DNA of 64,000 nucleotides, taken from positions 62,001 to 126,000 of the forward strand of contig NZ_QNUX01000005.1 of the NCBI RefSeq assembly GCF_003312425.1, read 5' to 3'. A program made the translations under genes and the position numbers. This document shows, piece by piece, positions 1 to 64,000 of the stretch (its first letter is position 1; each line of letters starts with the position of its first letter). This stretch comes from Flavobacterium psychrolimnae. GTDB taxonomy: Bacteria > Bacteroidota > Bacteroidia > Flavobacteriales > Flavobacteriaceae. The notes beneath the pieces were generated by a model, which was not told the DNA's origin, searched no databases, and saw only the letters and a program-made list of their open reading frames with translations.

Positions 1-366
1 TGTTCGGTTCTTTTATTCATTAAATCGTTGTTAATCAAAATAAATATTATTTTCAATCACATTTATTCTTGGGGTTCGATACTCATTTTCATCAAAAAGC
101 AATGCATTTTTCTGTATTTAAATTATTACAATTGGTTCAAGAAAACGTTTAGGACACTATTAGTAAAAAATATTAAATTAGCGTTAAACTGCAAAAATAT
201 TAAATAAACTTTTTGGACTATCATAAAATTACTTAATTTTGATTTTCAAAACATGAATTACATCATTCAATTTAAACAAGTTAATTCAATAATTTACTTA
301 AAAAATGGCTTAAAATTGTCATGTTGAGTTTTGTGGCAAAATCGTGGCACATTAGTTTATAAGTAG
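1..366. other. AT-rich non-coding stretch
   Basis: No open reading frame, RNA gene or clear promoter is supported here. The sequence is strongly AT-rich. The only notable structure is the pair of GTGGCA repeats near 330-352 close to the tRNA-like remnant. It may be the non-coding end of an integrated element lying to the left. Confidence 0.4.
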
Positions 367-426
367 TTGAAAATGCAGTATAGGCACGGGTTCCAGCTTA
401 TTGGTTCGAATCCTGCTCTCCCCACT
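365..426 (+). other. tRNA 3'-end remnant (possible att site)
   Basis: The segment contains a T-loop-like string GGTTCGAATCC followed by CTCTCCCCACT, which looks like the T-arm and 3' acceptor strand of a tRNA, but no matching 5' half (acceptor 5' strand, D-arm or anticodon arm) can be folded upstream. The T-stem 5' strand (ATTGG) does not pair with CCTGC, as if the junction with foreign DNA lay just before the T-loop. Upstream at 330-352 are two GTGGCA repeats 11 bases apart, a type of short direct repeat often seen as integrase arm sites. Inference: scar or boundary of an element integrated in a tRNA 3' end. The integrase would lie outside the window. Confidence 0.4.
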
Positions 427-427
427 A

Positions 428-460
428 AAACTCTTCAAGCAATTGAGGAGTTTTTTTTTT
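428..460 (+). terminator. Rho-independent terminator, copy 1
   Basis: Stem ACTCTTCAA / TTGAGGAGT (one G-U pair), tetraloop GCAA, followed by a run of ten T. It would have ended transcription of the tRNA whose 3' end is seen just upstream. Confidence 0.75.
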
Positions 461-512
461 GCAGACAATTTAGCAGGTTCTCCCGAAGCTTCGGGACTGC
501 TCTCCCCACTAA

Positions 513-542
513 AACTCTTCAAGCAATTGAGGAGTTTTTTTT
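513..542 (+). terminator. Rho-independent terminator, copy 2
   Basis: Second copy of the same hairpin (ACTCTTCAA, loop GCAA, TTGAGGAGT) with an eight-T run. It lies in the duplicated segment and has no recognisable gene of its own upstream. Confidence 0.65.
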
Positions 543-683
543 ATACTCGGATTTTTTAAAAAAAATTGGTAAAATAAAAAAACACATTTTTAAAATAGTA
601 CAATCAATAACTATTATTCTAATCCATTATTTTTAAAAAACTAAAAAAGCTATTATTAAAATTATCTTTCTATTTCAGTCAAA

Positions 684-718
684 AAAGAAGCCCTAAACAA
701 AATGATGTTTAGGGCTTT
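684..718 (-). terminator. Terminator of the alcohol dehydrogenase gene
   Basis: Inverted repeat AGCCCTAAACA / TGTTTAGGGCT with a six-base loop. On the minus strand it is followed by CTTC and a T-run (plus-strand A-run at 681-686). It lies just beyond the stop codon of the minus-strand gene ending at 737. Confidence 0.8.
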
Positions 719-736
719 ACTTTCTCTTATATTTGA

Positions 737-1780
737 TTATAATGTCGCCATATCGATAACAAAACGGTAGCGGACGTCGCCTTTTGTCATTCGGTCATAT
801 GCTTCATGCACATTTTTGATATCAATCATTTCGATTTCTGATACAATTCCGTGTTCAGCACAGTAATCCAACATTTCCTGAGTTTCAGGCAAACCTCCTA
901 TTAATGAACCTGCAAGACTTCTTCGCCCTCCAATAAGACTAAAAGCGTGAATTTCATATGGCGTTGGTGGTACTCCAACACAAATATGAACCCCATTGAC
1001 TCTTAATAAAGATAAATATAGATTCAAATCATGTGGTGCAGAAACAGTGTCCAAAATAAAGTCAAAAGAACCCGCAACACTTGCCAGTTGCTTTTCATCT
1101 TTAGTAACTATAAAATTATGAGCCCCTAATTTTCTGGCATCTGCTTCTTTGTTTGCAGATGTACTCAAGACGGTAACCTCAGCACCAAAAGCAACGCCGA
1201 ATTTTACTGCCATGTGACCTAACCCGCCAAGTCCTAAAACAGCTAATTTATGTCCTTTTCCAACTTTCCAATGTCTCAATGGAGAATATGTAGTGATTCC
1301 GGCACATAATAAAGGTGCTACAGCAGCTAAAGGTAATTTATCTGAAATATGTAAAACAAAATCTTCATGTACTACGATAGTATTCGAATACCCGCCGTAA
1401 GTAGGTGTTACCCCATCTTGTCCCAATGCATTATAGGTATCTGTTCTTCCTTTTAAACAAAACTGCTCTAAACCCTCTTTACAATTTTCACAAGTCCTGC
1501 AGGAATCAACCAAACAACCTGTTCCTGCTAAATCACCTACCTTAAATTTCTTTACGTGACTTCCTACTTTAACTACCTTCCCTACAATTTCATGTCCGGG
1601 AACCATCGGGTATATAGCTCCTCCCCAATCATCTTTTATTTGATGAAGATCACTATGGCAAACGCCACAAAACTGAATATCAAATTGCACATCATGCGGT
1701 CCTAATTCTCTTCTTTCGAAATTCCATGGTGCTAAATCCGACTTAGCATCCTGTACTGCGTATCCCTTCGTTGGTATCAT
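737..1780 (-). CDS. Zinc-dependent NAD(P) alcohol dehydrogenase (cinnamyl-alcohol dehydrogenase family)
   Basis: A 347-residue medium-chain dehydrogenase/reductase, probably reducing aldehydes to alcohols in the cytoplasm. Visible features: catalytic zinc Cys38 in CGVCHSD, the GHEIVG segment with the zinc-binding His, the structural-zinc knuckle CRTCENCKEGLEQFC (C-x2-C-x2-C-x7-C), a further Cys in PLLCAG, and the Rossmann dinucleotide motif GLGGLGH. Length and motif order match the YahK/CAD branch. It stands alone, with its own terminator downstream. The physiological substrate cannot be told from sequence. Confidence 0.9.
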   Translation of the reverse strand: MIPTKGYAVQDAKSDLAPWNFERRELGPHDVQFDIQFCGVCHSDLHQIKDDWGGAIYPMVPGHEIVGKVVKVGSHVKKFKVGDLAGTGCLVDSCRTCENCKEGLEQFCLKGRTDTYNALGQDGVTPTYGGYSNTIVVHEDFVLHISDKLPLAAVAPLLCAGITTYSPLRHWKVGKGHKLAVLGLGGLGHMAVKFGVAFGAEVTVLSTSANKEADARKLGAHNFIVTKDEKQLASVAGSFDFILDTVSAPHDLNLYLSLLRVNGVHICVGVPPTPYEIHAFSLIGGRRSLAGSLIGGLPETQEMLDYCAEHGIVSEIEMIDIKNVHEAYDRMTKGDVRYRFVIDMATL

Positions 1781-1923
1781 ATTTTATAATTTTTTATAAA
1801 ATTATGAAATTTATTCCAGCTTGCATTTTAAACCTATTGCAAAATTCCCACTTCTTAATATTTTTCTCCGAGTTCAAATAGTGAATGCATTTACCATTAA
1901 TTATATGTGGTTCCAAATCAATA

Positions 1924-2805
1924 TTAATTCATACTTCGCAGTATTCCGCCACTAGCCTCTTTGATATACTGAATAAACATAAATGCTTTAGGATCCAGTT
2001 TTCGGATTTCTTCTTTAATTCGGAGTAATTCTAGTCGGGTTACCACGGTGACAATGATATCACAATCTAATTTCACGTCAAATTTATCCGGTAAATATCC
2101 TCTTTCTCCTTTAATGATGGTGATTCCTTTTCCAAATTTTTGGACAATTAATGATTTAATCAAGTCGCTTTTAGAAGAAATTATATGCAACGAAGTATAT
2201 TGTTCTAAACCATGGGATATGTAATCCAAAGATTTTACAGCTGAAAAATAAGTGACAATAGAGTACAAAGCAGTAGAAATTCCAAAAGACCATGCAGCTG
2301 CAAGAAATAATAACGTATTCAAGGCAAAAATGACTTCTGAGACATTAAGCCCAATTTTTTTAGTAGTTAATAAAGCCAGGATTTCTACTCCATCAGCTGT
2401 AGAACCGCTTCGGATACACAAACCCATACCTACTCCGATAAGACAGCCACCAAACAATGCAATCAAAAGCGGATCTGAAGTCACGGGATCCACATCTAAA
2501 AAAGTCATACTGAAGGCAATTAACAAGAACGTCAACAAACTTTGCAATGCAAATGTTTTACCTAACATTCGGTTTCCAATGACTAAAAAAGGAATATTAA
2601 ACATTAATACCAAAACTCCAAAAGGCCATTTCGTAATTTCATGAACCAATATTGAAATACCGATAATTCCACCATCTAAAAATTTATTAGGTATCATAAA
2701 ACCTTTTAAGGCAAGGGTTATCAAGGCTACTCCTACTAAATTTAAAATAATATTTTTAAAACAAAATATTTTTTTCCAATTGATTGAATTCTGATCAGTA
2801 ATCAT
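1924..2805 (-). CDS. YitT family membrane protein with C-terminal DUF2179
   Basis: A 293-residue integral membrane protein. The first two thirds contain about five to six hydrophobic segments with the family's Gly-rich stretches (for example FLDGGIIGISILVHE and LFGGCLIGVGMGLCIRSG). The last 80 or so residues form the soluble DUF2179 domain, recognised by GKGITIIKGERGYLPD and the ending around DPKAFMFIQYIKEASGG. The family is widespread; its transport substrate is unknown. It is transcribed alone, convergent with nothing and separated by 143 bases from the dehydrogenase gene downstream. Confidence 0.85.
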   Translation of the reverse strand: MITDQNSINWKKIFCFKNIILNLVGVALITLALKGFMIPNKFLDGGIIGISILVHEITKWPFGVLVLMFNIPFLVIGNRMLGKTFALQSLLTFLLIAFSMTFLDVDPVTSDPLLIALFGGCLIGVGMGLCIRSGSTADGVEILALLTTKKIGLNVSEVIFALNTLLFLAAAWSFGISTALYSIVTYFSAVKSLDYISHGLEQYTSLHIISSKSDLIKSLIVQKFGKGITIIKGERGYLPDKFDVKLDCDIIVTVVTRLELLRIKEEIRKLDPKAFMFIQYIKEASGGILRSMN

Positions 2806-3181
2806 AACGATTTATTTTAATTACTATTCTTTGGTTCTACTAAAGTAACAAATAAATTTCAATTTACTGACTAGTAAGAACTTAGATATTTATTTGATTT
2901 ATCTTTTTGTACATGTATTCTTAATTTTCTATTTTGATCTTTCTAAAATAGTTTCGGTCACTATTTTATTCCTGTCGGATTTCCATTTCATAATTATATA
3001 AAAACGGATAATTACATTAGTGATGCATGCATAGTAAACTGATGTTGATCTTGAAAAAAATATTAAATTTGATATTAAAATAAGCCCCTTAACTACTAAA
3101 TATCAATATATTATTTTCCGCTGCCTCATTCTATTATTGTCAATTTAAGTTACTATTTAATAAATTTTAAATATAATAATC
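2806..3181. other. Intergenic region between divergent genes
   Basis: These 376 bases separate the divergent YitT-like gene and the cyclase operon, so both promoters should lie here. I see no full TTG-N19-TAnnTTTG match, no stable hairpin with a T-run and no ORF. A short palindrome TGCATGCA occurs near 3024. Confidence 0.4.
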
Positions 3182-3625
3182 ATGGGCAAAAAAGTAGTAA
3201 TCGCATTGACTGTTCAAGCCAGCAGTCTTTACGCAATGAGCAATCCATCACAGGAGGATATTGATAACGCTTGTTCCTTATCTGATGACAATTCAGGAAG
3301 ATCTTCTAACGGAACTTTAAAAGACTTTTTATCTAACGTATACCTCAACCAAGATGTCAGATGGAATGGTGTGACAAACGACAACGGCTATTCCGTTGCC
3401 ATTGACAGCATTTTTAACGAACCGGAATCCCGAGATTTGAATTTCTTTGATGTCACGACCATTAACGGTACTGGAGGAAGATCCGGAAACGCAACTGCTA
3501 AGGTTAAAAATGATTCCAATTTGGTTCATAAACTTGACAAATACACTATCAATTTTAGTGTTTATGCCGATGGAAATTCTTCTAAATCATTTCACATCGA
3601 TCCAAAATTAGCTGCAAACCCATGA
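3182..3625 (+). CDS. Small protein of unknown function, co-transcribed with adenylate cyclase
   Basis: A 147-residue protein I do not recognise with confidence. It is rich in Asn, Asp, Ser and Gly, has no clear signal peptide (start MGKKVVIALTVQASSLYAMS), and ends with a beta-rich stretch (YTINFSVYADG, then SFHIDPKLAANP). The general shape resembles small beta-sandwich inclusion-body (PixA/AidA-like) proteins, but this is a weak guess. The stop codon overlaps the cyclase start (ATGA at 3622-3625), so translation of the two is probably coupled and the functions linked. The ATG start follows an AT-rich leader with no Shine-Dalgarno site. Confidence 0.7.
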   Translation: MGKKVVIALTVQASSLYAMSNPSQEDIDNACSLSDDNSGRSSNGTLKDFLSNVYLNQDVRWNGVTNDNGYSVAIDSIFNEPESRDLNFFDVTTINGTGGRSGNATAKVKNDSNLVHKLDKYTINFSVYADGNSSKSFHIDPKLAANP

Positions 3626-5478
3626 TACTTTTAAGAGATTTTAAATATTTTGTCAAAATCTTATTTTCTGTATTTTTTATATTTTTCCAGTTCTTAAGTT
3701 TTTTTGCACAAAATCAAAAGGTGGCTGATAGTCTTGTGAAGATCTATCATAAAAATAGCCTGGCAAATTCTGAGAAATTAGAATTACTGAGAAATTTATC
3801 TTTTAATGAAGTTAATAATCTCGAATTGTCACTAAAATATGCCGATGAACTTATTGCGCTCTCTCAGTTAGAAAAAAACTATTTGTACCTCCATCGCGGA
3901 TATTACCAAAAAGGGAATAAAAATAGGCTCAGAGGCGATCTAGACAAAGCCTTAAACGCATTTTTCAAAAGTGTTGAAGCAGCGATCAAAGCTAAATTTA
4001 TTATTGGTGAAGGCGTAGCCTACATGGCTATAGCTGATGTATATTCGATTATGGGAAATGCTGATAATGCCGAAATTTATTATAACAAATCAATCCATTT
4101 ATTAAGGAAAACCGATGATTCTATATCGTTAGCCAGTGCATTATTAAACGCTGGAGACGAATATTCCAAAAACAAAAAATACAATTTAGCTTTAAAATAT
4201 TTCAAAGAATCAAGTATCATTTTCGATAATGCCGATTATTTAATTGGCACTGCTTATAGTCTGGGTAATATTGGAATGATACATGCAAAACTCGGCAACA
4301 ATAATCTTGCAAAAACCTATATTAGTAAAGCCATAAAAATTCTGGAAGAGTTAAAAGATTATTATGCCATTTCGGAATACCTGACCTACATGTCCGACAT
4401 TTATTTAGCACTAAATGATTGGAAAACTTCTCTCAGCTATGCCAAACGAAGTCTGGATTTGGCTCAAAAATATGGACTTAAAGAACAAATCAGCAATGCT
4501 AATCTGAAACTGTCACAATTGCATCAGAAAACCGGAAACATGGCTGCATCATTTGCGTATTACAAGAATCATATTGCATACAGGGACAGTTTAACGAATC
4601 TTAAATCGATGCAACAAATGGCAGATATACGAACGAATTATGAAGTTTCGCAAAAGCAAACTGAAGTCGATTTACTCGAAAAAGATTCGGAAATCCAGAA
4701 ATTGAAAGATAAAAGACAACAAAACATCATATACATAACAGCAATTTCTTTATTCTTAGTTTTGGTAATCACAATTGGTTTTTACCGACGCTATAAATTT
4801 GTAAAAAAAACGAACAGCATTATTGAAGAAGAAAAAAATCGTTCTAATAATCTGTTGCTTAATATTTTGCCGGAAGAAACTGCTCTTGAATTAAAGAAAA
4901 ACGGAAAAGTACAAGCTAAAAAATTTGAATCAGTGACGGTTTTATTTACTGACTTTGAAGGATTTACACACTATGCAGAAAAACTGCCTCCTGAAAAACT
5001 AGTGGAAAGCATCGATTACTATTTCTCGAAATTTGATACTATTATGGAAAAATACAATCTTGAAAAGATAAAAACCGTAGGTGATGCTTATATGTGCGCA
5101 GGTGGTTTGCCATTTCCAACAGGAGATCATGCCTATAAAATGACACTTGCAGCACTGGAAATTGCCCGGTTTGTGAATATATCCGAAGAATTAATTACAC
5201 AAAACCAAACTCATTTTAAAATCAGAATCGGTATTAACACTGGCCCTTTAGTAGCCGGAGTGGTTGGGATCAAGAAATTTTCGTATGACATTTGGGGCGA
5301 TACCGTAAATATTGCTTCTCGTATGGAATCGAATTCGGAGCCAGGAAGAATTAATATATCGGAACATACGTATCAGATAATCAAAAATGACTTTGATTGT
5401 GAATATAGAGGCGAAATTGAAGTCAAAAATAAAGGAATGATGAAAATGTATTTCGTCAACGATCCTATTACACAGTAA
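3622..5478 (+). CDS. TPR-repeat class III adenylate cyclase, membrane-bound
   Basis: A 618-residue predicted adenylyl cyclase. Order: N-terminal hydrophobic signal (about 10-29), tetratricopeptide-like repeats (about 60-330), a short coiled region, one membrane segment (about 367-386, IIYITAISLFLVLVIT) and a class III cyclase domain (about 430-612). Metal-binding Asp444 (LFTDFEG) and Asp488 (VGDAYM) are present. The purine-selecting residues are Lys484 (KIKTVGD) and Asp556 (YDIWGD), the pair typical of ATP-using rather than GTP-using enzymes. Transition-state residues Asn563 and Arg567 (NIASRM) are kept, so it should be active. The TPRs would lie outside the inner membrane and could sense or bind a protein partner, perhaps the product of the overlapping upstream gene. 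Confidence 0.9.
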   Translation: MILLRDFKYFVKILFSVFFIFFQFLSFFAQNQKVADSLVKIYHKNSLANSEKLELLRNLSFNEVNNLELSLKYADELIALSQLEKNYLYLHRGYYQKGNKNRLRGDLDKALNAFFKSVEAAIKAKFIIGEGVAYMAIADVYSIMGNADNAEIYYNKSIHLLRKTDDSISLASALLNAGDEYSKNKKYNLALKYFKESSIIFDNADYLIGTAYSLGNIGMIHAKLGNNNLAKTYISKAIKILEELKDYYAISEYLTYMSDIYLALNDWKTSLSYAKRSLDLAQKYGLKEQISNANLKLSQLHQKTGNMAASFAYYKNHIAYRDSLTNLKSMQQMADIRTNYEVSQKQTEVDLLEKDSEIQKLKDKRQQNIIYITAISLFLVLVITIGFYRRYKFVKKTNSIIEEEKNRSNNLLLNILPEETALELKKNGKVQAKKFESVTVLFTDFEGFTHYAEKLPPEKLVESIDYYFSKFDTIMEKYNLEKIKTVGDAYMCAGGLPFPTGDHAYKMTLAALEIARFVNISEELITQNQTHFKIRIGINTGPLVAGVVGIKKFSYDIWGDTVNIASRMESNSEPGRINISEHTYQIIKNDFDCEYRGEIEVKNKGMMKMYFVNDPITQ

Positions 5479-5586
5479 AATTAAACCTTGGAAATGAAAC
5501 ACTTTTAGTTAATCTCTAAAGTATTTTTCTCCTCTAAAGAAGTAAAATTCCATAAGCTAACGGTTTTTACTATCTTTAAAAAAAAT

Positions 5587-6024
5587 ATGATGAAATCACA
5601 ATCCTATAAAAATCACATTCGCTATTATCCACCGCATCATTTTGTTTATTATCCAATAATCATGACATTGCTGGCTTTCAGCATTTATTTTAGTTGTACC
5701 ACTGAAGATTCTTTAATTTGGATATTTATCAGCGCTGTTTTTGTGGTGCTTTTTTGTCTGGCTTTCATGCTACGCCAGCATTATGCATTGACTTTACAAA
5801 ACCGAATCGTACGTCTAGAACTGAGGTATCGCTATTTTTCCATTACAGGAAAAAGACTGGAAAAATTTGAACATCAATTAAATGACGACCAACTATTTGC
5901 GTTGCGGTTTGCCCCAGACGATGAGTTTCCGTTGCTTACACAAAGAGCACTGAATGAAAACCTTTCGGGAAAGGAAATCAAAAAAGCGATTCAGCACTGG
6001 AAAGGTGACTACGAAAGAGTTTAA
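5587..6024 (+). CDS. Small membrane protein, DUF6526-like
   Basis: A 145-residue protein starting MMKSQSYKNHIRYYPPHHF, followed by two hydrophobic segments (about 20-38 and 43-63) and a charged cytoplasmic tail of about 80 residues. The N-terminal QSYKNH-RYYPPHHFV block and the two-helix layout match a small Bacteroidota membrane family (DUF6526) of unknown function. Two adjacent ATG codons make the exact start uncertain by one residue. A weak -7-like TATCTTTA lies just upstream at about 5572. Confidence 0.7.
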   Translation: MMKSQSYKNHIRYYPPHHFVYYPIIMTLLAFSIYFSCTTEDSLIWIFISAVFVVLFCLAFMLRQHYALTLQNRIVRLELRYRYFSITGKRLEKFEHQLNDDQLFALRFAPDDEFPLLTQRALNENLSGKEIKKAIQHWKGDYERV

Positions 6025-6124
6025 ATCTAAAAATAATATTATAATTTATCCAATATAACGATTCCGATTTTTGTTTCTTTGTGTTGAAGAGAAAGCAATA
6101 AAAAACTGAATTTAAAACCCATAA

Positions 6125-6694
6125 ATGGCAGAATATTTTCTAGATATTGAATACAAAGACATAACTTACAAGGAAGAAGAGGTCAATTTCAAGGAATTTG
6201 AGTGCTGTACGTTTACTAATTGTAATTTTTCTCAATGTGCTTTTGTTGCGGTTACATTCATTGATTGTACTTTCAATGATTGTACTTTTAGCAATGCTAA
6301 AATTAATTATGTAGCCTTTAGAACCGTAACTTTCAATCACTGTGAAATCAAAGACGTGAATTTTGCCATGTGCGATAAATTAATTTTCGAAATTGCTTTC
6401 AACGATTGTGTTTTGGATTTCTCCAAATTTTACACTTTAAAAATAAAAGGAACATCATTTACCAATTGCAGCATTATTGCCGTAGATTTTATGAGCACAG
6501 ATTTGACCGAAGTCGTTTTTGAAAACTGTGATCTATACCGTTCTGAGTTTGCAAAAGCAATTGCCAACAAAGCTGATTTCAAAACTAGCTACAACTACAC
6601 TATAGATCCCAAAACAACAAAATTAAAAAAAGCCGTTTTTGCTTTAGAAGGTATAAAAGGATTACTTTACAAACATGAAATTATAGTAAAATAG
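6125..6694 (+). CDS. Qnr-like pentapeptide-repeat protein
   Basis: A 189-residue protein made of consecutive A(D/N)LXX-type pentapeptides, here with Phe/Leu at the centre and many Cys (CTFTNCNFSQCAF, FIDCTFNDCTFSN, VVFENCDLYRSEF). This gives a right-handed beta-helix. The C-terminal tail (YNYTIDPKTTKLKKAVFAL, then GIKGLLYKHEI) resembles the dimerisation segment of Qnr/McbG proteins, which mimic DNA and protect gyrase from quinolones or microcin. This is chromosomal and its natural role is unknown; resistance cannot be assumed. It is followed by four bases and then a convergent gene. Confidence 0.8.
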   Translation: MAEYFLDIEYKDITYKEEEVNFKEFECCTFTNCNFSQCAFVAVTFIDCTFNDCTFSNAKINYVAFRTVTFNHCEIKDVNFAMCDKLIFEIAFNDCVLDFSKFYTLKIKGTSFTNCSIIAVDFMSTDLTEVVFENCDLYRSEFAKAIANKADFKTSYNYTIDPKTTKLKKAVFALEGIKGLLYKHEIIVK

Positions 6695-6698
6695 TGCT

Positions 6699-7379
6699 TT
6701 AAGAAATTATTTTCCCATCTTCCATGGTAATAATCCTATTGGTTTTTTGGGCAAAATCAGTGTCGTGCGTAACCACCAATAAAGTTTGATTTTTCTCCTG
6801 AGTCAACTTATTAAAAATATCAAAAACCAAGTCGCTATTTTTCTTGTCTAAATTCCCTGTAGGCTCATCCCCCATTATAATCAGTGGATCGTTTATCAAA
6901 GCACGTGCAATCGCGACCCGCTGTTTTTGTCCGCCGCTCAATTGATTGGGCATTTTCAGCGCTTGATCTTGCATATCCAAAGTTTTCAAATGTTCCATGG
7001 CGCGATGCTCTAATTCTTTATCCGAATATTTAGCTAACTTCATTCCCGGAAGCATGACATTTTTCAGCACATTATATTCTGCCAATAAGTAATGAAACTG
7101 GAAGACAAAACCTATTTTTTCATTTCTGATTAGTGCTAATTTTTTGTCGGTTTTTCCAGTAACAAGTTCGTTATGAATAATTACCTGACCTTCATAATCC
7201 GTATCCATCGTAGAAAGTAAATATAACAATGTCGATTTCCCACATCCTGATTTACCAACTATAGAAACAAATTCACCATGATTAACACTCATGCTAATTT
7301 CCTTTAAAACCTGGGATTTTACAGGATCGTAAAAATATTTACTCAATCCAATTGTCTCTAAAACAGTATTATTTTCCAT
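6699..7379 (-). CDS. ABC transporter ATP-binding protein (LolD/MacB type)
   Basis: A 226-residue ATPase with Walker [11 protein letters not shown]-loop FVFQFHYLL, signature LSGGQKQR, Walker [14 protein letters not shown] and H-loop VVTHD. It belongs to the group that powers FtsX-like permeases (LolD, MacB, FtsE). It is the last gene of a three-gene minus-strand operon (adaptor, permease, ATPase), starting two bases after the permease stop. The set probably exports a small molecule or moves a lipoprotein; the substrate is unknown. Confidence 0.92.
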
Positions 7380-7381
7380 TT

Positions 7382-8638
7382 TTATTTTCCTCTGATGATT
7401 TCTACCGGATCTACTTTACTAGCTTTTAAAGCAGGAAAAAGTCCGGCAATGGTCGTTGTAAACAATGCAAAAGTAATTCCTATAATGTAAAATAACGGAT
7501 TGTAATTGATAGGATATGTTTTCACTGTAGGTAACGAAGCCGTTTCAAACGGAATCACATCAATAATAGAAGAAAAAACATAGCCAAACAGTAATCCAAA
7601 CAATCCTCCAGCCAATCCAATAATTATAGAAAGCGAAACAAAAATCCATTTTACATCATTACCGGAAAATCCTGTGGCTTTCAAAATCGCAATACTGTCC
7701 ATTTTTTCATAAATCATCATGTTCAGAATATTATAAATACCAAAACCAGCAACTATCAGCAACACCACTCCAACGGAATAGGAAATGATACTTCGCACTG
7801 AACTTCCGGTTTCAAACTGAGAATTTGCGGTTTGATAATCAATCGTATCCAGATTAAAAGTACTCTGGAACTCTTTTGCAACAGCAGGCGCTGAAGTCAT
7901 ATCGTACAAATTCAGCTGAATATCCGTGATGTAATTTGTAGGTTCTCCCAGAATTTTTTGGGCTGTCGCCAAAGAGGTATAACTCATCACATTATCGATT
8001 TCAGCAATTCCAATTTCGGAAATACCCACAATTTTAAGCGAAGCCAAATTTCCTTTAGAAGTCGTAATCTTGATGATATCTCCTTTGGTAAGCAACATTT
8101 TATCTGACAAACCTTTTCCGATAATAATACTGTTATTCTGAAGCAAATCAGCTACTTTTCCTTCAATAATATAATCACTGATTTTAAATAATTTATCTTC
8201 GGACAAAACATCAATTCCATTAATTATCCCTGATATTTCAATCGTCCCGGAATTAAAAAAAACGGATGTAGTGACCTTTGGCGCAACGTCAATAACACGT
8301 GGATCTTGTTTTAAAACAGCCAAAATTGTTTTACTGTTGTAAATGGATTTCCCTCGATCTTTGGGTTTAATCGAACGAACAAAATTGGTGTTTTTTTTAA
8401 ATTCCTCGGACAAGAGAACAGGTTGGTTTTCTGAAGGTTTAATTTCATTGTACAGCAATACATGAGGCGTTCTATTGAGCATTAAACCATCGAGCAAATC
8501 ATTTAAACCATTCATAAAACTAACCAAAGCAATGAACATGGCAATACTAAACGTTACGCCAATAGCAGCGACAATCGTTTGCTTCAATCGCGCCCGAAGC
8601 AAATGCAATGCAATGTTTAATATGAGTTTAAAGTTCAT
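7382..8638 (-). CDS. ABC transporter permease (FtsX/MacB type)
   Basis: A 418-residue permease with the MacB topology: a first membrane helix (about 20-42), a large periplasmic domain (about 45-275), then three helices near the C-terminus (about 285-310, 330-360, 375-405), ending KASKVDPVEIIRGK, a hallmark ending of this family. The start codon overlaps the stop of the adaptor gene by one base, and the ATPase follows. In canonical MacB the ATPase is fused to the permease; here it is a separate gene, as in LolCDE. Confidence 0.9.
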   Translation of the reverse strand: MNFKLILNIALHLLRARLKQTIVAAIGVTFSIAMFIALVSFMNGLNDLLDGLMLNRTPHVLLYNEIKPSENQPVLLSEEFKKNTNFVRSIKPKDRGKSIYNSKTILAVLKQDPRVIDVAPKVTTSVFFNSGTIEISGIINGIDVLSEDKLFKISDYIIEGKVADLLQNNSIIIGKGLSDKMLLTKGDIIKITTSKGNLASLKIVGISEIGIAEIDNVMSYTSLATAQKILGEPTNYITDIQLNLYDMTSAPAVAKEFQSTFNLDTIDYQTANSQFETGSSVRSIISYSVGVVLLIVAGFGIYNILNMMIYEKMDSIAILKATGFSGNDVKWIFVSLSIIIGLAGGLFGLLFGYVFSSIIDVIPFETASLPTVKTYPINYNPLFYIIGITFALFTTTIAGLFPALKASKVDPVEIIRGK

Positions 8639-9732
8639 TATTGAGGTTTATAAATCGTTTCTCCGGCGGTTAAACCAGATAGTATTTCCACTTTTTGATA
8701 ATCGCTCAAACCGGTTTTCACTTCCCGCTTTTCATCATTATTTACTAAGACATATTTGCCTTCTATTAAATATGTTTTTGGAATCGTGATCGTGTTCTTT
8801 TTTATCTGAATGATAATATTGGCTTCGGCAGTAAGATTTGGGTAGAGTTTTTCGGGTGGTTTTACGAAATGTGCTTCGATTTTAAATGTACGGGAACGTT
8901 CGTTCATTATCGGGTAAATTTTATCAATAACGGCATCAAAAACCTGTCCTTTGTAACTATCCATGGTAACCAAGACTCGTTGTCCGGTTCTTACTCGAAC
9001 CATGTCATTTTCGTCAACTTCCAATTCCAATAAAAATGAATTTTCCTGACCAATTATTGCCAAAGGAGTTTGTGGCGTAATTAACGTTCCTTCTTTTACC
9101 AGGACATCAAATAATTTTCCTGAGAAGGCACTTTTGACACTAAAATCACTCTGGGACTTCTGGTTGATTTTTAGGTTGACAGAATTTCTGCTTTGATCAT
9201 TCTTTAATTGGGCTTTGAGTTGTGCCAATTGTTTTTTAGCCGATTCGTAATTAATTTTGGAACTTTTATACGCTAATTCGACTCTTTCAAAATCAACTTC
9301 CGAAATTCCGCCCTGATTCCTGATGTTTTTATTTCGATTATAAATGGATTCGTCTAGCGTCAATTTGTCTCTGCTTGATTGGACTTTCATTTCCATTTCA
9401 GCAATTTTATCTTGAATATAACGACTGCTTTCCAGACTCAATTGATACGCCAATCGAGCATTCTCTGTATTTAGTTCCGCTTTATCACTTTCCAATTCAA
9501 ATAATGATTGCCCTTTACTTATGGATTGACCAGCGATAACATTTACTTTTTGCAAAGTACCATTTACGGTAGCATAAACCGTGTATTGTCCATCCGCTTT
9601 TATAACTCCGGAAGCATACACCGCTTCCGTAACTTCTCCTACAGTTGGTTTAATTTCTTCCATTTCATTTTTGGAACAAGAAAGCAAACTGAGCATTAGT
9701 AAACAAAATTGTATTCGTAATTTCAAACTCAT
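8638..9732 (-). CDS. Efflux periplasmic adaptor lipoprotein (HlyD/MacA family)
   Basis: A 364-residue membrane-fusion protein. A lipoprotein signal is visible (MSLKLRIQFCLLMLSLLSC, lipidated Cys19). Then come a first half-biotinyl/barrel segment (GQYTVYATVNGTLQKVNVIAGQ), a helical hairpin of about 100 residues rich in Lys, Gln and Glu (90-190), the returning lipoyl half (FSGKLFDVLVKEGTLI) and beta-barrel segments. It links the permease to an outer-membrane channel that is not encoded here. It is the first gene of the operon, so the promoter should lie in 9733-10035. Confidence 0.88.
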   Translation of the reverse strand: MSLKLRIQFCLLMLSLLSCSKNEMEEIKPTVGEVTEAVYASGVIKADGQYTVYATVNGTLQKVNVIAGQSISKGQSLFELESDKAELNTENARLAYQLSLESSRYIQDKIAEMEMKVQSSRDKLTLDESIYNRNKNIRNQGGISEVDFERVELAYKSSKINYESAKKQLAQLKAQLKNDQSRNSVNLKINQKSQSDFSVKSAFSGKLFDVLVKEGTLITPQTPLAIIGQENSFLLELEVDENDMVRVRTGQRVLVTMDSYKGQVFDAVIDKIYPIMNERSRTFKIEAHFVKPPEKLYPNLTAEANIIIQIKKNTITIPKTYLIEGKYVLVNNDEKREVKTGLSDYQKVEILSGLTAGETIYKPQ

Positions 9733-10035
9733 TTCGTCTTATATTTATCTTTACACATTGTTGTAATTTCTTTCTATAAATATACGACAATATCCATGTT
9801 TAAAGTAGATTCATGACGTCTAAAACTGGATAATTTTGAAAGGTAAATACGAATTACGGATAATAGTTTTTCCAGTTCAATTTGGGTTTCCTTAGAACTT
9901 AAAATTAGAGTAAAAGTTTAGTTCACGCATCTTAGTACATAAAAATGAAGTTCTATAAATAACAGCAAATATTGAGATTGCAATTTTGAATACTTGAAAA
10001 TTTTCAACAATCATAAAATTTTCATTTCTTAAGAT
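9733..10035. other. Intergenic region upstream of the ABC operon
   Basis: These 303 bases lie between two minus-strand units: the end of the receiver gene and the start of the adaptor gene. They must hold the promoter of the ABC operon. No consensus promoter, clear terminator hairpin or ORF is recognised. Confidence 0.4.
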
Positions 10036-10488
10036 TTACAAACTGTAGAAAAAAGTTTCTTTGTTTAATCCTGATGATTGGTATTGCCAGTTCATGTTTA
10101 CCACATCTTTGATTATCTTTTTAACTTTAGAAAAATCATTTGGCTTTTTTATGTAAATATTGGCTCCTTCCACAAAAGTATTTTCAATATCTTTTTCTGA
10201 CGAAGAAGTCGAATAGATTGCAATGGAAACATCATTAAACCGAGGATTTGCACGTATTTCCTTAAGACATTCATGACCCGTTTTGCAGGGCATATTTAAA
10301 TCCAAGAACAAAATGTGGGGAAGCTTAATCTCCGGATTTTTAAGGTAATCCATCAAATCATTTCCGTCTTTAAACGAAGTTAATTTATTGTCCATTTTAA
10401 GTTCTGCTAAAGCCTCATTGAAAAGTACCACGTCATCATCGTCGTCATCTGCAATTAAAATATGTATTTTATCTAAAGTAGAAATCAT
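10036..10488 (-). CDS. Single-domain response regulator (CheY/Rcp1-like)
   Basis: A 150-residue receiver domain with no output domain. Acidic pocket at 14-19 (a run of six Asp), phospho-acceptor Asp63 in LFLDLNMP, the Thr/Ser switch in IYSTSSS and Lys in IKKPN. The LDLNMP-TGHE form is typical of receivers that pair with phytochrome-like or hybrid kinases. It lies 24 bases downstream of an AraC-type regulator on the same strand, so the two are probably one operon. No histidine kinase is adjacent. The cognate kinase is unknown. Confidence 0.9.
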   Translation of the reverse strand: MISTLDKIHILIADDDDDDVVLFNEALAELKMDNKLTSFKDGNDLMDYLKNPEIKLPHILFLDLNMPCKTGHECLKEIRANPRFNDVSIAIYSTSSSEKDIENTFVEGANIYIKKPNDFSKVKKIIKDVVNMNWQYQSSGLNKETFFYSL

Positions 10489-10512
10489 TTCTGGTTTGGG
10501 GTGTAAGTAGTT

Positions 10513-11076
10513 TTATGCAATCTTATCTGATAATTTTCGTCTTTTATCCACTATTCTTTTAAACATAGATGGCGTCAAACCGGTAACTTTTTTGAACTGA
10601 GTCGATAAATAAGCAACGCTGCTATAATTTAACTCATAGGAAATATCCGTCAAGCTTAATTCTTCATCCAAAATTAATTTTTTGGCTCTTTCAATTTTTT
10701 GAATGATAATAAAATTCTCTATCGATGTATACGTGTGCTCCGAAAATATATTAGTAAGGTATCCATACCTAAAATTCAACTTTTCAGATAAATACTGCGA
10801 AATTGTGGTACTTGGAAACTTATCTTTTTGATAAATAATTTCAACAATGGCATCTTTAATTTGCTGTATCAGTTGCCCTTTTGGATTATTTATAATATGG
10901 ATTGAATATCGATTTAATGCTGTTTGAAGTTCTTCAAAAACGGGTATTGGAACATCTTCTAAAATTTCAATTTGGCCTAAATCTAAAATTTGATATTCAA
11001 TGTTTAATTTTTCTAAATGGTCTTCTAATATTCTACGGCAAGCAATATTTCCATCGTAATTGTAATTAAGCTTCAT
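10513..11076 (-). CDS. AraC family transcriptional regulator
   Basis: A 187-residue protein. The C-terminal 90 residues are an AraC/XylS double helix-turn-helix (IQKIERAKKLILDEELSLTD, then ISYELNYSSVAYLSTQFKKV and TGLTPSMFKR). The N-terminal part (1-85) is short, with no cupin; it resembles the small N-terminal segment found in many Flavobacterium AraC proteins. With the receiver gene directly downstream it may form a regulatory pair. The ligand and the target genes are unknown. Confidence 0.88.
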   Translation of the reverse strand: MKLNYNYDGNIACRRILEDHLEKLNIEYQILDLGQIEILEDVPIPVFEELQTALNRYSIHIINNPKGQLIQQIKDAIVEIIYQKDKFPSTTISQYLSEKLNFRYGYLTNIFSEHTYTSIENFIIIQKIERAKKLILDEELSLTDISYELNYSSVAYLSTQFKKVTGLTPSMFKRIVDKRRKLSDKIA

Positions 11077-11248
11077 GCTGTGAATGTATTATTAATAATT
11101 GATTTAATCTTGTAAAAGCTACTAAAGATTACGAACCGATTATTAAGACTGCCTTTTAGTTTAGAATGTCAAAATCTTCAGTAATCAAAAATTTTCAACT
11201 ATCTTAAAAAAACATTGTATTTACTTAAACTAAAAATATCGAAACACT

Positions 11249-11842
11249 TTATCCGTGAATCGTTTCATTTTTACCATAATTAGCAATAACAGATTCTTCA
11301 AATTCTAACCATTCTCTCCATCGTTTTTCTACATCAATTCCTACACCATATTTCCTAGCATAGGTTATGAAAGTGGTATAATGTCCTGCTTCACTCTCCA
11401 TCAAATCTCTATAGAAAACCGATAGTTCCTCATCGTTGATATTCTCCGAAAGTACCTTAAATCGTTCGCAACTTCTAGCTTCGATCATTGCAGAAAACAA
11501 TAACCGTTCCACTAAACTGGAAACCCTGCTACCATCACTACTTTTTTTCATGTACAAGTACAATTCATTGACATAATCATCCTTGCGTTCACGACCTAAT
11601 TTGAGTCCACGCTTGATAATAATATTGTGAACTTGCTCAAAATGGTCGATTTCTTCTTTGGCCAAAGCCAATAAATCCTTCACTAAATCCTGATGCTCTG
11701 AATTATTGGTAATAATGGTAATCGCATTTGTAGCTGCTTTTTGTTCGCACCAAGCATGATCGGTCAAGATTTCCTCGATGTTTTTTTCTACAATATTCAC
11801 CCATCTTGGGTCGGTTGGTAATTTTAATCTTAGTACGGACAT
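11249..11842 (-). CDS. miaE: tRNA-(ms2io6A)-hydroxylase MiaE
   Basis: A 197-residue di-iron hydroxylase that hydroxylates the isopentenyl side chain of (methylthio-)isopentenyladenosine-37 in tRNA. Di-iron ligands are visible: Glu33 (WCEQKAA), Glu64 and His67 (EEIDHFEQ), Glu in MIEARSCERF, and a second ExxH-like pair in ESEAGHY. The length matches the family. MiaA, which makes the substrate, is encoded at 59545-60462 in the same window. It is transcribed alone; the gtttaa-rich repeat cluster lies upstream. Confidence 0.9.
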   Translation of the reverse strand: MSVLRLKLPTDPRWVNIVEKNIEEILTDHAWCEQKAATNAITIITNNSEHQDLVKDLLALAKEEIDHFEQVHNIIIKRGLKLGRERKDDYVNELYLYMKKSSDGSRVSSLVERLLFSAMIEARSCERFKVLSENINDEELSVFYRDLMESEAGHYTTFITYARKYGVGIDVEKRWREWLEFEESVIANYGKNETIHG

Positions 11843-11849
11843 TACAAAA

Positions 11850-11996
11850 TTTGTTTAAAGTTTGAAAAAGTTTAAGGTTTAAAGAAAAAGGTTTAAAATT
11901 AAAATTCAGAAACCAATACATTATTTAAATACCCAATAGTATTAAATAACCGTTGATTCCAGAACTTCAAACCTTAAACCTTAAACTTGAAACTAA
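11850..11996. repeat. AT-rich gtttaa inverted-repeat cluster
   Basis: Between miaE and glyA, the left part (11852-11895) repeats TTTAAAGTTT and TTTAAGGTTT and the right part (11964-11994) carries the complementary AAACCTTAAACCTTAAAC. They can form a long imperfect stem. A related sequence occurs at 54136-54200. This is probably a species-specific intergenic repeat type. Confidence 0.6.
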
Positions 11997-12001
11997 AAAA
12001 A

Positions 12002-13276
12002 TTAATATACGAAAATAGCTCTTTCGCTCATCATTTCGTTTACTTCATTTGCTACTGCCTCGATAACATCTTCGTTCGTATGGTCTACTAAAACTCTATC
12101 AATTAGGGCAACAATAGTTTCCATATCTTCTTCAACAAGACCACGAGTGGTAATCGCTGCAGTTCCTACACGGATTCCTGAAGTTACAAATGGTGATTTA
12201 TCATCAAATGGAACCATGTTTTTATTTACGGTAATTTCTGCTTTTACTAAGGCGTTTTCAGCATCTTTCCCAGAAATATTTTTATTTCTTAAATCAATTA
12301 ACATCATGTGATTATCAGTTCCGCCAGAAATGATTTCATACCCTCTTTTTACAAAAGCTTCCGCCATAGCATTTGCGTTTTTTTGCAATTGCAAAGCGTA
12401 AGTGAAAAATTCATCTTTCAAAGCTTCACCAAAAGCTACTGCTTTTGCAGCAATAATGTGCATTAACGGTCCTCCTTGATTTCCAGGAAAAACAGCTAAG
12501 TCTAATAAAGAAGACATCATTCTGATTTCACCTTTTGGTGTGGTTAAACCAAATGGATTTTCGAAATCTTTACCCATTAAGATTAATCCTCCACGAGGTC
12601 CACGTAATGTTTTGTGAGTTGTAGTAGTTACAATATGGCAATGTGGCAACGGATCATTCATCAACCCTTTAGCAATAAGACCTGCAGGGTGTGAAATATC
12701 AGCTAATAAAATAGCGCCAACACTATCAGCAATTACTCTGAAACGCTCAAAATCCATATCACGAGAATAAGCTGAAGCTCCTGCGATAATTAATTTTGGT
12801 TGTTCTTTGGTAGCTATTTCTTGAATTTTATCATAATCTAATCTTCCAGTTTCTTTATCTACTCCGTAAAAAGAAGGAGTGTATAAACGTCCCGAAAAAT
12901 TAACCGGTGAACCGTGCGTTAAGTGTCCTCCATGAGACAAATCAAAGCCTAAAATTTTATCACCTGGTTTAATACAAGCGTGGTAAACCGCTGTATTTGC
13001 TTGTGAGCCCGAATGTGGCTGTACATTTGCATAAGCAGCACCAAATAATTCTTTGGCTCTGTCAATAGCAATTTGCTCCACGACATCAACTACTTCGCAA
13101 CCTCCGTAGTATCTTTTGCCAGGATATCCTTCAGCATATTTGTTAGTTAAAACAGAACCAGCTGCTTCCATTACTTCGTCACTTACGAAGTTTTCCGAAG
13201 CAATAAGTTCTAATCCGTGAATTTGTCTTTCTTGTTCTTCCAGAATAAGGTCAAAAATTTGTTCGTCGCGTTGCAT
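12002..13276 (-). CDS. glyA: Serine hydroxymethyltransferase
   Basis: Converts serine and tetrahydrofolate to glycine and 5,10-methylene-THF with pyridoxal phosphate. 424 residues. Visible: the start [24 protein letters not shown], and the PLP lysine in [14 protein letters not shown]. The open frame extends 12 codons further up (to 13312), but a -7-type promoter box TATTTTTG lies at 13309-13302 on this strand, inside that extension, and the extra residues do not look like the family, so the start at 13276 is chosen. It is transcribed alone, divergent from fahA. Confidence 0.95.
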
Positions 13277-13301
13277 TTTTTTGATTTTCGTTAATTTGAT
13301 G

Positions 13302-13309
13302 CAAAAATA
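13302..13309 (-). promoter_or_regulatory. glyA promoter -7 box
   Basis: TATTTTTG on the minus strand fits the Bacteroidota -7 consensus TAnnTTTG and lies 26 bases before the chosen glyA start. A clear TTG -33 element was not found at the expected distance. Confidence 0.5.
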
Positions 13310-13384
13310 CAAAAAAACGTTTGGTTAATAGTTAGATTATAATATATTTGATGAGTAATTTTTTAACAAAATAATTAACAAAAT

Positions 13385-14668
13385 ATGCCAATAACAGCGA
13401 ACGATACCAATAGAAAATCATGGCTAGAAGTACCTGTCAACAGTGATTTTCCGATTCAAAATATTCCTTTTGGTGTATTTCTTACCAAAGAAAATATAGT
13501 AACCGTAGGGACCAGAATTGGAGATTTCGCCATCGATTTGGGAGCTTTACAACAATTAAATTATTTCGAAGGCATTGAACTGACGGATGATATGTTCATG
13601 CAGGACACTTTGAATGATTTTATATCTGATGGTCAAAAAACATGGCGTTTGGTTCGTAACCGAATTGCAGAGCTTTTTGATGTCAAAAATTCTAAATTAC
13701 AAGATAATGCCAAAGATAGAGACATCATAATTTTCAAGATGGAAGATGTCGAAATGCAATTGCCAGTGCTTATTGGTGATTACACCGACTTCTATTCCAG
13801 TAAAGAGCATGCAACTAATGTAGGAAAAATGTTCCGTGATCCTGAAAATGCATTATTACCTAACTGGCTTCACATTCCTGTGGGCTATCACGGCAGAAGT
13901 TCTACCATTGTTCCATCTGGAATTCCGGTTCACAGACCAATGGGACAAACGTTACCAAATGGAGAAACTACTCCCGTTTTTGGCTCTTCTCGTTCTGTTG
14001 ATTTTGAACTTGAAACTGCTTTTATCACCACGGATGTCAACATAATGGGTGAAAACATTCTTGTAACAGAAGCCGAAGATTATATATTCGGAATGGTTTT
14101 ATTGAATGACTGGAGCGCACGCGACATTCAAAAATGGGAATACGTGCCATTAGGACCATTCTTAGCTAAGAATTTTGTTTCGTCAATTTCGCCTTGGATC
14201 GTGACTATGGATGCTTTGGAACCTTTTAGAACCAAAGGTCCTAAACAAGAACCAACGCCTCTTCCCTATTTGCAACAAAAAGGAAAACATTCTTTTGACA
14301 TAAATTTAGAAGTAGCCATTCAGCCTGAAAACGGCGAACCAACGGTTATTTCTCATTCTAATTTCAAATACATGTACTGGACCATGAGCCAGCAATTAGC
14401 ACATCACACCTCTAATGGTTGCCGTGTAAATTCCGGTGATATGATGGGATCTGGAACCATTTCCGGACCAACTCCAGACAGTTTTGGTTCGATGTTAGAA
14501 TTAACTTGGGGCGGAAAAAATCCAATAAAATTGAAAGACGGAACCGAACGTAAATTTATCAACGATAATGATACTGTAATCATGAAAGGACATTGTCAAA
14601 ACGGACATGTTCGCATTGGTTTTGGGGAAGTTTCCAGTAAGTTACTGCCGCCTTTCGTCAGAAAATAA
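13385..14668 (+). CDS. fahA: Fumarylacetoacetase
   Basis: The last enzyme of tyrosine degradation, splitting 4-fumarylacetoacetate into fumarate and acetoacetate. 427 residues, the normal full length. The N-terminal FAA domain (about 15-115) and catalytic FAA domain are visible, with VGYHGRSSTIVPSG, the metal-binding SVDFELETAF, DWSARDIQKWEY and the GSGTISGP block. The other tyrosine-degradation genes (hmgA, hpd) are not in the window. It has its own terminator downstream. Confidence 0.95.
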   Translation: MPITANDTNRKSWLEVPVNSDFPIQNIPFGVFLTKENIVTVGTRIGDFAIDLGALQQLNYFEGIELTDDMFMQDTLNDFISDGQKTWRLVRNRIAELFDVKNSKLQDNAKDRDIIIFKMEDVEMQLPVLIGDYTDFYSSKEHATNVGKMFRDPENALLPNWLHIPVGYHGRSSTIVPSGIPVHRPMGQTLPNGETTPVFGSSRSVDFELETAFITTDVNIMGENILVTEAEDYIFGMVLLNDWSARDIQKWEYVPLGPFLAKNFVSSISPWIVTMDALEPFRTKGPKQEPTPLPYLQQKGKHSFDINLEVAIQPENGEPTVISHSNFKYMYWTMSQQLAHHTSNGCRVNSGDMMGSGTISGPTPDSFGSMLELTWGGKNPIKLKDGTERKFINDNDTVIMKGHCQNGHVRIGFGEVSSKLLPPFVRK

Positions 14669-14688
14669 AAAAATAAACACAGCTTCAT

Positions 14689-14727
14689 AAAACCTAACAA
14701 TTGTACTATTTTTGTTAGGTTTTTTTA
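14689..14727 (+). terminator. fahA terminator
   Basis: Inverted repeat AACCTAACA / TGTTAGGTT with a 13-base loop, followed by a T-run (14721-14726). It lies 20 bases after the fahA stop codon. Confidence 0.8.
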
Positions 14728-14821
14728 TGGCATTATTTTTGGATTTTAAAAATTAGAATCAATAAATCTGATTGGAAAAACAGCATTGCCATCAAAAAAA
14801 TCACATCTCAATCGAAAGCTT

Positions 14822-16006
14822 ATGAAAAAAATTACTCTTTTATTATCCTTTTTCGTCCTAATTTCCTCCTGTGGCGTAAAGCAAACTCAAAATTTATTAA
14901 GTTCCGGAAATTACGATCAGGCAATTGATAATACCGTATCCAATTTGCAAACCAATAAAGATAAAAAAGGCAAGCAAGATTATATTTATTTGCTCGAAGA
15001 GGCTTTCGCCAAAGTTAAAGAACGCGATTTGAATGCGATAAATTTGTTGGCAAAAGACGCCAATCCTGCGCAATTGGAAAAAATGTACAATACGTATTTG
15101 CAATTGAATTCCCGTCAGGAAAAAATCAAACCTTTACTTCCTTTGAAATTAATTAAAGAAGGAAGAAATGCAATTTTCCCATTTGATAATTACAACGATC
15201 AAATCATTGACAGCAAAAATGCATTGTCCGCTTATTTATATGCGAATGCAAAAAAACTAATGGCTACATCAGACAAGATGAATTTAAGAAAGGCATATGA
15301 TGATTTGGATTATTTAAACCAAATAAATCTTGGTTATAAAGATGTTTTACGTTTGATGGATGAAGCTAAATTCAAAGGTTCTGATTATGTTTCGGTTTAC
15401 ACTAAAAATGAAACGAATATGATCATTCCGGTTCGACTTGAAAATGACTTATTGGATTTCAGCACCTTAGGGTTAAATGACAAATGGACTATTTATCACA
15501 GTAACAAACAAAAAGGAATCAGCTATGATTATGGAATGGTAATCAATTTTAGACAAATTTATATTTCGCCAGAGCAAATTAAAGAAAGAGAATTTGTAAA
15601 AGAACGCATCATTAAAGACGGTGTCAAAAAACTAATTGATGCAAACGGAAAAGAAGTGCTGGACGAAAAAGGAAAAGTAGTTATGGTCGACAATCTTAGA
15701 ACTGTAACAGCTAGGATTTATGAATTCAGACAATTTAAGTCGTGCCAAATTACGGCAAAAATTGACTATATTAATCTTAGAAGTAATCAATTATTACAAT
15801 CTTTTCCTTTGACCAGCGAGTTCATTTTCGAAAATATTTATGCCACTTACAAAGGAGATCGACGTGCTTCTGACGATAATTATTACTCTTATTTTGACAG
15901 AAAACCAGTAGCTTTTCCTAACAGTGAACAAATGGTTTACGATACCGGAGAAGACTTAAAAGCTAAAATTAAAGATATCATTAGTCGAAATAAATTTAGA
16001 AACTAA
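14822..16006 (+). CDS. Lipoprotein of unknown function
   Basis: 394 residues from the ATG at 14822. The longer frame from 14786 would hide the lipoprotein signal, MKKITLLLSFFVLISSC with lipidated Cys17. The mature part is lysine- and leucine-rich with helical stretches resembling a degenerate TPR fold near the N-terminus (NLLSSGNYDQAIDNTV, with AKVKERDLNAINLLAKD) and a more beta-like C-terminal half. No known catalytic motif is visible. Lipidated, so probably anchored to a cell membrane on the periplasmic side. It stands alone between two terminators. Confidence 0.8.
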   Translation: MKKITLLLSFFVLISSCGVKQTQNLLSSGNYDQAIDNTVSNLQTNKDKKGKQDYIYLLEEAFAKVKERDLNAINLLAKDANPAQLEKMYNTYLQLNSRQEKIKPLLPLKLIKEGRNAIFPFDNYNDQIIDSKNALSAYLYANAKKLMATSDKMNLRKAYDDLDYLNQINLGYKDVLRLMDEAKFKGSDYVSVYTKNETNMIIPVRLENDLLDFSTLGLNDKWTIYHSNKQKGISYDYGMVINFRQIYISPEQIKEREFVKERIIKDGVKKLIDANGKEVLDEKGKVVMVDNLRTVTARIYEFRQFKSCQITAKIDYINLRSNQLLQSFPLTSEFIFENIYATYKGDRRASDDNYYSYFDRKPVAFPNSEQMVYDTGEDLKAKIKDIISRNKFRN

Positions 16007-16031
16007 TACCTTAAATCTAATTATATTATAC

Positions 16032-16068
16032 AAAACTCCTTGATAATCAAACTATCAAGGAGTTTTTT
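16032..16068 (+). terminator. Terminator after the lipoprotein gene
   Basis: A strong hairpin, AAAACTCCTTGATA / TATCAAGGAGTTTT with a seven-base loop, followed by a T-run. It isolates the arginine operon from upstream transcription. Confidence 0.9.
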
Positions 16069-16125
16069 ATTTGTAATAAAAACACACAATACATTAAAAT
16101 TTTGTTACAAAACAAAAAATTAGTG

Positions 16126-16153
16126 TTGTGTTTTAAAAATATGTGTACTTTTG
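16126..16153 (+). promoter_or_regulatory. Promoter of the arginine operon
   Basis: TTG at 16126-16128 and TACTTTTG at 16146-16153, separated by 17 bases, fit the Bacteroidota sigma-A consensus (TTG, about 17-21 bases, TAnnTTTG). The expected start site falls at about 16159, the A of a short ORF's ATG, about 320 bases before the first arginine-operon gene. Confidence 0.7.
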
Positions 16154-16158
16154 CACCA

Positions 16159-16245
16159 ATGAATAAAACAAGTTTACATATAACTTCTTTGTCACGGACA
16201 AACAGACCTTCTACTTCTCCCGAAGTACGGACACTATCTATATAG
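16159..16245 (+). CDS. Possible arginine leader peptide (28 residues)
   Basis: A short ORF, starting MNKTSLHITSLSRTNRP and ending VRTLSI, lies immediately after the promoter -7 box, so its mRNA may begin at or near its ATG. It has three Arg codons, CGG, AGA and CGG; CGG is uncommon in the neighbouring genes. Short inverted repeats overlap the Arg region (TTGTC-ACG-GACAA, ACTTC-TCCC-GAAGT, ACTAT-CTAT-ATAGT). This is what a translation-controlled attenuator of an arginine operon could look like, but no intrinsic terminator with a T-run is seen before the next gene, so the mechanism is not shown. Confidence 0.4.
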   Translation: MNKTSLHITSLSRTNRPSTSPEVRTLSI

Positions 16246-16480
16246 TACCCAAAAGCTGTTTCGTTTTATTATTCATTTTTCATTTTTTCGTTTTGAAATC
16301 AATCTTATTTCCTATTGGATTTTCACATCCAAAAAAAACTATCTATTCATCACTATTGCATTGTGGTTCAATCTATTGCACAACAATCAACTGGTTTGAT
16401 ATTATAACTAAATTTGGCAAAGAGGTATTTCAATTACAAAATTACAAATCATTTTATAACTCAAAAATTCAGCTTTTGAA
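16246..16480 (+). other. Untranslated leader of the arginine operon
   Basis: 235 bases between the short ORF and the GNAT gene. It is T-rich near 16258-16295 and holds no convincing hairpin-plus-T-run and no ORF with a good start. It may carry Rho-dependent or structural control, but nothing specific can be supported. Confidence 0.35.
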
Positions 16481-17098
16481 ATGAATATTTCTATTATAAC
16501 AACTCAGGAAGAACATTATAAGTATTCGCAAGAAATATGCGATACTATAGAATTATCCGCCCTTTTAAGAGGTACGGGAATTGCTAAGAGAACTCCTGAG
16601 TACATCCAGAAAAAAATGGAAAGCAAAGATGCTGTAATTGCATTAGACAATGGAAAATTTGCAGGTTTTTGCTATATCGAAAGTTGGCAACACGGGAAAT
16701 TTGTGGCACATTCTGGGTTGATTGTACATCCTGATTACAGAAATTTAGGTTTAGCCAAAAAGATCAAATCATTTGTTTTTGATTATTCTTTAGAAAAATA
16801 TCCAGACGCTAAGGTTTTTGGAATCACGACTGGTTTAGCGGTAATGAAAATCAATTCTGATTTGGGTTACAAACCGGTTCCTTTTTCAGAATTGACCAGC
16901 GATCCAAGTTTTTGGAAAGGATGTCAAACGTGTACCAATTATGAAATCCTAAAAAGTAAAGACAACAAAATGTGTTTGTGCACCGGAATGCTTTATGACC
17001 CAAAAGAAAAGCTTAAAGATCCGCCTAAACACCCATTTAATGTCAAAATATTAAACCGATTAAAATCAATAAAACAAGCCTTGTTCTTAAAAAAATAA
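16481..17098 (+). CDS. GNAT acyltransferase, probable N-acylglutamate synthase of the arginine pathway
   Basis: A 205-residue GNAT-fold acyltransferase with the acetyl-CoA segment VHPDYRNLGLAKKIKSF. A Cys cluster (Cys148, Cys151, Cys165, Cys167 in GCQTC and MCLC) may bind zinc. It is the first gene of the arginine operon, four bases before argG, and no classical argA or argJ is present in the cluster. From that context I infer that it acylates glutamate (acetyl- or succinyl-CoA donor) to start arginine synthesis. The assignment rests on position, not on a direct motif. Confidence 0.75.
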   Translation: MNISIITTQEEHYKYSQEICDTIELSALLRGTGIAKRTPEYIQKKMESKDAVIALDNGKFAGFCYIESWQHGKFVAHSGLIVHPDYRNLGLAKKIKSFVFDYSLEKYPDAKVFGITTGLAVMKINSDLGYKPVPFSELTSDPSFWKGCQTCTNYEILKSKDNKMCLCTGMLYDPKEKLKDPPKHPFNVKILNRLKSIKQALFLKK

Positions 17099-17102
17099 TA
17101 TC

Positions 17103-18296
17103 ATGAAAAAAGTAGTATTAGCATACAGCGGAGGATTAGACACTTCATATTGCCTAAAATATTTAAAAAACGAAAAAGGATATGAAGTTCACACCGTTCT
17201 TATAAATACAGGAGGATTTGATGAAGCTGAACTAGCCGCTATTGAAGAAAGAGCTTACGAATTAGGAAGTGCGCAACATGCAAATCTTACCATTGTAGAT
17301 AAATATTATGACAAAGCCATTAAATATTTGATTTATGGAAATGTATTAAAAAACAATACCTATCCATTATCCGTTAGTGCGGAGCGTGTTTTTCAAGCTA
17401 TTGAAGCTATTAAATATGCAAAATCTGTTGGTGCAGAAGCAATTGCACACGGAAGTACTGGCGCAGGAAATGACCAAATTCGTTTTGATTTAATTTTCCA
17501 AACCATCGCTCCCGAAATTGAAATCATAACTCCTATTCGTGATTTGAAATTATCAAGACAGGAAGAAGTTGATTATTTATCTAAAAACGGAGTTCATTAT
17601 TCTTGGGAAAAAGCACAATATTCCATTAATAAAGGATTGTGGGGAACAAGCGTAGGCGGTAAAGAAACATTGACATCAAATCAAACTTTACCAAGTGAAG
17701 CGTATCCTTCTCAATTGCAAAAAACGGGTGAAGAGAAAGTCACACTACAATTTGAAAAAGGACAATTAGTAGGCATCAATGGGACTTTGGACGCACCAAC
17801 AAAGAACATCGTTGCCTTAGAAAAATTAGCCAGCGCGTATGCAATTGGAAGAGATACTCATGTAGGCGATACGATTATCGGAATTAAAGGACGAGTAGGT
17901 TTTGAAGCAGCTGCGCCATTAATAATTATCAAAGCGCACCATTTATTAGAAAAACATACGCTGGGTAAATGGCAACAATACTGGAAAGAACAACTAGGAA
18001 ACTGGTACGGAATGTTGTTTCATGAAGGACAATTTTTAGATCCTGTAATGAGAAACATCGAGGCTTTCCTGGAAGATACTCAAACGACTGTAAATGGAAC
18101 CGTTATCGTTTCGTTAAAACCATATCACTTTACTTTGGACGGAATCGAATCTGAAAATGATTTAATGAATACCACTTTTGGACAATATGGAGAAATGAAC
18201 AACGCTTGGACATCTGACGATGCAAAAGGATTTATCAAAATTCTGGGGAATGCCCAAAACATTTTTTCATCTGTAAACAAACTGACACATGATTAA
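17103..18296 (+). CDS. argG: Argininosuccinate synthase
   Basis: Joins citrulline and aspartate using ATP. 397 residues. N-terminal PP-loop AYSGGLDTSYC, then the AEAIAHGSTGAGNDQIRFD signature and SVSAERVFQAIEA. The length is typical of the family. Follows the GNAT gene by four bases and overlaps argC by eight, so it is in the same operon. Confidence 0.95.
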   Translation: MKKVVLAYSGGLDTSYCLKYLKNEKGYEVHTVLINTGGFDEAELAAIEERAYELGSAQHANLTIVDKYYDKAIKYLIYGNVLKNNTYPLSVSAERVFQAIEAIKYAKSVGAEAIAHGSTGAGNDQIRFDLIFQTIAPEIEIITPIRDLKLSRQEEVDYLSKNGVHYSWEKAQYSINKGLWGTSVGGKETLTSNQTLPSEAYPSQLQKTGEEKVTLQFEKGQLVGINGTLDAPTKNIVALEKLASAYAIGRDTHVGDTIIGIKGRVGFEAAAPLIIIKAHHLLEKHTLGKWQQYWKEQLGNWYGMLFHEGQFLDPVMRNIEAFLEDTQTTVNGTVIVSLKPYHFTLDGIESENDLMNTTFGQYGEMNNAWTSDDAKGFIKILGNAQNIFSSVNKLTHD

Positions 18297-19266
18297 TATT
18301 GGAATAATTGGAGGTTCGGGTTACACAGCGGGGGAACTCATCAGAATATTGATGTTTCATCCCAATGCTACACTTGATTTTGTTTACAGCACAACAAACG
18401 CTGGGAAATCTCTTCATGTTGCACATCATGATTTAATGGGTGATATCGAAATGAATTTTACCGATACTGTAAATCCAAATGTAAATGTGGTTTTCTTGTG
18501 TTTGGGTCATGGGAAATCAAAATCGTTTTTAGAACAAAATCAATTTGCAAGCCATACCAAAATTATCGATTTAGGAAATGATTTCAGATTGACAAAAGAC
18601 AAAGAGTTCGATAATAAATCTTTCGTTTACGGTTTACCAGAATTAAATAAAGCAGTAATCAAAAACGCTCAATTTATCGCTAATCCAGGTTGTTTTGCAA
18701 CTGCGATTCAATTGGCTTTATTACCATTGGCCAAAAACGAAATGCTTACGACTGACGTTCATATCAATGCCACAACAGGAAGTACAGGAGCTGGAGTTTC
18801 ACCTTCGGAGACTACGCATTTTAGCTGGAGATCAAACAATATGTCGCATTACAAAGCTTTTGAACACCAACATTTGGGAGAAATAAACCAAAGTGTAAAC
18901 CAATTGCAGACGGATTATACAAGCGAATTGATTTTTGTACCTAACAGAGGGGATTTTTCGAGAGGGATTTTCGCAACGTTATACACAACAATCGAAGAAA
19001 ACTTGGAAGATGTAGTAGCTAAATATGAAGCTTTTTACAAAGACCAACCTTTCGTAACCGTTACGACCACCGGAATCAACATGAAACAAGTGGTTCAAAC
19101 GAATAAATGCATCATTAGTTTAATGAAAAAAGGAAACCGGCTATTGATTACTTCAGTAATTGATAATTTAACAAAAGGAGCCTCAGGTCAAGCCATACAA
19201 AACATGAATTTAATGTTTGGATTGGATGAAACCACAGGATTGCATTTGAAACCAAGCGGATTCTAA
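18289..19266 (+). CDS. argC: N-acetyl-gamma-glutamyl-phosphate reductase
   Basis: Reduces N-acyl-glutamyl phosphate to the semialdehyde with NADPH. 325 residues. Rossmann motif GIIGGSGYTAGELIRIL and the catalytic Cys in ANPGCFATA are visible. Its start overlaps the argG end. If the pathway uses succinylated intermediates, the enzyme would act on the N-succinyl compound. Confidence 0.95.
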   Translation: MINIGIIGGSGYTAGELIRILMFHPNATLDFVYSTTNAGKSLHVAHHDLMGDIEMNFTDTVNPNVNVVFLCLGHGKSKSFLEQNQFASHTKIIDLGNDFRLTKDKEFDNKSFVYGLPELNKAVIKNAQFIANPGCFATAIQLALLPLAKNEMLTTDVHINATTGSTGAGVSPSETTHFSWRSNNMSHYKAFEHQHLGEINQSVNQLQTDYTSELIFVPNRGDFSRGIFATLYTTIEENLEDVVAKYEAFYKDQPFVTVTTTGINMKQVVQTNKCIISLMKKGNRLLITSVIDNLTKGASGQAIQNMNLMFGLDETTGLHLKPSGF

Positions 19267-19371
19267 TCCCCTCCCCAACCCTCCCCGAAGGGAAGGGAGA
19301 CGAAATGCAAAAAATAAAATAATCAAATTCTATCTCGTCACCCTCCCCTTCGGGGAGGGCCGGGGTGGGGA
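19267..19371. repeat. GC-rich inverted repeat between argC and argD
   Basis: Two arms of about 37 bases (19267-19304 and 19334-19371) made of CCCTCCCC / GGGGAGGG blocks pair imperfectly, with a 29-base AT-rich loop. The GC content is far above the surroundings. Each arm also contains a short inverted repeat (CCCTCCCC-TTC-GGGGAGGG in the right arm). It looks like a mobile or dispersed repetitive element inserted within the operon. It could attenuate or process the mRNA between argC and argD. Confidence 0.8.
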
Positions 19372-19383
19372 AAAATATTTATT

Positions 19384-20520
19384 ATGAACTTATTTGACGT
19401 TTACCCATTATACAACATCACTCCTGTAAAAGCACTGGATTGTACTATTACAGATGAAAAAGGAGTAGAATATTTAGATTTATATGGTGGTCATGGAGTA
19501 ATTTCCATTGGACACACCCAACCGGATTATGTAGCCAAACTAAAAAATCAATTGGATAATATTGGTTTTTATTCCAATGCGATTCAGAATCCATTGCAAG
19601 TAGAATTAGCAGAAAAATTAGGGAAACTTTCCGGATTGGAAGACTATACTTTATTCTTGTGCAGTTCTGGAGCTGAAGCCAATGAAAATGCTTTGAAACT
19701 GGCTTCTTTTCACAACAATAAATCGCGTGTAATTGCTTTTGATAATTCCTTTCACGGAAGAACTTCAGCGGCAGTTGCAGTAACAGATAACAAAAAAATT
19801 GTTGCGCCAATCAATGCACAACAAATCGTTACTTTTTTACCATTGAATAACATCGAGTTGGTAGAAAACGAACTAAAAAAAGGAGATGTTTCTTCTGTTA
19901 TAATTGAAGGAATTCAAGGAGTTGGTGGTTTAGACCAAGGAACAACTGAATTTTTTCAGGCATTAGAAAAACTATGTGAGGCTTATGATGCCGTTTTGAT
20001 TTTGGACGAAGTGCAGTCAGGATACGGAAGAAGCGGAAAGTTTTTTGCACACCAACACCATAACATCAAAGCAGATATTATTTGTCTGGCAAAAGGAATG
20101 GGTAATGGATTTCCTATTGGCGGAATCTTGATTTCTCCAAAATTCACAGCGAGTTATGGATTATTGGGAACTACTTTTGGTGGAAACCATTTGGCATGTG
20201 CCGCTGGAATTGCAGTTTTGGATGTGATTGAAAGCCAAAAATTAATGGATAACGTAAATGACGTTTACGCTTATTTTTTAGAAGCAATTAAACAAGTTCC
20301 GGAAGTTATCCAAGTAAAAGGAAGAGGATTAATGCTCGGTGTAGAATTTGATTTTGACGTAAGTACACTTCGTAAAAAAATGATTATCGACAAACATATT
20401 TTTACAGGAAATGCTAATAATAAAAACTTATTAAGAATTCTTCCTCCATTGACAATCAAGAAGGAAGCGATTGACACCTTTATTATCACTTTAAAAGAAA
20501 CATTGTCAGAATTGAAATGA
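19384..20520 (+). CDS. argD: N-acylornithine aminotransferase
   Basis: A PLP class III aminotransferase (378 residues), converting N-acyl-glutamate semialdehyde to N-acyl-ornithine with glutamate as donor. Visible: CSSGAEANENALKLAS, FHGRTSAAVA, the cofactor Asp in LILDEVQSG, and the PLP lysine in CLAKGMGNGFPIGG. In this operon it must use the acetylated or succinylated substrate chosen by the first enzyme. Confidence 0.93.
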   Translation: MNLFDVYPLYNITPVKALDCTITDEKGVEYLDLYGGHGVISIGHTQPDYVAKLKNQLDNIGFYSNAIQNPLQVELAEKLGKLSGLEDYTLFLCSSGAEANENALKLASFHNNKSRVIAFDNSFHGRTSAAVAVTDNKKIVAPINAQQIVTFLPLNNIELVENELKKGDVSSVIIEGIQGVGGLDQGTTEFFQALEKLCEAYDAVLILDEVQSGYGRSGKFFAHQHHNIKADIICLAKGMGNGFPIGGILISPKFTASYGLLGTTFGGNHLACAAGIAVLDVIESQKLMDNVNDVYAYFLEAIKQVPEVIQVKGRGLMLGVEFDFDVSTLRKKMIIDKHIFTGNANNKNLLRILPPLTIKKEAIDTFIITLKETLSELK

Positions 20521-20526
20521 TTTTTT

Positions 20527-20581
20527 TAAACATATAAGTCATATAAGCACTTAAACTTGTGACTTATATGTTTAGCTTTTT
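20527..20581 (+). terminator. Long hairpin between argD and proA
   Basis: A perfect 15-bp inverted repeat, TAAACATATAAGTCA / TGACTTATATGTTTA, with an 18-base loop, is followed by a GC and a T-run. It could act as a partial terminator between argD and proA, or be an intergenic repeat. The proA gene follows by about 30 bases with no clear promoter, so readthrough is likely. Confidence 0.6.
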
Positions 20582-20607
20582 TTCTAAAACAGTAAAACCA
20601 AAAACTA

Positions 20608-21804
20608 ATGAACCACTTATTACCAATAGAAAAGCGAAACGCAGTTTTAAGTCGCATGGCCGAACTTCTTGAAGAAGAAAGAGCTAACCTTAAAACGGTT
20701 AATCAACAGGATTTAAATAATTATTCTGGAGATGACTTGGCCATGGAAAAACGTTTATTGGTTGATGATGCCAAAATTGACGGCATGATTTTATCCATGC
20801 AACAATTAGCCAGTCAAGAAGATCCTATTGGTGTGGAGCGTTTTAATTTCGACCATGAAAACGGAATGAAAATCATCAATAAAACAGCGGCATTTGGAAC
20901 AATAATGATTATTTATGAATCTAGACCTGATGTTACTGTTGAAGCTGGTGGAATCGCTTTTAAATCCGGGAATAAAATTCTATTGAAAGGCGGAAAAGAA
21001 TCGGTACTATCCAACTTAAAAATTGTGGAATTGTGGCATCAGGCTTTACAAGAAAACAATATTGCTACAGAATGGGTGGAATACTTGAATTACAATCGAG
21101 AAGAAACGCAGGCTTTTTTGGAAAAACCAACACAAAAAGTAGATTTAATCGTTCCTCGTGGTGGTGAGAAATTAATCGCTTTCGTAAAAAAACACGCAAC
21201 CTGCCCGGTGATTATAAGTGGTCGAGGAAATAATTTTGTTTATGTAAACGCTGAAGCTAATTTAGATCAGGCACTTGATATTATTATAAATGGAAAAACA
21301 TCAAATATATCAGTTTGTAATGCTTTAGATAAAGTTTTAATTGATACTAATCTTAAAAATTGGGAAGCTTTTGCAAAGAAAACAATTGCCGAATTGCAAC
21401 AAAAAAACGTGACGGTTTTGGGAGATGAAAGCATTTCAAAAATAGCAAACGTTCCTCAGATTGAATCGGATTTAATTTGGTACGAAGAGTTTTTAGATTA
21501 TAAAATTGTTATTGGAACAACCAATTCAAATCAAGAAGCAATTGACAAAATAAATAAATATTGTGGCGGACATTCTGCTTCGATAATAACAAAAAATGAT
21601 GCAATTGCTCAGGAATTCATGGAAAACGTGGATACGGCAGCCGTTTACCAAAACGCCTCTACCCGATTTACCGATGGAGGACAATTTGGTTTAGGGGGCG
21701 AATTGGCGATAAGCACAGATAAATTACACCAACGTGGACCAATTGGTTTGCAACATTTAGTTACTAATAAGTGGTATATTTACGGAAATGGACAAATCCG
21801 ATAA
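20608..21804 (+). CDS. proA: Glutamate-5-semialdehyde dehydrogenase (gamma-glutamyl phosphate reductase)
   Basis: Reduces gamma-glutamyl phosphate to glutamate semialdehyde for proline synthesis. 398 residues, aldehyde dehydrogenase fold. Visible: YESRPDVTVEAGGIAFKSGN, the catalytic Cys in NISVCNALDK, and FTDGGQFGLGGE. It pairs with proB downstream. The order proA-proB inside the arginine block is consistent with joint use of glutamate. Confidence 0.93.
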   Translation: MNHLLPIEKRNAVLSRMAELLEEERANLKTVNQQDLNNYSGDDLAMEKRLLVDDAKIDGMILSMQQLASQEDPIGVERFNFDHENGMKIINKTAAFGTIMIIYESRPDVTVEAGGIAFKSGNKILLKGGKESVLSNLKIVELWHQALQENNIATEWVEYLNYNREETQAFLEKPTQKVDLIVPRGGEKLIAFVKKHATCPVIISGRGNNFVYVNAEANLDQALDIIINGKTSNISVCNALDKVLIDTNLKNWEAFAKKTIAELQQKNVTVLGDESISKIANVPQIESDLIWYEEFLDYKIVIGTTNSNQEAIDKINKYCGGHSASIITKNDAIAQEFMENVDTAAVYQNASTRFTDGGQFGLGGELAISTDKLHQRGPIGLQHLVTNKWYIYGNGQIR

Positions 21805-21806
21805 AA

Positions 21807-21946
21807 AGATTTTTGATTGAAGATTAACGATTTTTGATTGCAGATTGAAAAAGTAAGAATTCAGAATATTAACACAACACTTTGCGAACTTAGCGTTTAT
21901 CAACGTTTAGTTTAAAAATTAACTTTGCGCACTTTGCGGTTAAAAA
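21807..21946. repeat. AT-rich repeats and leader before proB
   Basis: Contains a near-duplicated GATTTTTGATTGAAGATTAA / GATTTTTGATTGCAGATT pair (21808-21847) and a second pair, CACTTTGCGAACTTAGCG and CACTTTGCGGTT, near the proB start. They look like dispersed intergenic repeats of this genome rather than a regulatory RNA. Confidence 0.5.
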
Positions 21947-21947
21947 A

Positions 21948-22709
21948 ATGGCTAAAAAAAGAATTTTATTAAAGTTAGGAAGCAATACGTTAACCAAAGA
22001 AACTAATCACATCTCGAGAGGAAAGATTGAAGATATTGGGATGCAAATAGCCGCTTTACAAGACGATTACGAGTTTATCATTGTGAGTTCGGGAGCTATT
22101 GCCGCAGCGAAACAATTTGTAAAATTGGAAAATCAAGACAAAGATGTTTTTGTAAAACAAGCATTAGCTTCTATTGGTCAGCCCCATTTAATGCGGATTT
22201 ATCATGAAAACTTCAGCGATTTAGGATTGCTGATTTCACAGTGTTTGCTTTCTTATTCTGATTTCGAAAAAGAACAATCCAAAGTAAATATTGTGAACAC
22301 TATCAATGTGTTGGTCAAAAATAATTACATCCCAATTATCAATGAAAATGATACGGTGGCTACAGATGAGATTCGGTTTGGTGATAACGATAAACTAGCC
22401 GCTTTAACGGCCGTTTTATTAGATGTTGACATTCTGATCATCGCTACCAATACAAACGGGATTTACACCAAAGCATCCATCAATGATGCCGTTCCTGAAA
22501 CAATTTCTTTGGTAATCGATTTGAAAGTATTGGAAAAAGAGATTGGCGATTCTAAATCCTCGCACGGAACCGGCGGAATGCAATCTAAAATTGAGGCTTC
22601 TGCAATAGCTAAAAACGCCACTATCGAAACCTGGATTGTCAACGGATTGGAAGACAACTTTATTTTGAAAGCTTTAAAAAACGAAATACCTTTTACTAAA
22701 ATAATTTAA
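21948..22709 (+). CDS. proB: Glutamate 5-kinase, PUA-less form
   Basis: Phosphorylates glutamate at the gamma position, the first step of proline synthesis. 253 residues, with the amino-acid kinase fold (KLGSNTLT, IVSSGAIAAA, PIINENDTVATDEIRFGDND, GTGGMQSKIEA). It ends after the kinase domain; the C-terminal PUA domain found in the roughly 367-residue enterobacterial enzyme is absent, as in many short-form ProB proteins. Confidence 0.92.
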   Translation: MAKKRILLKLGSNTLTKETNHISRGKIEDIGMQIAALQDDYEFIIVSSGAIAAAKQFVKLENQDKDVFVKQALASIGQPHLMRIYHENFSDLGLLISQCLLSYSDFEKEQSKVNIVNTINVLVKNNYIPIINENDTVATDEIRFGDNDKLAALTAVLLDVDILIIATNTNGIYTKASINDAVPETISLVIDLKVLEKEIGDSKSSHGTGGMQSKIEASAIAKNATIETWIVNGLEDNFILKALKNEIPFTKII

Positions 22710-22747
22710 TTCGAATATTGGATTTTTAGATTGTTAGATTTTTGGAC

Positions 22748-22779
22748 AATTCATAATTCATAATTCATAATTCATAATT
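22748..22779. repeat. Tandem aattcat heptamer repeat
   Basis: Four copies of AATTCAT in a row between proB and argF'. A three-copy version lies at 60490-60514 upstream of the acyl-ACP thioesterase gene. Short low-complexity intergenic repeat of unknown role. Confidence 0.75.
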
Positions 22780-22782
22780 ACG

Positions 22783-23730
22783 ATGAACTACATCTCCATA
22801 CAAAACATAGATTCGCTCGATAAATGGGTAAAACAAGCCTTAAAAATCAAGAAAAAACCACTAAAAAACAAAAAAATGGGTAAAAACAAAACCTTAGGAA
22901 TGTTGTTTTTTAATTCCAGTTTAAGAACGCGTTTAAGTACACAAAAAGCAGCTCTAAATTTGGGGATGAACGTCATGGTAATGAATTTTACCAGTGAAGG
23001 TTGGACGCTAGAATTTGAAGATGGAGCTATCATGAACTCTGGTGCTTCAGAACATATTAAAGAAGCAGCCGCGGTAGTTTCTCAATATTGCGATATTGTT
23101 GCTATCAGAGCTTTTGCCGGATTGGTAGACAAAGAAAAAGACAATGCGGAAAAGGTTCTTATGGGTTTCTTGAAATACGCCACTGTACCTGTTGTCAATA
23201 TGGAAAGCGCTACAGGTCATCCATTACAGTCGCTAGCCGACGCCATTACTATGGCAGAATACAAAACAAAACACAGACCAAAAGTAGTTTTAACTTGGGC
23301 ACCACATCCTAAAGCGTTACCTCAAGCAGTTGCCAATTCTTTCGTGCAAATGATGCAGTTACAAGATGCAGACTTTGTTATTACGCATCCCGAAGGCTAC
23401 GAATTGAATACTGAAATCACGAAAGATTCCAAGATTGAATACGACCAAGATAAAGCTTTCGAAAATGCCGATTTTATCTATGCCAAAAACTGGAGCAATT
23501 ACAACGATTATGGTCAAATCACGAATTCCGACCCAAATTGGACCGTAACTGCAGATAAAATGAAACTGACCAACAATGCTAAATTCATGCACTGTTTGCC
23601 GGTAAGACGTAATGTAATTGTTACTGATGAAGTGATTGACAGCGAAAATTCAATTGTTATTGAACAAGCCAATAATAGAACCTATGCTGCACAATTAGTG
23701 CTACAAAAAATATTGAAAAATGGAAAATAA
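22783..23730 (+). CDS. argF': N-acyl-L-ornithine carbamoyltransferase (acetyl or succinyl)
   Basis: A 315-residue transcarbamylase making N-acyl-citrulline from carbamoyl phosphate. Visible: carbamoyl-phosphate motif SSLRTRLSTQ, HPLQSLAD, LTWAPHPKALPQAVANSF and HCLPVRRNVIVTDEV. These group with acetyl/succinyl-ornithine transcarbamylases, not with ordinary ArgF. In the known enzymes one residue before EH selects substrate (Glu92 in Xanthomonas acetyl-, Pro90 in Bacteroides succinyl-type). The aligned residue here is Ser89 (GASEH), so it is neither. Published changes of that Glu to small residues favour the succinyl substrate, so succinyl is more likely, but this is inferred. Confidence 0.93.
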   Translation: MNYISIQNIDSLDKWVKQALKIKKKPLKNKKMGKNKTLGMLFFNSSLRTRLSTQKAALNLGMNVMVMNFTSEGWTLEFEDGAIMNSGASEHIKEAAAVVSQYCDIVAIRAFAGLVDKEKDNAEKVLMGFLKYATVPVVNMESATGHPLQSLADAITMAEYKTKHRPKVVLTWAPHPKALPQAVANSFVQMMQLQDADFVITHPEGYELNTEITKDSKIEYDQDKAFENADFIYAKNWSNYNDYGQITNSDPNWTVTADKMKLTNNAKFMHCLPVRRNVIVTDEVIDSENSIVIEQANNRTYAAQLVLQKILKNGK

Positions 23731-24505
23731 GAAACCATTATCAATAATAAAAATTGGCGGAAACATCATTGATAATCCAACGGAATTATCACAGTTTTTA
23801 TCTGATTTTTCTAAGATTGAAGGAAATAAAATACTCGTTCACGGTGGAGGAAAATCAGCAACCAAAATGGCCGAAAGCATAGGTTTAGCTCCTCAAATGA
23901 TTGATGGAAGACGCATCACCGATGCCGCTATGCTTGATGTAGTTGTGATGATTTATGCGGGCCAAATCAATAAAAATATTGTTGCCCAACTACAAGCTAA
24001 CAATACCAATGCAATGGGTTTTTCCGGCGCTGATGGGAATTTAATTCATTCCGATAAAAGAAACCACCCAACAATCAATTATGGTTTTGTGGGCGATGTC
24101 AAAAAAGTGAATACGCAATTATTAGAAACGTTACTTTCAACTGATATCGTTCCCGTATTTTGTGCTATCACACACGATGGAAAAGGACAATTATTAAATA
24201 CGAATGCGGATACTATTGCCAGTGAATTAGCGATTGCATTATCGGAATTTTTTGATGTCACTTTGAATTATTGCTTCGAAAAACCAGGCGTTTTATATGA
24301 TGCCGAAGATGATTCTTCCGTAATTGAGAACATCAATCAAGAATTATATTCCAAATTAAAAGCCGAAAAAGCAATACATTCGGGCATGATTCCTAAATTA
24401 GACAACTGTTTCAATAGTTTATCTAAAGGAGTTCAAAAAATAAAAATTGGTCATCACCGCATGTTGCAAGACAAGACCGCATTGTACACTACAATTACAC
24501 TATGA
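23720..24505 (+). CDS. argB: Acetylglutamate kinase (N-acylglutamate kinase)
   Basis: Phosphorylates N-acyl-glutamate. 261 residues, amino-acid kinase fold with the start IIKIGGNIID, LVHGGGKSATKMAE, FSGADGNLI and NTNADTIASELA. It overlaps argF' by 11 bases and argE by four, so translation is coupled. Whether feedback by arginine occurs cannot be judged, since the long N-terminal helix of arginine-sensitive forms is missing. Confidence 0.93.
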   Translation: MENKKPLSIIKIGGNIIDNPTELSQFLSDFSKIEGNKILVHGGGKSATKMAESIGLAPQMIDGRRITDAAMLDVVVMIYAGQINKNIVAQLQANNTNAMGFSGADGNLIHSDKRNHPTINYGFVGDVKKVNTQLLETLLSTDIVPVFCAITHDGKGQLLNTNADTIASELAIALSEFFDVTLNYCFEKPGVLYDAEDDSSVIENINQELYSKLKAEKAIHSGMIPKLDNCFNSLSKGVQKIKIGHHRMLQDKTALYTTITL

Positions 24506-25572
24506 AGAGTATAGAAATTCTTACACAAGAAGCCTTTGCGCTATTAAAAGCACTGATTGAAACGCCTTCCTTTTCAAGTGAAGAAGACAAAACAGCACTT
24601 TTAATCGAAAATTGGTTTACACAAAATAATATCCCTTTCGAAAGAGAGAATAATAATGTTTGGGCTTTCAATAAACATTTTGATAAGTCCAAACCAACGC
24701 TTTTACTGAATTCGCACCACGATACAGTAAAACCAAACCAAGGCTATACCAATGATCCATTTGAAGCCATCGTAAAAGATGGTAAATTATTTGGATTGGG
24801 AAGCAATGATGCAGGAGGTTGTCTGGTTTCGCTTTTAGCCACTTTTGTAAATTTTTATTCGAATGAAAATCTACCTTACAATATTGTGATGGTCGCTTCA
24901 GCCGAAGAAGAAAGCAGCGGAAAAAATGGATTAAACAGCGTTTTAAAACATTTACCTGAACTAGAATGTGCAATTGTCGGTGAACCAACATTAATGCAAT
25001 TGGCCGTAGCCGAAAAAGGTTTATTGGTACTTGATGTCATCGTAAAAGGTACAGCCAGTCACGCCGCCCATAATAATCCGGACAATCCTATTTACAATGC
25101 GATACCCGTTATGGAATGGTTTAACAGCTACCAATTCGAAAAAATATCGGAGGTTTTAGGTCCTGTAAAAATGACCGTAACGCAAGTCACAGCCGGAAAA
25201 CAACACAATGTAGTCCCTGCGGAATGTCATTTGGTTGTCGATATCAGAGTGAATGATTGCTATAACAATCAAGAAATTTTAGATACCGTAAGAAAGCATT
25301 TGACTGCCGAAATCAATCCGAGGTCGATGCATTTAAACGCATCTTCGATTCCAGTTGCACACGGATTAGTACAAGCCGGAATTGCCTTGGGAAGAACCAC
25401 GTATGGCTCGCCTACCCTTTCGGATCAATCGGTTTTGAGTTGTCAATCCTTGAAATTAGGACCTGGCGAAACCCTGCGGTCACACTCAGCTGACGAATTT
25501 ATATTTATAAACGAAATAGAAGAAGGAATTCAATTGTATATCAAAATACTAACTGATTTTTTCAAACAATAA
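24502..25572 (+). CDS. argE: N-acylornithine/N-acylcitrulline deacylase, M20 family
   Basis: A 356-residue zinc hydrolase removing the acyl group. Visible M20 motifs: zinc His in LNSHHDTVKPN, metal-bridging Asp in LGSNDAGGCLVS, catalytic Glu pair in SAEEESSGKNG, and a later zinc His near RSHSADEFI. Because the carbamoyltransferase acts on acylated ornithine, the likely substrate here is N-acyl-citrulline. It overlaps argB by four bases. Confidence 0.9.
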   Translation: MKSIEILTQEAFALLKALIETPSFSSEEDKTALLIENWFTQNNIPFERENNNVWAFNKHFDKSKPTLLLNSHHDTVKPNQGYTNDPFEAIVKDGKLFGLGSNDAGGCLVSLLATFVNFYSNENLPYNIVMVASAEEESSGKNGLNSVLKHLPELECAIVGEPTLMQLAVAEKGLLVLDVIVKGTASHAAHNNPDNPIYNAIPVMEWFNSYQFEKISEVLGPVKMTVTQVTAGKQHNVVPAECHLVVDIRVNDCYNNQEILDTVRKHLTAEINPRSMHLNASSIPVAHGLVQAGIALGRTTYGSPTLSDQSVLSCQSLKLGPGETLRSHSADEFIFINEIEEGIQLYIKILTDFFKQ

Positions 25573-25580
25573 AATAATTT

Positions 25581-25670
25581 GGAGCTAATCCCGCTATGCG
25601 CTATATCTTTTGCTGTTCTCGTTAAAAAAAACGAGAACAGAAAAAGGATGTCGCTTCTATCGGGGCTAAA
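25581..25670. repeat. Dispersed inverted-repeat element (cggggctaaa family)
   Basis: Between argE and argH. The start GGAGCTAATCCCGCTATGCG and the end TCTATCGGGGCTAAA are roughly complementary. The centre holds a perfect 11-bp hairpin, CTGTTCTCGTT / AACGAGAACAG. Related elements with the same ends occur at 32000-32069, 35175-35262 (reverse) and 59392-59539. It is probably a REP-like repeat family of this genome. Confidence 0.75.
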
Positions 25671-25703
25671 AATCTAACAGTCTAAAAATCTAATAATCCA
25701 TAT

Positions 25704-26984
25704 ATGAAACTTTGGGAAAAAGGAATACCAACCGATAAGCAAATCGAACATTTCACCGTTGGAAACGACAGAGAATTGGATTTAGTTCTAGCGAAATATG
25801 ATGCATTAGGTTCTATTGCACATGCAAAAATGCTGGGACAAATCGGTCTTTTAACAGACTCCGAAACCGTTTCTTTGGTTTTGGCTTTGGAAGATATAAT
25901 AAAAGACGTTGAAAACGGTAATTTCGAAATCGAAGACAGCTTTGAAGATGTACATTCCAAAATCGAATATTTACTTACAGTAAAATTGGGAGACGCCGGA
26001 AAAAAAATTCACACCGCCCGTTCCCGTAACGACCAAGTTTTGGTAGATGTTAATTTATACTTGAAAGATGTCGTTAAAGAACTAAAAGAGCAAGTAAAAA
26101 GCCTTTTTGATTTGCTAATGGAATCAGCTGAAAAACACCAAAATGTTTTATTGCCAGGATACACGCACCTTCAAATTGCTATGCCTTCATCTTTTGGAAT
26201 GTGGTTTTCCGCTTACGCAGAAACTTTGATTGATGATATTACAATGTTGAATGCCGCTTTGAAAATTGTGGACCAAAACCCATTAGGTTCAGCCGCAGGT
26301 TACGGAAGTTCATTTCCTATCAACAGAACATTCACGACTCAGGAATTAGGTTTTAAAACATTAAAATTCAATTCGGTTGCCGCTCAAATGAGCCGTGGAA
26401 AATCCGAAAAAACAGTCGCTTTTGCTATGAGTAGCGTTGCTGCAACTTTGGCGAAATTCTCGATGGATGTTTGTTTGTATATGAGTCAAAATTTTGATTT
26501 CATCACTTTGCCTTCGCATCTTACAACAGGTTCGAGCATTATGCCCCATAAGAAAAACCCAGATGTTTTTGAGTTGATTCGTGGGAAATGCAACAAAATT
26601 CAAGCGTTACCTTATGAAATCACTTTAATCACCAACAACCTCCCAAGTGGTTACCACAGGGATTTACAATTATTGAAAGAAGGATTGTTTCCAGCAATTC
26701 AAAACCTGAAAGCCTGTTTGGACATCGCGATTTTTGCAATTAAAGATATTAAGGTAAAAGACAATATTCTTGCGGATCCAAAATACAACTATTTATTTAC
26801 GGTTGATACCTTAAACGAAATGGTAGTTGCTGGAATGCCTTTTAGAGATGCTTATAAAGCCGTTGCAGAACAATTAGAAAATGGTACTTTTCAATCTCCA
26901 AAAGAAACTAAACATACGCATGAAGGAAGCATCAACAATCTTTGTTTGGATGCCATAAAAAAGAAAATGCAAGATTCTTATTAA
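25704..26984 (+). CDS. argH: Argininosuccinate lyase
   Basis: Splits argininosuccinate into arginine and fumarate, the last step of arginine synthesis. 426 residues. Fumarase/aspartase-superfamily signature GSSIMPHKKNPD, plus HTARSRNDQV and TGSSIM, are visible. It ends the arginine cluster and has a terminator. Confidence 0.95.
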   Translation: MKLWEKGIPTDKQIEHFTVGNDRELDLVLAKYDALGSIAHAKMLGQIGLLTDSETVSLVLALEDIIKDVENGNFEIEDSFEDVHSKIEYLLTVKLGDAGKKIHTARSRNDQVLVDVNLYLKDVVKELKEQVKSLFDLLMESAEKHQNVLLPGYTHLQIAMPSSFGMWFSAYAETLIDDITMLNAALKIVDQNPLGSAAGYGSSFPINRTFTTQELGFKTLKFNSVAAQMSRGKSEKTVAFAMSSVAATLAKFSMDVCLYMSQNFDFITLPSHLTTGSSIMPHKKNPDVFELIRGKCNKIQALPYEITLITNNLPSGYHRDLQLLKEGLFPAIQNLKACLDIAIFAIKDIKVKDNILADPKYNYLFTVDTLNEMVVAGMPFRDAYKAVAEQLENGTFQSPKETKHTHEGSINNLCLDAIKKKMQDSY

Positions 26985-27010
26985 TTCAAAACCACAATAA
27001 TTGTTACAAA

Positions 27011-27045
27011 AAAAATCCATTCGCTTCAACGAATGGATTTTTTTT
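27011..27045 (+). terminator. argH terminator
   Basis: Inverted repeat AAAATCCATTCG / CGAATGGATTTT with loop CTTCAA and a long T-run. It is strong, and marks the end of the arginine block. The left A-run means it could also serve the minus-strand ytxJ gene. Confidence 0.9.
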
Positions 27046-27072
27046 ATATTTCAAACTTAAATCTTTTGGATA

Positions 27073-27462
27073 TTAAACCTTTTTGCCCAATTCTTCCGCA
27101 TCAATATCACTATGCGAAACATTGTAAATAGCTTTTCCTTCTTTAATTAAAATCAATTGTGGTGATTGATGAAACACTCCAAAACGAGTTGCAATTTCAT
27201 TAGAAATATCGCGATGCGCTATTAAATCTAAAAAATAAGGCGTAACTTTATCTGAGCTATTAAACTCATTTTCAAACTGTTTCAGCGCCATCCTACTGAC
27301 ACTGCATCGTGTACTGTGTTTGAAAATGGCTACCGGTTTTTCATTCGACGCAGCGATAATTTCATTTAGTTGCCCTAAATCGGTTAGTTCATTCCAGTTG
27401 ATTTTGTTTTCGTTTGAATCTTTTTCTTCTGAACTGTTGAACATATTTTTAAAAAAACTCAT
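27073..27462 (-). CDS. ytxJ: YtxJ family bacillithiol-system protein
   Basis: 129 residues, thioredoxin-like fold. The active-site-like motif HSTRCSVSRMA contains a single redox Cys, typical of the monothiol YtxJ family linked to bacillithiol metabolism. It suggests this organism makes bacillithiol. It is transcribed divergently from clpB over a 145-base region with an ACATGAT / ATCATG hairpin, so stress regulation shared with clpB is possible but not shown. Confidence 0.85.
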   Translation of the reverse strand: MSFFKNMFNSSEEKDSNENKINWNELTDLGQLNEIIAASNEKPVAIFKHSTRCSVSRMALKQFENEFNSSDKVTPYFLDLIAHRDISNEIATRFGVFHQSPQLILIKEGKAIYNVSHSDIDAEELGKKV

Positions 27463-27607
27463 AATTGTCTTGTTTTAAGACATTTTGACTTTAAAACATG
27501 ATAAAAATCATGAAATTTCTGTCAATTTGTCTGTATTATTGTATTGGAATATAAATTGAATATTGATTCGCAAAGTTAGTCAAATAACCACAAAACAATA
27601 TAACATC

Positions 27608-30211
27608 ATGAACATAAATAAATTCACTATCAAATCGCAGGAGGCCATACAGCTTTCACAACAATTGGCGCAAAGCCACGGGCAACAACAAATTGAAAAC
27701 GAACATATTTTCAAGGCCATTTTTGAAGTGGATGAAAATGTGGCACCTTTTATTTTGAAAAAACTCAATCTGAATGTTCCTCTTTTTCTTCAAATATTAG
27801 ACAGTACCATTCAGAGTTTTCCAAAAGTTTCCGGTGGCGAAATAATGCTTTCCAGAACTGCAAACACGACGCTTAATGAAGCCGAAATTATCGCTAAAAA
27901 AATGAATGACGAATTCGTTTCTGTAGAGCATTTAATTTTGGCAATTTTTGATTCTAAAACCAAAGCAGCCCAAATATTAAAAGATCAGGGCGTAACCGGA
28001 AAAGGATTGAAAGCCGCCATAGAAGAATTACGAAAAGGAGAAAGAGTAACTTCGGCATCTGCCGAAGAAACCTATAACTCATTAAATAAATATGCCAAAA
28101 ATCTCAACGAACTAGCAAGGTCTGGAAAACTGGATCCTGTTATTGGTCGCGACGAGGAAATTCGCAGAGTGTTGCAAATTTTAACCCGAAGAACTAAAAA
28201 TAACCCAATGCTCGTGGGAGAACCTGGAGTAGGAAAAACTGCTATTGCCGAAGGATTGGCGCACCGAATTGTAGACGGAGACGTTCCTGAAAACCTGAAA
28301 GATAAAATCGTGTATTCCCTTGATATGGGAGCATTAATTGCCGGTGCCAAATACAAAGGAGAATTTGAGGAACGATTAAAATCTGTGGTGAAAGAAGTTA
28401 CTTCTGCCGAAGGCGATATTGTTTTATTTATTGACGAAATTCACACGCTTGTGGGTGCCGGAGGTGGCGAAGGCGCAATGGATGCAGCAAATATCTTGAA
28501 ACCAGCGTTGGCTCGTGGAGAACTTCGCGCCATTGGAGCAACCACTTTGGACGAATATCAAAAATATTTTGAAAAAGACAAAGCACTCGAAAGACGTTTC
28601 CAGAAAATAATGGTCGAAGAACCGGATACCGAAAGTGCGATTTCGATTTTGCGTGGAATCAAAGAAAAATATGAAACGCATCATAAAGTCCAAATCAAAG
28701 ACGATGCTATTATTGCGGCTGTCGAATTATCGCAACGGTATATTACGAACCGCTTTCTTCCGGACAAAGCTATCGATTTGATGGATGAAGCCGCTTCTAA
28801 ACTGCGTATGGAAATCAATTCAAAACCAGAAGAATTAGATGTTTTGGATCGAAAAATCATGCAACTGGAAATTGAAATTGAAGCCATTAAACGTGAAAAA
28901 GACGAAAGCAAACTCAAAATTTTGGGAATGGATTTGGCTAATCTTAAAGAAGATCGTAACGAAATCTACGCCAAATGGAAATCAGAGAAAGATGTTGTCG
29001 ATAATATTCAAGCCGTTAAAACCGAAATTGAAGACTTTAAATACGAAGCAGAACGTGCCGAACGTGATGGTGATTATGGAAAAGTAGCCGAAATTCGTTA
29101 CGGTAAAATCAAAGAAGCACAAGAACGCTTGGATGTTTTGCTCAAAGAATTACAAGAAAATCAGTCCGGAACTTCGTTGATAAAAGAAGAAGTGACCCGC
29201 GAAGATATTGCCGAAGTTGTGGCCAAATGGACTGGAATTCCAGTGATGAAAATGCTTCAGGGCGAACGAGAAAAACTATTAAAACTGGAAGACGAACTGC
29301 ATCATAGAGTCGTAGGACAGGAAGAAGCGATTGAGGCAGTGAGTGACGCCGTACGCAGAAGCCGTGCCGGTTTACAGGATATGAAGAAACCAGTTGGAAC
29401 TTTCCTATTCCTCGGAACAACGGGAGTTGGAAAAACGGAATTGGCAAAAGCATTAGCCGAATATTTATTTGATGATGAAAATGCGATGACCCGTATTGAC
29501 ATGAGTGAATACCAAGAACGCCACAGCGTAAGCCGCTTGGTTGGTGCGCCTCCTGGATATGTAGGTTATGATGAAGGCGGACAATTGACCGAAGCCGTTC
29601 GAAGAAAACCCTATTCCGTAATCTTATTGGATGAGATTGAAAAAGCACATCCGGACACGTTCAACATCTTATTACAAGTCTTGGATGAAGGACGTCTGAC
29701 AGATAATAAAGGGCGTCTGGCTGATTTTAAAAACACGATTATCATCATGACCTCGAATATGGGAAGTCAAATTATTCAGGATAAATTTGAGAACCTAAAA
29801 GGAAGCGTGGAAGCCGCCACCGAAGCCGCAAAAGTGGAAGTTCTCGGATTATTGAAACAAACGGTGCGTCCGGAATTCATCAATCGTATTGACGAAATTG
29901 TGATGTTCACGCCATTAACAACTGAAAATATTGCTCAAATTGTAGGCTTACAACTAAAAAGCGTGACTAAAATGCTCGCGCTTCAAGGCATCACGATGGA
30001 CGCAACTCCGGAAGCTATTGCCTATTTATCTGAAAAAGGATATGATCCGCAATTTGGCGCCAGACCGGTGAAAAGAGTAATTCAAAGAGATGTTCTCAAT
30101 GAATTATCTAAGGAAATTCTATCCGGCAAAATAACAACAGACAGCATCGTTCTAATCGATGCCTTTGATGGAAAACTGGTTTTTAGAAATCAAACAGAAT
30201 TGGTTTCTTAA
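27608..30211 (+). CDS. clpB: ATP-dependent chaperone ClpB
   Basis: 867 residues from the ATG at 27608 (start [13 protein letters not shown]); the 15 codons upstream do not match the family. Disaggregase working with DnaK. Visible: the N-terminal Clp repeat domain, first AAA with Walker [14 protein letters not shown], the middle coiled coil (about 410-530), second AAA with Walker [14 protein letters not shown], the arginine-rich RRSRAGLQD just before it, and the D2-small domain. Length and layout are normal for ClpB. Terminator follows. Confidence 0.96.
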
Positions 30212-30228
30212 TCAAATATAATAAGATG

Positions 30229-30256
30229 AAAACCAGTCGAAAGGCTGGTTTTTTTA
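30229..30256 (+). terminator. clpB terminator
   Basis: Stem AAACCAG / CTGGTTT around TCGAAAGG, followed by a T-run. The core CAGTCGAAAGGCTG occurs again in the terminator at 31931-31960. Confidence 0.8.
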
Positions 30257-30343
30257 TGCCCAACTTTTTTTAGGAACAAACTGGATGATTTACTTACTAT
30301 TTTAAAATTAGCCCCAAAAACAAAGTAAAAATACGTTCCAATT

Positions 30344-30811
30344 TTAATTTACGACCTCAATTTCACAACTAGGAAAATGCAGAATTGGAAAATTACACGA
30401 ATTGGCTATAAAACAGAGTTCATTCGCTTTTTTGTGCAAGCTAATCGCTTCATCTATTTTTTCTTTGTTAGTAATACCAACTTTAGGATTGAGTTTAATG
30501 ACAGTAAAACGTCCGCTACCGTCCTCCAAAACCTCCAGAGTTGCCTCCGCTTCATCTGTATAGGAAACCACATCAATCCCATTTTGGCTGCAAACATATA
30601 AATACGACATCATGTGACAGGAAACCACACTACTTAATAAAAGATCTTCAGGATTGTACAAAGCGGGATCTCCTTTGAAAGCTTTGGCAGCCGAAACATG
30701 AAGAACAGCCTTGCCATCAACCGTTATGGTATGACTTTTAGTATATGTCACCACTTCCTTTTTAGAAAAAAGCCAATCTAATTTAGCTTTAAATACATGT
30801 TTGAAACCCAT
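30344..30811 (-). CDS. OsmC family peroxiredoxin-like protein
   Basis: 155 residues. An OsmC/Ohr-fold protein with the redox Cys in VVSCHMMSYLYVC, followed by a second conserved Cys. It could reduce organic hydroperoxides, but the family has many members of unclear function, and this one lacks the start of Ohr. Convergent with clpB. Confidence 0.85.
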   Translation of the reverse strand: MGFKHVFKAKLDWLFSKKEVVTYTKSHTITVDGKAVLHVSAAKAFKGDPALYNPEDLLLSSVVSCHMMSYLYVCSQNGIDVVSYTDEAEATLEVLEDGSGRFTVIKLNPKVGITNKEKIDEAISLHKKANELCFIANSCNFPILHFPSCEIEVVN

Positions 30812-31011
30812 AATTATTTTTATTTCAAAAGTAACTAAAAACAGTAGGACTTATGCAGAAAGGTTTTGGGTGAACCGTAACTAAAATTTTCTCCATTTTA
30901 TAAATAGAGTAAATAAAAAAAGTTTTAGATTCGCAGGAATAAACAAACAAAGCGCCAGAACAGATTTTCGTTCAAAAAAAATAATTTAGCGCAGTTACTA
31001 AAATAATCAAA

Positions 31012-31881
31012 ATGGCATCAGGTTTTTTCGCATTATTAGATGATATCGCAGCAATTATGGATGATGTTGCAGTAATGAGTAAAGTGGCAGCAAAGAAAAC
31101 GGCTGGTATTTTAGGTGATGATTTAGCTGTAAATGCAGAGAAAGCCTCTGGATTTATCTCCTCAAGAGAACTGCCTGTATTATGGGCAATTGCAAAAGGC
31201 TCCTTGCTCAATAAAGTAATCATTTTGCCTATCGCCTTTCTGTTGAGTAAATTTTTACCGTTGGCTGTTATCATAATCTTAGTACTTGGAGGACTTTATT
31301 TGGCATACGAAGGTGCCGAAAAAATATACGAATACTTCTTTCCGCACGAGCATGCAAAACACGAAATTTCGTTGGAACCGTTGACCGAAGAACAAATATT
31401 AGCCTTTGAAAAAGAAAAAATAAAATCAGCCATAGTAACTGATTTTATTTTATCCGTAGAAATCGTAATTATTGCATTGGGAACTGTAATTGGCAAACCC
31501 ATTTCATCACAAATAATGGTTGTTTCCATCATTGCACTTATAGCAACTGTGGGAGTTTACGGGATTGTAGCCCTAATTGTACGTATGGATGAAGCAGGTT
31601 TAAAACTGATTCAACTGAGTTCTAAGGAAGGAAGTTTTACAAAAAAAGTAGGTACTATTCTGGTACAAGCACTGCCAAAAGTCATCAAGAGTTTATCCTT
31701 TATAGGAACTATCGCTTTATTATTAGTGGCAGGCGGAATATTTGTACATGAAATTCCGTTCCTGCACGATATACTACCCCAAATACCGTCCATAGTAACT
31801 GAATTTTTATTAGGTCTTACATTTGGTGCTGTTGTTTTAGGAATTGTAAACTTGTTCAAAAAAATAATTGGCAAAAAATAA
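31012..31881 (+). CDS. DUF808 family membrane protein
   Basis: 289 residues. Starts MASGFFALLDDIAAIMDD, a hallmark of the DUF808/YedI family. Six or so hydrophobic segments follow, with a conserved loop at EGAEKIYEYFFPHEHAKHE. The function is unknown; the E. coli relative YedI is a predicted transport protein. It stands alone with a terminator after it. Confidence 0.88.
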   Translation: MASGFFALLDDIAAIMDDVAVMSKVAAKKTAGILGDDLAVNAEKASGFISSRELPVLWAIAKGSLLNKVIILPIAFLLSKFLPLAVIIILVLGGLYLAYEGAEKIYEYFFPHEHAKHEISLEPLTEEQILAFEKEKIKSAIVTDFILSVEIVIIALGTVIGKPISSQIMVVSIIALIATVGVYGIVALIVRMDEAGLKLIQLSSKEGSFTKKVGTILVQALPKVIKSLSFIGTIALLLVAGGIFVHEIPFLHDILPQIPSIVTEFLLGLTFGAVVLGIVNLFKKIIGKK

Positions 31882-31930
31882 TCTGTAAATTCAACGTACT
31901 TTAACGGCGGACATAGCATAAACACAAGGC

Positions 31931-31960
31931 AAACATCAGTCGAAAGGCTGGTGTTTTTTT
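31931..31960 (+). terminator. Terminator after the DUF808 gene
   Basis: Stem AACATCAG / CTGGTGTT (one G-U pair) around TCGAAAGG and a T-run. The core is the same as in the clpB terminator, about 1.7 kb upstream. Confidence 0.8.
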
Positions 31961-31999
31961 ATGGCTTTTTTTAGGAGCAGAAAATTTCTAAATTACCAA

Positions 32000-32069
32000 G
32001 ACGAGTTGTCCCGCTGTCTGCAGTATCCACGCCAAAAAGCGTGGGATACTTGCTCCCATCGGGGCTAAA
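32000..32069. repeat. Dispersed inverted-repeat element (cggggctaaa family)
   Basis: Begins GTTGTCCCGCTGTCTGCAG and ends CCCATCGGGGCTAAA, with a central hairpin GTATCCACGC / GCGTGGGATAC. Same family as 25581-25670. Confidence 0.7.
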
Positions 32070-32230
32070 TTACAACTTTTCGATTTCCTAAATTCTATAG
32101 AAAAAACAGAAATGACTACAACTAAACTAAGAAATATATACCCTTCATAATTGTAAAGGCATTCAATAAAGAATCCTTTTGATAATTTGTAAGAAAATTT
32201 TAGTATATTTGAGAAAACATAAATCGAAAC

Positions 32231-32276
32231 AAACCTTCGCCAATTTACCCATATTTGGGTGTAAATACGAAGGTTT
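32231..32276. repeat. Cassette-boundary palindrome R0
   Basis: Nine-bp arms AAACCTTCG / CGAAGGTTT enclose an inner TTTAC...GTAAA pair and CCA TATT TGG. It is an imperfect stem with extra unpaired bases, of the general shape of an attC-like recombination site. It is followed by TTTATAGCGC and lies about 50 bases before the first array gene. Confidence 0.6.
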
Positions 32277-32326
32277 ATAGCGCTTATACATTAGTTACCA
32301 GCAAGCTTAACAAATTACGGAGAAAT

Positions 32327-32932
32327 ATGATTGATTGGACAGAAGTTTTAAAAGTTGTTTTACCAATAATTGCAATTTGCATATCAGTAATTTCAACTAT
32401 TGTTGCTTGGAAAAATACCCAAAAACAAATTCGTGTTAATCGAATAGAGGAAATCATTTTAGTACTCCAAACATTAAACGGTATATATATTAATATGTTC
32501 TGGCTACTTAATGACTTAAAAAAATTAAACATTGAAAACACTTATGAATTGAGTGAATGGGAAACACGTGCTGAAAAACTCTTTGCTATGCTAAAAGAAA
32601 ACGTTTCAACCGATGGGTTTAAAAGACTTAGAGTTCTTTTAAATGCTTATCTCCCAAACAAAAAAGGAACGCCTATAAAAATCAAATTACTTGCAATTTC
32701 AGCGCTCTATTATGATTATTTTGTTGCCATAGAAAATAAAAATTTTACAATCATAACTAATAAATACGATTCAGAAAAAATACCAAAACCAAATGTTATG
32801 TCTAACTATCTAAACGCATTAGAAAATGACTTAATTAAAGAAATGAAACTTGGTTTCGAAGGATTGAATTTTAATTTACTAAAAAAATATAGGAGTGAAA
32901 AATTTCTAAAAGATTTAGGAATTCACGAATAA
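32327..32932 (+). CDS. Single-pass membrane protein of unknown function (cassette gene 1)
   Basis: 201 residues from the ATG at 32327; the longer frame starts with a TTG inside the upstream palindrome and is rejected. One membrane segment (about 8-26, VLKVVLPIIAICISVISTIV), then a charged, mostly helical cytoplasmic part of about 170 residues. No recognised domain. It is the first of several small genes separated by palindromic elements and has AT-rich, accessory-like composition. Function unknown. Confidence 0.75.
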   Translation: MIDWTEVLKVVLPIIAICISVISTIVAWKNTQKQIRVNRIEEIILVLQTLNGIYINMFWLLNDLKKLNIENTYELSEWETRAEKLFAMLKENVSTDGFKRLRVLLNAYLPNKKGTPIKIKLLAISALYYDYFVAIENKNFTIITNKYDSEKIPKPNVMSNYLNALENDLIKEMKLGFEGLNFNLLKKYRSEKFLKDLGIHE

Positions 32933-32935
32933 AGC

Positions 32936-33073
32936 CTGCTGGCAAAAGCCACTAAAACGGATTTGGGCAATTGGCTTAATGTAAAGATGGTTTTGCATCT
33001 GGGATGATTTGGCAAATCCGAAAATAGGGCTTAATTTAGTCCCAATCCCGCTGTAGTAGCGGGACTTTAGCAG
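32936..33073. repeat. Cassette-boundary element R1
   Basis: Begins with CTGCTGG three bases after the stop codon and ends with the inverse AGCAG. Within it CGGATTTG (32958-32965) pairs with CAAATCCG (33013-33020), and an inner AGATG / CATCT pair is seen. A further hairpin, TCCCGCT / AGCGGGA, lies at 33046-33064. The first 85 bases are nearly the same as R2. Confidence 0.7.
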
Positions 33074-33130
33074 TAAACTTACCACTTGAAAAATCCTGAA
33101 ATAGAGAAAATTTAATTCTTTAAATAAAAA

Positions 33131-33913
33131 ATGGAAATACCAAAAGCTCCAAGAATACTTTACAAATATCGAGATTTGAAAGATGATTTTTACAAAAAAA
33201 TAATACTTGAAAATGAATTATATTTAACATCAGTTGATAAATTTAATGATCCTTTTGATTCCACGTTTCCATTTCAGCACGATAAAAAAGAATTGACAGA
33301 AGAAAATGTTCTCAAAAAATTTGTAGAAATCAACAGTAAAAATCATCCAAATGTACCTATAACTCAATTCATCAACGAAGCCAAAGAAAGATTTGCCAAA
33401 GGAGAATTTACTTCTGATGATTTTTGGAGAAAAGACCACGAAAAAACAAAAAGACAAATAAACGAAATGTATGGAATTTGCTGTCTTACAACAAAAAAAG
33501 ATAATTTATTGATGTGGGCACATTATGCAAACTCACATTCCGGAATTTGTATTGGTTTTGACACTGAAACTCTCTATAAATCAGATAAGGTAATGATTTT
33601 AAAAGTTAATTATTCTGATAGTTTTCCAAAAATCCCATTATTCGAAAATGGAGTTGGAATGTTGAGTTTAACAACTACAAAATCTAAACATTGGGAATAT
33701 GAAGATGAATATAGATTATCTAAACATTTTGCACCTAAAACTTCAATAAAACTTAAAGATGATGCTATTAGGGAAATAATTTTCGGCTGTAATATTGACA
33801 ATCAAAGTCGTGAGGAAATAATTTCAATTGTAAAAATCAAATCTCTTAAAATAAAACTTTATGATTGTAAAATTGATGATAAAGAATTCAAATTAAACAT
33901 TGTAGAAATATAA
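33131..33913 (+). CDS. DUF2971 domain protein (cassette gene 2)
   Basis: 260 residues. The DUF2971 signature is visible: LYKYRDLKD, then VDKFNDPFDS, GICCLTTKKDNLLMWAHYAN and SGICIGFD. The domain's biochemical role is unknown; members are common in mobile and defence-rich regions. It is flanked by the two elements R1 and R2. Confidence 0.88.
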   Translation: MEIPKAPRILYKYRDLKDDFYKKIILENELYLTSVDKFNDPFDSTFPFQHDKKELTEENVLKKFVEINSKNHPNVPITQFINEAKERFAKGEFTSDDFWRKDHEKTKRQINEMYGICCLTTKKDNLLMWAHYANSHSGICIGFDTETLYKSDKVMILKVNYSDSFPKIPLFENGVGMLSLTTTKSKHWEYEDEYRLSKHFAPKTSIKLKDDAIREIIFGCNIDNQSREEIISIVKIKSLKIKLYDCKIDDKEFKLNIVEI

Positions 33914-33920
33914 AAGGCTA

Positions 33921-34024
33921 CTGCTAACAGCCACTACAACGGATTTTGGCAATTGGCTTAATGTAAAATTGGTTTTGTATTTGGAAGATTTGGCAAATCC
34001 GCTGTAATACCCGAACTTTAGCTA
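33921..34024. repeat. Cassette-boundary element R2
   Basis: Starts CTGCTAA seven bases after the stop codon and ends CTTTAGC, so GCTAA and TTAGC bound it. CGGATTTT (33940) pairs with CAAATCCG (33994-34001). Its first 81 bases match R1 (common core GGCAATTGGCTTAATGTAAA). The sequence between unrelated genes is thus conserved while the genes are not. Confidence 0.75.
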
Positions 34025-34080
34025 TCAATGTAAAACGATATTCAAACAAAATACAAACAAACAAAATATTGACAGGAAAA

Positions 34081-34632
34081 ATGACAACCGAAAACACTTT
34101 GACACTTTTAAACTCAATTCATAGCGACCTAAAAGTTGTGAAAGAATTAGTTTATGACAAATGTGGGTTTGACTTAACAAACTTGAAACAGAACAAAGAA
34201 AGTAAAGAGTACGGCGCATGCACTTTTGAACTTAACGGAAGAAAAATTCAACAACGAATTTCTAAAATTACACCTAAAAAAGCAGGTCAATTTGTAACGG
34301 TGTGGAAACGAAACAAAGACGGAATTACTGAACCTTTAGACAATTCAGACAATTTTGATTTTGTAATTATCACAGCAAGAAATAACGATAATTTCGGACA
34401 ATTTATTTTTCCTAAATCGGTGTTGGCTGACAAAGGAATAATAACACGAAACGGAAAAACTGGAAAACGTGGAATTAGAGTTTATCCAACTTGGGATTTT
34501 ACAATAAACGAACAAGCTAAAAAAACACAAACTTGGCAGACAAAATATTTTATGATAATTAAAAGTGACAGCGCTACTGACCTTGATTTAGCAAAGAAAT
34601 TATTAACACAAACTAAAATAATTAGCGAATAA
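34081..34632 (+). CDS. MepB family protein (cassette gene 3)
   Basis: 183 residues from the ATG at 34081 (the frame extends to a TTG at 34069, not preferred). MepB family, recognised from KKAGQFVTVWKRNKDG, FDFVIITAR, FGQFIFPKSVLADKGI and GKRGIRVYPTWD. The family is named after a gene near the MepA multidrug pump of Staphylococcus; its own function is unknown. It is flanked by R2 and R3. Confidence 0.88.
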   Translation: MTTENTLTLLNSIHSDLKVVKELVYDKCGFDLTNLKQNKESKEYGACTFELNGRKIQQRISKITPKKAGQFVTVWKRNKDGITEPLDNSDNFDFVIITARNNDNFGQFIFPKSVLADKGIITRNGKTGKRGIRVYPTWDFTINEQAKKTQTWQTKYFMIIKSDSATDLDLAKKLLTQTKIISE

Positions 34633-34642
34633 AAACAACGAA

Positions 34643-34787
34643 CTGCTAATATGGGTTTGACAAAAGTGAGGCTTTAGTACTAGGCTGAATATTTGTAATT
34701 TCTAAAACTCACCTTCGCTGAGCTCAAAAACGTTGGTTTCAATTATCCTGACGACTGCATAATTAACAACATGAAACAAAATAAACA
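34643..34787. repeat. Cassette-boundary element R3
   Basis: Starts CTGCTAATATGGGTTTG ten bases after the MepB stop. Inner complementary bits AAGTGAG / CTCACCTT are seen. It is a different subtype from R1/R2, but has the same position relative to the stop codon and the same CTGCTAA start. Confidence 0.55.
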
Positions 34788-35042
34788 ATGAAGAACAAAG
34801 ATTTTTCAGAATTCACTGACCAAGAATTATTAGATGAAACAAAAAAAATGAAATCATTTTCGATTACTAATGCCTTGATTATTGGATTTTTAGTAGGAAT
34901 AATATTTTACAGTATTGTTAAAAACAGTTGAGGATTTCTTACATTAATCCCTTTGTATTTTATCTACAAAATGATTAACGACCCTAAAAACAAAAGAAGT
35001 AAATACTTGGAAGAACTTTTGAAAGTAAGAGATTTGAAATAA
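34788..35042 (+). pseudogene. Small membrane protein gene broken by an in-frame TGA (cassette gene 4)
   Basis: An 84-codon frame from ATG 34788 to TAA 35040-35042 has one in-frame stop, TGA at 34929-34931 (codon 48). The first part reads MKNKDFSEFTDQELLDETKK, followed by a hydrophobic segment. After the stop the frame continues with GFLTLIPLYFIYKMINDP and ends KYLEELLKVRDLK. The two halves fit one small two-segment membrane protein, and TGA is one base from TGG (Trp), so a nonsense mutation is likely. A 47-residue truncated product is possible. Confidence 0.7.
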
Positions 35043-35174
35043 TAAATAATTAAAAGTTGAATACGTTTTGAATCGATTTTAGCCAGATTTTAAAAAAAAA
35101 GAGTGTTTTTTTTTTTAATTAGATACAGACTTAAATAAAAGTTGAACTCAAAACAAAATTGAATTACTTATCAA

Positions 35175-35262
35175 GGCAACCTATCCCAGCAAGAGCATCC
35201 CACTCGCAAACACTAAAAATTAAACAACAATTAATTATAATAACTACGAGCGGGACAATTGC
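35175..35262. repeat. Dispersed inverted-repeat element, reverse orientation
   Basis: Read on the minus strand it begins GCAATTGTCCCGCTCGTAG and ends GGGATGCTCTTGCTGGGATA, matching the cggggctaaa-family elements in the same polarity as the minus-strand gene beside it. Diverged copy. Confidence 0.5.
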
Positions 35263-35278
35263 ACTAAAACAGTAGCGA

Positions 35279-35560
35279 TTAAAACAACTTATATATTCTG
35301 TGAATTGGGATCATCACACCTTGTTTCAACAGCACGTTTTTGTCTGTAACAGCCCAAACGGTAGTATCAACAACTTTTTTGGATTCGGTATCCTCAAAGA
35401 AAATTTTAATTTTCGAATGCTCTAAATTCCCCAGCGATAACGCTCTATTGATTTCACCTGTTCTGGTTTTTATTTCGTCAACATCGTCAAGAACATCTGT
35501 TGTTGGAAATTTAAGAAGAGCGATGTCTTCTTTATCAATGCTTTTGAATTCGTCTGTCAT
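35279..35560 (-). CDS. Conserved hypothetical protein, 93 residues
   Basis: A small acidic protein (MTDEFKSIDKEDIALLKF, later KSKIKIFFEDT-like and VWAVTDKNVLLKQGV) with no known domain. It has the look of a small cytosolic alpha/beta protein, common in Flavobacteria as an unnamed family. The codon use is ordinary. It is transcribed alone on the minus strand, at the right edge of the accessory region. Confidence 0.65.
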   Translation of the reverse strand: MTDEFKSIDKEDIALLKFPTTDVLDDVDEIKTRTGEINRALSLGNLEHSKIKIFFEDTESKKVVDTTVWAVTDKNVLLKQGVMIPIHRIYKLF

Positions 35561-35796
35561 AATCGTAAAAATTTAATTAATTATAAAATATAGTAGTTTA
35601 GCAACGCAAAAGTTAATCAATTTTATTAGCCATAATACTATATACAAAAATAAAACCTCCTTAGTTTATAACTGCCAATTTTATATTAATTTTTTCACGA
35701 CTCTTGCTCTACAACGCCTCCCAACTTTGGAATCGTTCCTGCAAAACAAGATGCGAGGATATCTAAACAGTATGATATGAGTAATACCTCATCTAA

Positions 35797-36798
35797 TTAT
35801 CTTCCGGTATAATTTGGGCAACCGAAACACTTTACATCCAAATTAAATTGATAAGTTAAAGAAAGTTCATAGATACCGCCCGTTTTTCCAATTTTGGAAG
35901 TATTTAAATCATAAGCGATACCCAATCGTAAGTGATCGTATTGTAATCCTGTAAAAAGATTAACGGATGTCAGCAACTGGCTATTCAAACCATTTTTAGC
36001 AGGATTTGTTACCGCAGTGGCACCAAAAAACATTTTCTCGAATAATATCGAAGCTCCGACATCGAGTCGGTTATAGCGTCCTTGCTGCATGTAATTTGAA
36101 GTTACAAACATTTTAGTCGCATATGGAAAAAATTTCACATCTATATAGTTTGCAAGAAGAAATTCATAACCGGTACTCAGCGAGAAAAAAGTATTCAAAG
36201 GCACGTTTCCGTCTTCGGTAAACGCAATATTAGGTTTGTTGAGATGTTTCATAGATAAACCAATCCACATACTTTCGGTATTGAAAACCATCCCTGCGCT
36301 CGCATCAAAAAAACTTACTTTGTCATTCATTAACAATGGATCAATAGAATTTGCATTAACGATTCCTGTTCTGATATTTATTTGATCCTCTAATAATAAA
36401 TTTTGAAACGCAAAAGATTTAAGTCCAAAACCAACTTCTATAGCAGGTCTGAAATCCCAATCATCGCTAATTCTTACCTTATAGGCATAATTAGCATTGA
36501 TTTGCGTAAAATTATAGTTGGTGGCATTTTCTCTTTGGTTTAAAACACTAATACCGTATCCACTATTCATGTTTTCGTTCCAAGTATTAACAAAAGCATA
36601 ATCAGTGTCAATTTTTAAATCTAAATCAGGCCATTGTTCTCTGTGAATAATACCCGTGTAGGTGGTTTCCATAAAACCTGAAAAACCAGGATTCAACGTT
36701 TCCGGTACCAAAAAATATTGTGTAAAAACAGGATCTTGCGCGTTTACTTTTGAATAAATACAACAGGATATAATTATAATAAATAGTTTAATTTTCAT
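35797..36798 (-). CDS. PorP/SprF family type IX secretion membrane protein
   Basis: 333 residues with a signal peptide (about 1-20, MKIKLFIIIISCCIYSKVNA). PorP/SprF family, recognised from QDPVFTQYFLVPETLNPGFSG, YGISVLNQRE, FDASAGMVF and GIAYDLNTSKIG. These are outer-membrane beta-barrel proteins that pair with a large type IX-secreted adhesin, here the gene upstream on the same strand. The gap is 16 bases, so the two are probably one operon. Confidence 0.92.
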   Translation of the reverse strand: MKIKLFIIIISCCIYSKVNAQDPVFTQYFLVPETLNPGFSGFMETTYTGIIHREQWPDLDLKIDTDYAFVNTWNENMNSGYGISVLNQRENATNYNFTQINANYAYKVRISDDWDFRPAIEVGFGLKSFAFQNLLLEDQINIRTGIVNANSIDPLLMNDKVSFFDASAGMVFNTESMWIGLSMKHLNKPNIAFTEDGNVPLNTFFSLSTGYEFLLANYIDVKFFPYATKMFVTSNYMQQGRYNRLDVGASILFEKMFFGATAVTNPAKNGLNSQLLTSVNLFTGLQYDHLRLGIAYDLNTSKIGKTGGIYELSLTYQFNLDVKCFGCPNYTGR

Positions 36799-36814
36799 TC
36801 TTTAATGCGTTGCT

Positions 36815-39800
36815 TTATTTGATTAATGTAAAGGCACCATCTTCAATTATGGTGTGATTGTAAAATGTTTTGGCGGTGAGTTTGAAATGGTAATTTCCAT
36901 TTTCGGCATCTAAATCTTTAATTTTTCCGTTCCAGCCACTCAAGGTTTGCCCTTTTTCACTGTGAACTAAACTACCCCACGTATCGTAGATATCTAAAGT
37001 CATTTCTATGAAACCAAGAAATACAGGGGAAAAAGTGTCGTTTACACCGTCACCATTAGGTGTAAATGCATTTGGCATCATTAGACTGTATCCTTTTTCT
37101 ACTATTAAAGTAATAGTATGAACATATTGGCAACCAAAAGGATAAGTGACTATTTGCTTTATCGTATATGTACCTGTTTTTGTGAAGATGTGTTTTGGAC
37201 TTTCTTCATCAGAAAAATTACCATCTCCAAAATCCCAAGCAATTTTTGTATAATCTCCTGTGGCTAAATTGTTGAACAAAATAGGGTCGTAAATAGAATA
37301 TAATCCATAGACATCATTCCCATAAGAAGTTGTTTCAAAGTTTGCTTCTCCCAGTACTGGTGTATCAACATTATAGGTAATATCAGCACTACAACCAAAG
37401 CTGTCAGTAACACTAAATATAATCAAACCATTATTATTGGTATTCATTATTTCATTGTTAGCACCAGTCACAACACCGTCAGACCAGCTTAATTGATATG
37501 GAGGAACACCGCCTTTTACCTTTCCTACAAATGTTTGTCGGACGTATTTAGTGTCGCAATCAAAATCATTTAAAACTTCAATGGTAGGCGTCAGTTGCTC
37601 AAATCGAATAATTTTCCAAGATTCCGACTTTTTACAGCCGTTCGCATCAGTGACCGTTACGGTATAATTTTCAGGAGGTAGGTTTTGAAGATCTTCAGTA
37701 GTAGCTCCGTTTGACCACGAGAATGTAAATGGTGGCGCACCTCCGGTTACGACTAAATTAATCGCTCCTGTATTCGCATCCAAACAATTTAAAGGATTAG
37801 AAACATCAGCTCGCAACTCTAATGGTAAAGGTTCTGTAATGATAAATGTTTCCTTTATTTTACACAATTTACCGTCAGTAATTGTCACCGTATATTTTCC
37901 GGGTCCGATATTATTTCGATCCATGCCGGCAGTTGCATTATCATCCCAAACTAAAGTTACCGGAGCTTTACCTCCAACAAGATTCAGTCTGATATAAGCG
38001 TCTTTTTCACCAAAACAAGAAATCTGTTTAATATCAGGATTTATCGTAAATATCGGCGCATTATCTATCGTAATATTAAATTGTTTTTCACAGCCTAATG
38101 AATCTGTAATGGTAATTATATAAGTTCCTGCCGATAAATTATTCTGAACACGTCCTATACCTAAATTACTCCATTTGATCAGATATGGGTTTCCAGTTGA
38201 AAATGGAATTCCTCCACCTATATTGGTAATAGTGATAGACGCATTGGCATCATTATAACAAGCTATTTCAGTTTTAGTATAAGTAATAAATAGTTCATTG
38301 TTTTGAAGTAAAACAACTTGTAAATCCTTTCTACATCCTGAATTATCAGTTACTGTTAATCGGTATGTTCCCGCTTCCACATTTCGCAGATTTTGAAGCG
38401 TACTGTTGAATCCGTTTGGTCCGGTCCAACGGTAATTGTAATTTAATATTCCCGGGGAAATTTCAGTAGCTCTTCCGCCAGTTGCTTCCACATTAATTTC
38501 TCCTGTAAAGTCTCCGTAACATAAAATATTCACTTGACTGATTAAATTCACTTTCAATATTGGAGGCTCAATAATAGTAAATGTTTCAGTTAGTGTATCA
38601 CAATTATTTGCTTCAGTAATTGTTACTTTATAAACTCCGGGAGACAAATTATCAAGATTTCCGGAAGTTGTATAAGGTATGCCATTTTTGGTCCAAACAT
38701 AGTTGTAAGGCAAAGTTCCTCCGTTAGTTGTTAAAGTTATCTTCCCATCATTGTTTCCAAAACATGTTATATCATTTTTAAACCCTGAAAAAGCAAATTT
38801 ATCAGGTTCACTAATCGTATAACTTCTGATAAAAGGACAATTTCCGTTATCAATAACCCGTAATGTGTAAACTCCGGGCTGCAAATTAGAAATATCTTCA
38901 TCCGAACTAGTAAAACCATTGGGTCCAGTCCATGAAAATGAATATGGTTTTCCAGTTGAAAATGGGATTCCACCACTAACAGCTATATTTAAAGATCCAT
39001 TGTTGGCACCAAAACAAGTTGCGTTTTTAATAGTATCAATTACATTTATCAATGAATTAACTAGTATTGTAACTGTAAAATTAGGTCCCGGGCAACTGCC
39101 AGATATAGGTGAAACCGTATACGTTACAGTGGCAGGATTTGAGGTATTATTAGTTAGTGTTTGACTGATATTTGTTTGGGGTGAAAATTGTGCTGTAGCT
39201 CCACTTATTGCACCTGCGGGAGAAACCGTCGGCGTTGACCAAGTGTATGTGGTACCTGATGGGACATTATCCGTTCCGTCACTCACTGGCCTTACTTGAA
39301 AGGTTTCGCCACTACAAATTTTTAATTCCTTGGGCTTTATAATAGGTGAAAGCACCAAATTAACTGAAAAGTTTGCTGTTTTGGTTGTAGTTCCACAACT
39401 ATTGGTTACACTGAAAATAGCTTGATAATTTCCACTGGCAGAATAATTGATTGATCCTGGATTTAGAGATGTAGATGAGGAAGGAAAACCGCCAGGAAAG
39501 CTCCAAAGATAGGTTACTTCCGAACTTGGTGAACAAGTCTCTAAGACTGTTCCCACTGGTCTGATGGTTGCCGAATTACAAAAATCAGATATGGGACTCA
39601 ATGTGGTAACAGGTGGTTTTTTCACTTGAATTATCTCCGTAATTGACCGGTCAATACCACAGGAATTTCTTGTTGTTAATCTAAGATAATAAGTACCTGG
39701 CGTTATAAAATTAAAAACCGGGTTTTTTGATGAAGGTCCTGTACCGTTCGTAAAATTCCATTGACCGGTTCCTTTTCCACAAAAACCCTCAAAATAATTT

Positions 39801-41200
39801 ACAATCTCCCAATAATAACTTTCGGCTCCACAGCTAAGACTAGTATCAGTAGTATTTGTAATTTGTACATTGCTTGAAGCACAAGCATTTCCATAGGTAA
39901 ATCTTGGCTGTAATACAGGCTCGACACATACCCATCTGCTAAAAGAAGTCCCTTTACCGCATGGTGTTTCTGCAGATAATGTAATTTTATATTTCCCCGG
40001 TAATGCATATATGTGAGTTGGATTTACATCTCTGGAAGGTGCGCTTCCATCACCAAAATCCCAAGTATATACATTAAAAGTACTACAATCATTTGTATAT
40101 CCGGCAACTGTTGAATTACTGAAATAAACAGATGTATTAGCGCATACAATACTATTAACATTAAAGCTTATAGTAGGCACATCTAAGATAATAATGGGAC
40201 CTGCAGTTAGGTAAGTACTTCCACAGGATGTTGATATTGTTAAACCTACTGTGTTACCAGAAGGACAATTAAATCTTGTAAAAGTATGCGGAATAGGGAA
40301 ATTTTGAGAAGCTGACGGATTTGCTGCATTATAATAAGGAGAGCTTTCTAATTGGACTTGAGTATAATTTTTAATTGTCCCATCACCATAATTAACTTGA
40401 TATTTTGTATCTGAGGGGTTAAGGGCCCATGATCCAATAGCAAATTCCATAGGAGCAACAGGTAAACATAAATTAGTAGTATTACCAGGAGCTATGAGAG
40501 CCCCGATTGGATTATTAGAATTCTTAACTATATAAATAATAGAATTATTGCAACTATTACTTCCAATTCCTGTTACAATCATATTAAATGACCCTAACTT
40601 CATATAGGTATGCGTTCTGGGGAAAGTAACATTTGTTTCTACACTACCATCGCCCCAATCTACGGTATAAGATGTAATGCAGGATATTGAAGTAGAATTA
40701 TTACCAACATTTATAGTGTATTTCAGATCTGAATTATTATCACCACACTTTTCAAAAGGAGCGCTCGAACCTGAAGGAGCATTTAAGTTTACAAATTTTA
40801 AATCTGGTTTCTGTTTAACCGAAATAACTTTTGCTATGGAACTAATCCCTCCATTAGTATCAGTAACTGTTAGCTTTACATTGAAATTCTGCATACCACA
40901 ACCAAGTGCTGTAAAAATATGGGTAGGATTAACAACTGAGGATTTATTTCCATCACCAAAATCCCATTCATATTTAAAAGGAGCGTCTCCAGCTACTGTA
41001 GATGTAAATGCTATTGGAGTTCCGGAACAGCTGCCATCATTATTAAAACTAAAAGAAACAACAGGTGCTACTAATTCACTTTTATAAACTGTATGTGTTA
41101 TTTTTTTTGTATGATTTTTATCGAAGTTATTATTATTTCCAAAAACAGAAACAGTAATCAATAAAAAAAAGATATGTGAAAGAAAATAAAGATTCCTCAT
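36815..41200 (-). CDS. Giant PKD/SprB-repeat surface protein with T9SS type B sorting domain
   Basis: 1461 residues. Signal peptide (about 1-21), several PKD domains in the first 600 residues (YEWDFGDGNKSSVVNPTHIF, VYTWDFGDGSAPS), and about six SprB-type repeats (about 730-1270), each with a C-x-G-x-x-x-G start and an ending like VTDSNGC. The C-terminus (from about 1370) has MPNAFTPNGDGVNDTFSPVF and ends in the CHU_C/gliding-motility domain, a type B T9SS signal. Probably a secreted or cell-surface adhesin/gliding protein. It is the partner of the PorP/SprF gene downstream. Confidence 0.92.
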   Translation of the reverse strand: MRNLYFLSHIFFLLITVSVFGNNNNFDKNHTKKITHTVYKSELVAPVVSFSFNNDGSCSGTPIAFTSTVAGDAPFKYEWDFGDGNKSSVVNPTHIFTALGCGMQNFNVKLTVTDTNGGISSIAKVISVKQKPDLKFVNLNAPSGSSAPFEKCGDNNSDLKYTINVGNNSTSISCITSYTVDWGDGSVETNVTFPRTHTYMKLGSFNMIVTGIGSNSCNNSIIYIVKNSNNPIGALIAPGNTTNLCLPVAPMEFAIGSWALNPSDTKYQVNYGDGTIKNYTQVQLESSPYYNAANPSASQNFPIPHTFTRFNCPSGNTVGLTISTSCGSTYLTAGPIIILDVPTISFNVNSIVCANTSVYFSNSTVAGYTNDCSTFNVYTWDFGDGSAPSRDVNPTHIYALPGKYKITLSAETPCGKGTSFSRWVCVEPVLQPRFTYGNACASSNVQITNTTDTSLSCGAESYYWEIVNYFEGFCGKGTGQWNFTNGTGPSSKNPVFNFITPGTYYLRLTTRNSCGIDRSITEIIQVKKPPVTTLSPISDFCNSATIRPVGTVLETCSPSSEVTYLWSFPGGFPSSSTSLNPGSINYSASGNYQAIFSVTNSCGTTTKTANFSVNLVLSPIIKPKELKICSGETFQVRPVSDGTDNVPSGTTYTWSTPTVSPAGAISGATAQFSPQTNISQTLTNNTSNPATVTYTVSPISGSCPGPNFTVTILVNSLINVIDTIKNATCFGANNGSLNIAVSGGIPFSTGKPYSFSWTGPNGFTSSDEDISNLQPGVYTLRVIDNGNCPFIRSYTISEPDKFAFSGFKNDITCFGNNDGKITLTTNGGTLPYNYVWTKNGIPYTTSGNLDNLSPGVYKVTITEANNCDTLTETFTIIEPPILKVNLISQVNILCYGDFTGEINVEATGGRATEISPGILNYNYRWTGPNGFNSTLQNLRNVEAGTYRLTVTDNSGCRKDLQVVLLQNNELFITYTKTEIACYNDANASITITNIGGGIPFSTGNPYLIKWSNLGIGRVQNNLSAGTYIITITDSLGCEKQFNITIDNAPIFTINPDIKQISCFGEKDAYIRLNLVGGKAPVTLVWDDNATAGMDRNNIGPGKYTVTITDGKLCKIKETFIITEPLPLELRADVSNPLNCLDANTGAINLVVTGGAPPFTFSWSNGATTEDLQNLPPENYTVTVTDANGCKKSESWKIIRFEQLTPTIEVLNDFDCDTKYVRQTFVGKVKGGVPPYQLSWSDGVVTGANNEIMNTNNNGLIIFSVTDSFGCSADITYNVDTPVLGEANFETTSYGNDVYGLYSIYDPILFNNLATGDYTKIAWDFGDGNFSDEESPKHIFTKTGTYTIKQIVTYPFGCQYVHTITLIVEKGYSLMMPNAFTPNGDGVNDTFSPVFLGFIEMTLDIYDTWGSLVHSEKGQTLSGWNGKIKDLDAENGNYHFKLTAKTFYNHTIIEDGAFTLIK

Positions 41201-41584
41201 GTAATAAAATTCGTTAATTTATGAGGTAAAAATATATATTTTTTTTCCAATTTGGTATGATATCAATTCTTATTATTTTGTTTTTTTTCATAATACATAT
41301 CTTATAACACAATTCAACTCATAAAAACCAAGAAATAGCATGAGAATTATCAAAATTAGGTTAAATCAGAACAAACAAAATCATCTGACTTTAATCCACA
41401 TTTAAAATACTGTCGACTATAATTGTTTTTAAACTAATAGCAATGCAGCTAACTTAAAACCAAATTGTCATTTTTAAATTATAAATCCGTAACAAATGAT
41501 AGTTTTCAAAACCTAAAAAAACATAGTAACCCTATTTTCTACTCTTTATAAAATTCACTATTTTTGCAGTCTAAAATTTAAGTC
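41201..41584. other. Divergent intergenic region
   Basis: 384 AT-rich bases between the divergent surface-protein operon and aguB. A -7 box, TATTTTTG, lies at 41559-41566 in front of aguB, followed by GCAGTC. No other feature is supported. Confidence 0.5.
41559..41566 (+). promoter_or_regulatory. aguB promoter -7 box
   Basis: TATTTTTG fits TAnnTTTG, 18 bases before the aguB ATG. It is followed by GCAGTC, as is the box before aguA. No convincing -33 TTG was located. Confidence 0.5.
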
Positions 41585-42472
41585 ATGCCAAATAAGAAAT
41601 ATAAAATAGCGGTCATTCAATTGAATCTTAATGATATTGCCGAAAACAACTTGAAAAAATGTATAAGTTGGGTTCGCGATGCCGCCAACCTTGGTGCCGA
41701 AGTAATTTCGTTGCCGGAATTATACAGCAGTCATTATTTTTGTCAAAGTGAAGATGTAGATAATTTTGCTTTGGCAGAACCATTATACAGTACTTCGTTT
41801 ATTGCTTTTAGCGCTTTGGCAAAAGAGTTAGGTGTGGTGATTATTGTTCCTTTCTTCGAAAAAAGAATGGCAGGAATTTACCATAATAGTGCGTACATAA
41901 TTGACACGGACGGTTCCGAGGCAGGATTGTACCGCAAAATGCACATTCCTGACGATCCTCATTTTTATGAAAAATTCTATTTCACGCCTGGCGATTTGGG
42001 TTTCAAAACAATACCAACCAAAAAAGGAAAAATAGGAACTTTAATTTGTTGGGATCAATGGTATCCGGAAGCAGCTCGTTTGACGGCGTTACAAGGTGCC
42101 GAAGTGTTGTTTTACCCAACGGCAATTGGATGGCATCCACAAGAAAAAGAGCAATACGGTGAAAACCAACATGGTGCTTGGATGAGTGTTATGAAAGGTC
42201 ACGCGGTTGCCAATGGTGTTTATGTTGCAGCGGCAAATAGAATTGGTTTAGAGCAATACTTGCCTGATACAGCGGGAATTCAGTTTTGGGGATCTTCGTT
42301 TATTGCGGGACCACAAGGTGAAATTTTGGCGCAAGCCTCACACGACAAAGAGGAAATCATGATTGCCGAAGTAGATTTAGACCTACAAGAAAATGTACGT
42401 CAGAACTGGCCATTTTTCAGAGACAGAAGAATAGACGCTTTTGGTGATATTACAAAAAGAGCGATTGACTAA
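41585..42472 (+). CDS. aguB: N-carbamoylputrescine amidase
   Basis: A 295-residue nitrilase-fold hydrolase. The catalytic triad Glu (SLPELYSSHY), Lys (LYRKMHIPDDPHFYEKFY) and Cys (GTLICWDQWYPEAARL) is intact. The DDPHFYEKFYF and GNPHGxW-type segments mark the N-carbamoylputrescine branch, which makes putrescine. Its partner AguA is encoded at 44264-45304. Confidence 0.93.
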   Translation: MPNKKYKIAVIQLNLNDIAENNLKKCISWVRDAANLGAEVISLPELYSSHYFCQSEDVDNFALAEPLYSTSFIAFSALAKELGVVIIVPFFEKRMAGIYHNSAYIIDTDGSEAGLYRKMHIPDDPHFYEKFYFTPGDLGFKTIPTKKGKIGTLICWDQWYPEAARLTALQGAEVLFYPTAIGWHPQEKEQYGENQHGAWMSVMKGHAVANGVYVAAANRIGLEQYLPDTAGIQFWGSSFIAGPQGEILAQASHDKEEIMIAEVDLDLQENVRQNWPFFRDRRIDAFGDITKRAID

Positions 42473-42490
42473 ATCGTTTTTCGATAATAA

Positions 42491-42530
42491 AAAAATCCCT
42501 GCTGAGAAATAATTCTAAGCAGGGATTTTT
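42491..42530 (+). terminator. Terminator between aguB and the next gene
   Basis: Inverted repeat AAAAATCCCTGCT / AGCAGGGATTTTT around a 14-base loop. Both flanks are A/T-rich, so it can serve convergent transcription of aguB and the lipoprotein gene at 42552. Confidence 0.85.
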
Positions 42531-42551
42531 ATTTAAAGTAAACTTCTAAAT

Positions 42552-44078
42552 CTAATTCAAATCTGGTTGGAATATTTTAACCACACCGTCGCCTTCACTG
42601 CTTACTACCACTAAACTTCTTTTGGTAGGACTTTTTGAAGCTGGAATAAAAAGCAATCCTTCTGGAGCATCACCGGTTTTAAAAGTCTGTAAAAATTTTG
42701 GAGCGGAAGGATTCGAAACATCATATACCATAACGGCATCTACTCGTTCCAATCCAACAAAAAGAATCGTTTTATCGCCCATTTTAGTCACCACAACTGA
42801 TTCTGGCTCTACTGATTTATCATCACTTCTGGCATCATCATAAATACCCAATTCTTGTGCTTTCTTGTCTAATTCATTTTTACTGTCGAATACTATTTCA
42901 CCTGTGTTTCCATTCCAAATAGAGAAAGAACGTGCTCCAAAAGAAACTAATTCGTCAAAATCACCATCGCCGTCTGTATCACCCATTTTAGTATTAATAT
43001 TCAATCTTCCCATACTTGCCTCTGCCTTTAAAGCTGCAGCATTAGGAAATGCAATTGGATCCAGAACAACCGAAGAACTACTGATTCTTTTTACATCTAC
43101 AAAAGCTGAATATTCTCTGGCATCTCCTTCATTTGCCGTAACAAAATAAGGAATTTTATTGATTTCAAAATTAGTGATAGCGTCCGGTTGAAACATTCCT
43201 TTTAGTTTCCATGTATTAGCCAAAACGCCACCATCTTTATCGCTGATATCGATAGCATTATCGGCAAAATTATAATCTTTATAACCTAACGGAAAAATAT
43301 TCGTGATCGTTTTAGTAGCCAAATCAATTTTAGCCACTCCGTTATTTTCTTGTAAAGTAACCCAAGCCGTTTTTGAATCAGCAGAAATCGTGATGTATTC
43401 CGGTTCAATATCAGAAGTGAAATTATTTGTTGGACTTGCAATTCTGAATCCTTTCGTTTTCAATGTACTCAATTGATTGCTAAAACTTCCGAAATTTAAA
43501 GTCGTAACCGCATAATTAGCATTAACGGCAATAATAGATACAGAACCGTCCGGATCTATTGAATATGTATCATTTGGTTCTCCTTCATTAGCAGTCATGA
43601 TGAAATTTCCGTCAGGAGAAAATGTAATCATGTCCGGCAAAGCACCAACTGTAATTTCTTTGATGACACTGTAATTAGACGTATCAAAAACGACCACTTT
43701 TCCGGCATCTTGCTTATTTGGTTTTGCTTCTAATGCTACAGCTAATTTTCCATTATAAGTAGTAACACTGTTTGAAGTTCCATTAAACGAAGTTAAATCG
43801 ATACTTGTCAGAAAAACTGGACTGGATGGATTAGATAAATCTATAACATCAATCCTATTCGTATTACTGTTGTTTACGGTAAATAATTTTTTAGAAACTT
43901 CATCATAGGCACTTATTTCAGCAGCTCCGGCGCCACCAATCGTAATAGAACCAATTTCTTTGAAAGTTGCTGCATTTTCATTTACAACCAACTCTGGAGA
44001 ATCCTCCTTGTTAGAGTCATTTTCGCAACTTGACAATACCATAATTGCCGCGAGTAGTGTAATACCATATTTTTTCAT
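42552..44078 (-). CDS. Choice-of-anchor I family lipoprotein
   Basis: 508 residues. Lipoprotein signal MKKYGITLLAAIMVLSSC (lipidated Cys18), then beta-propeller-like repeats of the choice-of-anchor I domain (LFTVNNSNTNRIDVIDLSNP, MITFSPDGNFIMTANEGEP, DGDGDFDELVSFGARSFSIW, ESVVVTKMGDKTILFVGLER). The domain is found in secreted bacterial proteins, some with phosphatase or nuclease partners; no catalytic motif is visible here. It sits between aguB and aguA on the other strand. Confidence 0.85.
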   Translation of the reverse strand: MKKYGITLLAAIMVLSSCENDSNKEDSPELVVNENAATFKEIGSITIGGAGAAEISAYDEVSKKLFTVNNSNTNRIDVIDLSNPSSPVFLTSIDLTSFNGTSNSVTTYNGKLAVALEAKPNKQDAGKVVVFDTSNYSVIKEITVGALPDMITFSPDGNFIMTANEGEPNDTYSIDPDGSVSIIAVNANYAVTTLNFGSFSNQLSTLKTKGFRIASPTNNFTSDIEPEYITISADSKTAWVTLQENNGVAKIDLATKTITNIFPLGYKDYNFADNAIDISDKDGGVLANTWKLKGMFQPDAITNFEINKIPYFVTANEGDAREYSAFVDVKRISSSSVVLDPIAFPNAAALKAEASMGRLNINTKMGDTDGDGDFDELVSFGARSFSIWNGNTGEIVFDSKNELDKKAQELGIYDDARSDDKSVEPESVVVTKMGDKTILFVGLERVDAVMVYDVSNPSAPKFLQTFKTGDAPEGLLFIPASKSPTKRSLVVVSSEGDGVVKIFQPDLN

Positions 44079-44231
44079 AACTGTAATTTTTAAATTTTTT
44101 CAAAAATAACCAGCTGAAACCCGACTAGAATTAACTAAATATTATATAATCATTACCAAAACTATTCTTATAAATTTATGAGTTGCCCAAAATGAATGGT
44201 GGCTAACTATTTTAAAATCCTACTGAATGTT

Positions 44232-44239
44232 TATATTTG
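44232..44239 (+). promoter_or_regulatory. aguA promoter -7 box
   Basis: TATATTTG fits TAnnTTTG, 24 bases before the aguA ATG, and is followed by GCAGTC, as before aguB. Confidence 0.5.
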
Positions 44240-44263
44240 CAGTCTTTAAATTAGAAACGCTGT

Positions 44264-45304
44264 ATGACTACAAATAATAGAAGATTCCCTGCCGAATGGG
44301 AAAAGCAACAAGGAATTTTACTGTGTTTTCCTCACAACGGTAAGGATTGGCCAGGAAAATACGAAGCCGTTCAATGGGCTTTTGTGGAATTCATTAAAAA
44401 AGTAGCCACTTTCGAAACTGTTTTTTTAGTGGTTGCCGATGAAAACCAAAAAGAAAAAGTCAATACGATGTTGGAAACAGCTCATGTTGAACTGACTAAC
44501 GTTTCATACATCATTCATAAAACCAATAGAAGTTGGATGCGTGATTCGGGACCTATTATCGTTAAAAACGGAACCGAAAGAGAAGCTTTGAACTTTAATT
44601 TTAATGGCTGGGCCAAATATAAAAACATTCAATTGGACAAGTTTGTTCCTGCCAAAGTGGGTGAATTTCTTAATATTCCTGTGACTCAAGTCATGTACAA
44701 AGGAAAGCCGGTAATTGTAGAAGGTGGCGCGATTGATACTAACGGAAGAGGAACTTTATTGACTTCGGAAGAATGTTTGATGCATCCCGATATTCAGGTT
44801 CGGAATCCAAATTTCACTAAAACAGATTACGAAGCGGTTTTCAAGGAATACCTTGGAATTACAAATGTGATTTGGTTAGGCGACGGAATTGAAGGCGATG
44901 ATACGCACGGTCATATTGATGATTTATGCCGATTTGTAAACGAAGATACGATTGTCACAATTGTAGAAACAGATCCAACGGATAACAACTACAAACCATT
45001 ACAAGACAACTTAAAACGCTTGCAAAACGCCAAACTGGAAAATGGAAAATCACCTGTAATTGTGGTTTTACCAATGCCAAAACGCTTGGAATTTGATGGC
45101 TTGAGATTGCCAGCGAGTTATGCTAATTTCCTGATTTTGAACAATTGTGTTTTGGTTCCTACTTTTAACGACAGTAATGACCGAAAAGCATTGAATATAC
45201 TTGCAGAATGTTTTCCGGACAGAGAAATCATCGGGATAAGCGCTACTGATTTTATTTGGGGTTTTGGAACGTTGCATTGCTTAAGTCAGCAAATTCCAGA
45301 ATAG
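44264..45304 (+). CDS. aguA: Agmatine deiminase
   Basis: 346 residues. Converts agmatine to N-carbamoylputrescine. Peptidyl-arginine-deiminase fold: the MRDSGPIIV motif, EGGAIDTNGRGTLLTSEEC, GIEGDDTHGHIDD and the catalytic Cys in GFGTLHCLSQQ are all present. It works with AguB to give putrescine. It is followed by a strong terminator. Confidence 0.94.
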   Translation: MTTNNRRFPAEWEKQQGILLCFPHNGKDWPGKYEAVQWAFVEFIKKVATFETVFLVVADENQKEKVNTMLETAHVELTNVSYIIHKTNRSWMRDSGPIIVKNGTEREALNFNFNGWAKYKNIQLDKFVPAKVGEFLNIPVTQVMYKGKPVIVEGGAIDTNGRGTLLTSEECLMHPDIQVRNPNFTKTDYEAVFKEYLGITNVIWLGDGIEGDDTHGHIDDLCRFVNEDTIVTIVETDPTDNNYKPLQDNLKRLQNAKLENGKSPVIVVLPMPKRLEFDGLRLPASYANFLILNNCVLVPTFNDSNDRKALNILAECFPDREIIGISATDFIWGFGTLHCLSQQIPE

Positions 45305-45330
45305 ATTTAGAAAAAAAATTGATTATATAA

Positions 45331-45368
45331 AAAAAGACTTGTAACACTAATTGCTACAAGTCTTTTTT
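45331..45368 (+). terminator. Terminator between aguA and the M1 peptidase gene
   Basis: Perfect stem AAAAAGACTTGTA / TACAAGTCTTTTT with an 11-base loop and A/T-runs on both sides, so it can act on both strands for these convergent genes. Confidence 0.9.
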
Positions 45369-45390
45369 ATTTTAATTGTATTTCTAAATA

Positions 45391-47658
45391 CTATTTATCT
45401 CTGGTAAAAGGAATTTTTTGTCCTTCAGGAACTGTCATGTCAAATCCGTTTAGATTGTCATTAAATTCAAATTTAAGTCCTGCTTGTTTTGATTCAAAAG
45501 TGTTTTTCCCAATTGGTTCCACCGTAAAACTTGGATAATTCGTTATCAAAACATTTAACGCACCATTTTTCTCTGAAAAAGTAATTTTTAGAGGTGCCAT
45601 TTTTGTTGAAAAAGTCCCCAAATAGCCATCCAGAATTACATCTTTTTCAATCAAACCTTTATCTGCAGTCCAAGTGTTATTCGCTGTATTGATATCCGGT
45701 AAAACATGATCTGGATCTAGTGTGATGCTCTCAATTTCTTCTGTAGAATTGTGTTTGAAAGACCACGCTTTGTTTCTTTGCCAAACTTCAACCGGCAATT
45801 TTACACGCGTTATTTTTCCGCTTTTCGTTTTCACGTCTAAACTTACTGGCATTGCCATTTTTTCGAAGTTTTCAATCGAAATTACAACTCCTTGTTTAGG
45901 ATCGTTTTTCACGTATTTTATCGAATTAATTCCTTGGTCTAAGCGCCAATTGTATTGGAACCAACCTCTCCAAAACCAACTCAAATCTTCTCCAGCAACA
46001 TTTTCAATTGTTCTAAAGAAATCGTCCGGTTGAGGATGTTTGTATGCCCAACGCTCGATATAAGTTTTCAAAGCTAAATCAAAACGATGTGGTCCAAGAA
46101 CTTGTTCACGCAAAATCACTAATCCAGAACTTGGTTTTGAATACGCTAAAAGACCAATATTTGATTCTTTCATGTTATCCGGAGAACTCATTATAGTTTC
46201 AAGATTCGGACTTGTATACACTTCCGCTCTTTGATGCATATCAACCGGCTTTTCTTTGTACTCGCCATTATTAAAATCTACAGAACTCAATGAATTAATA
46301 AAAGTATTAAAACCTTCATCCATCCAAGCAAACATTCTTTCGTTTGAACCCACAATCATAGGAAACCAGATGTGTCCAAATTCATGATCTGTAACGCCCC
46401 ATAAATCCTCGCCTTTAGATTCCCAGCTGCAAAAAACAATTCCTGGATATTCCATTCCACCTTCATTTCCGGCGACATTTGTAGCCGCTGGATAAGGATA
46501 TTCTAACCATCTTTTAGAATAATTTTCAATAGAAGCTTTTGTATATTCTGTCGAACGTCCCCAAGCGGCGTCGCCTGCACTTTCCGCTGGATAAACGGAA
46601 ACAGCCAATGATTTCTTTCCGCTTGGCAAATTGATTTTTGCTGCGTCTAAAATAAATGCCGCTGATGATGACCAAGAAAAATCACGGGCATTTTTAATTT
46701 TATAATTCCATGTTTTAGTAGCTGTTGAAAGAATTTTTGATGAATTTTCAACTTCGGCAGCGGTACGGATAAAAACAGTTTTATCACTTTGTTTTGCTTG
46801 TGCCAATCTACTTTGCTCCACAGTAGAATAAACAGCTGTAGGATTCAGTAATTCACCCGATGCAACAACAATATGATTCGCTGGAGCTGTAATGCTTACA
46901 TCAAATTCCCCGTATTCTAAGTAAAATTCCGACGCGCCAAGGTATGGATTTGTATTCCAACCTCTTACATCATCATACACACACATACGCGGATACCACT
47001 GCGCTATGGTGAAAATCTTACCATTTTTAGTTTCTAAAACTCCCATTCTGTCCGAACCTTCAAAAGGTGCTATAAAAGAAAAGTCTATTTTTATTTTAAC
47101 AGAACCACCTTTTGCATTTAATCCTTGTGGAAGAAAAACCTGCATTCTCGTATCCGTTATGACATACTTAGCTTCTTTTTCAGTAGCGACTCCTTTTACA
47201 GTAGTAATTACTTTTACCGATTTGATTTTATGACCACCATCAAAAACTTGGCCTTGAGCCCCATTTCTACTTCCTGTCAATGGTACAATTGCATTTCCAC
47301 GGGAATCTGCTTTGAATAAATTCTGGTCTAAGTTCATCCAAACAAAAGCCAATTTATCTGGACTGTTATTCGTGTAGGTGATGATTCCTGTACCTGAGAT
47401 TTCGTTATTTTTTTCATCCAGTTTAGCCGTTAATTTATAATCGGCACTGTTTTGCCAATATTCAGCGCCTGGTTGCCCGCTTGCGGAACGTGTATTTGTT
47501 CCATTTTTTGAGTAAAAATGTGGAGCAAAAGCATCATGATAATCGTATTTTGAAACTGCATTACCAGATGCATTTGTTGGGGTTTGTTGTGCCGAAACGG
47601 CCGTAACTCCCAATAATAAAGTCAGATGTAAGATGACTCCGAATCGAATATTTTTCAT
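45391..47658 (-). CDS. M1 family metallopeptidase (secreted)
   Basis: 755 residues from the ATG at 47658. The longer frame (to 47772) is rejected because the shorter start gives a clean signal peptide, [17 protein letters not shown]...SAQQ. Zinc motif His425-Glu426-F-G-His429 with Glu448 in WMDEGFNTF gives HExxH-x18-E, and the GGMEYPG segment replaces the usual GAMEN. Probably a periplasmic or secreted aminopeptidase. Confidence 0.92.
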
Positions 47659-47831
47659 TTTCTTATTATTTATATCACAAATTAATGAAAAAAAAGAGGA
47701 TTTTGAGCTATTAAGATAGAATTGATTCCATTTAATTTGAATAAAATCAAGCTTAATCTTTATCAGAATCAAAAATTATAAAATATATTTACACCACAAA
47801 CCTATTATTAAATTAATCCGAAAAGATAATT

Positions 47832-48683
47832 TTGACAACTACAATAAAACACGGGAATCTGTCTGCAGAAATTAAACATTTTGGCGCTGAATTAATTTCA
47901 TTAAAAACAAATCAAAATAGAGAATACATCTGGGAAGGAAATCCAGAATTTTGGGGCAAGCACTCTCCTATTTTGTTTCCAATTGTTGGTACTTTAAAAA
48001 ATAATTCCTTCAATCATTATGGAATTGACTACCATTTATCAAGACATGGATTTGCCAGAGAAATGCTCTTTGAATTGATTTATGCTACAGAAAATAGTGC
48101 TACTTTCTCGATAAAATCTTCTGAAGAAACTTTAAAAGTGTATCCTTTTGAATTTGAATTGCAGCTGATTTATACTTTAAATGACAACAATTTATCAATA
48201 GAATACAAGGTGATTAACAAAGGAAAATTAACGATGCCGTTTTCTATTGGTGCGCATCCTGCTTTTGCTTTGCTAAATCACTTCGAAAATTATGCAATTG
48301 CTTTTGAAAAAGAAGAATCTTTAGAATATTATCTTTTGGAGAATGATCTTATTTCAAATAAAACTAAGAAGTTAGAAGTTCGGAATAAACAAATTCCGCT
48401 GACTTATGATTTGTTTAAAAATGACGCTTTAATTTTTAAAACATTACAATCTAACACCTTGACTATTTTAGAAAATGAAAATCCAATTTTAAGAGTACAT
48501 TTTGAAGATTTTCCAAATTTAGGAATTTGGACCAAAATGAATGCACCCTTTCTTTGCATTGAACCTTGGTTTGGTTATTCGGATACCAATGAAAATTCAG
48601 GAAATCTATTCGAAAAAGAAGGTATTCAAATTTTAGAATCCAATGCAACTTTCCATTCAAAATTCAGTATCGAAATACTTTAA
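47832..48683 (+). CDS. Aldose 1-epimerase (galactose mutarotase-like) family protein
   Basis: 283 residues, TTG start (MTTTIKHGNLSAEIKHFGAE). The mutarotase beta-sandwich is recognised from AELISLKTNQNREYIWEG, LSRHGFARE, FSIGAHPAFAL and CIEPWFGYSD. It probably interconverts sugar anomers or acts on sugar phosphates (YeaD-like). No good ATG exists near the N-terminus, so the TTG is accepted. Confidence 0.87.
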   Translation: MTTTIKHGNLSAEIKHFGAELISLKTNQNREYIWEGNPEFWGKHSPILFPIVGTLKNNSFNHYGIDYHLSRHGFAREMLFELIYATENSATFSIKSSEETLKVYPFEFELQLIYTLNDNNLSIEYKVINKGKLTMPFSIGAHPAFALLNHFENYAIAFEKEESLEYYLLENDLISNKTKKLEVRNKQIPLTYDLFKNDALIFKTLQSNTLTILENENPILRVHFEDFPNLGIWTKMNAPFLCIEPWFGYSDTNENSGNLFEKEGIQILESNATFHSKFSIEIL

Positions 48684-48698
48684 TTAAAAAAATTAAAT

Positions 48699-49250
48699 AT
48701 GTTGACAATAAATTTCAGTCCATTCCCAAATTTAGAAACCCAACGTTTGCTTTTAAGAAGAGTGGATACTAATGATATAAAAGAGATTTTCGCATTGCGA
48801 TCCAATCCGGAAACGATGAAATATATTCCAAGACCTTTAGTTAAAACGGATGAAGATGCCTTAGAACATATTGCAATGATTGATACTAAAATAGAAACTA
48901 ATGAAGGAATAAATTGGGCAATTACGTTGAAAGATAATCCAAAACTAATTGGAGTAATTGGTCATTACAGAATAAAACCCGAACATTATCGTGCTGAGAT
49001 TGGGTACATGTTGCTGCCTGAATTTCATGGAAAAGGAATTGTTTCTGAAGCGTTGAAAGAAGCTGTTAATTATGGTTTTAAAATAATGAAATTGCATTCT
49101 ATTGAAGCAATTATAGATCCTGAAAATCATGGATCTGCTAAAGTTTTAGAAAAAAATGGTTTTGTTAAAGAAGCCCATTTAAAAGAATATGAATTTTTTG
49201 AAGGACGATTTTTGGATACTGTAATTTATTCCATTATAAACAAACACTAA
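48699..49250 (+). CDS. GNAT family N-acetyltransferase (RimJ/RimL-like)
   Basis: 183 residues. Typical ribosomal-protein-type acetyltransferase: LETQRLLLRRV, IGYMLLPEFHGKGIVSEAL (acetyl-CoA loop) and VLEKNGFVKEA. The substrate is unknown. It follows the mutarotase gene by 15 bases and may be co-transcribed. Confidence 0.88.
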   Translation: MLTINFSPFPNLETQRLLLRRVDTNDIKEIFALRSNPETMKYIPRPLVKTDEDALEHIAMIDTKIETNEGINWAITLKDNPKLIGVIGHYRIKPEHYRAEIGYMLLPEFHGKGIVSEALKEAVNYGFKIMKLHSIEAIIDPENHGSAKVLEKNGFVKEAHLKEYEFFEGRFLDTVIYSIINKH

Positions 49251-49389
49251 TTTTACATCATTTTATATTTAAAATTAGGCGAGTGGGCAATATAAATTCA
49301 AAACATAAAAACCTTACAGATAAATATTTTACATTTGTATTTGCTTTTTGCCAATAAACAATTGGTCAAAGTAATAGAAAATACTTTTT

Positions 49390-49941
49390 ATGAAAAAATT
49401 ACTTATTGTTTCTTTTCTTTTCTTCTCTATTGTATCCCAAAGTCAAACGTATATAAAAGCAAATGCTATAACCACTTTATTGACGGTTCCAAATGTAGGT
49501 ATTGAAACCAGTATTGGAAAAAAATCTACTTTTCAGTTTGATATTACAGCCTCTTTTTGGCAATCAATAAATGGTAAGCCTGCACAATTTTATATTTTTA
49601 TACCGGAATATCGCTACCATATTAAAGAAAAATTCAACGGTTTTTATGTGGGCGCACATTTAGGAGGTACGGTATATAATTTTCAGAAATGGAATTATTT
49701 CAATACCGATAATTATGAAAAAGGTATAGGGTACATGGCCGGTGCAACTATAGGATATCAAAAAAAGATTAAGAGTCGTTTTCTATTAGATTTTTTTATC
49801 GGTGGAGGAAATCATCAAGGATTTTACAAAGGATTCCTAATTAGTACAAATGAGCGTGTTGATGGAGCAAAAAAGTACAATAAAAGCGGGGAATGGCTGC
49901 CTTACAGAGGAGGAATCATGATTTCATATAAATTGGACTAA
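49390..49941 (+). CDS. DUF3575 outer-membrane-type protein
   Basis: 183 residues with a signal peptide (about 1-18). The DUF3575 pattern is visible: NAITTLLTVPNVGIE, YRYHIKEKFNGFYVGAHLGG and GYQKKIKSRFLLD. Predicted small beta-barrel of the outer membrane, unknown role. Its end overlaps the end of the convergent 49938 gene by four bases. Confidence 0.85.
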   Translation: MKKLLIVSFLFFSIVSQSQTYIKANAITTLLTVPNVGIETSIGKKSTFQFDITASFWQSINGKPAQFYIFIPEYRYHIKEKFNGFYVGAHLGGTVYNFQKWNYFNTDNYEKGIGYMAGATIGYQKKIKSRFLLDFFIGGGNHQGFYKGFLISTNERVDGAKKYNKSGEWLPYRGGIMISYKLD

Positions 49942-50174
49942 GATTTCTCATGAAATTTAGAAAGTGATTTTATATATAAATCTTCCACTTGCTTTCTTGC
50001 CCAATCGGTTTTTCTTAAAAAAGTCAAACTTGATTTTAGGCTGGGATTATCTGTAAAACATTTCACTTTAATGAGTTCACCTAAAGTATCAAATCCGTAA
50101 TGATCTACTAATTTTTCTACTATTTTTTGAAGTGTGATTCCGTGAAGCGGATCTTTCGATTTTAAATTTTCCAT
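49938..50174 (-). CDS. VF530 family (DUF2132) small DNA-binding-type protein
   Basis: 78 residues. The family signature KDPLHGITLQKIVEKLVDHY, then CFTDNPSLKSSLTFLRKTDWARK is visible. The family structure (VF530 from Vibrio) is a small helical fold with suggested DNA binding. Function unknown. Transcribed divergently from the next gene. Confidence 0.88.
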   Translation of the reverse strand: MENLKSKDPLHGITLQKIVEKLVDHYGFDTLGELIKVKCFTDNPSLKSSLTFLRKTDWARKQVEDLYIKSLSKFHEKS

Positions 50175-50223
50175 TTTGCAAATATATAAAATCGATAAAT
50201 ACTAATTTTTTAAATTCATCAAC

Positions 50224-50709
50224 ATGAAAAAATTTCTCTTACTACTTACACTTTTATTTTTAAATATCAGTTTTGGGCAAAGCAACACCACAACCTATTA
50301 CTTCATTCGCCATGCGGAGAAAGTTGATAGTTCACAAAATCCAGATTTATCCGAAAAAGGTTTGATAAGAGCGGATCTTTGGAACAAAATATTTTCGGAG
50401 ATTAGTTTTGATGAAATTTACTCAACGGATTACAAAAGAACTCTGCAAACTGCAAGTCCAACCGCGACAATAAAGAAAATTGAGATTAAATTGTATAATC
50501 CCAAAACAATAAACATTGAATCTTTCAAGAAAGAAACATTAGGAAAAAAAGTTTTGATTGTGGGACATAGTAATACCACACCAAAATTTGTCAATGACAT
50601 TATCAATCAGAACTTATTTTCTGATATTGAAGATGAAACTTTTGGGAATCTTTATATTATTACAATAATTGACGGCATAATCAGTTCCCAACTGCTGAAA
50701 TTACCTTAA
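50224..50709 (+). CDS. Secreted histidine phosphatase family protein
   Basis: 161 residues with a signal peptide (about 1-18, MKKFLLLLTLLFLNISFG). Phosphoglycerate-mutase/SixA-like: catalytic RHAEKV, STDYKRTLQTASP and VGHSNTTP are visible. It could be a periplasmic phosphatase. The substrate is unknown. Confidence 0.9.
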   Translation: MKKFLLLLTLLFLNISFGQSNTTTYYFIRHAEKVDSSQNPDLSEKGLIRADLWNKIFSEISFDEIYSTDYKRTLQTASPTATIKKIEIKLYNPKTINIESFKKETLGKKVLIVGHSNTTPKFVNDIINQNLFSDIEDETFGNLYIITIIDGIISSQLLKLP

Positions 50710-50713
50710 ACCA

Positions 50714-50743
50714 TTGCAAAACCTTTAATTTTTGCTACCTTTG
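50714..50743 (+). promoter_or_regulatory. smpB promoter
   Basis: TTG at 50714-50716 and TACCTTTG at 50736-50743, spaced by 19 bases, fit the Bacteroidota consensus exactly. The start site should lie at about 50749-50750, at the smpB ATG, so the message is probably leaderless. Confidence 0.75.
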
Positions 50744-50749
50744 TAAACT

Positions 50750-51202
50750 ATGCTAAAAACAATAAACATATTCAATAAGAGAGCCAAATTCGACTATGAA
50801 ATAATCGAAACATTCAATGCTGGAATTGTTTTGGCTGGTACCGAAATCAAATCCATTCGTTTAGGAAAGGCAAATATAACGGAGAGCTTTTGTGAATTTA
50901 GTAATAATGAACTTTTTGCGATAAATACCTATATTGAAGAATACACTTTTGGAAATCAATTCAACCACAAAGCCAGAAGCGAACGTAAATTACTATTGAA
51001 GAAAAAGGAATTAAAAGGTTTGCTAAAAAGTGTTCAAGCCAAAGGTCTTACCATAGTTCCTTTGAAGCTTTTTACCAATGAAAAAGGATTGGCTAAACTA
51101 CAAATAGGCCTTTGTAAAGGTAAGAAAACCTATGACAAACGCGAATCTCTTAAAGAACAAGACACAAAACGTGACTTAGACAGAATCAAAAAATCATTTT
51201 AA
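50750..51202 (+). CDS. smpB: SsrA-binding protein SmpB
   Basis: 150 residues. Binds tmRNA for ribosome rescue. Visible: NKRAKFDYEIIETFNAGIVL, GTEIKSIRLGKANITESF and the C-terminal GKKTYDKRESLKEQDTKRDL, with a positively charged tail. No tmRNA gene was recognised in the window. Confidence 0.95.
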   Translation: MLKTINIFNKRAKFDYEIIETFNAGIVLAGTEIKSIRLGKANITESFCEFSNNELFAINTYIEEYTFGNQFNHKARSERKLLLKKKELKGLLKSVQAKGLTIVPLKLFTNEKGLAKLQIGLCKGKKTYDKRESLKEQDTKRDLDRIKKSF

Positions 51203-51228
51203 ATTAAAAGAAATTAGGAAGAAATATT

Positions 51229-51265
51229 TTTAGTCTTAAAAAAATGACTAAATTTGTCAAGACAA
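51229..51265. promoter_or_regulatory. Possible operator of the XRE-Fic gene
   Basis: TTTAGTC / GACTAAA (arms 51229-51235 and 51246-51252) and TTGTC / GACAA (51254-51258 and 51261-51265) are inverted repeats lying across a -7-like box, TAAATTTG (51249-51256), 18-50 bases before the XRE-Fic start. An XRE repressor could bind here and regulate its own gene. No -33 box was seen. Confidence 0.4.
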
Positions 51266-51282
51266 TTTAAAACATTTTCAAA

Positions 51283-52332
51283 ATGAAAACACTTCTCAAA
51301 AATGCAAGAGAACAAAAGGGACTCAAAACTAGAGAAGTGGCACAACTTTTAGCAATTGATCAAGCCTTAATCAGTAAGTTTGAAAGTGGAACCAGAAAAC
51401 CAACCAGAGAGCAAGTTATAAAATTAGCATCTCTACTAGAAATAGATTTAGAAACAATAATGGTCGTCTGGCTTAAAGAAAAAATTCTTTATGAAATTGG
51501 TCAGGATGAGTTTGCTTTAAAGGCTTTATTAGTTGCGGAGCAAGAAATTAGGTATCAAAGTAAACCTTCAAAGAAAAAATTATCTACTACACTTCAAAAA
51601 ATTTTAGATGAAATAGATACTTTGAAGATAAAACTAGATGGGTTTCGTCAGTTTGACAGTTATCGTATTGCACAAGCTTTAGAGTTAGAATATACTTTTG
51701 AAAGTAACCGTATCGAAGGCAATACAATGACTTTACGTGAAACTGATTTGGTTATCAATGAAGGCTTAACGATTTCCGGAAAAAGCATGCGGGAACATCT
51801 TGAAGTTATTAATCATCAAGAAGCAATTGCTTACATCAAAGATTTAATGCAGAGAAATACTTCCATAAATGAGCGCGAAGTGCTATCTATACACAATCTT
51901 ATTTTGAGAGGAATTCAACCTGAAGATGCTGGTCGCTATAGAAAAGTTCAAGTGATGATTCAAGGAAGCAGTCACATGCCTCCACAACCTTTTTTAGTCG
52001 CTAAGGAAATGGAAGATTTTTTTATTTGGTACGAAACCAATAAATCAACTCTTCACCCGATAGTTTTAGCTGCTGAAATGCACGAACGTTTGGTAACTAT
52101 CCATCCATTTATTGATGGTAACGGCAGAACTTCTCGTTTGGTAATGAACTTAGTTTTGCTACAACATGGCTACATTATTGCAAATATTAAAGGAGATTAT
52201 GAAAATAGAATGCGCTATTATCAATCTTTGGAAACAGCACAAACTAAAAATAATAAAGAAGATTTTTTGTTATTCATTGCTCAAATAGAAAAAGAAAGCT
52301 TAGAACGGTATTTGAATATTATTGGTCAATAA
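51283..52332 (+). CDS. XRE-helix-turn-helix Fic protein
   Basis: 349 residues. The N-terminal 60 or so residues are an XRE helix-turn-helix (LKNAREQKGLKTREVAQLLA, then ISKFESGTRKPTREQVIKLA). The Fic domain has the catalytic motif HPFIDGNGRTSR (His274), and Ser141-Asn-Arg-Ile-Glu145-Gly146 matches the (S/T)xxxE(G/N) autoinhibitory helix, so the toxin-like enzyme is probably kept inactive by its own inhibitor. Predicted AMP (or other nucleotide) transfer to a protein target; the target is unknown. Confidence 0.93.
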   Translation: MKTLLKNAREQKGLKTREVAQLLAIDQALISKFESGTRKPTREQVIKLASLLEIDLETIMVVWLKEKILYEIGQDEFALKALLVAEQEIRYQSKPSKKKLSTTLQKILDEIDTLKIKLDGFRQFDSYRIAQALELEYTFESNRIEGNTMTLRETDLVINEGLTISGKSMREHLEVINHQEAIAYIKDLMQRNTSINEREVLSIHNLILRGIQPEDAGRYRKVQVMIQGSSHMPPQPFLVAKEMEDFFIWYETNKSTLHPIVLAAEMHERLVTIHPFIDGNGRTSRLVMNLVLLQHGYIIANIKGDYENRMRYYQSLETAQTKNNKEDFLLFIAQIEKESLERYLNIIGQ

Positions 52333-52366
52333 AAAACCCGTCTCGTTATTTAAGCGAGACGGGTTT
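52331..52366 (-). terminator. pcm terminator
   Basis: Inverted repeat AAACCCGTCTCG / CGAGACGGGTTT. On the minus strand it is followed by a T-run (the plus-strand A-run at 52331-52336). It lies just beyond the pcm stop, and is also close to the Fic stop. Confidence 0.85.
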
Positions 52367-52371
52367 CTGAT

Positions 52372-53013
52372 TTAATTTTTATCTTCTAATAAAGGAACGA
52401 AACGGAATTCTCCAAACTCATGCTTTTCAAATTGTGTTTCATTTTTTCTGATTAATAAAGTCATTATCTGTACCTCTTCTCCTAACGGAATAACCAGCCT
52501 TCCTCCTATTTTTAGTTGTGCCATCAAAGGCTGAGGAATAAATGGAGCTCCAGCAGTTACAATAATACTATCAAAAGGAGCGTAACCTGGTAATCCTTTA
52601 TAACCGTCTCCAAAAGAAATGTGTTTGGGACGAATTCCTAACTTTGGAAATAAACCCGATGTTTTTTTGAACAATTCATTTTGTCTTTCTACACTGAATA
52701 CTTTGGCACCCATCGTACACAAAACAGCTGTTTGATATCCTGAGCCAGTTCCTATTTCTAAAATTTTGTGTTCTCTTTTAACTTCTAATAATTGAGACTG
52801 AAATGCCACAGTATACGGTTGAGAAATGGTTTGACCTGCACCAATAGGAAATGCTTTGTCTTGATAAGCATAATCTTCAAAACTGGAATCCAAAAATAAA
52901 TGTCTTGGAATCTTTTTTATCGCCTCCAAAACATTTTTATCTGTAATCCCTTTTTGCTCTAATACGCTTACTAATTGATTCCGAAGTCCTTGATGTTTGG
53001 CTGTGTCTTTCAA
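52372..53013 (-). CDS. pcm: Protein-L-isoaspartate O-methyltransferase
   Basis: 213 residues. Repairs isoaspartyl residues using S-adenosylmethionine. Visible: GAGQTISQPYTVA, the SAM motif ILEIGTGSGYQTAVL and SIIVTAGAPFIPQPL. Full length. Divergent from the oxidoreductase gene. Confidence 0.93.
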   Translation of the reverse strand: MKDTAKHQGLRNQLVSVLEQKGITDKNVLEAIKKIPRHLFLDSSFEDYAYQDKAFPIGAGQTISQPYTVAFQSQLLEVKREHKILEIGTGSGYQTAVLCTMGAKVFSVERQNELFKKTSGLFPKLGIRPKHISFGDGYKGLPGYAPFDSIIVTAGAPFIPQPLMAQLKIGGRLVIPLGEEVQIMTLLIRKNETQFEKHEFGEFRFVPLLEDKN

Positions 53014-53157
53014 AATTTATTATTTTATTTTGGTAAAAATAGCAAAGAATTTCTGAATTCAAATGTTGGATTTTAAATTTTAAATTAACTGAATAATTGT
53101 CCCACATCAATAATAGATTAATCATTTTATTGCTATTTTTGTAAAAATTACATCGTT

Positions 53158-54123
53158 ATGCTGAAAATTGGAGTATTAGGTGCTGGTCATCTAGGAAAAA
53201 TACATTTGCGTTTATTACAACAATCTGATAAATATGAATTAGTTGGTTTTTATGACCCAAATCAAGAGAATGCCGAAAAGGTTTCAAAAGAATTTGGCTA
53301 TAAACATTTTAGTACAATTGCAACGCTAATTCATGCCGTCGATGTAATTGATATTGTAACGCCTACCCTTTCTCACTACAAATGTGCCAAAGTAGCCATT
53401 AAATCTGGTAAGCATGTTTTTATCGAAAAACCCATTTCAAATACGGTAGAAGAAGCCGAAGAAATTATTGCTTTGGCAAAGGAATATAATGTAAAAGGTC
53501 AAGTTGGGCATGTGGAGCGTTTCAATCCGGCATTCATCGCTACCAAAAACATGATTGAAAATCCTATGTTTATTGAAGCACATCGCCTCGCTGAATTCAA
53601 TCCTCGTGGAACCGATGTTCCCGTAGTTTTAGATTTGATGATTCATGACATTGACGCTATTTTGAGCGTGGTAAAATCAAAAGTAAAAAATATTAGTGCT
53701 AGCGGGGTTTCAGTAATTAGTGACACACCAGATATTGCTAATGCAAGAATAGAATTCGAAAATGGTTGCGTTGCCAATTTAACAGCAAGCCGAATCTCGA
53801 TGAAAAATATGCGTAAATCTCGTTTTTTCCAAAAAGACGCGTATATCTCCGTAGATTTTTTAGAAAAGAAATGTGAAGTAGTCAAAATGAAAGATGCTCC
53901 TGAAGTACCTGGAGATTTCGATATGATTTTACAAAATGCTGAAGGTGTAAAAAAACAGATCTATTTCTCTAATCCTGACGTAGAACAAAATAACGCCATT
54001 CTTGATGAACTGGAATCTTTTGCAGATGCGATTGATAATAATACTACTCCTGTAGTGACATTAGAACAAGCAACCGAAGCCTTAAGAGTTGCGTACCAAA
54101 TTATCGATTGTTTTAAAAAATAA
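53158..54123 (+). CDS. Gfo/Idh/MocA family oxidoreductase
   Basis: 321 residues. Rossmann motif LGAGHLGKIHLRLL, the EKP motif in VFIEKPISN and the second-domain HDIDAILSV are visible. An NAD(P)-dependent oxidoreductase acting on a sugar or similar substrate; the exact one is unknown. It precedes the 3-hydroxyacyl-CoA dehydrogenase gene. Confidence 0.88.
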   Translation: MLKIGVLGAGHLGKIHLRLLQQSDKYELVGFYDPNQENAEKVSKEFGYKHFSTIATLIHAVDVIDIVTPTLSHYKCAKVAIKSGKHVFIEKPISNTVEEAEEIIALAKEYNVKGQVGHVERFNPAFIATKNMIENPMFIEAHRLAEFNPRGTDVPVVLDLMIHDIDAILSVVKSKVKNISASGVSVISDTPDIANARIEFENGCVANLTASRISMKNMRKSRFFQKDAYISVDFLEKKCEVVKMKDAPEVPGDFDMILQNAEGVKKQIYFSNPDVEQNNAILDELESFADAIDNNTTPVVTLEQATEALRVAYQIIDCFKK

Positions 54124-54135
54124 ATAAAAATGTAT

Positions 54136-54200
54136 CTAAAGTTTAAGGTTTAAAGTAGCTCTCGAGAACTTTAGATTTTAAACTTTTAAACTTTAAACTA
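54136..54200. repeat. gtttaa inverted repeat before the dehydrogenase
   Basis: CTAAAGTT (54136-54143) pairs with AACTTTAG (54167-54174), and TTTAAAGT-type segments recur on both sides. The same family as the cluster at 11850-11996. Confidence 0.6.
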
Positions 54201-54205
54201 AAAAT

Positions 54206-55093
54206 ATGAAGACAATAGCCGTAATCGGAGCAGGAACAATGGGGAATGGAATCGCCCATACTTTTGCACAAAGTGGTTTCACTGTAAAATTAATAGATGT
54301 TTCTGAGAAATCTTTGGATAAAGGAATGGCAACAATCGCCGCAAATTTAGACCGAATGATTGCAAAAGGAAGCATTACCCAAGAAGATAAAGCGAAGACA
54401 ATCACCAATATTATAACTTATACGGATATTAAAGACGGTGTTGTAGGTGTTGATTTAGTAGTAGAAGCTGCCACAGAAAATGTAGAATTAAAACTAAACA
54501 TTTTCAAGCAATTGAATGAAGCTTGTTCTCACGATACGATTTTGGCAACTAATACTTCTTCTATATCTATAACTCAAATTGGAGCAGTTGTTGCGCATCC
54601 AGAACGCGTTATTGGAATGCATTTTATGAATCCAGTACCCATAATGAAATTAGTAGAAATTATTCGTGGCTACAACACAAGCGACGAAGTGACTAAAATA
54701 ATAATGAATCTTTCGGAAAAATTAGGAAAAACACCAGTTGAAGTAAACGATTATCCTGGTTTTGTTGCCAATAGAATTTTGATGCCCATGATAAACGAAG
54801 CTATCGAAACTTTATACAACAAAGTGGCCGGCGTTTATGAAATTGATACGGTGATGAAACTTGGAATGGGTCACCCAATGGGACCTTTGCAATTGGCTGA
54901 TTTTATTGGTCTAGATGTATGTTTAGCCATCTTAAATGTTATGTACGACGGTTTCAAAAATCCAAAATATGCGCCTTGTCCATTACTTGTAAATATGGTT
55001 CGAGCAGGAAAAATGGGTGTAAAATCTGGTGAAGGTTTCTACGATTATTCTGAAAACAAAAAAGCAGAGAAAATTTCTAAACAATTTATATAA
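54206..55093 (+). CDS. 3-hydroxyacyl-CoA (3-hydroxybutyryl-CoA) dehydrogenase
   Basis: 295 residues. NAD-binding GAGTMGNGIAHTFA, then GMHFMNPVPIMKLVEII, EVNDYPGFVANRILMPMINEA and GHPMGPLQLADFIGLDV. Length and layout are those of the short-chain single-domain enzyme (Hbd/PaaH type), not the multifunctional fatty-acid oxidation protein. Confidence 0.93.
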   Translation: MKTIAVIGAGTMGNGIAHTFAQSGFTVKLIDVSEKSLDKGMATIAANLDRMIAKGSITQEDKAKTITNIITYTDIKDGVVGVDLVVEAATENVELKLNIFKQLNEACSHDTILATNTSSISITQIGAVVAHPERVIGMHFMNPVPIMKLVEIIRGYNTSDEVTKIIMNLSEKLGKTPVEVNDYPGFVANRILMPMINEAIETLYNKVAGVYEIDTVMKLGMGHPMGPLQLADFIGLDVCLAILNVMYDGFKNPKYAPCPLLVNMVRAGKMGVKSGEGFYDYSENKKAEKISKQFI

Positions 55094-55105
55094 TCTCTAA
55101 TGTTT

Positions 55106-55150
55106 AAAAGTCAAGAGTCTAAAGTCAATTACTTTAAACTCTCGACTTTT
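55106..55150. repeat. 20-bp imperfect hairpin between the dehydrogenase and DUF1015 genes
   Basis: AAAAGTCAAGAGTCTAAAGT (55106-55125) pairs with ACTTTAAACTCTCGACTTTT (55131-55150) with two mismatches and loop CAATT. No T-run follows, so it may be a repeat rather than a terminator. Confidence 0.7.
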
Positions 55151-55166
55151 GACTTTTGACATAATT

Positions 55167-56387
55167 ATGGCCAAAATAGTTCCTTTCAAAGCAGTTCGTC
55201 CTACTCGTGATAAGGTTTGCCTTGTTACTTGCCGTTCGTATGAAGAATATGTAAACGCAGAATTGGCGGCACAATTGGATTTCAATCCGTTGTCATTTTT
55301 GCACATTCTAAAACCTGCTTACACCAATCAGGAAACTGTGTCTTTCGAAAAAAGATACCGCCAAGTGCATCAAAAATATGAGGATTTCAAAAATGAAATC
55401 ATTCTTGTAAAAGACAAAAAACCCGCAATTTATATTCATAAAATTGTAACTAAAACACAGTCTTTCACAGGGATTATTGCAGGTACAAGTGTAGCCGATT
55501 ATTGCAATAATATCATCAAAAAACACGAAGATATTATCGCTTTCAGAGTTCGATTACTCAAAGATTACATGAAATATTCTGAGTTTAATACCGAACCTGT
55601 TTTGATGACTTATCCAGACAATAAAACGATTGAAAACTGGATTTTTAACTGTACCCAAAAATTAGCTGATTTTGAATTTTCAACAACAAAAAAAGAAATT
55701 CATTATCTGTGGAAAATTGAAGATACATTAGAAATCGATTGGCTTCAGAACATTTTCGAAAAAACAGACAGTCTTTATATTGCTGATGGTCACCATCGTA
55801 CCGAAGCATTAAAATTATTGTCTGAGGAAAATGATGATTCAGAAAACACAGCAAAAAATCATATTCTAAGCTATTTAATTTCTGAAAATAACGTCAAAAT
55901 ATATGAATTCAATCGCTTGGTAAAAGATTTAAACGGTTTTACCAAAGAAGATTTTTTAAAGGAATTAGAAAAGAATTTTATTGTTACAAATAAATTTCAG
56001 CAACCTTTTCAGCCTTCCAAAAAACATGAATTCGGAATGTATCTTAACAATGCCTTTTATAGCTTAATTTTACGTAAAGAAAGTGCTGTTTTCGATACCG
56101 TTTTGGAATGTTTAGACACACAAATTTTATACAAAAAAGTGTTACTGCCTATTCTTGCCATTGAAGATTTGCGAAATGACGAACGAATAGAATATCTTTC
56201 AGGAAAACAATCCCTTTTAGAAGTAAAAAACAAAATTGATCAAGGAGAATTTGAAATCGGTTTTATATTATTTCCATCAAACATTGGAGAAATAAAAGCT
56301 TTGGCTGATGCCAATTTAATAATGCCTCCAAAAAGTACGTACATTGAACCAAAGTTTAGAAGCGGATTAGTCGTTTATGAGCTTTAA
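55167..56387 (+). CDS. DUF1015 domain protein
   Basis: 406 residues from the ATG at 55167; the frame continues to a TTG at 55149 inside a repeat. The DUF1015 signature is visible: AKIVPFKAVRPTRDKV, and YIADGHHRTEALKLL (an HH-type putative active site). Widespread in Bacteroidota; function unknown, though a hydrolase or transferase role is possible. Confidence 0.88.
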   Translation: MAKIVPFKAVRPTRDKVCLVTCRSYEEYVNAELAAQLDFNPLSFLHILKPAYTNQETVSFEKRYRQVHQKYEDFKNEIILVKDKKPAIYIHKIVTKTQSFTGIIAGTSVADYCNNIIKKHEDIIAFRVRLLKDYMKYSEFNTEPVLMTYPDNKTIENWIFNCTQKLADFEFSTTKKEIHYLWKIEDTLEIDWLQNIFEKTDSLYIADGHHRTEALKLLSEENDDSENTAKNHILSYLISENNVKIYEFNRLVKDLNGFTKEDFLKELEKNFIVTNKFQQPFQPSKKHEFGMYLNNAFYSLILRKESAVFDTVLECLDTQILYKKVLLPILAIEDLRNDERIEYLSGKQSLLEVKNKIDQGEFEIGFILFPSNIGEIKALADANLIMPPKSTYIEPKFRSGLVVYEL

Positions 56388-56410
56388 CACCTTAAAATCA
56401 AAACATCAAA

Positions 56411-57073
56411 ATGGGAATAGCGAATAATTTACTCCAAATAAAATCCACTTTACCGGAACACGTAACCTTAGTTGCGGTTTCAAAAACTAAACCTGTTTCA
56501 GATTTAATGGAAGCCTATGAAGCTGGTCAACGCATTTTTGGAGAAAACAAAATCCAAGAAATGGCTGAGAAATGGCAACAAATGCCCAAAGACATTCAAT
56601 GGCACATGATAGGTCACGTTCAGACGAATAAAGTCAAATTTATGGCACCATTTGTGAGCTTGATTCACGGTGTAGATAGTTTGAAATTATTACAGGAAAT
56701 CAATAAACAAGCACTAAAAAACAATAGAATTATAGATTGCTTACTACAAATTTATATTGCGGAAGAGGAAACTAAATTTGGATTAGACGAGGAAGAACTT
56801 GCTTCACTCCTATCCTCGAGTGAATTTCATGAAATGAAAAATATTAGAATCGTTGGATTAATGGGAATGGCTACTTTTACAGACAATAAAGATCAAATCA
56901 AAAAAGAATTTTTGCATTTGAAAACAATTTTCAACAAGACAAAAGAACCAAAAACTGAAAACTGCCAACTGGAAACTATATCTATGGGAATGTCCGGAGA
57001 TTATCAACTTGCAATTGAATGCGGAAGCACTATGGTTCGAATCGGAAGTAGTATCTTTGGGGGACGAAATTGA
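56411..57073 (+). CDS. YggS family PLP-binding protein
   Basis: 220 residues. PLP lysine in LVAVSKTKPVSDLMEAYEAG, then FGENKIQEMAEKW, WHMIGHVQTNKVKF and SMGMSGDYQLAIECGSTMVR. Binds PLP and helps keep vitamin B6 and amino-acid levels balanced; not known to catalyse a reaction. Close after the DUF1015 gene (23 bases). Confidence 0.93.
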   Translation: MGIANNLLQIKSTLPEHVTLVAVSKTKPVSDLMEAYEAGQRIFGENKIQEMAEKWQQMPKDIQWHMIGHVQTNKVKFMAPFVSLIHGVDSLKLLQEINKQALKNNRIIDCLLQIYIAEEETKFGLDEEELASLLSSSEFHEMKNIRIVGLMGMATFTDNKDQIKKEFLHLKTIFNKTKEPKTENCQLETISMGMSGDYQLAIECGSTMVRIGSSIFGGRN

Positions 57074-57166
57074 TTTTCGATTAACGCTTTTTAACCTAGC
57101 AATAGCGAACTGGCGAAAAATTTCAGCTGTTTCTTAACACGAAACATTAAACATTAAACAAAAAAA

Positions 57167-58528
57167 TTGTACGCAATACTCGACATAGAAACCACTGGAG
57201 GACAATTCAACGAGGAAGGAATCACTGAAATCGCCATCTATAAATTTGATGGTCATGAAATCGTGGATCAATTCATCAGCTTGGTCAATCCGGAAATTCC
57301 AATTCAGCCTTTTGTGGTCAAACTCACTGGTATCAATAATGCCATGTTACAATCGGCACCCAAGTTTTTTGAAGTTGCAAAACGCATCATCGAAATGACA
57401 AAAGATTGTATTGTCGTTGCTCATAACGCCTCTTTTGATTACAGAATCCTTCGAACAGAATTCCGCCGATTAGGATACGATTTTGAAGCCCAAACTCTTT
57501 GCACGGTCGAATTGTCAAAAAAACTATTGCCAGAGCAGCCATCCCATAGTTTAGGAAAACTGGTTCGCGCCCTTGGAATCCCAATGGCAGACCGTCATAG
57601 AGCCAGCGGAGATGCATTAGCAACAGTCAAATTATTTAAAATACTTTTAGAAAAAGATTTAGAAAAAGAAATTGTAAAAGATTTTATAAAACTAGAAATC
57701 GAAAAAGGAATTGCTCCAAAATTGCTGGACATTGTTGCGAAATTACCTGCCAAAACTGGTGTTTATTATATTCACAACGAAAAAGGGAATTTGGTTTACA
57801 TTGGCAAAAGCCGAAACATAAAAAAGCGCATCAACCAGCATTTTACAGGAACTTCCACGAAATGTAAAAAGATTCAAGCCGAAGTTTTCACTGTAACGTA
57901 TGATGAAACCGGAAGTGAATTGATTGCTTTATTGAAAGAAAGTGAAGAAATAAAAATCAATAAACCCATCTATAACAGAGCACAGCGAAAAAGTATTTTT
58001 CAACTGGCTTTGTATGCTGAAAAAGATAAAAATGGCTACATCAATCTGAAACTTCAAAAAGCAGATGGTCGAAAAAAAGAAATTACCTCTTTTACTTCGC
58101 TGCAGGAAGGCAAAAATGCACTGTTCCGAATCACTTCTCATTACAATTTATGTCAGAAACTGACCGGCTTGTATCATACTAAAACAAATTGTTTTCAATA
58201 TAGTATAAAAGAGTGCGACGGCGCTTGTATTGGTATGGTTTCACCTGAAGAATACAATGCAAGAGTGCTTAGTTTTATCGAGAAAAACAGTTTCGAAAAT
58301 CAAAACATGGTCTTAATTGATAAAGGAAGAACCATCAGCGAGCGATCAGCAGTTTTGATAGAAAACGGAATTTACAAAGGGTATGCTTTTTATGATTTAA
58401 ACTATCAAATCAATAACATCGAAATACTGAGAAACATCATTATTCCGATGCAAAATAATCGTGATACTAAAAATATCATCCAAGGCCACATCCGAAAAAA
58501 TAAGACCCTAAAAACCTTGAAATTCTAA
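57167..58528 (+). CDS. Exonuclease (DnaQ-like) plus GIY-YIG nuclease fusion protein
   Basis: 453 residues, TTG start (MYAILDIETTGG). N-terminal DEDDh exonuclease: Asp6 and Glu8 in DIETTG, HNASFDYRIL and HRASGDALATVKLF. A GIY-YIG nuclease begins at about 198 (GVYYIHNEKGNLVYIGKS). The C-terminal part (about 300-453) resembles Cho/UvrC N-terminal-associated sequence, but the UvrC RNase H-like half is absent. The layout matches Cho-type epsilon-like proteins in Gram-negatives. Probably DNA repair. Confidence 0.88.
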   Translation: MYAILDIETTGGQFNEEGITEIAIYKFDGHEIVDQFISLVNPEIPIQPFVVKLTGINNAMLQSAPKFFEVAKRIIEMTKDCIVVAHNASFDYRILRTEFRRLGYDFEAQTLCTVELSKKLLPEQPSHSLGKLVRALGIPMADRHRASGDALATVKLFKILLEKDLEKEIVKDFIKLEIEKGIAPKLLDIVAKLPAKTGVYYIHNEKGNLVYIGKSRNIKKRINQHFTGTSTKCKKIQAEVFTVTYDETGSELIALLKESEEIKINKPIYNRAQRKSIFQLALYAEKDKNGYINLKLQKADGRKKEITSFTSLQEGKNALFRITSHYNLCQKLTGLYHTKTNCFQYSIKECDGACIGMVSPEEYNARVLSFIEKNSFENQNMVLIDKGRTISERSAVLIENGIYKGYAFYDLNYQINNIEILRNIIIPMQNNRDTKNIIQGHIRKNKTLKTLKF

Positions 58529-58552
58529 TCGATTGTTAATCGAATAAAAAGT

Positions 58553-59383
58553 ATGCAAAGAATAAAGTCGAAATTTGACGCTTTCAGACAAAAAACGAAT
58601 ATCGTAATTTACGGAACCAATACAGCTTCCGGACGATTATTTGATTTGGTACTTTTGGGTGTTATTTTACTCAGCGTTATAATTGTCATGCTGGAAACTG
58701 TAAAAGGTTTCGATATTAAATACCATCACGAACTAATTATTTTAGAGTGGGTTATCACCGTATTTTTCACTTTAGAATACATTCTGCGCATCATTTCAAT
58801 CCAAAAACCCTGGAAATACATCTTTAGTTTCTACGGGATAATTGACTTGATTGCCACAATACCAATGTATTTTTCTTTGTTTTTTGTTGGAACCAGTGTA
58901 TTAACAGTGGTCAGAGCGCTGAGATTATTGCGATTATTCAAAATTTTAAAACATCCGCAGTTCTCCAGCCAATCTACACACCTCAAAGAAGCGTTGATTG
59001 CCAGCAAAGGAAAAATATTGATTTTCATTTATTTTATGCTTATCAGCAGTATCATCATCGGCTCCGTAATGTATGTAGTCGAAGGAAAAGAAGGCGGTTT
59101 CACCAGTATTCCAATCAGTATTTACTGGACTATCGTCACGCTCACAACTGTAGGATATGGAGATATTTCGCCTATAACGCCACTGGGACAAGCCATCGCA
59201 TCGGTAGTAATGATTATGGGTTACGGAATAATTGCCGTTCCTACAGGAATAGTTTCAGCTGAGTTTGCCAATAGCAACCGCAAAAAACCATGGTCTGAGA
59301 GAATCAATCCTTGTAATGTATGCGGTACTGAGGGACATGAATTTAATGCAAAATACTGTTTCCATTGCGGAGCTGAACTATAA
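58553..59383 (+). CDS. Voltage-gated-type K+ channel with C-terminal zinc ribbon
   Basis: 276 residues, six membrane segments. S4-like VVRALRLLRLFKILK with several Arg, and the selectivity filter Thr199-Val-Gly-Tyr-Gly203-Asp204 are visible. The cytoplasmic tail is short and holds two CxxC knuckles (Cys254, Cys257, Cys269, Cys272), as in a zinc ribbon. It follows the exonuclease gene by 24 bases. The zinc-ribbon tail may be a regulatory add-on. Confidence 0.9.
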   Translation: MQRIKSKFDAFRQKTNIVIYGTNTASGRLFDLVLLGVILLSVIIVMLETVKGFDIKYHHELIILEWVITVFFTLEYILRIISIQKPWKYIFSFYGIIDLIATIPMYFSLFFVGTSVLTVVRALRLLRLFKILKHPQFSSQSTHLKEALIASKGKILIFIYFMLISSIIIGSVMYVVEGKEGGFTSIPISIYWTIVTLTTVGYGDISPITPLGQAIASVVMIMGYGIIAVPTGIVSAEFANSNRKKPWSERINPCNVCGTEGHEFNAKYCFHCGAEL

Positions 59384-59391
59384 TTTATTAA

Positions 59392-59539
59392 TTGGAAGCA
59401 ATTCCAGCTGTACACTGCAACTCCTCGTTATTTTAGTTGTTTTTCTAAGGCATAAAAGGAGCTTCCTCCAGTCGCTCTTTTACACCAAGAAAAACTAACT
59501 TCCATAACTCCGGGGTTTCCGTTTCCATCTGGGCTAAAA
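59392..59539. repeat. Dispersed inverted-repeat element (cggggctaaa family), long copy
   Basis: Begins TTGGAAGCAATTCCAGCTG and ends TTCCATCTGGGCTAAAA, just before the miaA ATG. A diverged, longer relative of the elements at 25581 and 32000. Confidence 0.55.
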
Positions 59540-59544
59540 AAAAT

Positions 59545-60462
59545 ATGAAATACTTAATCACTATTGTCGGACCTACAGCTATCGGAAAAACTTCCCTAAG
59601 TATTGTTTTAGCCAATTATTTCAAATGCGATATTCTTTCCTGCGATAGCCGACAGTTTTTCAAGGAAATGACCATTGGAACTGCAGTTCCCAATGAATCG
59701 GAACTAGCTGCAGCAAATCACCATTTCATCCAAAACAAATCTATATTCGAGAATTATACCGTTGGGGATTATGAAAAAGAAGCGATTGCAAAATTGGAAG
59801 AATTATTTTTGACAAATGATTATACCATTTTAGTTGGCGGTTCCGGATTGTACGTTGATGCTATTCTAAAAGGTTTTGATGAATTTCCGGAAATTGACTC
59901 TTCAGTTCGTACTGAAATAAATACGAATTATGAAAAATTAGGAATCGGATATTTACAGCAAAAACTCGAAGTTTTAGATCCTGAGTACTACAAAAATTTA
60001 ACTGTCGAAAATCCTCAAACTTTGCAAAACCCGCAACGAATGATGCGTTTTGTAGAAGTCTGTTTGGGTTCCGGAAAACCATATTCTTCTTTTTTAAATC
60101 AAAAGCAAAACAGTCGCACCTTCACTCCTATTTTAATTGGACTGGAAGCCGATAGAAAAGTCATTTACAACCGAATCAATCAACGCGTTGACATTATGAT
60201 GAACGAAGGTTTACTAGCAGAAGCCAAAACGTTATTTCCAAATAAAGAATTGAATGCTTTGCAAACTGTGGGTTACAGAGAATTATTTAGCTACTTTGAC
60301 CGAGAAATTTCATTGGAATTTGCCATCGAAGAAATAAAGAAAAATACCCGACGATTCTCAAAACGCCAATTGACCTGGTTCAAAAGAAATGAAAACACAA
60401 AATGGTTTGATTTTGAAACTCCGTATGGAACTATTGTGGAGTACATCAATTCAAAAAAGTAA
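59545..60462 (+). CDS. miaA: tRNA dimethylallyltransferase
   Basis: 305 residues. Adds the dimethylallyl group to A37 in tRNAs reading UNN codons. P-loop VGPTAIGKTS, SCDSRQFFKEMTIGTA and GGSGLYVDAIL are visible. The MiaE hydroxylase at 11249-11842 would act on the product after MiaB methylthiolation; miaB is not in the window. Confidence 0.94.
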   Translation: MKYLITIVGPTAIGKTSLSIVLANYFKCDILSCDSRQFFKEMTIGTAVPNESELAAANHHFIQNKSIFENYTVGDYEKEAIAKLEELFLTNDYTILVGGSGLYVDAILKGFDEFPEIDSSVRTEINTNYEKLGIGYLQQKLEVLDPEYYKNLTVENPQTLQNPQRMMRFVEVCLGSGKPYSSFLNQKQNSRTFTPILIGLEADRKVIYNRINQRVDIMMNEGLLAEAKTLFPNKELNALQTVGYRELFSYFDREISLEFAIEEIKKNTRRFSKRQLTWFKRNENTKWFDFETPYGTIVEYINSKK

Positions 60463-60489
60463 ACCAAAAATCAATATTTCTAAAATAGA

Positions 60490-60514
60490 AATTCATAATT
60501 CATAATTCATAATT
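60490..60514. repeat. aattcat tandem repeat
   Basis: AATTCAT in three consecutive copies upstream of the thioesterase gene. Same type as at 22748-22779. Confidence 0.6.
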
Positions 60515-60520
60515 ATTTAT

Positions 60521-61261
60521 ATGCCTATCTCTCCAAATTTCACTTCCATATTAAGCAAAGATTGGGAAATCAATTTTACACAATGCGCACCAAACGGTTT
60601 TTTAAAATATACTGATTTATGTAATATGCTGCAATTAACGGCTGCTGCACATTCAGAAGTTGGTGGAATCAGTTTTTCGGACATGCAGGAATTTGACCAA
60701 GCTTGGGTTTTGAGCAGAATGCGTGTTGAAATAACCAAGTTGCCAAAATGGGGTGATACTGTAACTGTAAAAACATGGATTAATTCCCTGGAAAACTCCC
60801 GTTCCGTTCGGGCGCTGGAAATGCACATAAATGGCGAAAAAATTGTGGGTTCTGAGACTTTTTGGGCAGTTTTTAATACTAAAAAGCGTCGGCCGGAAGG
60901 ATTGGCTTTACCGTTTGAACATTTTGAATTATATCCCGAAAAAAGAGCTACTCTTGAAGGTTTTTCTAAAATAAATTTCAGTAGTGAGAAAGAAATTGTT
61001 TTTGAAAAAAGCGTCTTTTTATCTGATTTAGATATTGTAAATCATGTCAATAATGTAAAATATTTAGAATGGTGTTTGGACTTAGTTGATGAAAAATTAA
61101 TTCTCAATCAAAAAATTGAAAGTTTAGAAATGAATTTCTTAAAAGAATTATCACTAAAAGATAAAGTCATCATTCACGAAAGTATTTCAGAAAAAGAAAC
61201 TGTTTTTAGCATTACTAAAGAAGATAAAACGAGTTTTGCTTTACAATTGAACTGGAAATAA
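60521..61261 (+). CDS. Acyl-ACP thioesterase
   Basis: 246 residues, double hot-dog fold of the FatA/FatB type. Visible: YTDLCNMLQLTAAAHSEVGG, DQAWVLSRMRVEI, WINSLENSRSVRALEM and the second hot-dog LSDLDIVNHVNNVKYLEW. Releases free fatty acids from acyl carrier protein. Follows miaA by 58 bases. Confidence 0.92.
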   Translation: MPISPNFTSILSKDWEINFTQCAPNGFLKYTDLCNMLQLTAAAHSEVGGISFSDMQEFDQAWVLSRMRVEITKLPKWGDTVTVKTWINSLENSRSVRALEMHINGEKIVGSETFWAVFNTKKRRPEGLALPFEHFELYPEKRATLEGFSKINFSSEKEIVFEKSVFLSDLDIVNHVNNVKYLEWCLDLVDEKLILNQKIESLEMNFLKELSLKDKVIIHESISEKETVFSITKEDKTSFALQLNWK

Positions 61262-61280
61262 AACACACTATTTTGCTCCA

Positions 61281-61310
61281 AAAAAAAAAAGCCTCAATTT
61301 CTTGAGGCTT
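61281..61310 (-). terminator. Terminator of the two-component operon
   Basis: AAGCCTCAA / TTGAGGCTT with a four-base loop. On the minus strand the T-run (plus-strand A-run at 61281-61290) follows the hairpin, so it ends the response-regulator message. Confidence 0.85.
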
Positions 61311-61318
61311 AAATCTAT

Positions 61319-62035
61319 TTATTCTGCTACTTTGTTCTTAACTACTAATCTGAATCCTTCTCCGTGGATGTTCAAAATTTCTACATCTTCATCAAGTTTC
61401 AAATACTTTCTCAATTTAGCGATGTACACATCCATACTTCTTGAAGTAAAATAGTTATCATCTCTCCAGATTTTTGTCAAGGCTAATTCTCTTGGCATCA
61501 AATCATTTTCGTGAAGAATCAACATTTTCAATAATTCATTCTCTTTTGGAGATAATTTTATTGGCTCTTCATTATTAAAAGTTAAAAAACGAAGCTTCGA
61601 ATTCAAATGGAATTTTCCAATATTAAATTCAAACTGTACTTGTTCAGCTTTTGTATCCGATGATTTTCTTTGAATAATTGCTTTAATTTTCATCAACAAT
61701 ACTTCAGAATCAAAAGGTTTGTTCAAGTAATCATCAGCGCCAGCTTTATAACCTTTCAGCACATCTTCTTTCATAGATTTTGCTGTCAAGAAAATAATAG
61801 GCACTTCATTATTTTTTTCTCTGATTTCTTTTGCTAACGTATATCCATCTTTATAAGGCATCATAACATCCAGAATACATAAATCAAAAGTGTCTTTCTT
61901 GAATTTTTCAAATCCTTCCATTCCATTTTTCGCCAAAGTGACGTCAAAATCATTAAGCATTAAATAATCCTTTAAAACCGCACCAAAATTAAGGTCATCT
62001 TCGACTAAAAGTATTTTTTTATTTACATTTTCCAT
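61319..62035 (-). CDS. OmpR/PhoB family response regulator
   Basis: 238 residues. Receiver domain with phospho-acceptor Asp56 (ILDVMMPYKDG), switch residues in IFLTAKSM and Lys in LNKPFDSEV, and a winged-helix C-terminal domain (SPKENELLKMLILHENDLM, WRDDNYFTSRSMDVYIAKL). Paired with the histidine kinase gene three bases upstream. Probably regulates transcription in response to an unknown envelope signal. Confidence 0.94.
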   Translation of the reverse strand: MENVNKKILLVEDDLNFGAVLKDYLMLNDFDVTLAKNGMEGFEKFKKDTFDLCILDVMMPYKDGYTLAKEIREKNNEVPIIFLTAKSMKEDVLKGYKAGADDYLNKPFDSEVLLMKIKAIIQRKSSDTKAEQVQFEFNIGKFHLNSKLRFLTFNNEEPIKLSPKENELLKMLILHENDLMPRELALTKIWRDDNYFTSRSMDVYIAKLRKYLKLDEDVEILNIHGEGFRLVVKNKVAE

Positions 62036-62038
62036 ATT

Positions 62039-63622
62039 CTAATTTATTAATGGTAATTTTATAATGAAGGTACTCCCTTTTCCCTTTTCACTTTCTACAT
62101 AAACTTGACCGTTGTGGTCGTCAACAATTCTTTTTACATATGCTAAACCTAATCCATGTCCTTTCACATTATGGATATCACCGGTATGCTCTCTGTAAAA
62201 CTTTTCAAAAATTCTTTTCTGAGCAATTTTACTCATTCCCAAACCTTTATCTTTTACTTTAATAATAATCATGTCTTTGATATTCTCAGTAAAAATTTCA
62301 ATCTCTGGAACGTTTGGAGAATATTTGATTGCATTCTCCAGGATATTCACAATCACATTGGTAAAATGAACATCATTAATTAAAACTGTAGTACGCACAG
62401 CATTAAAATGGCTTTTAATTGTACCTTCTCTATCTTCCAAGATTAGATTTACATGCTCAATTGCATCGTTTATAATCTCATGGATATTATGTGATTCTTT
62501 GATAATATTTAATTCTTTCTTTTCTAATTTAGAAATACGAAGTACATTTTCTACTTGGGCGTGCATTCGTTTGTTTTCATCCTTAATCATTTGAAGGTAT
62601 CGCAAAACCTTTTCTTTATCATCAATTATTTTTGGATTTCTGATGGCATCCAAAGCTAAATTAATGGTAGCAATAGGTGTTTTGAACTCGTGTGTCATGT
62701 TATTTATAAAATCATTCTTGATTTCAGAAATTTGTCTTTGACGAATTAATTGATTCAAAGCACTTGAATATGCAATAAGAATAATTAGCGTAAATATGAT
62801 CGAAAGCACTGTTATACTTACCAGCTCTGACAACAAAAATTTCTTTTTGTGAGGAAATGTAACAAGTAATTGGTATTTACTGTTCCCTTCATTATCAGTA
62901 AATATCGGAATAGAATACGTAGCTTCTTTATTGTATTTAAATTCGTTCGATTTTACAGCAGTCGCCAAATTATTATTGTAAATACTAAATTCGAATTTTG
63001 TATTTACACCAGATTCTTCTAATTCTTTTTTGATAAGTTTATTCAATGTTTCTTTAGAAACTCGTTCTTGAATAGGTAGAACAGAGGCGAAATCTTTGTA
63101 AAATATTTCAAATGAAGCGTTATCTAAAACATCTAAATTCCCTGTTTTTTCAACTCTAATATCAGGAATTAAACTTTGTGTTACCCCTGATTTATCAATA
63201 GAATTATTGTTATAAACTTCTGTGACGCGTTTAGAACTGAAGCTCTTGAATTTCTCACTATCAAATTTTTTATCAAAGAACGTTGGCGAAATATTATAAT
63301 CTTCAGAAATTATACTGTTTGAATATATAATTGTTTTATTAGTTCTCGGATTTTTTTGAACATAATAAAATTCTAATATATCATCCTTTTTGGGTACTTT
63401 TCCTGTACTGTCTTTGTAATGATTTATTTTATCATAAAAATTGTACGCTTCCTGCTTTTGAACCTTATCTGCCACATTACCAATCACTTGCTTAACATGG
63501 AATTTAAATTGCTCATCATTATTTTTAAAAGACGTATTAAACCAATACACCTGAACAAGAATAATCCCAATTAGGGACAAGCTCATTAATAAAACAAGTA
63601 ATCTAAAAAAAAGTTTATTCAT
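62039..63622 (-). CDS. Sensor histidine kinase
   Basis: 527 residues. Membrane helix near the N-terminus (about 8-26), a periplasmic region (about 30-265), a second helix (about 268-292), then the kinase core: phospho-acceptor His311 in NNMTHEFKTPIA, N-box VIVNILENAIKYS, G1 KDKGLGMS and G2 GHGLGLAYVKRIV. Membrane sensor of the operon with the response regulator. Signal unknown. Confidence 0.94.
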   Translation of the reverse strand: MNKLFFRLLVLLMSLSLIGIILVQVYWFNTSFKNNDEQFKFHVKQVIGNVADKVQKQEAYNFYDKINHYKDSTGKVPKKDDILEFYYVQKNPRTNKTIIYSNSIISEDYNISPTFFDKKFDSEKFKSFSSKRVTEVYNNNSIDKSGVTQSLIPDIRVEKTGNLDVLDNASFEIFYKDFASVLPIQERVSKETLNKLIKKELEESGVNTKFEFSIYNNNLATAVKSNEFKYNKEATYSIPIFTDNEGNSKYQLLVTFPHKKKFLLSELVSITVLSIIFTLIILIAYSSALNQLIRQRQISEIKNDFINNMTHEFKTPIATINLALDAIRNPKIIDDKEKVLRYLQMIKDENKRMHAQVENVLRISKLEKKELNIIKESHNIHEIINDAIEHVNLILEDREGTIKSHFNAVRTTVLINDVHFTNVIVNILENAIKYSPNVPEIEIFTENIKDMIIIKVKDKGLGMSKIAQKRIFEKFYREHTGDIHNVKGHGLGLAYVKRIVDDHNGQVYVESEKGKGSTFIIKLPLIN

Positions 63623-63681
63623 CGAAACAAATTTAGCATTTTAACAATATATTAAATAATAGATTAACCAAACATTAACAC

Positions 63682-64000
63682 CTAAGTATGTTTTTGTTTA
63701 ATCTTTAAAATTTTAAGAATTTGATCAACTTCTCGTTTTGCAGTATCTAGAGAAATATTTTCAACGACAAAATCACTTTTTGCAATTCGTTTTTCATCGG
63801 GCCATTGCGCTTCCATTTTTTTCAAAACAAGTTCGCGAGTAGTTTTGTCACGCTCTAGAACACGCTTCAGCCTTGTTTCTATTGGAGCTGTGACTGTTAT
63901 GATTATATCGCATTCTTTATATCGTCCACTTTCAAATAAAATAGCCGCTTCATAAATAATGTAAGGAACTGTTTTATTTTCTAAAAGCCAGAGTTCAAAA
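63682..64000 (-). CDS. coaE: Dephospho-CoA kinase, C-terminal part (cut by the window end)
   Basis: About 106 codons of a frame that runs past the right edge on the minus strand. It reads, for example, VPYIIYEAAILFESGRYKEC, then CDIIITVTAPIETRLKRVLE and EAQWPDEKRIAKSDFVVEN, which are hallmark segments of CoaE, the last enzyme of coenzyme A synthesis. It ends at the TAG at 63682-63684. The P-loop N-terminus lies outside. Confidence 0.92.
   Translation of the reverse strand, partial: FELWLLENKTVPYIIYEAAILFESGRYKECDIIITVTAPIETRLKRVLERDKTTRELVLKKMEAQWPDEKRIAKSDFVVENISLDTAKREVDQILKILKIKQKHT

Follow-up and report, generated by a model that had tools for sequence, protein, structure and literature searches.

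Classical integrons combine an integrase at the head of an array, a docking site (attI), and mostly one-gene cassettes that each end in a palindromic site (attC). The cassettes join at GTT and have complementary ends, and the attC sites, of about 60 to 160 nt, have an R box with the consensus GTTRRRY (RYYYAAC) and a bottom strand that folds better than the top one. Apart from the R box, each of these features recurs in the system described here. Archaeal XerA, the closest match to the core of its recombinase, is an enzyme of chromosome dimer resolution, and we know of no cassette role for it. Excerpts of published work describe the IntI insert that our enzyme lacks as essential for integron function (PMC8138268), which counts against our reading, and report integrons in Bacteroidota (PMC8618304, PMC9668308) and in the Bacteroidetes/Chlorobi group (PMC2426708), rarely as complete arrays; the available part of the IntegronFinder 2.0 paper gives one complete integron within Bacteroidetes proper, in Salinibacter ruber (PMC9024848). 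Integration of CTXphi by XerCD, according to an excerpt (PMC4792948), likewise acts on a single-stranded hairpin that has no extrahelical bases, and its recombinases lack an I2-like domain; there, however, a phage integrates via the host Xer proteins, with no cassettes and no dedicated integrase. Our literature searches turned up no description of the present system.

We analyzed a 64,000-nt stretch of the Flavobacterium psychrolimnae genome (the window), in which an initial annotation had described four small genes separated by palindromic elements, R0 to R3, that resembled the attC sites of integrons or the elements of some comparable cassette system. Computational comparison bore out this likeness, revealing the anatomy of tandem arrays behind a head-of-array recombinase, complementary cassette ends, a break of homology at GTT, and a strand asymmetry in the folded sites. 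Very probably, an integron-like system of Bacteroidota has decayed in the window, leaving an attI-like site and three to four cassettes (Table 1). The system is seen in many Bacteroidota; it looks like an integron and probably works like one, but its integrase is of another kind and its recombination sites are built differently.

Table 1. Layout of the integron-like locus in the window (positions 32,160-35,042)
Feature	Position	Strand	Basis
Decayed integrase C-terminal end, HSIKNPFDNL-stop	32160..32192	+	tblastn and register with attI alignment
Candidate cassette promoter -7 box TATATTTG	32204..32211	+	similar box in many aligned attI loci
attI-like docking site (R0), ends at cassette joint	32213..32293	+	profile HMM
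Hairpin of attI-like site, arms CGAAACAAACCTTCG..CGAAGGTTTATAGCG	within 32213..32293	+	
Cassette 1: left end GTTACCAGCAAGC, gene, attC1	32294..33065	+	complementary ends including A.C position
Cassette 1 gene, 201 aa, no confident family	32327-32932	+	Pfam
attC1 (R1)	32934..33065	+	further copies in the same genome and in relatives
Cassette 2: left end TTTAGCAGTAAAC, DUF2971 gene, attC2	33066..34016	+	complementary ends including A.C position
DUF2971 gene of cassette 2	33131-33913	+	Pfam E=2.9e-10
attC2 (R2), 3' half shortened	33916..34016	+	direct repeat shared with R1
Cassette 3: MepB-like gene, attC3; ends partly complementary	34017..34731	+	
MepB-like gene of cassette 3	34081-34632	+	Pfam E=4e-51
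attC3 (R3), different attC subtype	34638..34731	+	blastn relatives in array loci L069, L131
Partial cassette 4: left end GTTGGTTTCAATT, small broken gene	34732..35042	+	no clear right end after gene

Pfam searches supported the DUF2971 and MepB-like genes of the initial annotation, but its first gene, called a membrane protein, had no confident family. The reading frame of gene 4 (34788-35042) is interrupted by a TGA at 34929-34931, as read from the sequence. The ends of cassettes 1 and 2 pair across the cassette at 8 of 9 positions each (offsets 3 to 12, excluding the A.C position discussed below), 32294 with 32946 and 33066 with 33928, and the A.C position is present in both end pairs. At offsets 3 to 11 each scores 7/9, a value that 2.5% of random end pairs reach. 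Pairing of the cassette 3 ends is weak, and no outstanding partner end was found for cassette 4. GTT has drifted at several cassette ends, and an exact 7-nt cassette rule misses the window's own cassettes with their drifted ends, its 3 matches in the window being close to the shuffle mean of 2. When we looked for an empty site, the two flanks of the locus never occurred together in the relatives that matched.

The window had been described as lacking an integrase, which is right, although a probable C-terminal remnant of one is present. A tblastn search with integrases found I-K-x-P-F-D-x-L-stop at its position (60 to 75% over 8 to 10 residues), to be compared with QQIKSPFDDL-stop at the integrase C-terminus. 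This remnant of about 10 codons is not significant alone (tblastn E of 0.15 to 0.22 in a 461-nt search); its register matches the attI alignment. The gene lost from the window was presumably the recombinase. We found no integrase of the head-of-array class in the window or its genome, where the two best matches to the integrase alignment (149 and 116 bits) look Xer-like.

The elements proved to be neither confined to this locus nor parts of one duplicated gene. R1 and R2, previously noted to share about 80 bases, form a direct repeat, with 72 nt at 85% and a further 19 nt at 95%. At E<=1e-4 the window's genome contains 12 matches to R1, with R1 and R2 counted, and these reduce to 11 places since two of them (L015 and L018) belong to a single element. 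In 10 of the 11 copies, the element starts 1 to 6 nt after a stop codon that closes an ORF of >=60 aa on the same strand; the exception, L011, lies 238 nt from a stop codon. R3 was rejected as an own-genome repeat, blastn giving no second copy there at E<=0.1, but related sequences occur at array loci elsewhere: in L069 at 82% over 66 nt, and in L131 at 76% over 59 nt. R1-type copies also form tandem gene-element arrays in same-genus genomes.

The complementarity of each cassette's two ends is an integron signature, and here it is strong. Across 52 adjacent pairs the ends matched at a mean of 6.69 of 9 positions, a value that none of 10,000 permutations equaled, compared with 2.97/9 within one element and 3.05/9 for random ends (74 of 76 elements, those with complete flanks; neighbors less than 3.5 kb apart; anchored at the conserved AAC column). 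The paired ends that the initial annotation placed within R1 and R2 are thus rejected across the 74 elements; the real pairing runs end to end across the cassette. A second scan used no element sequence, only the rule GTTRn6A ... C+complement+AAC, in 53 of 80 named loci, nearly all from Bacteroidota. This rule matched 48 times on the integrase strand downstream of the gene, with 23 of the 53 loci contributing, against 5 times upstream on the opposite strand and 4 times in other places; replacing C with G, A, or T left 5, 7, and 8 matches in all. No downstream cassette was found by the rule in 30 of the 53 loci, in some of which the contig ends nearby. In the genus arrays there were 65 matches with C versus 28 with T, 9 with G, and 19 with A, the T control not being low in this AT-rich DNA. 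Of 144 rule-defined cassettes holding an ORF of >=50 aa, 130 had their longest ORF oriented in the cassette direction; this count and those of the rule scans include overlapping matches where repeated ends pair repeatedly. Some whole cassettes were also present as duplicates whose ends are exact, one of them 894 bp long at 100%. The genes in the cassettes are varied accessory genes, and a few match anti-phage defense models (117 of 127 cassette proteins aligned for these searches). The complementary ends and the GTT joint are shared with classical integrons.

R0 had been taken for a relative of R1 and R2. Our data revealed instead an attI-like site: a profile HMM built from 7 sequences adjoining integrase genes elsewhere matches one place in the window, 32170-32302 (E=3.3e-19), and its only other match there is the same palindrome on the opposite strand. 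In intact loci, a hairpin site follows the integrase stop and ends at GTT, as attI does in classical integrons. A box like TATATTTG recurs at the matching place in many aligned attI loci, just past the end of the integrase gene; it resembles the -7 box consensus TAnnTTTG and is a candidate cassette promoter. Three genomes have in common a block of 395 to 443 bp at 94 to 97% identity, whose end coincides with GTT to within a base; past it their first cassettes differ. An upstream integrase of >40 aa was present at 7 of 29 attI loci (29 of 30 scored; L266 and L277 had <1 kb upstream, and L253, with 33 aa of integrase end, was scored as lacking one). Many of the attI copies would then be relics or have spread by some other route.

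The attC-like sites measure about 60 to 160 nt. In the L stem of R1-type sites, 16 of 18 facing positions are mostly Watson-Crick with compensatory changes, and one is A.C in 70 of 74 sites. A.C on the top strand corresponds to G.T on the bottom strand, at the place where classical sites carry extrahelical bases. No bulged column appeared among columns filled in at least half of the 74 sites, and thus no extrahelical base was seen in this stem, in contrast to classical sites. Pairing resumes past the conserved A.C at offset 10, whereas a few classical controls showed 8 to 10 nt of complementarity and no fixed mismatch (12 distinct cassettes, each counted on both strands and chosen for 8 matching nt, so chance pairs are possible). 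Other attC subtypes were examined by folding alone; since some of their folded bottom strands, inspected by eye, show C.A instead at one L-stem place, the G.T wobble is not uniform outside R1-type sites. The R box reads GTTR in 66 of 74 sites and GTTRRRY in 4 of 74, departing from the classical consensus, and is cassette-specific. Folding of single strands, which the initial annotation had suggested as a check, favored the bottom strand, in terms of energy, in 41 of 44 R1-type circle models (44 of 52 used, 8 with poor ends being omitted, which favors pairing), in 32 of 44 when the R1-type sites were modeled the way they are joined in the array, and in 23 of 25 sites that the rule picked from 13 loci (one L163 site counted twice, leaving 24 distinct). 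The sites may recombine as single strands.

A search for the recombinase was rewarded in the same genus, where element arrays lie behind a tyrosine recombinase of about 347 aa. Of 20 integrase loci in the genus, at least 10 have R1-type elements after the integrase and oriented as it is; at one R1-type-bearing locus, L118, the integrase is a 91-aa fragment. The recombinase mostly points in the same direction as the cassettes, unlike in classical integrons, and recombinase, attI, and array are linked in several lineages. Across 61 same-genus genomes, possession of the integrase was not associated with the R1-type element (15 of 32 genomes with integrase versus 16 of 29 without), for which relics and other attC types could be the reason. 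Recombinases of this kind were matched in 94 of 296 Bacteroidota genomes (E<=1e-60; weaker matches may include other recombinases, and the count covers recombinase matches irrespective of arrays). The recombinase also has relatives in alphaproteobacteria and Patescibacteria. For the seven enzymes scanned, the best family model was NF040815, "site-specific tyrosine recombinase/integron integrase" (211 to 243 bits, cut-off 220), and the best solved structure for the core was archaeal XerA (5hxy_D; Z 21.5, rmsd 14.0, 252 aligned). The integron model was outscored by both XerD and XerC models for L157, one of the relatives. Unlike XerA and IntI, the enzyme has an extra N-terminal domain outside the 5hxy_D/NF040815 match. 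This domain has a weak HARP likeness: Pfam HARP matched 2 of 23 (best 0.0059), DUF5710 matched 5 of 23 (best 6e-5), and the top Foldseek match was 4o66 (SMARCAL1 HARP; E=0.31); the VIA-align structural comparison barely covers residues 1 to 66.

These results bear on whether the locus is an ordinary integron remnant (CALIN) with attC sites served by a classical IntI. Cassette logic and the GTT joint are shared, classical attC sites too show end complementarity, and the window genome, like a CALIN, has attC-like sites and no integrase of this class; the window, however, still has its attI-like site as well as the tail of an integrase, and its attC type differs. The IntI model TIGR02249 matches the seven proteins in two parts (about 2-179 and 239-315) at 196 to 217 bits, under its cut-off of 265, whereas four classical IntI controls scored 454 to 488. 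IntI4 (2a3v) has about 44 more residues between the two parts, which means that the IntI insert is missing from the head-of-array enzyme. In a tree from 59 of 67 named proteins that were extracted, with 19 from genus genomes and two own recombinases taken as Xer, seven IntI formed a 100/100 clade with the head-of-array enzymes outside it, a tentative placement (p-AU of 0.092 for a joint clade and 0.18 when only the 45 Bacteroidota enzymes are taken as a clade). Given that no TIGR02249 match exceeded the cut-off in the 61 same-genus genomes, we rejected classical IntI as the actor; together with the missing insert and the rarity of GTTRRRY, this makes a classical remnant very unlikely. We give equally little credence to the idea that host chromosomal XerC and XerD move the cassettes and that the head-of-array recombinase is incidental: the window genome does have cassettes and only Xer-like best matches, but a dedicated recombinase is linked with attI and array in several lineages, and the window genome's own cassettes may simply be relics. 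That dispersed repeats (REP, MITE, or 3'-UTR RNA) settled after stop codons with no cassette movement is extremely improbable: the elements are indeed multi-copy, palindromic, and directly 3' of genes, but REP and MITE repeats spread independently of neighboring gene and orientation, unlike the R1-type copies, and the pairing of ends across the gene, which counts against it for the arrays, the tandem arrays behind an integrase, the gene-plus-site units duplicated whole, and the lack of an Rfam match (E<=1) on elements in the 11 loci searched, where the 3 Flavo-1 (RF01705) matches all lay outside elements, argue against it.

The integron-like reading can be put as a model. Intact members consist of the XerA-like tyrosine recombinase, then an attI-like site with a promoter-like box, then cassettes, each of one gene plus an attC-like site. 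A cassette would be excised as a circle in which its two complementary ends complete attC, and the bottom strand of the completed attC would fold into a hairpin. The head-of-array recombinase, as the enzyme likely to act on these sites, would cut at the GTT boundary and join the cassette to attI; new cassettes would thereby enter next to the promoter. In the window, the integrase gene would have been lost apart from its last codons, with attI and three to four cassettes kept.

Beyond this, we tentatively raise a reading that is possible rather than probable: a second kind of integron, common in Bacteroidota, may have an origin of its own, in a XerA-like recombinase that lacks the IntI insert. 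Conserved G.T wobbles (A.C on the other strand) would encode strand choice in place of extrahelical bases, and the N-terminal HARP-like domain may help hold the folded single strand. If this is true, integron searches defined by IntI would miss a second integron kind of Bacteroidota.

The initial annotation had likened four small genes in the window and the elements between them, R0 to R3, to integron attC sites or a similar cassette system. All of the genes and repeats that it listed are there, the DUF2971 and MepB identities were confirmed by Pfam, and the sequence common to R1 and R2 comprises 72 nt at 85% and 19 nt at 95%. The genome that holds the window (G000:C19:62001-126000) is 3.65 Mb in 23 contigs. 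Further copies, which had been suggested as a check, were found in it: R1-type elements occur at 11 places, R1 and R2 counted (12 matches at E<=1e-4), and 10 of these 11 copies start 1-6 nt past the stop of a gene on the same strand, a placement for which a randomly spreading repeat can hardly account. R1-type elements are also present, frequently clustered, in 31 of 61 same-genus genomes, and the stretches fetched from the genus are gene-element-gene-element arrays in a single orientation. In one genome, all 40 scored candidates (of 128) matched the element at E<=1e-33. Alignment of the copies revealed a variable 5' stretch ending in AAC and a variable 3' stretch starting with GTT. Two copies (at L016 and L018) carry an insert of ~27 nt (TTCGC.TGTTCGCT-like) mid-site, and one array, in G045, is broken up more than once by a tyrosine recombinase gene paired with a transposase-like gene, the latter presumably IS91-type.

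Do the paired ends belong to one element or to one cassette? An integron cassette has complementary ends, since excision as a circle brings them together into a single attC, whereas an integrated site takes its two ends from different cassettes. We scored agreement at offsets 3-11 from GTT. Ends of the same cassette agreed at 6.69 of 9 positions on average (52 neighboring pairs), compared to 2.97 within a single element and 3.05 when ends were paired at random, and the observed sum was reached in 0 of 10,000 permutations. R1 and R2 are thus not elements with paired ends of their own, as had been proposed; the pairing runs across the cassette. This pairing is the decisive test of the integron-like reading. 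Offset 10 is the exception, matching in 1 of 52 pairs, with A at the left end (67/74) and C at the right end (59/74); this A.C mismatch on the top strand is a G.T pair on the bottom strand. Cassettes 1 and 2 of the window each pair at 8 of 9 positions outside the A.C position, the ends of cassette 3 have drifted, and no clear right end was found for cassette 4. We also expressed the ends as a rule that draws on no sequence of the elements (GTTRn6A at the left; C, then the complement, then AAC at the right). A slightly looser form of it gave 65 matches in genus arrays and 40 in genus integrase loci, whereas shuffled sequence gave 5.4 and 3.4 on average. With the partner C changed to G, A or T, there were 9, 19 and 28 matches in arrays and 5, 10 and 8 in integrase loci. 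The few classical arrays scored, which had been selected for 8 matching nt, paired over 8-10 nt without a fixed mismatch at offset 10. According to PMC2727003, end pairing in classical attC spans 9-11 nt.

Folding of single-stranded elements, another check proposed earlier, favored one strand. The bottom strand was more stable in 41 of 44 circle models (means, -28.8 versus -24.4 kcal/mol; shuffles, -12.6), in 32 of 44 sites folded as joined in the array, and in 23 of 25 sites picked by the end rule (13 loci; some sites only ~60 nt). The L stem of the 74 R1-type sites has compensatory changes at many pairs (for example, GC 29, CG 22 and AT 8 at one) and, in 70 of them, another A.C position. The strand choice of classical sites comes mainly from extrahelical bases (PMC2727003); by analogy, G.T versus A.C could set it here. 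In some other attC subtypes, one position of the bottom strand shows C.A.

The window was said to lack an integrase, and indeed the six tyrosine-recombinase matches of its genome all lie outside it. A recombinase of the kind sought was found in relatives: a class of ~347-aa XerA-like enzymes heads their arrays, scoring ~90-124 bits per part by TIGR02249, the integron-integrase model, for which no protein in 61 same-genus genomes exceeded the cut-off. R1-type elements follow the integrase within 5.5 kb in the same direction at at least 10 of 20 loci, once after an integrase fragment only. Residues R, K, H, R, H and Y, which we take to be catalytic, were invariant across ten aligned integrases. 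The best model for all seven scanned enzymes was NF040815 ("site-specific tyrosine recombinase/integron integrase"; 211-243 bits, three above the cut-off of 220). TIGR02249 gave them 196-217 bits, with matches on either side of the IntI-specific region, versus 454-488 bits for four classical IntI controls; for the L157 integrase, the XerD and XerC models scored above it. Compared to IntI4 (2a3v), ~44 residues are absent at that region. The predicted structure (pLDDT 80, pTM 0.54) was closest to XerA among solved structures (5hxy_D: Z 21.5, rmsd 14.0, 252 aligned), and its nearest integron enzyme was IntI4 (2a3v_C: Z 19.8, rmsd 5.2, 258 aligned); the model has an additional small domain, at residues 1-56, weakly resembling the HARP domain. 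By eye, the ~590-aa integrases of L116 and L130 seem to carry a HARP-like N-terminal domain about three times ahead of the recombinase core. In an 80-row tree with an unresolved backbone, seven classical IntI formed a separate clade on a long stem; in topology tests a joint clade (p-AU 0.092) was not rejected, nor was the placement of all 45 Bacteroidota enzymes in a single clade (p-AU 0.18). Relatives from Alphaproteobacteria and Variovorax (L179, L185, L189, L191 and L192; one plasmid-borne) had their own branch; the end rule found no cassettes at L179, the only one of the five in that search.

Past the integrase stop codon lie, in order, a TAnnTTTG-like box (at many loci), a ~70-nt hairpin, and the GTT that opens the first cassette. 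A model built from this region at seven integrase loci, with the window left out, matched the window across R0 at E=3.3e-19. Therefore, R0 is an attI-like site and not, as first annotated, an element akin to R1 and R2. Upstream of it the sequence reads HSIKNPFDNL-stop, which is in register with an integrase ending IKSPFDDL. Of 121 same-genus genomes, 45 contain this integrase-tail/attI module; the genome that holds the window has seven matches, counting the one in the window, and no integrase of the head-of-array class. BLAST homology to the window's attI stops within a few bases of GTT at 13 of 29 loci, ends earlier at 12, runs 14-15 nt past GTT at 3, and further at 1. A 395-443-bp block, 94-97% identical in three genomes, ends at GTT (±1 base) and is followed by unrelated cassettes; the sequence upstream also differs, so the three copies need not share one chromosomal place. 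Upstream of the remnant is a Flavo-1 RNA match (37.9 bits; gathering score, 42), and beside it are genes for a 1461-aa repeat protein and a 333-aa protein, presumably PorP/SprF-type.

Locations of features in the window, its genome (C contigs) and fetched loci
Feature	Location	Coordinates	Strand	Basis
match of attI model, across R0	window	32170-32302		post-integrase model
integrase-tail/attI module	C1	291569-291701	minus	attI model
integrase-tail/attI module	C3	134548		attI model
integrase-tail/attI module	C18	223574		attI model
integrase-tail/attI module	C1	90870		attI model
integrase-tail/attI module	C1	499327		attI model
integrase-tail/attI module	C17	5596		attI model
Flavo-1 RNA match	window	32003-32070	minus	RF01705
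stretch related to Flavo-1 match	C12	58194-58319		
1461-aa gene, then 333-aa gene	window	35797-41200	minus	
cassette common to two species	L073	3462-4545	minus	
cassette common to two species	L124	11245-12362	minus	
recombinase/transposase-like pair	L068 (G045)	3779-5652		
recombinase/transposase-like pair	L068 (G045)	7741-9614		

Whole cassettes recur within arrays with exact ends, as in two identical 894-bp copies with another cassette between them. One cassette is found at 80% in two species (L073 and L124) whose arrays use different attC subtypes, which suggests, from the sequences, that cassettes may be exchanged between subtypes. The cassette proteins are diverse, each Pfam family occurring at most twice among 117 proteins (E<=1e-4), and individual proteins match defense models (for example, an oligonucleotide cyclase, GajA and AbiU).

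Some observations speak against the integron-like reading. By hand count over 61 genomes, the element is present in 15 of 32 with the integrase versus 16 of 29 without, which is no association; attI modules without an integrase are numerous (22 of 29 scored loci, the other 7 having an upstream integrase of >40 aa); and 30 of 53 named loci have no downstream cassette by the end rule. The system falls outside the strict definition of a classical integron: the IntI insert, the GTTRRRY box and, in R1-type sites, the extrahelical bases were looked for and not found. Same-strand arrays, paired cassette ends and an integrase at array heads bear out the cassette-system interpretation. It is highly likely that the system functions like an integron. 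We found no account of such a system in a library of open-licence papers, which takes in no bioRxiv preprints and only a minority of subscription papers.

Is the system confined to the genus? The recombinase matched 94 of 296 Bacteroidota genomes at E<=1e-60, and a scan of named genomes found relatives in Algoriphagus, Cyclobacterium, Aquiflexum, Rufibacter, Pontibacter, Winogradskyella, Seonamhaeicola, Algibacter and others. At 53 named loci, the end rule gave 48 matches on the strand of the integrase and downstream of it, spread over 23 loci, with 5 upstream on the opposite strand and 4 elsewhere; changing C to G, A or T gave 5, 7 and 8 matches in total. Rule-defined cassettes at L131 and L164 lie on the strand opposite the integrase and point away from it, which is the layout of classical integrons. 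The 23 loci represent every one of the eight named genera and include one from a Spirochaetota MAG. The integron-like system extends past one genus, and the window holds a decayed member of it.
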